The notes under the pieces were generated by a model, which worked only from the letters and a program-made list of their open reading frames with translations, made no database searches and was not told the DNA's origin. Below, in pieces: positions 1 to 14,558 of a stretch of DNA of 14,558 nucleotides. The DNA is from Bacteroidota bacterium (GTDB lineage: Bacteria; Bacteroidota; Bacteroidia; Flavobacteriales; Flavobacteriaceae), in assembly GCA_018656255.1 (NCBI GenBank), contig JABHYI010000278.1:1-14558 (forward strand). Direction: 5' to 3'. Position numbers and translations under genes: made by a program. How positions within the stretch are numbered: position 1 is the first letter of the stretch; each line of letters begins with the position of its first letter.

Positions 1-323
1 AGAGAGAGGGTGTTTGCCGCACCGTGGTATTTACCACGATACCCGTACCTATTTATACTTGCATAATTACCTGTAGATTCATTAAAACCAAGCGCTTCTT
101 TAAAACCTATAAATGTTTTTCCTAAAAATATATTGAAAAAAGAATTATTAGGGAGTAAAGAAACCTGTTGCGACTCTTTTTTTGTAGGGACGTGATATAG
201 GTAGGCTTTTTCTGGGATTTTATAGTGAGAAAGGTCTGTAGTAGCCTCTTTTCCCGAAAAACTCAGGAGAAAGAACATAATAGTAGAAAGCACTACAGTA
301 GGTATTATGATGCTTTTTTTCAT
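1..323 (-). CDS. Exported lysozyme-like peptidoglycan hydrolase, N-terminal part
   Basis: The reading frame starts at the ATG on the minus strand (bases 323-321) and runs open for 107 codons off the left edge, so the C-terminus is missing. Residues 1-24 form a signal peptide: a short KK start, a hydrophobic stretch (about 5-22) and no lipobox cysteine, so export to the periplasm or outside is expected. Residues 78-107 read LGFNES..GNY..INRYGYRGKY...A.TL. This resembles the active-site region of lysozyme-fold transglycosylase-type proteins common in Bacteroidota, with E82 as the likely catalytic glutamate followed by the GY.GKY strand. It would act on peptidoglycan. The substrate and any cell-wall-binding modules lie outside the window. 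It is transcribed away from the polysaccharide locus and has its own promoter. The family call rests on this short motif and is moderately sure. Confidence 0.65.
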   Translation of the reverse strand, partial: MKKSIIIPTVVLSTIMFFLLSFSGKEATTDLSHYKIPEKAYLYHVPTKKESQQVSLLPNNSFFNIFLGKTFIGFKEALGFNESTGNYASINRYGYRGKYHGAANTLS

Positions 324-337
324 GGTTAAAAGTTGAA

Positions 338-356
338 GTGAGGAAAAAAACCTCAC
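338..356 (-). promoter_or_regulatory. Hairpin in the 5' leader of the lysozyme-like gene
   Basis: GTGAGG (338-343), a run of seven A (344-350) and CCTCAC (351-356) form a perfect 6-bp stem with a 7-base loop. On the minus-strand transcript the loop is all U, and the stem sits between the predicted start near 364 and the ATG at 323. It could protect the 5' end or control translation initiation. As a terminator it is poor, because no U tract follows the stem in either direction. Confidence 0.5.
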
Positions 357-370
357 AAATTTAGGGGGTG

Positions 371-401
371 CAAACATATAACAATTAATTTAATACTCAA
401 A
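371..401 (-). promoter_or_regulatory. Bacteroidota-type promoter for the lysozyme-like gene
   Basis: Read on the minus strand, TTTG (bases 401-398) is followed after 19 bases by TATGTTTG (378-371). This fits the Bacteroidota primary sigma factor consensus of TTTG near -33 and TAnnTTTG near -7 at every fixed position. Transcription would begin about seven bases downstream, near 364, leaving a leader of roughly 40 bases before the ATG at 323. Confidence 0.7.
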
Positions 402-551
402 ACCAGCTTCCCTTCAAATTACACACCTGAAAAACAACAACTTATCTAAAAACAGTACAGTATTAAATGAAATAACTACAAAGAAAGAAAATCAAAAAAT
501 AGAACCCATAAAATCTTATGAAGTTCAATACGTTACATTTAAACAGTTTTG

Positions 552-559
552 TACCTTAG
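552..559 (+). promoter_or_regulatory. Probable -7 box directly before the first GT2 gene
   Basis: TACCTTAG matches TAnnTTTG at five of six fixed positions and ends four bases before the ATG at 564. No convincing TTTG lies 19-21 bases upstream. If it is used, the mRNA would begin at or inside the start codon region, so the transcript would be leaderless or nearly so. The stretch 402-551 is AT-rich and shows no other feature or open frame. Confidence 0.35.
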
Positions 560-563
560 CGCT

Positions 564-1451
564 ATGCTTTCAATTTTAATACCTACATATAATTACAATA
601 CCTTATTGCTTGTGAAAACACTACAGCAACAAGCTATAGAAAGCAAGGTTGTTTTTGAAATTTTAGTGCTTGATGATGCATCTACTGATAAACAATGTAG
701 CTCTGAAAATAAAAAAATAAACGCTCTAGACCACTGTAGTTATCTTGAGAATGAAAAAAATATTGGCAGAACAGCCACAAGAAATATACTAGCGAAAAAA
801 GCAAAATATGATTGGTTGCTTTTTTTAGATGCAGATGTAATACCGCTAAATGAAGACTACATTGTAACATATACAAAAGAACTAAATAACAAACACGATG
901 TTATAAGTGGTGGAATTGTTTATAAGGGTCAAAGACCAGAACAAAAGCAACTACTTAGATGGATATATGGTCATAAAAAGGAATCAAAAAGCACTCAAAT
1001 TAGAAAGAAAAACCCTTATAATATAATCTCTCAAAATGTATTAATTCAAAAAAAAATGTTTAAAAAAGTGAATGTATTAGAGGCAAACATGTATGGCCTT
1101 GATATATTTTTCTCTTTTAAATTAAAGGAATTTAAGGCAACTATTTTACATATTGAAAACCCAACCATTCATTTAGGTCTTGAGAGCACGGCTGTATTTA
1201 TTGAAAAATCATTAGGGGCAATACAAACAACATTCACCCTTGAAAAAAATAAAAAAATAGATACCACTGCTCGCCCCTTACAAAGAAGATACAATCAATT
1301 AAATAGCATTGGGCTAACAGCTATTTTTATTTTTGTTTGTAATAGGTTTGAAAAACAAATCATTGCAAATTTAAAATCAAAACACCCCTCTATAATTTTG
1401 TTTGATCTATATAAACTATGTTTTTACTGTAAACTAAAGAAAAATGCCTAG
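564..1451 (+). CDS. Glycosyltransferase family 2
   Basis: This is a GT-A fold sugar transferase of family 2, 295 residues from the ATG at 564. That start gives the classic opening MLSILIPTYN. A TTG at 549 would add five residues but lies on top of the likely -7 box, so it is less likely. Motifs: nucleotide-binding DDAS (37-40), NIGR (66-69) with TRN (72-74), and the metal-binding DAD (89-91) in LLFLDAD. The C-terminal half is poorly conserved and lysine-rich with no clear membrane segment, so the protein is probably cytosolic or peripheral. It would add one sugar to a lipid-linked polysaccharide precursor; donor and acceptor cannot be told. Its stop overlaps the next gene by 8 bp. The gene is visibly more AT-rich than the rest of the locus, including a run of nine A at 1048-1056, which suggests separate acquisition. 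Confidence 0.85.
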   Translation: MLSILIPTYNYNTLLLVKTLQQQAIESKVVFEILVLDDASTDKQCSSENKKINALDHCSYLENEKNIGRTATRNILAKKAKYDWLLFLDADVIPLNEDYIVTYTKELNNKHDVISGGIVYKGQRPEQKQLLRWIYGHKKESKSTQIRKKNPYNIISQNVLIQKKMFKKVNVLEANMYGLDIFFSFKLKEFKATILHIENPTIHLGLESTAVFIEKSLGAIQTTFTLEKNKKIDTTARPLQRRYNQLNSIGLTAIFIFVCNRFEKQIIANLKSKHPSIILFDLYKLCFYCKLKKNA

Positions 1452-2376
1452 ATTTTCTGTAATCATACCAGTATACAACAAAGAAAAACAGCTGTCTAAA
1501 ACCATAGAAAGTGTTATTAAACAACGTTTTGAAGATTTTGAGCTCATTGTAGTTAATGATGGTGCTACAGACACCAGTGAGGCCATAATTAAGAGCTTTA
1601 CAGATCCAAGAATACACTACATTAAACAAAAAAACCAGGGAGTTTCTGTAGCTAGAAATACCGGTATACAATCTGCAAATGCAGACTACATTGCGCTGTT
1701 AGATGCAGATGATATATGGAAAGAAGACTATCTTGAAAAAATAGATGCTCTTATAGATGGGTATCCAAAACAACATGTATTTGCAGCGGTTTGTACTATA
1801 GAGTCTAGAGGAAAAATGTATAAACCAACCTACTCCATAGCAAACCTATCTCCAGATAAAAGCTATGTAGTATCTTACTATACATCTAGCTATATAAATA
1901 CCATACTCACCAGTAGCAGCACGGTTGTACATAAAGATGTTTTTGAAACAATTGGACACTACAACCCAACCATGCGCAGTGGAGAGGATACAGATTTATG
2001 GATTAGACTTGGTCTAGCCTACACAGTGGTTTTTTTAAATACTTCATTAGCAACATATCGCTTTGAGGCAACGAGTTTGTCAAATTCTCCAAAACAAGTA
2101 AAAAAAGCGCTAGATTTAGATTGTTATGAAAAACACATAGCAAGCAACAAAGGGCTTAAAAAGTTCTTGGATTTAAACAGGTATTCGCTAGCCCTATTTG
2201 CAAAAATAGTAGGAAACAAAAAGGATTATTTAAAGTATAAAAAAGGGATAGATCTCAAAAATCTTAACAAAAAGCAACGTTTTTTAATAGGCGCACCTAG
2301 TTTTGTTTTAAATGTTTTAGTGTGGTTAAAAGTAGTTTTAGAAAAAAATGGGCTTCAGTTAAGCGCCTACAAATGA
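1444..2376 (+). CDS. Glycosyltransferase family 2
   Basis: 310 residues with a typical GT2 N-terminus: MPRFSVIIPVYNKE (1-14), VVNDGATD (36-43), GVSVARNTG (66-74) and the metal-binding LLDADD (85-90). A second acidic motif, GEDTDLW (180-186), is the position that supplies the catalytic base in processive and oligosaccharide GT2 enzymes. It would transfer one sugar to the growing lipid-linked oligosaccharide at the cytosolic face of the membrane. The specificity is unknown. The start ATG lies inside the end of the preceding gene (8-bp overlap, other frame), so the two are almost certainly one transcript with coupled translation. The 3' end runs 18 bp into the 3' end of the opposite-strand ketoisomerase gene. 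Confidence 0.88.
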   Translation: MPRFSVIIPVYNKEKQLSKTIESVIKQRFEDFELIVVNDGATDTSEAIIKSFTDPRIHYIKQKNQGVSVARNTGIQSANADYIALLDADDIWKEDYLEKIDALIDGYPKQHVFAAVCTIESRGKMYKPTYSIANLSPDKSYVVSYYTSSYINTILTSSSTVVHKDVFETIGHYNPTMRSGEDTDLWIRLGLAYTVVFLNTSLATYRFEATSLSNSPKQVKKALDLDCYEKHIASNKGLKKFLDLNRYSLALFAKIVGNKKDYLKYKKGIDLKNLNKKQRFLIGAPSFVLNVLVWLKVVLEKNGLQLSAYK

Positions 2377-2778
2377 TGTAAAGACATCATAATCACGGAT
2401 GTAATCTTCTTCTTGATACACCTCACTTACCAAGGATAAACAAACAGCGCCTGCAGAAAAATTTTCTAACTCTCGCCAAACCCCGCAAGGTATTAAAAGG
2501 CCCTTGTTAGGTCTATTTAAGGTAATGGTTCTCCGCTGTTTGCCATTATCAAGCACCACATCAAAACTGCCACTAAGGGCTATTAAAAATTGACGCAGCT
2601 GCTTGTGAGCATGCCCTCCTCTACTACTATCACTAGGGACATCATACAAATAGTACACGCGTTTTATTTTAAAAGGCAATACATCCTTTTCTATAACAGA
2701 GAGGTTTCCGCGACCATCAGGATCACTTATTTTAGGTATTTCTTGTAATGATATGTTGGCTAAATTAACGTATGACAT
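2359..2778 (-). CDS. fdtA: dTDP-4-keto-6-deoxyhexose 3,4-ketoisomerase (FdtA/QdtA, WxcM-like)
   Basis: A 139-residue single-domain cupin, the usual length for FdtA-type sugar 3,4-ketoisomerases. The enzyme moves the keto group of dTDP-4-keto-6-deoxy-glucose from C4 to C3, making the substrate for a 3-aminotransferase. Motifs: DGRGNLSVIE (21-30), RVYYLYDVP (40-48), RGGHAHK (53-59) with the two active-site histidines H56 and H58, IPCGVWREL (96-104) and the family signature EEDYIRDYDVF (123-133). FdtA (product leading to Fuc3N) and QdtA (Qui3N) cannot be separated by eye, so the symbol covers the class. It overlaps the upstream GT4 gene by 14 bp and is likely translated from the same mRNA. Its partner aminotransferase is about 3.6 kb away on the same strand instead of adjacent. 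Confidence 0.9.
   Translation of the reverse strand: MSYVNLANISLQEIPKISDPDGRGNLSVIEKDVLPFKIKRVYYLYDVPSDSSRGGHAHKQLRQFLIALSGSFDVVLDNGKQRRTITLNRPNKGLLIPCGVWRELENFSAGAVCLSLVSEVYQEEDYIRDYDVFTSFVGA
2373..2390. terminator. Weak hairpin at the convergent gene ends
   Basis: ATGATGT (2373-2379), loop AAAG, ACATCAT (2384-2390) form a perfect 7-bp stem. It covers the stop codon of the plus-strand GT2 gene and the last codons of the minus-strand ketoisomerase. The stem is AT-rich and has no flanking U tract, so an intrinsic terminator role is uncertain. It is listed because the two genes leave no other room for one. Confidence 0.25.
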
Positions 2779-3877
2779 GTTGTAGTAATTTATCCCATTT
2801 TGCTGAAATTTCCTGCATAGAAAATTGTTGTACAGAGCCTTGGGTTTGGGCTTTTAATTTCAAATATAACACTTCGTCTCTACAAATGACACCAAGGGCA
2901 TCTGCAAATTTTTCAGGATCTCTTTCTTTCACCAAAAGGCCATTGTAGTTGTGCTGTATTATCTCTGAAGGACCTGAAATAATATCCAAAGAAATAACAG
3001 GCACCCCAACAGATAAGGATTCTACAAGTACCATAGGAAATCCTTCATAAAAACTAGTTAGGGTAACACATCTAGCATTTTGTATAATACCAAAAGGGGC
3101 TTTTGTAAAGGGTAAAAAAACAATGTGCTTGTTACATGGCATACTTACAGCAAGATCTTGTAACATTTTTTTGTCTGGCCCATCACCCATAATAACTAAA
3201 GACACACCATCTTTCCAAACCCAAGAAGCGTTAAAAGAGTGTATTAAAAAAGAAAGGTCTTTAATCCCGTCATGCAATCTTCCATAACTAAGTATGTAGT
3301 TGTTGGCTGGCAAATCATCTATTGAGGCTTCTTGTTTCCAGGCTGGATTATATGCATTATGGATAGTGCTACAGTTGAGAACTCCACTTGTCTTAGCAAC
3401 ATGCAACTCAATATGAGTAGACACTGTTACAGTAGCTAATTGAATATTATATATGGCGGCCATTTTTGAGACCATCTTGGTGAAATATTCTTGCTTATTA
3501 GAGCTATGCACTACGTAAATAGTACTAAGGTCTCTATAGATATACTTTTTATAAAATAACTCTCTAAAATATTCGTTTTTAGGTCTGTGATCAATCACAA
3601 CATCAAATGCTTGGGTTTTTAAATACCTGCGTAATTTTTTAAACCTAGTAAGTCTTGCAAGAAAGTGGTCATCTTTAGGTTTTAAAGCGCCTAGATTAAA
3701 GAGTGTGCCGCTGTATTTAAAATCAATTTCATTGTTTAAAACAACGATATGAACCTGGTGCCCTAAACTAGAAAGCATTTGAGAGAGCATAGCTACAGAA
3801 CGCTCTGCTCCACCTTTTGCTAATGAAATAGAAACCAGGCAAATTTTAAATTTCTTTTTATGCGCTGTTTGCGTCAT
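2765..3877 (-). CDS. Glycosyltransferase family 4
   Basis: 370 residues from the ATG at 3877; a TTG one codon earlier is possible but less likely. GT-B fold retaining sugar transferase. The N-terminal acceptor domain has the GGAERS loop (22-27), typical of GT4 enzymes working on lipid-linked glycans. The C-terminal donor domain has YGRL (198-201), VIMGDGPD (228-235) and the E-x7-E motif EGFPMVLVE (278-286), followed by GVPVIS (291-296) and SGPSEII (301-307). No membrane segment is seen; it should act at the cytosolic membrane face. It is the first gene of a two-gene unit with the ketoisomerase (14-bp overlap), which suggests, without proof, that it may transfer the amino sugar made by that pathway. 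It is divergent from the next glycosyltransferase with 49 bp between starts. Confidence 0.9.
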   Translation of the reverse strand: MTQTAHKKKFKICLVSISLAKGGAERSVAMLSQMLSSLGHQVHIVVLNNEIDFKYSGTLFNLGALKPKDDHFLARLTRFKKLRRYLKTQAFDVVIDHRPKNEYFRELFYKKYIYRDLSTIYVVHSSNKQEYFTKMVSKMAAIYNIQLATVTVSTHIELHVAKTSGVLNCSTIHNAYNPAWKQEASIDDLPANNYILSYGRLHDGIKDLSFLIHSFNASWVWKDGVSLVIMGDGPDKKMLQDLAVSMPCNKHIVFLPFTKAPFGIIQNARCVTLTSFYEGFPMVLVESLSVGVPVISLDIISGPSEIIQHNYNGLLVKERDPEKFADALGVICRDEVLYLKLKAQTQGSVQQFSMQEISAKWDKLLQHVIR

Positions 3878-3910
3878 CAATTAATGTTATTTTTGATGCA
3901 TACCTAAACC

Positions 3911-3918
3911 CAAAGATA
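3911..3918 (-). promoter_or_regulatory. Candidate -7 box for the GT4-fdtA pair
   Basis: On the minus strand TATCTTTG (3918-3911) matches TAnnTTTG exactly and lies 33 bases before the ATG at 3877. No TTTG is seen at the expected upstream distance, which would fall inside the divergent gene. The box sits in the 49-bp gap between divergent starts, so transcription of the two genes may interfere. No matching plus-strand box for the gene at 3927 was found. Confidence 0.45.
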
Positions 3919-3926
3919 CCACAAAT

Positions 3927-5069
3927 ATGAAGATCCTTCTCGTTGGTGAATATAGCAGATTGCACAATTCTTTGCAAGAAGGACTGCGCGCTTTGGGCCA
4001 TCAAGTTATCCTTATATCAACGGGAGATTACTTTAAAAAGTATCCTAGTGATATTATCATACAAAGAAGCTTTGATAAAGGGTTGGCTCGAAAACTAAAA
4101 ATAGCAATCTACGTACTATTTAAATTTGACATTACGTCTTGGCATATGACCAAGCAGTTTTTTAAAACCTCAGAAAAACTAAAGGGATTTGATGTGGTAC
4201 AACTCATTAATGAAAGCCCTTTTGGAGCTAGCGTTAAGGATGAAATTAAAATGATTTCGTTCTTGAAACAAAACAACAAAAAATTATTTTTACTGAGTTG
4301 TGGGACAGATTACTTAAGTGTAAAACATCAATTAAGTAACGCAAACCCATACTCTATAATAAGCCCTTATAAAGATGGCAGTATAGCAAAAATAGCCTTT
4401 AAAAATATTTTGAAATACACTACCCCACCCTTTAAAAAACTACACCAGTACGTTTTTAAAAACATAGACGGAGTTATAGCAAGTGATTATGATTATCATA
4501 TGCCACTAGTGGGTAATAGTAAGTATCTGGGGTTAATACCAAACCCAATAAACACCTCGAAGCTTAGTGTTTTTGAATTGGACACAAAGGGCCCTATTGT
4601 TATTTTTATGGGTATTAACAGAACCAATTACCACAGTAAAGGGATATCTTACTTTGAAAAGGCAATAGCTATTATTCAACAAAAATTTCCTAAGCAGGTA
4701 CACATAGAAATTGTTGAGAATTTGCCTTATGCGCAGTACATAGAGAAATACAATAATGCCCATATTATACTAGATCAAGTATTTGCTTATGATCAAGGCT
4801 ATAATGCTTTGGAGGCTATGGCCAAAGCAAAAGTGGTGTTTACAGGTGCAGAGTCTGGGTTTATGGAACATTACAAGTTAGATAGTCCTGTTGCCATTAA
4901 TGCACTGCCAGATGTAGATAGTTTGGTTCTTGCCCTGGAAGATTTGATCAAACACCCAGAAAAAATTAAAGAAATTGGGATGGCTGCACAACATTTTGTG
5001 ACACAACATCACAATCACAAGAAAGTAGCTCAGCTATATCTAGACACTTGGAAGTTATCTAGGCTATAG
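3927..5069 (+). CDS. GT-B glycosyltransferase (GT1/GT4-like)
   Basis: 380 residues starting MKILLVGEYS, a typical first strand of a GT-B Rossmann domain, with GLRALGHQV (19-27) following. The second domain starts near 222 (KGPIVIFMGINR) and carries GISYFEKAI (239-247) and DQVFAYDQGYNALEAMAK (283-300). In this group of enzymes that last stretch occupies the place of the donor-binding E-x7-E region. E296 is retained, but the canonical E-x7-E is not clear, so this is a divergent GT-B member rather than a plain GT4. It would add one sugar to the lipid-linked glycan. It is the only plus-strand gene between two minus-strand groups. Its 3' end overlaps the flippase 3' end by 11 bp. No own promoter was found. 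Confidence 0.82.
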   Translation: MKILLVGEYSRLHNSLQEGLRALGHQVILISTGDYFKKYPSDIIIQRSFDKGLARKLKIAIYVLFKFDITSWHMTKQFFKTSEKLKGFDVVQLINESPFGASVKDEIKMISFLKQNNKKLFLLSCGTDYLSVKHQLSNANPYSIISPYKDGSIAKIAFKNILKYTTPPFKKLHQYVFKNIDGVIASDYDYHMPLVGNSKYLGLIPNPINTSKLSVFELDTKGPIVIFMGINRTNYHSKGISYFEKAIAIIQQKFPKQVHIEIVENLPYAQYIEKYNNAHIILDQVFAYDQGYNALEAMAKAKVVFTGAESGFMEHYKLDSPVAINALPDVDSLVLALEDLIKHPEKIKEIGMAAQHFVTQHHNHKKVAQLYLDTWKLSRL

Positions 5070-6369
5070 AAGTAGTATCTTCTTGAGATATCTTTTGATT
5101 GTTAAAATAACGCCACACCAAGAAAATCACCACTATAAAATAGATGATATACCTTAAAAAGTGGCCCATAACAATACCTTCTACACCATACTGAGTGACC
5201 AAGTAATTGGCGAAACCATAAAATAATCCTAGAGACAATAGCTCAGAGAAAATAAAGTTGCGTACCATTTTTTTAGCTAAAAACTGATGTGCCAAAACTA
5301 GAGAAGCCAGTCTAATAAAATCTCCTAGTAATTGCCACTTAAATAGCGGTAGCATCTCATCTAATCCAGGATATAGCAGTTGTATAATAATCGATTTACC
5401 AAAAAACACAACTAACATTCCTAGACCAAAAATAGGTAACAGCGTTTTGTATATACTATACACCTCATTTTTAAAGGCTTTACCTGTGTAGATTCCTGCA
5501 AACTTTGGCAATACATATAAAGAGAATAAAGATCCAGAAAAGACCATGTAATTTCTTGAAATAAAGGTGATGTTTGTCCAGACTCCAGCATCTCTCTCAG
5601 ACATTTTTTCTGCAAGCATGGATCTAATATCAATTTCAACAAAATGGAGTAAAATTGTTGCCACAAAAGACATCAGAGTGAAAGCCAATAAGTTTTTTAA
5701 AAACGGAGTTTGAAATTTTAACTTAGAAAACTGCACATATTGGTTGAGAAGTTTATAAAAAATAGCTACCACTACAATCACCTGTATAGCAGGTGCCAAT
5801 GCAATAGCAATTAAAACTCCAGAAAGGTTGTATTGATATAGGCACACTACCAAAAGGACTATACTAAGGAGGTAGCTAATGAGCTCTATTTTAGCAAACT
5901 TTTTATATTCAGACAAGCCATTTACTACGCCGCTAAAAACACGTTGCACAGCAATACTAGGTGCTACCAAAGCAACAAACCGTATCACAAAACTATAATC
6001 TACACTATCTGTAAACAAATAGTTACTAATTGGGCTTGCAAAGATAAAAAGCACAAGACCAGAGAGTAGTGTACCCACAACCATAAATACAAAAGCGGTA
6101 GAAAAAAGTTGTTGAAGTTTGGGCTTATCATCCTTATACTCAGACAAGTATTTTACCACACCATTAAACACACCCAAAGAGGTGAGAGAGGTAAGCAGCT
6201 GGGTAAGACTTCTTAATTGCCCTATTTTAAAAAGCCCTTCTGCACCCACTAAATCAAAAAGCAAACGCTGCACAACGGCAGACACCAATAATCTGACAGA
6301 TACCACTACAGCATTTAAAGAGGTCATCTTTAACAGCAAATTACTTTTAATAAAGTCTGGAATCTTCAA
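5059..6369 (-). CDS. wzx: Wzx-type lipid-linked oligosaccharide flippase
   Basis: 436 residues from a TTG at 6369, or 422 from the ATG at 6327 (residue 15). The longer form is preferred because WzxE-like proteins carry a short basic/hydrophobic lead before the KxxSLNAV segment (here 14-22), but the choice is open. About 12 hydrophobic segments run through the protein, as in the MOP/MATE-like exporter superfamily. It would flip the undecaprenyl-diphosphate-linked oligosaccharide from the inner to the outer face of the cytoplasmic membrane. The N-terminal pattern (VKYLSEYKDD, then a repeat-like VNGLSEYKKF) resembles the WzxE group, whose E. coli member moves a unit containing an acetylated amino-dideoxyhexose. 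That fits the FdtA/FdtB sugar. The TTG follows the aminotransferase stop TAA directly and in the same frame. Confidence 0.88.
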   Translation of the reverse strand: MKIPDFIKSNLLLKMTSLNAVVVSVRLLVSAVVQRLLFDLVGAEGLFKIGQLRSLTQLLTSLTSLGVFNGVVKYLSEYKDDKPKLQQLFSTAFVFMVVGTLLSGLVLFIFASPISNYLFTDSVDYSFVIRFVALVAPSIAVQRVFSGVVNGLSEYKKFAKIELISYLLSIVLLVVCLYQYNLSGVLIAIALAPAIQVIVVVAIFYKLLNQYVQFSKLKFQTPFLKNLLAFTLMSFVATILLHFVEIDIRSMLAEKMSERDAGVWTNITFISRNYMVFSGSLFSLYVLPKFAGIYTGKAFKNEVYSIYKTLLPIFGLGMLVVFFGKSIIIQLLYPGLDEMLPLFKWQLLGDFIRLASLVLAHQFLAKKMVRNFIFSELLSLGLFYGFANYLVTQYGVEGIVMGHFLRYIIYFIVVIFLVWRYFNNQKISQEDTTSIA

Positions 6370-7470
6370 TTAATATGCATTTACAACGTTAATTACTTTT
6401 TGAATTTGCGCTTGAGTCATTACCGGGCTCATGGGCAAACTAATAACTTGTTGGTGTATTTTTTCTGAAACAGGAAATTGTAAGGTTTCAAATTCTTTTA
6501 ATGCCTGTTGATGGTGCGGGGGTATCGGGTAATGAATTAAAGTACCTATCCCCTTATTTTTAAGATAGTCTTGAAATTCATTTCTAGAGGAAACTTGAAT
6601 TACAAATAAATGAAATACATGGTTTTTTGAACCATCATAGGCAGGAAGCACAATTTTTGGATTTGTAATTCCTTTTATATATGCAGTTGCAACGTCTCTC
6701 CTTGCGGAGTTATCTGCATCTAAAACAGGTAATTTAACAGATAAAAAACTGGCCTGCAATTCATCAAGTCTAGAATTTACTCCTAGTAATTCATTAACAT
6801 ATTTTGATGAAGACCCGTAGTTACGTAATTTTTTTATGGCCCCTGCCAAGCTAGCATCATTGGTAGTAACCGCCCCTGCATCACCAAGGGCTCCTAAGTT
6901 TTTGGTTGGATAAAAACTAAATCCTGCTGCATGACCAAGATTTCCTGCACGTTTGCCATTGGTATGGATTGCACCGTGAGCTTGCGCCGCATCTTCAATA
7001 ATCAATAGGTTATTGTAAACAGCAAAGCTATTTATTTGCTCCATTGGTGCAATTTGCCCATACAGGTGCACTGGCATGATGGCCTTTGTGGTTGGTGAAA
7101 TAGCTTGTTTTAATGCAGAAATATCAAAATTAAATGTTTGATTTTCTACCTCAACTAATAGGGGTTGTAATCCAGCTTGTTTTATAGCTATTATAGTAGC
7201 AATATAGGTGTTAGAAGCAACAATCACCTCATCCCCTAGCTCTAACTTACCCAATACCTTATACCCTTCTAGAATAAGACGTAATGCATCCAAACCATTG
7301 CCAACTCCAATACAATATTGAGTTTCACAGTAGTCTGCAAACCGACTCTCAAAGGCGCTAACTTGATTCCCTAATACATAGTAGCCACTGTCTAAAAAAT
7401 CTTGGAACTGATTTTTAAAGGATTTATCGAAACGGGAGTTAATTGCGTGTATGTCTATAAAAGGTATCAT
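6370..7470 (-). CDS. fdtB: dTDP-3-amino-3,6-dideoxyhexose aminotransferase (FdtB/QdtB, DegT family)
   Basis: 366 residues, the normal length for DegT/DnrJ/EryC1 sugar aminotransferases. This PLP enzyme transfers an amino group, usually from glutamate, to the 3-keto sugar made by FdtA. Motifs in order: GNGLDAL (57-63), SNTYIAT (86-92), the cofactor-contacting EDAAQAHGA (159-167) with D160, [14 protein letters not shown] (184-197) with K190 as the Schiff-base lysine, LRNYG and NSRLDELQA, and [10 protein letters not shown]. These match the FdtB/QdtB/TylB-like 3-aminotransferase branch well; 4-aminotransferases of the ArnB/PglE type are a less likely alternative. Its ATG overlaps the stop of the upstream FemAB-like gene (ATGA), and the flippase follows with no gap, so acyltransferase, aminotransferase and flippase are one operon. 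Confidence 0.9.
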
Positions 7471-8444
7471 AGTATATGCAAATCTAAGGTTTTATAGCAT
7501 GCTGTATCTATAAGATAGTTATCTGCCACATAGGTACGAGCCCCACAACTCTCTTTCCAGAAAATAAGCCCACTGTTTAAAGCCGTCCCATTTTCTTCGC
7601 TAGAGATATTAAAGTCAAAATAGCGTTTAGAGCTATCAAAATGATTTATAATATAATCATAGGCTAAATCCAAAGATCCAAAGGCATTCTTATCACTATT
7701 GCCAGAAACATACTGCGGATGTATCGTAGTTTTTGTTAAAAACAGGGTTGTTCCTGCAACAATAACATTGTCTTTGTAGACATTTACCTGCTTGATATGA
7801 TCTGGAAACTTGGCGGCAAGTAGTTGTATTTCCTCAAGGCTATGAACCGGAGCTATACCGTGCTTTTGTTGAAGATTTGGAATTAGTATCTCATTCCAAA
7901 ATCCTTCAAAGTTATGCTCTACAGCAATAGTGAGGCCATTTCGCTTTGCTTTGTTAATACCTTCTCTTCTGTTTTTCTGAAATTTTATTTTAGTACTCGT
8001 ATCTATAACCATTAATGCATCTCTTTTAATAAGTGTAGCATTTGCCTTGAATAAAAAGTAAGACAACTCATCAGAGGGCATTGTGTTGTAAAACGTTGGT
8101 ATGTTTCTCAGCTCTAAAGTAGAAATAGCCTTGGCATCTAAAAATGCAAGCAGCGCTTTAAAAGCTTCAAAGGTGTAAAGTAGTTTAGCGCTTTTACTTA
8201 ACACTAAGCTCCCATAAGTAAGACCTTTGTGAGAGTATAGTTTATCACCCACAATATTTGCAGGCAGTACAGCATAGAGTAAGTCATCTTTATATACTAG
8301 CAAAGAATAATCTGTAAATCTATCGCTGTGGTACTCCATAAAATCACGGGCAAACAAAAACGTAGCGTTTTTGGCCCCAGAAATAAAAGTATCCCAAGCC
8401 AGGCGGTTTTCTTTTGTGTATTTTTCTACGCGATAATTAGACAT
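7467..8444 (-). CDS. FemAB/GNAT-like acyltransferase, possibly amino-sugar N-acyltransferase
   Basis: 325 residues with two tandem GNAT-like halves as in the FemAB and BioF2-like families. The region [15 protein letters not shown] (157-171) is the characteristic basic helix. It is followed by an acyl-donor domain with [12 protein letters not shown] (224-235), SGNSD (247-251), [12 protein letters not shown] (255-266), the FDFNISS strand (277-282) and [11 protein letters not shown] (292-302). No signal peptide or membrane segment is seen, so it acts in the cytosol or at the membrane face. Known relatives transfer aminoacyl groups to peptidoglycan precursors or acyl groups to amines. Here its stop overlaps the aminotransferase start by 4 bp, so N-acylation of the 3-amino sugar is the best contextual guess. 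The sequence alone does not show the substrate. A promoter lies directly upstream. Confidence 0.72.
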
Positions 8445-8473
8445 AAAAATGATCTTGTTTGTATACTACCTAT

Positions 8474-8505
8474 CAAAGGTACGACTATTGTGCAACGGGT
8501 TCAAA
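8474..8505 (-). promoter_or_regulatory. Promoter of the acyltransferase-fdtB-wzx operon
   Basis: On the minus strand TTTG (8505-8502) is followed after 20 bases by TACCTTTG (8481-8474), a full match to the Bacteroidota TTTG/TAnnTTTG promoter. Transcription would start near 8467, about 22 bases before the ATG at 8444. The -33 element lies inside the last codons of the sulfatase gene, so the sugar operon can be expressed separately from the upstream three-gene unit. Confidence 0.72.
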
Positions 8506-9981
8506 AACGATGGTTCCATCGGTATCAATGTACTTATAAACGCCACTTGGGGCATCTTTATTTAAAATAACATAGCTACTATCATCTTGAAGGTGATCAA
8601 GATATGATGTGTCTTGTGTTAAGTAAGATACCAAAATCCTGAAAACGTTTACAGCACTTTTAAAATTTATATCATATGAGGGTATATCACCCTGTGGCCA
8701 ATGTATAGAAAGGTTACTACTCAAGATAGAATATATTAAATCTCTATCTTGGGTTTTAGTATAGGTTTGTAGGGTATACTCCATACCAACAAAGCCGCCA
8801 TGATCTGCCATAATAACTACAAGGGCATTGGGGTCGTTTTGTTTAATAATATCTAAGGTTTGGACAAGGGTTTTATTGGCATTGGCCAGCGTTTGTTGCC
8901 AGAGTGCGCGTTCTCCATCCACACCCAATGATTGGGCCTCTCTACCGTGCACATGTCCTGGATTAAATATTTCAATAAAGAAAAACTTAGGTTGGGATAT
9001 AACTTCTTTGGTATAGGTGTTAAGTGGGGTAAGAATATCATAATAAGTACCTAACCCTGTACCTATATAACCAACATCGCTATTAGTGAAATTACAAACA
9101 TCATACCCTAACACTGGTTTATTAAGCAGTAAATATGGCATCTCTGCCAAAAAATAACTCTTATACCCATTGTTTTTAAATATGTTTAGCACCGTGTTAT
9201 CTGAGATAATCATATCTCTGGCATTGGTGTTTTCTGTAATATCACTTCCCTTGCCATAATAATGATGCTTCATCATAAAAGTGGCACTGTTTGATGTTAG
9301 AGTGGAGGCGTAATTACTCCTAAAATTTGGATACGTTTTAAAGTTATTTGTGTCTAAATACTTCTTAAAATTATTGTTATCTATGTTGTAGTAGCCTTTG
9401 TCTATTTCTGAAAAATTAACATAGCCATCTGGCTGAATAAAGTATACATTGGGCTTTGTGACAAAACTAGCCTCTTGTATGGCATCTGGTTGCAATGTCC
9501 AAGAATTGTCATAAAATAGTTGTTTGCTCAAAACGGGAATTAATGTAAAAAGACCCAAGACCGCTAGGACCAATTGCAGCACAATTATTTTTTTATATTG
9601 TTTCCATAAAAAAAAGGCCAGTATGGCGGCTATTAAAACAATACCAAGTATCATTTTTTTTTGTATGCCTGCATACAAACATATTTTCATTAAAAACAAA
9701 AAAGTAAATACACCTAAAAAAGGAACCACATACTGCTGCCATTTTTGTAAAACCTTCACTTTTACAAACAGTTTTTTAATTATATAAAAAAGTAGTGCAG
9801 GAAGCCCTATAAAGCTTGCTACAAAAAACAAAAAATGCTGCCAGGTATTAACTAACTGAAAATTGTTACTGTAATAAAATAGAATTGGATAAAGTCCTGC
9901 AGCAATACCAGCGAGTAAAACAGAGGTATTGCTTGACTTTAAAAAAGAAGCAACAAAAGACCTATTGTTCTTTGCAGACAT
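8485..9981 (-). CDS. Membrane-anchored sulfatase/LtaS-type alkaline phosphatase superfamily enzyme
   Basis: 498 residues. The N-terminal part has five likely membrane segments (about 21-38, 48-68, 84-103, 109-126, 132-150), leaving the catalytic domain (about 177-440) on the outer face of the cytoplasmic membrane. This plan is that of LtaS-type phosphoglycerol and phosphoethanolamine transferases. Catalytic features: PNVYFIQPDGY (177-187) with the metal-ligand aspartate D185, SNYASTLTSN (222-231) with the nucleophile Thr/Ser near 226-227, NPGHVHG (340-346) and MADHGG (391-396) with D393 and H394. It may transfer a phospho-alcohol or act as a sulfatase or phosphatase on the exported glycan; substrate unknown. 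The ATG directly follows the methyltransferase stop codon in the same frame. The coding region contains T9 (9654-9662) and A8 (9608-9615) runs. Confidence 0.82.
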   Translation of the reverse strand: MSAKNNRSFVASFLKSSNTSVLLAGIAAGLYPILFYYSNNFQLVNTWQHFLFFVASFIGLPALLFYIIKKLFVKVKVLQKWQQYVVPFLGVFTFLFLMKICLYAGIQKKMILGIVLIAAILAFFLWKQYKKIIVLQLVLAVLGLFTLIPVLSKQLFYDNSWTLQPDAIQEASFVTKPNVYFIQPDGYVNFSEIDKGYYNIDNNNFKKYLDTNNFKTYPNFRSNYASTLTSNSATFMMKHHYYGKGSDITENTNARDMIISDNTVLNIFKNNGYKSYFLAEMPYLLLNKPVLGYDVCNFTNSDVGYIGTGLGTYYDILTPLNTYTKEVISQPKFFFIEIFNPGHVHGREAQSLGVDGERALWQQTLANANKTLVQTLDIIKQNDPNALVVIMADHGGFVGMEYTLQTYTKTQDRDLIYSILSSNLSIHWPQGDIPSYDINFKSAVNVFRILVSYLTQDTSYLDHLQDDSSYVILNKDAPSGVYKYIDTDGTIVFEPVAQ

Positions 9982-11370
9982 CTATACTTTGTTTTTTAAT
10001 AAATATAAAACTCTTTTGGTTCCAGGGACAGTTTCTTTTTTCTGGATATCAAAGTATTGCTTGTAGCCAGCTTCAAAAGCCTCTTGATTATAAAAATCAA
10101 AGTGGTTGATAAATTCTCGCTTTCTAACTAGAAGTGAGCTTACCCAAGAATCTTCTCGGGTAGGAAACTCTAGTATTAAATGTTTTGAGAACGCAGCAAA
10201 AAATTGAGCAGATCTATCAAAAGGAACATTCCCACTTAGGGTTATATGATGTATAAGAGCCAGCGCCATGGTAACATCTGGGCTATAGCCTTTGAGTCGC
10301 TCCACAAGAGAATTACGCTCTGAATTGTTTAAACCTATACCAGGGGCAGGCTGCAGGACATCACAAACAAAGGCCAACATGTTTGTTTCTTTGTTTTGTT
10401 GTATCTGCTTGTAATTGTAGCCTACTGCATTGCTGTCAATATCTGTAACAATTACGTGAGGTACTTTGGTTACCACAGTACGAGCAAAAGTTCCGTCATT
10501 GCCTCCAATATCAATAAGTCTTTGAGGATTTAATGCAGTAACCCAATCTTCGATTAAGGTTTTTTTACCTTGAAATGCAGCATCATTGTAATTAGTTTTA
10601 TCATAATAATTGCCCCACTCTGTTTCTTCTTTAATAGATAGCTTTTTGATAAAATCAAAGAGATTATCTATGATGTTATTTTGGGCCTTTAGAGAGAGTT
10701 TTGCAATTTTGGTTTCTGCTTTGTAATCTTCACTGTGGGTGCGTTCCATTTTTGCCAACAAATGTATGTTGGTATATATGGTTGAGCTTAATTTGCTTTT
10801 ACCTGGCAACAAAGATGCTATCAATTTTACAGGAATACCATCTATATGTGTTTGCAACATTTTAAAAATCTCTGTGCCGTGATAAGAGGCCAAAACTAGT
10901 GGTCCAAAAAAATGAGTGATAAATTGTTTGTAGGCTCTCCAAGGAGTGTCTTTCTCATAAAAATCGAAGGACAGCGTGTCTATAAAAACAGGACTCCCTT
11001 TGTGGAAAGTTACATTATAGGCAGATGCATCTTTTAAAATAAACCCTTTAGAAAGCGCATATTTATGAACCTTCAACGTATGTAGGGCAGCATGTTTGTA
11101 CTGCTCAAAACTCCACTCATAAGGATTGGTAATAAACGCAATAGGCTCTGGAGTAATAACTATTTGCTGGTCAGAAACCGTGGTTTGCGTGTGAGGTATT
11201 AACAGCTTATTTTTAATTAATGTCTTAAAAAAACCACTGTCTTTAAGGGCATTGTATTGTTTGAAATATATAGGGTTAATGGCACGCCTTAAGACATCCC
11301 CGTCATAAAACATGTATCCAGAGGGATCTCTAAAAGAAGCTTGGTGGGGGCTCGTGTTATTTTGTTTCAT
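9982..11370 (-). CDS. SAM-dependent methyltransferase with kinase-like N-terminal domain (NoeA-like)
   Basis: 462 residues in two parts. Residues 280-400 hold a class I methyltransferase: motif I LIDIGGNDGTFAR (285-297), the acidic strand end VTDID (308-312), a later FVCDVLQ stretch and MALALIHHI as motif IV/V. Residues 80-135 look like the catalytic loop of a protein-kinase or aminoglycoside-phosphotransferase fold: LKDASAYNVTF (112-122) and VFIDTLSF (128-135), with D114, N119 and D131 in the order of D...N...D of active kinases. As far as I recall, this two-part plan matches proteins annotated as NoeA-related nodulation or glycan methyltransferases. It would methylate a polysaccharide or its precursor in the cytosol. 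It overlaps the small upstream gene by 14 bp and abuts the membrane sulfatase with no gap. Whether the kinase-like part is active is unknown. Confidence 0.78.
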   Translation of the reverse strand: MKQNNTSPHQASFRDPSGYMFYDGDVLRRAINPIYFKQYNALKDSGFFKTLIKNKLLIPHTQTTVSDQQIVITPEPIAFITNPYEWSFEQYKHAALHTLKVHKYALSKGFILKDASAYNVTFHKGSPVFIDTLSFDFYEKDTPWRAYKQFITHFFGPLVLASYHGTEIFKMLQTHIDGIPVKLIASLLPGKSKLSSTIYTNIHLLAKMERTHSEDYKAETKIAKLSLKAQNNIIDNLFDFIKKLSIKEETEWGNYYDKTNYNDAAFQGKKTLIEDWVTALNPQRLIDIGGNDGTFARTVVTKVPHVIVTDIDSNAVGYNYKQIQQNKETNMLAFVCDVLQPAPGIGLNNSERNSLVERLKGYSPDVTMALALIHHITLSGNVPFDRSAQFFAAFSKHLILEFPTREDSWVSSLLVRKREFINHFDFYNQEAFEAGYKQYFDIQKKETVPGTKRVLYLLKNKV

Positions 11371-11554
11371 CTATATCTTCTTTCTCATCAATGTCTATAG
11401 AATCATAGGCGTCATCGTCTTCTTTGAGTAAACCAAGAAATCCTTTAATTTTATACATAACACCTTTAGAGAATAATAAAACACCTGCGGCTGCAGCAAC
11501 AACTGCTTGAACTATCATAGCTCCTAGACCTGGATCAAAATATAAAAAATTCAT
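11357..11554 (-). CDS. Small single-pass membrane protein with YFDPGLG motif
   Basis: 65 residues. MNFLYFDPGLGAMIVQ (1-16) matches, from memory, the Y-[LF]-DPG-x-G-x-x-x-Q start of a widespread family of tiny proteins coded next to polysaccharide methyltransferase and sulfatase genes. A hydrophobic helix (about 12-29), a basic patch (about 30-38) and a very acidic tail (45-65, mostly D, E and few hydrophobics) follow. The basic patch suggests the acidic tail stays in the cytosol. The role is unknown; it could recruit the methyltransferase to the membrane. The end of the gene overlaps the methyltransferase start by 14 bp, so translation is probably coupled. It is the first gene of the minus-strand unit, diverging from oxyR. 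Confidence 0.72.
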   Translation of the reverse strand: MNFLYFDPGLGAMIVQAVVAAAAGVLLFSKGVMYKIKGFLGLLKEDDDAYDSIDIDEKEDIDETK

Positions 11555-11681
11555 AACATTATTTTTAAGAGTAGCATTGTCGCTTCTACAAATAAACTAA
11601 AAAACCGCTACTTTATTGGGAGTATCTATGGTTTTTCTTCTTAAATGATAGCATAAGAGTATATATAGACGAACAATAGTC

Positions 11682-11716
11682 AAAAACTGAAAATTATTAA
11701 AAAGCTATCAGTTTTT
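11682..11716. promoter_or_regulatory. Inverted repeat upstream of oxyR, candidate operator
   Basis: AAAAACTGA (11682-11690) and TCAGTTTTT (11708-11716) are perfect 9-bp inverted repeats with a 17-base spacer, just upstream of the oxyR -7 box. Two ATAG half-sites (11665, 11676) and a CTAT (11705) lie in the same region, but their spacing does not match the classic OxyR tetrad. A LysR-type autoregulatory site, shared with the divergent polysaccharide unit, is plausible but not shown. Confidence 0.35.
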
Positions 11717-11718
11717 CT

Positions 11719-11726
11719 TATCTTTG
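11719..11726 (+). promoter_or_regulatory. -7 box of oxyR
   Basis: TATCTTTG matches TAnnTTTG at all fixed positions, 17 bases before the oxyR ATG. No TTTG is present about 20 bases upstream; that place is filled by the spacer and right arm of the inverted repeat, as expected for a promoter controlled by a bound regulator. Confidence 0.55.
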
Positions 11727-11743
11727 TTGTAAAGATACCACCA

Positions 11744-12679
11744 ATGACAATTACGCAACTAAAATACGTGTTGGCAGTAGCAGAAAACAAGAATTTCACC
11801 AAAGCAGCACAAAAAACTTTTGTTACACAACCAACCCTAAGCATGCAAATTCAAAAGCTTGAAGAAGAGCTTGAGATTTTAATTTTTGACCGCAGTAAAA
11901 AACCAATAGAACTAACACCTGTCGGAAAAAAAATAGTGAGTCAAGCCCGCAATATTGTAAATGAAAGTGAGCGTATGCAAGATGTGGTAGATCAAGAAAA
12001 AGGATTTATTGGTGGAGAATTTAAAATAGGAATCATCCCTACAGTAATGCCTACACTTCTTCCTATGTTTCTTAGAAACTTCACGAAAAAATATCCTAAG
12101 GTACAGCTCAAAATAGAAGAACTCACCACTGATGATATCATTACAAAACTTCGTGATGGTCATCTTGATGCGGCAATTGCAGCAACCCCACTACTAGAAC
12201 ATAATATTAAAGAGCGTGTATTGTATTATGAACCCTTTGTGGCTTTTGTACCAGAGGGTCATAAACTTTCTGAAAAAAAGAAAATTAGTAGTGACGATCT
12301 AGAACTAGATGATTTATTACTGTTAGAAGATGGCCACTGCTTTAAAGACAGTGTAATACATCTTTGTAAATCTCAACAAGGACAACTAGAAAATCATTTT
12401 CAGCTACAAAGCGGAAGTTTTGAAACCCTAATTAAATTATCTAATGAAGGACTAGGGATGACACTTCTACCCTATTTACACACCCTTGATCTTTCTGACA
12501 AACAAATTAAAAAGTTGCGTTATTTCACGGATCCTCCTCCTGCCAGAGAAGTGAGTCTTATTTATAATAAAAGTGAATTAAAAATGCAAATTATAGATGC
12601 CCTATATGATGTGATTGCTGGAGTAATTAGAGGGGCTATTCGTTTTAATGAGGTGAAGATTATAAGCCCTTTAAAATAA
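11744..12679 (+). CDS. oxyR: Peroxide-sensing LysR-family regulator OxyR
   Basis: 311 residues, a full-length LysR-type regulator. The N-terminal winged helix-turn-helix (about 1-60) includes FTKAAQKTFVTQPTLSMQIQKLEEEL (18-43). The C-terminal sensor domain carries LLLEDGHC (192-199) and VIHLC (204-208). The cysteines fall at C199 and C208, the same numbers and nine-residue spacing as the disulfide-forming pair of E. coli OxyR, and the LEDGHC context is also shared. Hydrogen peroxide would oxidise the pair and switch the protein to activate antioxidant genes. No catalase, peroxiredoxin or dps gene is adjacent here, so its targets lie elsewhere. The gene is divergent from the polysaccharide unit (189-bp gap) and ends in a strong terminator. 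Confidence 0.95.
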   Translation: MTITQLKYVLAVAENKNFTKAAQKTFVTQPTLSMQIQKLEEELEILIFDRSKKPIELTPVGKKIVSQARNIVNESERMQDVVDQEKGFIGGEFKIGIIPTVMPTLLPMFLRNFTKKYPKVQLKIEELTTDDIITKLRDGHLDAAIAATPLLEHNIKERVLYYEPFVAFVPEGHKLSEKKKISSDDLELDDLLLLEDGHCFKDSVIHLCKSQQGQLENHFQLQSGSFETLIKLSNEGLGMTLLPYLHTLDLSDKQIKKLRYFTDPPPAREVSLIYNKSELKMQIIDALYDVIAGVIRGAIRFNEVKIISPLK

Positions 12680-12690
12680 CCTTTTGAATA

Positions 12691-12735
12691 AACCCACAAA
12701 AAAAGCACTCCTGAGAGTGCTTTTTTTTATGGGTT
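12691..12735. terminator. Bidirectional intrinsic terminator after oxyR
   Basis: GCACTC (12705-12710), loop CTGA, GAGTGC (12715-12720) form the core stem, flanked by A7 and T8 tracts that act as U tracts in both directions. Outside these, AACCCA (12691-12696) pairs with TGGGTT (12730-12735), giving a palindrome of about 45 bp. The minus-strand gene at 12727-12924 ends inside the outer arm, so one structure serves both convergent genes. Confidence 0.9.
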
Positions 12736-12924
12736 TAATAGTGTTAAACATTGACTGAGTTGAGGATGTTGCTTTATCAAGGAATCTACCCAAATCATTA
12801 ACTCATCAATTTCATGAGGTAGTAATCGTGTGATTGCTTTTTTAAGCTCCTTGCTAAAAAGGCGAACATCAAAGCTTACTTTAGACAAAACCGCTTTGGT
12901 ATAGTCAAACATTGCTCTAGACAT
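12727..12924 (-). CDS. Conserved 65-residue protein of unknown function
   Basis: 65 residues starting MSRAMFDYTKAVLSKVSFD, a start I recognise from short unannotated proteins that recur in Flavobacteriaceae genomes. It is predicted to be soluble and mostly helical: SFDVRLFSKELKKAITRLLP (17-36) could form an amphipathic helix, followed by HEIDELMIWVDSLIKQHP (37-54). No signal peptide, membrane segment, metal site or DNA-binding motif is visible. The start is chosen from the conserved N-terminus. The stop lies within the outer arm of the shared terminator. It is convergent with oxyR; any link to oxidative stress is only by position. The 158 bases upstream are AT-rich, with no clear promoter and no gene. 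Confidence 0.75.
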   Translation of the reverse strand: MSRAMFDYTKAVLSKVSFDVRLFSKELKKAITRLLPHEIDELMIWVDSLIKQHPQLSQCLTLLNP

Positions 12925-13082
12925 ATGGAATAATTATAATAAGGTTAAGTAGTTTTCTATGCTATAAAGAGATGTTTAAGGTTATTTATTCACTAAATAT
13001 AAGAAAAATAGATCAAAATAAGGCATATCTTAACAACTAAAAACAGGCAATACACCCAAAAATAGGAGCAAACAGTTGTTTT

Positions 13083-13538
13083 CTATGATCTTACCTTAAG
13101 TGTCCATTGAAAATTAAATTCAGAAACTACAGCGCCAAGGCTATCTTTTCCGACGGCTTTGGTCCAGCAACTTTGCCCTTGTTTTGTTTGTATGGCTTTA
13201 GCAATAGTATCTTTAATTAACAGCCCATCTTCACAAGTAAAGGTAATTCTGCCAGTAGCTTTTTTATCAAACCTTGCATTATTGGTTGCAACTAGCATAG
13301 ATATTTTAGCGCCGCTTTGAGCAATACTAGCCATTACTAATGCTCCGGTTGCAAGTTCTGCAGCCATGCCCTGCACAGCCCAAAACATAGATTTAAAAGG
13401 GTTTTGGTTGATCCATCTATGCCTTACAGATGTAACACAACAAGTCTGGTCAATAGTTTTTACCCGTACTCCAGTAAAATAACAAGAAGGTAATTTAAAA
13501 AAGATATAACTGTTAATAGCCCTTGGTGTTGCCTTCAT
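13083..13538 (-). CDS. DUF4442 / hotdog-fold thioesterase-like protein
   Basis: 151 residues, the usual length of DUF4442 proteins, which belong to the hotdog superfamily with acyl-CoA thioesterases of the PaaI type. The family layout is visible: KLPSCYFTGVRVKTID (15-30), the long central helix NPFKSMFWAVQGMAAELATGALVM (46-69), then strands SMLVATNNARFDKKATGRITFTCEDG. The helix carries E61, a possible active-site residue by position, but no substrate can be given. It is cytosolic with no signal peptide. Its upstream region has CGAAGATA (13555-13562), a one-mismatch minus-strand -7 box, without a good -33. The gene stands alone between the 65-residue unknown and the divergent PadR operon. A weak inverted repeat (AACAACT at 13032, AGTTGTT at 13074) lies after its stop and may help termination. 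Confidence 0.8.
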   Translation of the reverse strand: MKATPRAINSYIFFKLPSCYFTGVRVKTIDQTCCVTSVRHRWINQNPFKSMFWAVQGMAAELATGALVMASIAQSGAKISMLVATNNARFDKKATGRITFTCEDGLLIKDTIAKAIQTKQGQSCWTKAVGKDSLGAVVSEFNFQWTLKVRS

Positions 13539-13618
13539 GTAGTATGATTTTTAACGAAGATAATCCAAGAAGTTGAATATAAAAAGTAAATAAGGACCCT
13601 AAAATAGATACTAATAAG

Positions 13619-13637
13619 TGTTAATTAAATGTTAATT
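13619..13637 (+). repeat. Tandem TGTTAATT repeat upstream of the PadR operon
   Basis: TGTTAATT occurs at 13619-13626 and again at 13630-13637, an 11-base period close to one DNA turn. It lies about 90 bases before the first gene of the PadR operon. Such spacing is often seen in regulator sites, but AT-rich DNA can produce it by chance. Confidence 0.3.
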
Positions 13638-13674
13638 TCAGTACCATGCGTAACATACTACCTGTTTTTAGACA

Positions 13675-13686
13675 TATACTTGTATA
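13675..13686. promoter_or_regulatory. Candidate operator/promoter of the PadR operon
   Basis: TATAC-TT-GTATA is a perfect 5-bp inverted repeat around a TT centre, 39 bases before the ATG at 13726. Its left part, TATACTTG, is also the best -7-like box in this region (one mismatch to TAnnTTTG). PadR-family dimers often bind short A/T-rich palindromes over their own promoter, so autorepression is a reasonable guess. Confidence 0.35.
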
Positions 13687-13725
13687 AAAAACTAATAGCT
13701 TCTAAAAAACATACCTACATAAACC

Positions 13726-13893
13726 ATGAATACCATCATTAATTTAACACTTGCCTTAGTATTATTTATTACAGGGGTAACTGTTTTACAGCAAGAACAA
13801 GATACCCCTGCAGCATGTTCTAAAAGAACCAAGATAAGTGGCAACACACAAAAAACACCACTTTACATAAAAATTCTAGACAATGAATATTGA
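13726..13893 (+). CDS. Short membrane or secreted peptide heading the PadR-PspC operon
   Basis: An open frame of 55 residues, easy to miss because of its length. The N-terminus MNTIINLTLALVLFITGVTV (1-20) is a signal peptide or single membrane anchor. The rest is polar with one cysteine (C31) and no known motif. If the signal is uncleaved, the 35-residue tail faces the periplasm. Support for a real gene: the frame is uninterrupted from a well-placed ATG, the hydrophobic start is not random-looking, and its stop lies 11 bp inside the padR-like gene, as in translationally coupled operons. The role is unknown. By position it may act with the PspC-type envelope protein or simply couple translation to the regulator. 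I do not recognise a family. Confidence 0.55.
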   Translation: MNTIINLTLALVLFITGVTVLQQEQDTPAACSKRTKISGNTQKTPLYIKILDNEY

Positions 13894-14221
13894 AAATACA
13901 AAAGCGCAGATGCGCAAAGGAGTATTAGAGTATTGCATACTATCTATTTTAAAAGATGGAGAGGCATACACCAGTGATATTCTAACCAGACTAAAAGATG
14001 CTAAACTTCTTGTGGTAGAAGGCACTATATACCCGCTTTTAACTCGGTTAAAAAATGCCGAGTTACTCTCTTACAGATGGGAAGAATCTACCAGTGGGCC
14101 ACCAAGAAAATACTATGCACTAACACAAAAAGGAACCCTATTTTTAACCGAATTAACAACTACCTGGAGCAATCTACAACAAGCGGTTTCTAAAGTAACC
14201 CATACAACCCCAAAGAAATGA
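13883..14221 (+). CDS. PadR-family transcriptional regulator
   Basis: 112 residues, the size of the short (subfamily 2) PadR regulators. The winged helix is clear: KGVLEYCILSILKDGEAYTSDILTRL (12-37), then the recognition helix VVEGTIYPLLTRLKNAELL (44-62) and the wing SGPPRKYYALTQKG (71-84). A short C-terminal helix (about 85-105) would form the dimer, and the large ligand domain of long PadR proteins is absent. PadR proteins of this type usually repress their own operon. The start ATG lies inside the end of the 55-residue gene, and its stop overlaps the start of the PspC-protein gene (ATGA). In Bacteroidota, PadR and PspC-domain genes are commonly paired in this way, so it probably controls an envelope-stress function. 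Confidence 0.92.
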   Translation: MNIENTKAQMRKGVLEYCILSILKDGEAYTSDILTRLKDAKLLVVEGTIYPLLTRLKNAELLSYRWEESTSGPPRKYYALTQKGTLFLTELTTTWSNLQQAVSKVTHTTPKK

Positions 14222-14558
14222 AAAAGACAGTAAATATAAATTTAGCCGGAACTTTTTTCCATATAGATGAAGATGCTTTTGCAAAATTATCACGCTACCT
14301 AGAGGCTGTAAAAAAGTCGATTAGTGATCCCGTTGGAGGAGATGAAATTATCCAAGATATAGAAGCAAGAATTGCAGAGCTTTTTTCGGAAAGACTTGAA
14401 ATTAACACACAAGTAATCTCCACTAGAGAATTAGATGCAATTATAAAAATAATGGGGCAACCAGAAGACTACATTATGGATGAAGATGCTGCGCAAACAA
14501 ACAGCGCTACTGGTAACCAAACAAGGGGAGAGACTACTAGCAACAAACAATTATTTAG
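14218..14558 (+). CDS. PspC-domain envelope protein, N-terminal part
   Basis: 113 codons are present and the frame leaves the right edge. Residues 1-90 match the long N-terminal region typical of Bacteroidota PspC proteins: MKKTVNINLAGTFFHIDEDAF (1-21), a helix around LSRYLEAVKKSI (24-35), DEIIQDIEARIAELFSERL (42-60), a VISTRELDAII segment (67-76) and IMGQPEDYIMDED (78-90). A polar linker follows at 91-110. The PspC domain itself, with its membrane segments, would come after the cut, so the call relies on the N-terminal part. These proteins are inner-membrane and linked to envelope stress, but the Bacteroidota form is little studied. It overlaps the PadR gene by 4 bp and is likely the main product of this operon. 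Confidence 0.88.
   Translation, partial: MKKTVNINLAGTFFHIDEDAFAKLSRYLEAVKKSISDPVGGDEIIQDIEARIAELFSERLEINTQVISTRELDAIIKIMGQPEDYIMDEDAAQTNSATGNQTRGETTSNKQLF

Follow-up and report, generated by a model that had tools for sequence, protein, structure and literature searches.

The genes noeA and noeB are host-range nodulation genes, described in 1995, and their mutants reportedly made Nod factors of unchanged structure. A demonstrated biochemical role for either gene was not found in the searchable literature. In S. meliloti both belong to the nod box n5 operon, nodL-noeA-noeB, in which a small gene annotated 'hypothetical protein', with YLDPGTGS in its product, overlaps noeA by 23 bp. Rhizobial nodulation operons have this small gene placed after nodL and before noeA; in 61 rhizobial plasmid records there were matches to each of the three members small protein, NoeA and NoeB type. 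The hypothesis that NoeA and NoeB act on Nod factors is stated in the available parts of PMC9048898 and PMC9758233. The available part of PMC9758233 also assigns the homologue Lani_1194 as a kinase-methyltransferase and its neighbour Lani_1195 to the AP (alkaline-phosphatase) fold, with conserved neighbours in 65% and 38% of 816 loci; that part does not describe the YxDPG motif, the topology or the AP link of the small protein.

Here we analysed three genes of the same kinds, in the same order, in a marine Flavobacteriaceae-type genome (assembly GCA_018656255.1, contig JABHYI010000278.1); the whole 14,558-nt stretch of DNA is referred to as the window. Since a 2022 paper had already described genes of the NoeA and NoeB types as conserved neighbours, the trio is not a new system; no published role was found for the small YxDPG protein, a near-constant companion of noeA. 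We propose, with a probability of roughly 0.39, that the trio makes up an envelope-modification unit of the NoeA type, in which the small membrane protein is a near-obligate subunit.

Results

The three open reading frames of the trio were all called on the minus strand and run head to tail, with the 14-bp overlap (small gene and noeA) and the 0-bp junction (noeA and the AP-type gene) that the earlier note had reported. Its further claim that this was the strongest coupling in the window is false: femAB and degT overlap by 4 bp, degT and wzx are separated by 0 bp, and GT4 and fdtA overlap by 14 bp. The trio thus appears to open a run of six genes (small, noeA, AP-type, femAB-like, degT, wzx). 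The features are as follows.

11357..11554, minus strand: small YxDPG membrane protein, 65 aa, YFDPGLGAMIVQ (ORF, BLASTP, noeA adjacency)
11471..11527, minus strand: small protein, its one predicted TM helix, residues 10-28 (hydropathy and K/R after it; presumably N-out)
9982..11370, minus strand: NoeA-family protein, 462 aa, kinase-like N-terminal domain and class I SAM methyltransferase (tblastn, model)
10636..11370, minus strand: NoeA kinase-like domain, residues 1-245 (invariant residues, homologue assignment in PMC9758233)
9985..10629, minus strand: NoeA class I SAM methyltransferase domain, residues 248-462
8485..9981, minus strand: membrane AP-superfamily enzyme in NoeB's position, 498 aa (Pfam score, model, fold matches)
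9517..9921, minus strand: AP-type protein, five predicted TM helices at 21-40, 47-74, 82-103, 108-124 and 126-155 (model secondary structure)
8488..9495, minus strand: outward AP-superfamily domain, residues 163-498, with D185, T227, H343, D393 and H394
7467..8444, minus strand: FemAB/GNAT-like acyltransferase, 40 bp downstream of the AP-type gene (TIGR03019)
6370..7470, minus strand: DegT/FdtB-type sugar aminotransferase (Pfam DegT_DnrJ_EryC1)
5059..6369, minus strand: Wzx-type flippase (NCBIfam WzxE)

The FemAB-like gene is probably on the same transcript as the AP-type gene; its product matched TIGR03019 with E 1.6e-15, but at 57 bits against a cut-off of 260. The DegT-type protein matched its Pfam family with E 5e-99, and the Wzx-type protein scored 190.9 bits against WzxE, under the cut-off of 325. 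Clusters for FemAB-like, DegT-type and Wzx-type proteins were present in 59/87, 57/87 and 53/87 loci, respectively. Assignment of the trio as a defence system was rejected, the sole match being a weak one of the methyltransferase (mad2, E 0.003).

By tblastn, the 462-aa protein was 27.8% identical to annotated NoeA over 97% of the query (E 9e-46). This full-length, two-domain homology places it in the NoeA kinase-like/methyltransferase family, so that the description of the trio's families as all unnamed does not hold for the methyltransferase. R29, D114, N119 and D131 were invariant in 40 of 40 relatives and are read as the equivalents of K72, D166, N171 and D184, with R replacing K; this identification comes from motif reading and from PMC9758233. 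The kinase-like plus methyltransferase reading fits both the invariant residues and the analysis in the available part of that article. In the model (pLDDT 90.7), the VIA fold-match list for the full protein was filled by the methyltransferase domain. Across 10 relatives, Pfam gave no kinase family for the N-terminal domain, apart from RIO1 at E 0.074 in one of them. No assay of NoeA kinase or methyltransferase activity was found in the open-licence PMC literature.

The 65-mer has a single hydrophobic stretch (residues 10-28) followed by K/R and then by an acidic tail, a hydropathy pattern that agrees with the single-pass topology first claimed for it. It matched the small protein of S. meliloti at 30 bits (E 1e-7 in a single BLASTP comparison). 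Among unique noeA-linked relatives, Y1 and D3 were present in 89/89 and Q12 in 88/89, with A-x-A immediately ahead of the Tyr in 12/89; the N-terminal YxDPG face is thus kept, and the tail is poorly conserved. The YxDPG face would lie outside the membrane (N-out). Tested members had no match in Pfam or NCBIfam, and no paper describing the protein or its motif was found in the open-licence PMC literature.

The small gene adjoined noeA in 78 of the 80 fetched loci. It did so in 7 of 8 noeA genomes of Bacteroidota (247 genomes sampled), in all 24 of Chloroflexota (201 sampled) and in 2 of 4 of Desulfobacterota (198 sampled). Fisher p-values for genome presence of the small gene versus noeA were 9e-11, 3e-30 and 0.003, respectively, all of which are too small because the sampled genomes are related. 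The small gene and noeA pair far more often than chance would give, and on the neighbour statistics that the earlier note had named as its refutation, the families do travel together across phyla. An AP gene followed noeA in 70/80 loci, with at least two AP-type copies downstream in 20/80. In Chloroflexota, a flank of about 1.5 kb contained no AP gene at 9 of 24 noeA loci; at 13 of the 15 that have one nearby it is on the opposite strand and so shares no transcript with noeA there.

Such nearly total adjacency of the small gene and noeA, next to a looser placement of the AP gene, is what would be expected if the small protein were a membrane anchor for NoeA only and the AP-type protein an independent enzyme that is often nearby. 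We consider this rather unlikely, as the conserved motif is predicted to lie outside, the tail is unconserved, and in 8 of 13 small-module matches without noeA the module precedes, or is fused to, a PF01663 phosphodiesterase. These 13 omit three weak Bacteroidota matches to the small profile (G053, G168 and G237; E 6e-4 to 1e-2), which were taken as chance since the G168 and G237 ORFs contain no Y-x-[DG]-P motif and the G053 ORF is 30 aa. The earlier suggestion that the tiny protein docks the methyltransferase may therefore be half the story, given the predicted outside position of the conserved face, the poorly conserved tail and the PF01663-linked cases.

The model of the third protein (pLDDT 94.1) has five long N-terminal helices and an AP-type domain, and the helices were assigned as TM from their length and position in the model; this agrees with the membrane enzyme with an outward catalytic domain that had been claimed. 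The label "sulfatase" was not borne out. The protein scored 18.3 bits against Pfam Sulfatase (PF00884), below the gathering cut-off of 25. The signature of formylglycine-type sulfatases is C/S-x-P-x-R, which was absent throughout the window protein and occurred in residues 150-330 of 2 of 72 AP homologues; on these two grounds the sulfatase assignment was rejected. The best folds were PbgA/YejM and EptC, followed by sulfatases, LtaP/LtaS among them, with sulfatase folds within about 2 Z units of PbgA. D185, T227, D393 and H394 map by alignment to the D/T/D/H residues of Thr-nucleophile phosphotransfer enzymes (reference residues from the available part of PMC7576196); H394 is E in 5/63 rows and H343 is H in only 33/62. 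T227 is at the expected nucleophile position, which fits this type of enzyme. The multi-TM N-terminus with an outward AP domain, the Thr nucleophile and the metal-binding D/H residues are those of the EptA/LtaS type. Searches of PDB sequences, whether by individual proteins or by profiles, gave nothing clear. The AP-type proteins are diverse, and one partner (L091) had no Pfam AP-superfamily match.

The AP-type gene takes noeB's position, starting 0 bp after noeA in the window compared with 6 bp in S. meliloti. BLASTP gave no match to S. meliloti NoeB (16.5 bits, E 2.4), hhalign gave a probability of 60% (E 8e-5, 285 columns), and a profile without rhizobial sequences scored 23.2 bits; a score of 141 bits was discounted because the profile behind it had been iterated on sequences that included NoeB. 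Close kinship is not borne out by these comparisons, and the protein, as judged from its sequence, appears only remotely similar to the NoeB whose place it occupies.

The claimed position next to glycan loci is clear in Flavobacteriaceae; in 13 matched loci of other groups there was only a weak excess over the control. In a comparison of families between 92 neighbour proteins of these loci and a control of 118 proteins drawn from the same 13 genomes, the noeA list included GT2 (3), GT1 (2), GDP_Man_Dehyd, NTP_transferase and Epimerase (2 each), none of them among the control's listed families, but the lists are the best 25 of 119 and the best 25 of 159, so the excess is weak. The count left out noeA and AP matches, incomplete ORFs, proteins of <170 aa or >=1500 aa, and 3 of 16 genomes (G525, G549 and G648); the ORFs of both sets were called by a crude longest-ORF method and include spurious ones. 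A glycan neighbourhood was accordingly not kept as a general rule.

A cassette without a glycan-locus tie outside Flavobacteriaceae, whose AP-type protein scores highest against PbgA/YejM, TM part included (6v8q, 397 aligned residues across 12-498, but at an rmsd of 15.8), could also be a regulatory complex, in which the AP-type protein would be a YejM/PbgA-like lipid/LPS sensor with weak or no catalysis, NoeA a protein kinase/methylase under its control and the small protein a transmembrane signal relay. This is unlikely: the D/T/D/H residues are for the most part retained, the other partners of the small module are PF01663 phosphodiesterases, and the several AP-type copies common at these loci fit enzymes better than a single sensor. 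Another reading, which the literature supposes for NoeA/NoeB, is that they decorate signal oligosaccharides for export, in rhizobia the Nod factors. It draws on the operon order nodL-small-noeA-noeB and is improbable, given that NoeA and the small protein occur jointly in Flavobacteriaceae, Chloroflexota and others not known to make Nod factors and that Nod factors of noeA/noeB mutants were reportedly unchanged.

Discussion

From the computed NoeA membership, small-noeA co-occurrence, domain architecture and conserved residues, we favour the envelope-modification unit, for which we infer the topology, complex, substrate and reaction order. Much as in WbdD, the cytosolic kinase-like domain of NoeA would phosphorylate a sugar on a membrane glycolipid or on a lipid-linked glycan, and the methyltransferase domain would methylate the same sugar or its new phosphate. 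The AP-type enzyme, with five TM helices, an outward AP domain and a Thr nucleophile, would transfer or remove a phospho group outside on the same class of molecule. The YxDPG protein, crossing the membrane once with its N-terminal face outward, may assemble with the membrane or AP part and bring NoeA to the same place.

A broader reading, tentative when its parts are taken together, places the YxDPG proteins in one general class: tiny subunits, single-pass and N-out, of enzymes that would move phospho (perhaps sulfo) groups on the outside of the membrane. Their partners would be NoeB-type proteins with NoeA, PF01663 enzymes as neighbours or fusions and, for a divergent YVGPG form, products of arylsulfotransferase/sulfotransferase genes. 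The tyrosine would belong to a face that binds lipid or enzyme, close to or at the N-terminus of the mature protein, and the n5 operon would hide a fourth gene of this class needed by NoeA and NoeB. NoeA as part of a cross-phylum membrane unit with a near-obligate small subunit offers a concrete, testable role for the noeA/noeB puzzle, adds a gene that the available passages of the noeA/noeB papers leave unnamed and, if true, gives a first handle on a tiny-protein family whose tested members match neither Pfam nor NCBIfam, linked to cell-surface phosphotransfer.

Of known systems, WbdD of E. coli O9a, so far as the available sources describe it, resembles NoeA in combining kinase and methyltransferase in one protein with a lipid-linked glycan substrate, and it was among the Foldseek matches of the NoeA model (ranks 9, 15 and 30). 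Its domain order is methyltransferase, kinase, coiled coil, whereas NoeA has the kinase-like domain first, the methyltransferase last and no third domain, which rules out assignment of NoeA to WbdD. We know of no AP partner of WbdD. EptA/EptC, LtaS/LtaP and YejM/PbgA share with the AP-type protein a membrane part (five TM helices in EptA and LtaS) and an outward AP domain with a Thr nucleophile, but are 10-16% identical to it in the listed structural alignments, and none is, to our knowledge, known to use a YxDPG partner. Lani_1194 and Lani_1195, as far as the available account goes, resemble the trio in pairing a two-domain kinase-methyltransferase with an AP-fold neighbour. Compared with the n5 operon, NoeA is 27.8% identical and the third protein is remote from NoeB; the trio belongs to a polysaccharide locus in a marine genome of Flavobacteriaceae type, and no nodL was seen in the window.

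Results

The gene run begins with three ORFs:

11554-11357, minus strand: small YxDPG membrane protein, 65 aa
11370-9982, minus strand: noeA-family kinase-like/methyltransferase protein, 462 aa
9981-8485, minus strand: alkaline-phosphatase superfamily (AP-type) membrane enzyme, 498 aa

It continues with femAB-like, degT and wzx genes. The small gene and noeA share 14 bp and the noeA and AP-type ORFs abut, as described in the earlier note, but its claim that this is the strongest coupling in the window did not hold, with equally tight junctions at femAB-degT (-4), degT-wzx (0) and GT4-fdtA (-14). The source genome, of which the window is one contig, comprises 1.73 Mb and is 77.7% complete; the closest relative of the window NoeA in the species-genome collection is from an uncultured Ulvibacter MAG (98% identity).

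In tblastn searches against plasmids, the 462-aa protein matched 65 records, S. meliloti genes annotated noeA included (E 9e-46, 27.8% identity, 97% of the query covered). The S. meliloti gene order is nodL, a 71-residue gene annotated 'hypothetical protein', noeA and noeB, and the small gene overlaps noeA by 23 bp. Its product contains MPIIMSVVGFLILSIVPAHA-YLDPGTGSMLVQ... and is resembled by the window 65-mer (30 bits, E 1e-7 for a single pair). Plasmid records with tblastn matches numbered 61 for the S. meliloti small protein, 61 for NoeB and, for NoeA, 61 rhizobial of the 65; each set consisted of 57 Sinorhizobium, 3 Rhizobium and 1 Ensifer, an agreement at the level of genus counts. The small gene match was split into two pieces in CP073679, one record among the matches listed. 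Two rhizobial small genes of 72 codons (loci L006 and L010) showed 11 silent differences and 9 residue changes, 5 of which fall in the signal-peptide part.

A scan of the species-genome collection for NoeA relatives gave at least 582, and the loci of the best 80 were inspected; these are not independent, since 67 (L012-L078) are Flavobacteriaceae or akin. Among these best 80, noeA has the small gene as its immediate neighbor in 78, and in the remaining two (L053 and L083) the small gene sits one AP-type gene farther upstream. An AP-type gene directly follows noeA in 70, and both neighbors are in place in 69. In the Bacteroidota sample, noeA was found in 8 of 247 genomes with the small gene adjacent in 7, the exception being genome G222, whose noeA is a divergent homologue (180 bits). 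In the phylum of the Anaerolineales genome G256 (Chloroflexota inferred), 24 of 201 genomes carry noeA and the small gene adjoins it, upstream or downstream, in all 24. In the phylum of the Mailhella genome G252 (Desulfobacterota inferred), noeA was found in 4 of 198 genomes and the small gene was adjacent in 2; of the exceptions, G262 has a noeA that begins 106 bp from the contig end, and G407 has a divergent one (181 bits). No small partner was seen at the loci of the divergent homologues of G222 (L098) and G407 (L199), both at about 180 bits; one of the two sits inside a 1143-aa ORF. On a contig labelled Candidatus Rokubacteria (L041), noeA is 58% identical to the window noeA and the small protein is nearly identical to that of a Flavobacteriaceae locus (L040), so the contig is possibly mis-binned.

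AP-type genes were enriched around noeA, at 17 of 144 ORFs compared to 2 of 147 control ORFs in the same 16 genomes (Fisher p 2e-4). This is an upper estimate, because some of these genes had gone into the profile and several of the genomes are relatives of one another. Of the 80 best-ranking loci among at least 582 relatives, 20 have two to four AP-type genes downstream of noeA. At L016:11466-17366, three or four such noeB-like genes were seen, and likewise in L018, L020, L022, L025 and L058. In Chloroflexota, an AP gene lies within about 1.5 kb in 15 of 24 noeA loci; 13 of these 15 have it on the opposite strand. In L082 and L087 (by Pfam) and L007 and L084 (by profile), noeA lies between an AP gene on its upstream side and the small gene on its downstream side, for example:

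L087:415-2934, upstream of noeA: AP/Sulfatase-domain protein (Pfam)

At its C-terminus, the L087 protein also matches DUF7024 weakly (19.3 bits against a cut-off of 24.4). The partner protein of L091 gave no AP match in the Pfam search.

Acyltransferase, DegT, Wzx and FdtA clusters were found in 59, 57, 53 and 31 of 87 loci, respectively, of which 68 are flavobacterial. This set is that of a typical lipid-linked glycan locus, and the context weakens outside the flavobacterial loci. At window 2359-3880, the GT4 gene and fdtA share 14 bp, identical to the overlap of the small gene and noeA.

Among 89 unique noeA-linked relatives of the small protein, Y1 and D3 are invariant (89/89; Y and D/N belonged to the search pattern locating the site) and Q12 is present in 88. 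The Y-motif is followed directly by a hydrophobic stretch and then by K/R residues, so an N-out/C-in topology is likely, which would place the most conserved face outside, on the same side as the AP domain. In 12 of the 89, A-x-A immediately precedes the Tyr, at least 14 residues in, and resembles a signal-peptidase site. Of the remaining relatives, 39 have their nearest Met at the head of a stretch just four residues long ahead of the Tyr. The tail carries 0-12 acidic residues (21 relatives).

The small protein also occurs apart from noeA, in association with PF01663 enzymes (phosphodiesterase family). Two phylum samples gave 13 noeA-free profile matches, with three weak Bacteroidota matches excluded, and 8 of the 13 are tied to PF01663. 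Four are separate small genes (G256:C9, G484, G272 and G310), each with a PF01663 enzyme encoded next to it downstream in the same orientation, and the other four form the N-terminal portion of a PF01663-type protein: G327 (727 aa), G290, G392 (motif YIGPG, a weak match at E 5e-4) and G319, which is split across two ORFs and was assigned by a profile from the other cases rather than by Pfam. Divergent YVGPG small proteins of G312 and G295 (L232:1492-1710, and L233 on the minus strand) adjoin arylsulfotransferase and sulfotransferase genes, and the G557:C39 match has an AP gene alongside on the opposite strand. A YLDPGTGS-type ORF with extra C-terminal sequence (G252:C132, L184) lies near a contig end beside a nucleotidyltransferase-like gene. 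The G517 match has internal stops and looks like chance.

Discussion

These data led us to suspect, tentatively and with a probability of roughly 0.4, that the trio is a NoeA-type unit for envelope-glycolipid modification, with an AP enzyme and a small membrane protein that would couple the two. Its weakest points are the putative kinase, the presumed substrate and those loci that have no AP gene on the same transcript. The link of the window AP-type enzyme to S. meliloti NoeB proved to be remote, which, like the AP genes on the opposite strand, counts somewhat against this reading. The model in the earlier note, in which the small protein docks the methyltransferase and a sulfatase-like enzyme acts after export, is partly supported: the association of the families and their placement at the membrane hold, and the sulfatase label does not.

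The window locus belongs to a known kind, NoeA with an AP-type neighbor. In a 2022 survey (PMC9758233), the kinase-methyltransferase family (Lani_1194) is defined, NoeA and NoeB are given as homologues, and two neighbors are reported across 816 loci, Lani_1193 in 65% of them and Lani_1195 in 38%; the conserved neighborhood was thus already published. As far as open-licence PMC papers tell, what appears to be new is the definition of the YxDPG protein as a near-obligate partner of NoeA, the presence of a YxDPG-type gene inside the n5 nod operon, and the fusion and adjacency of this protein to PF01663 enzymes.
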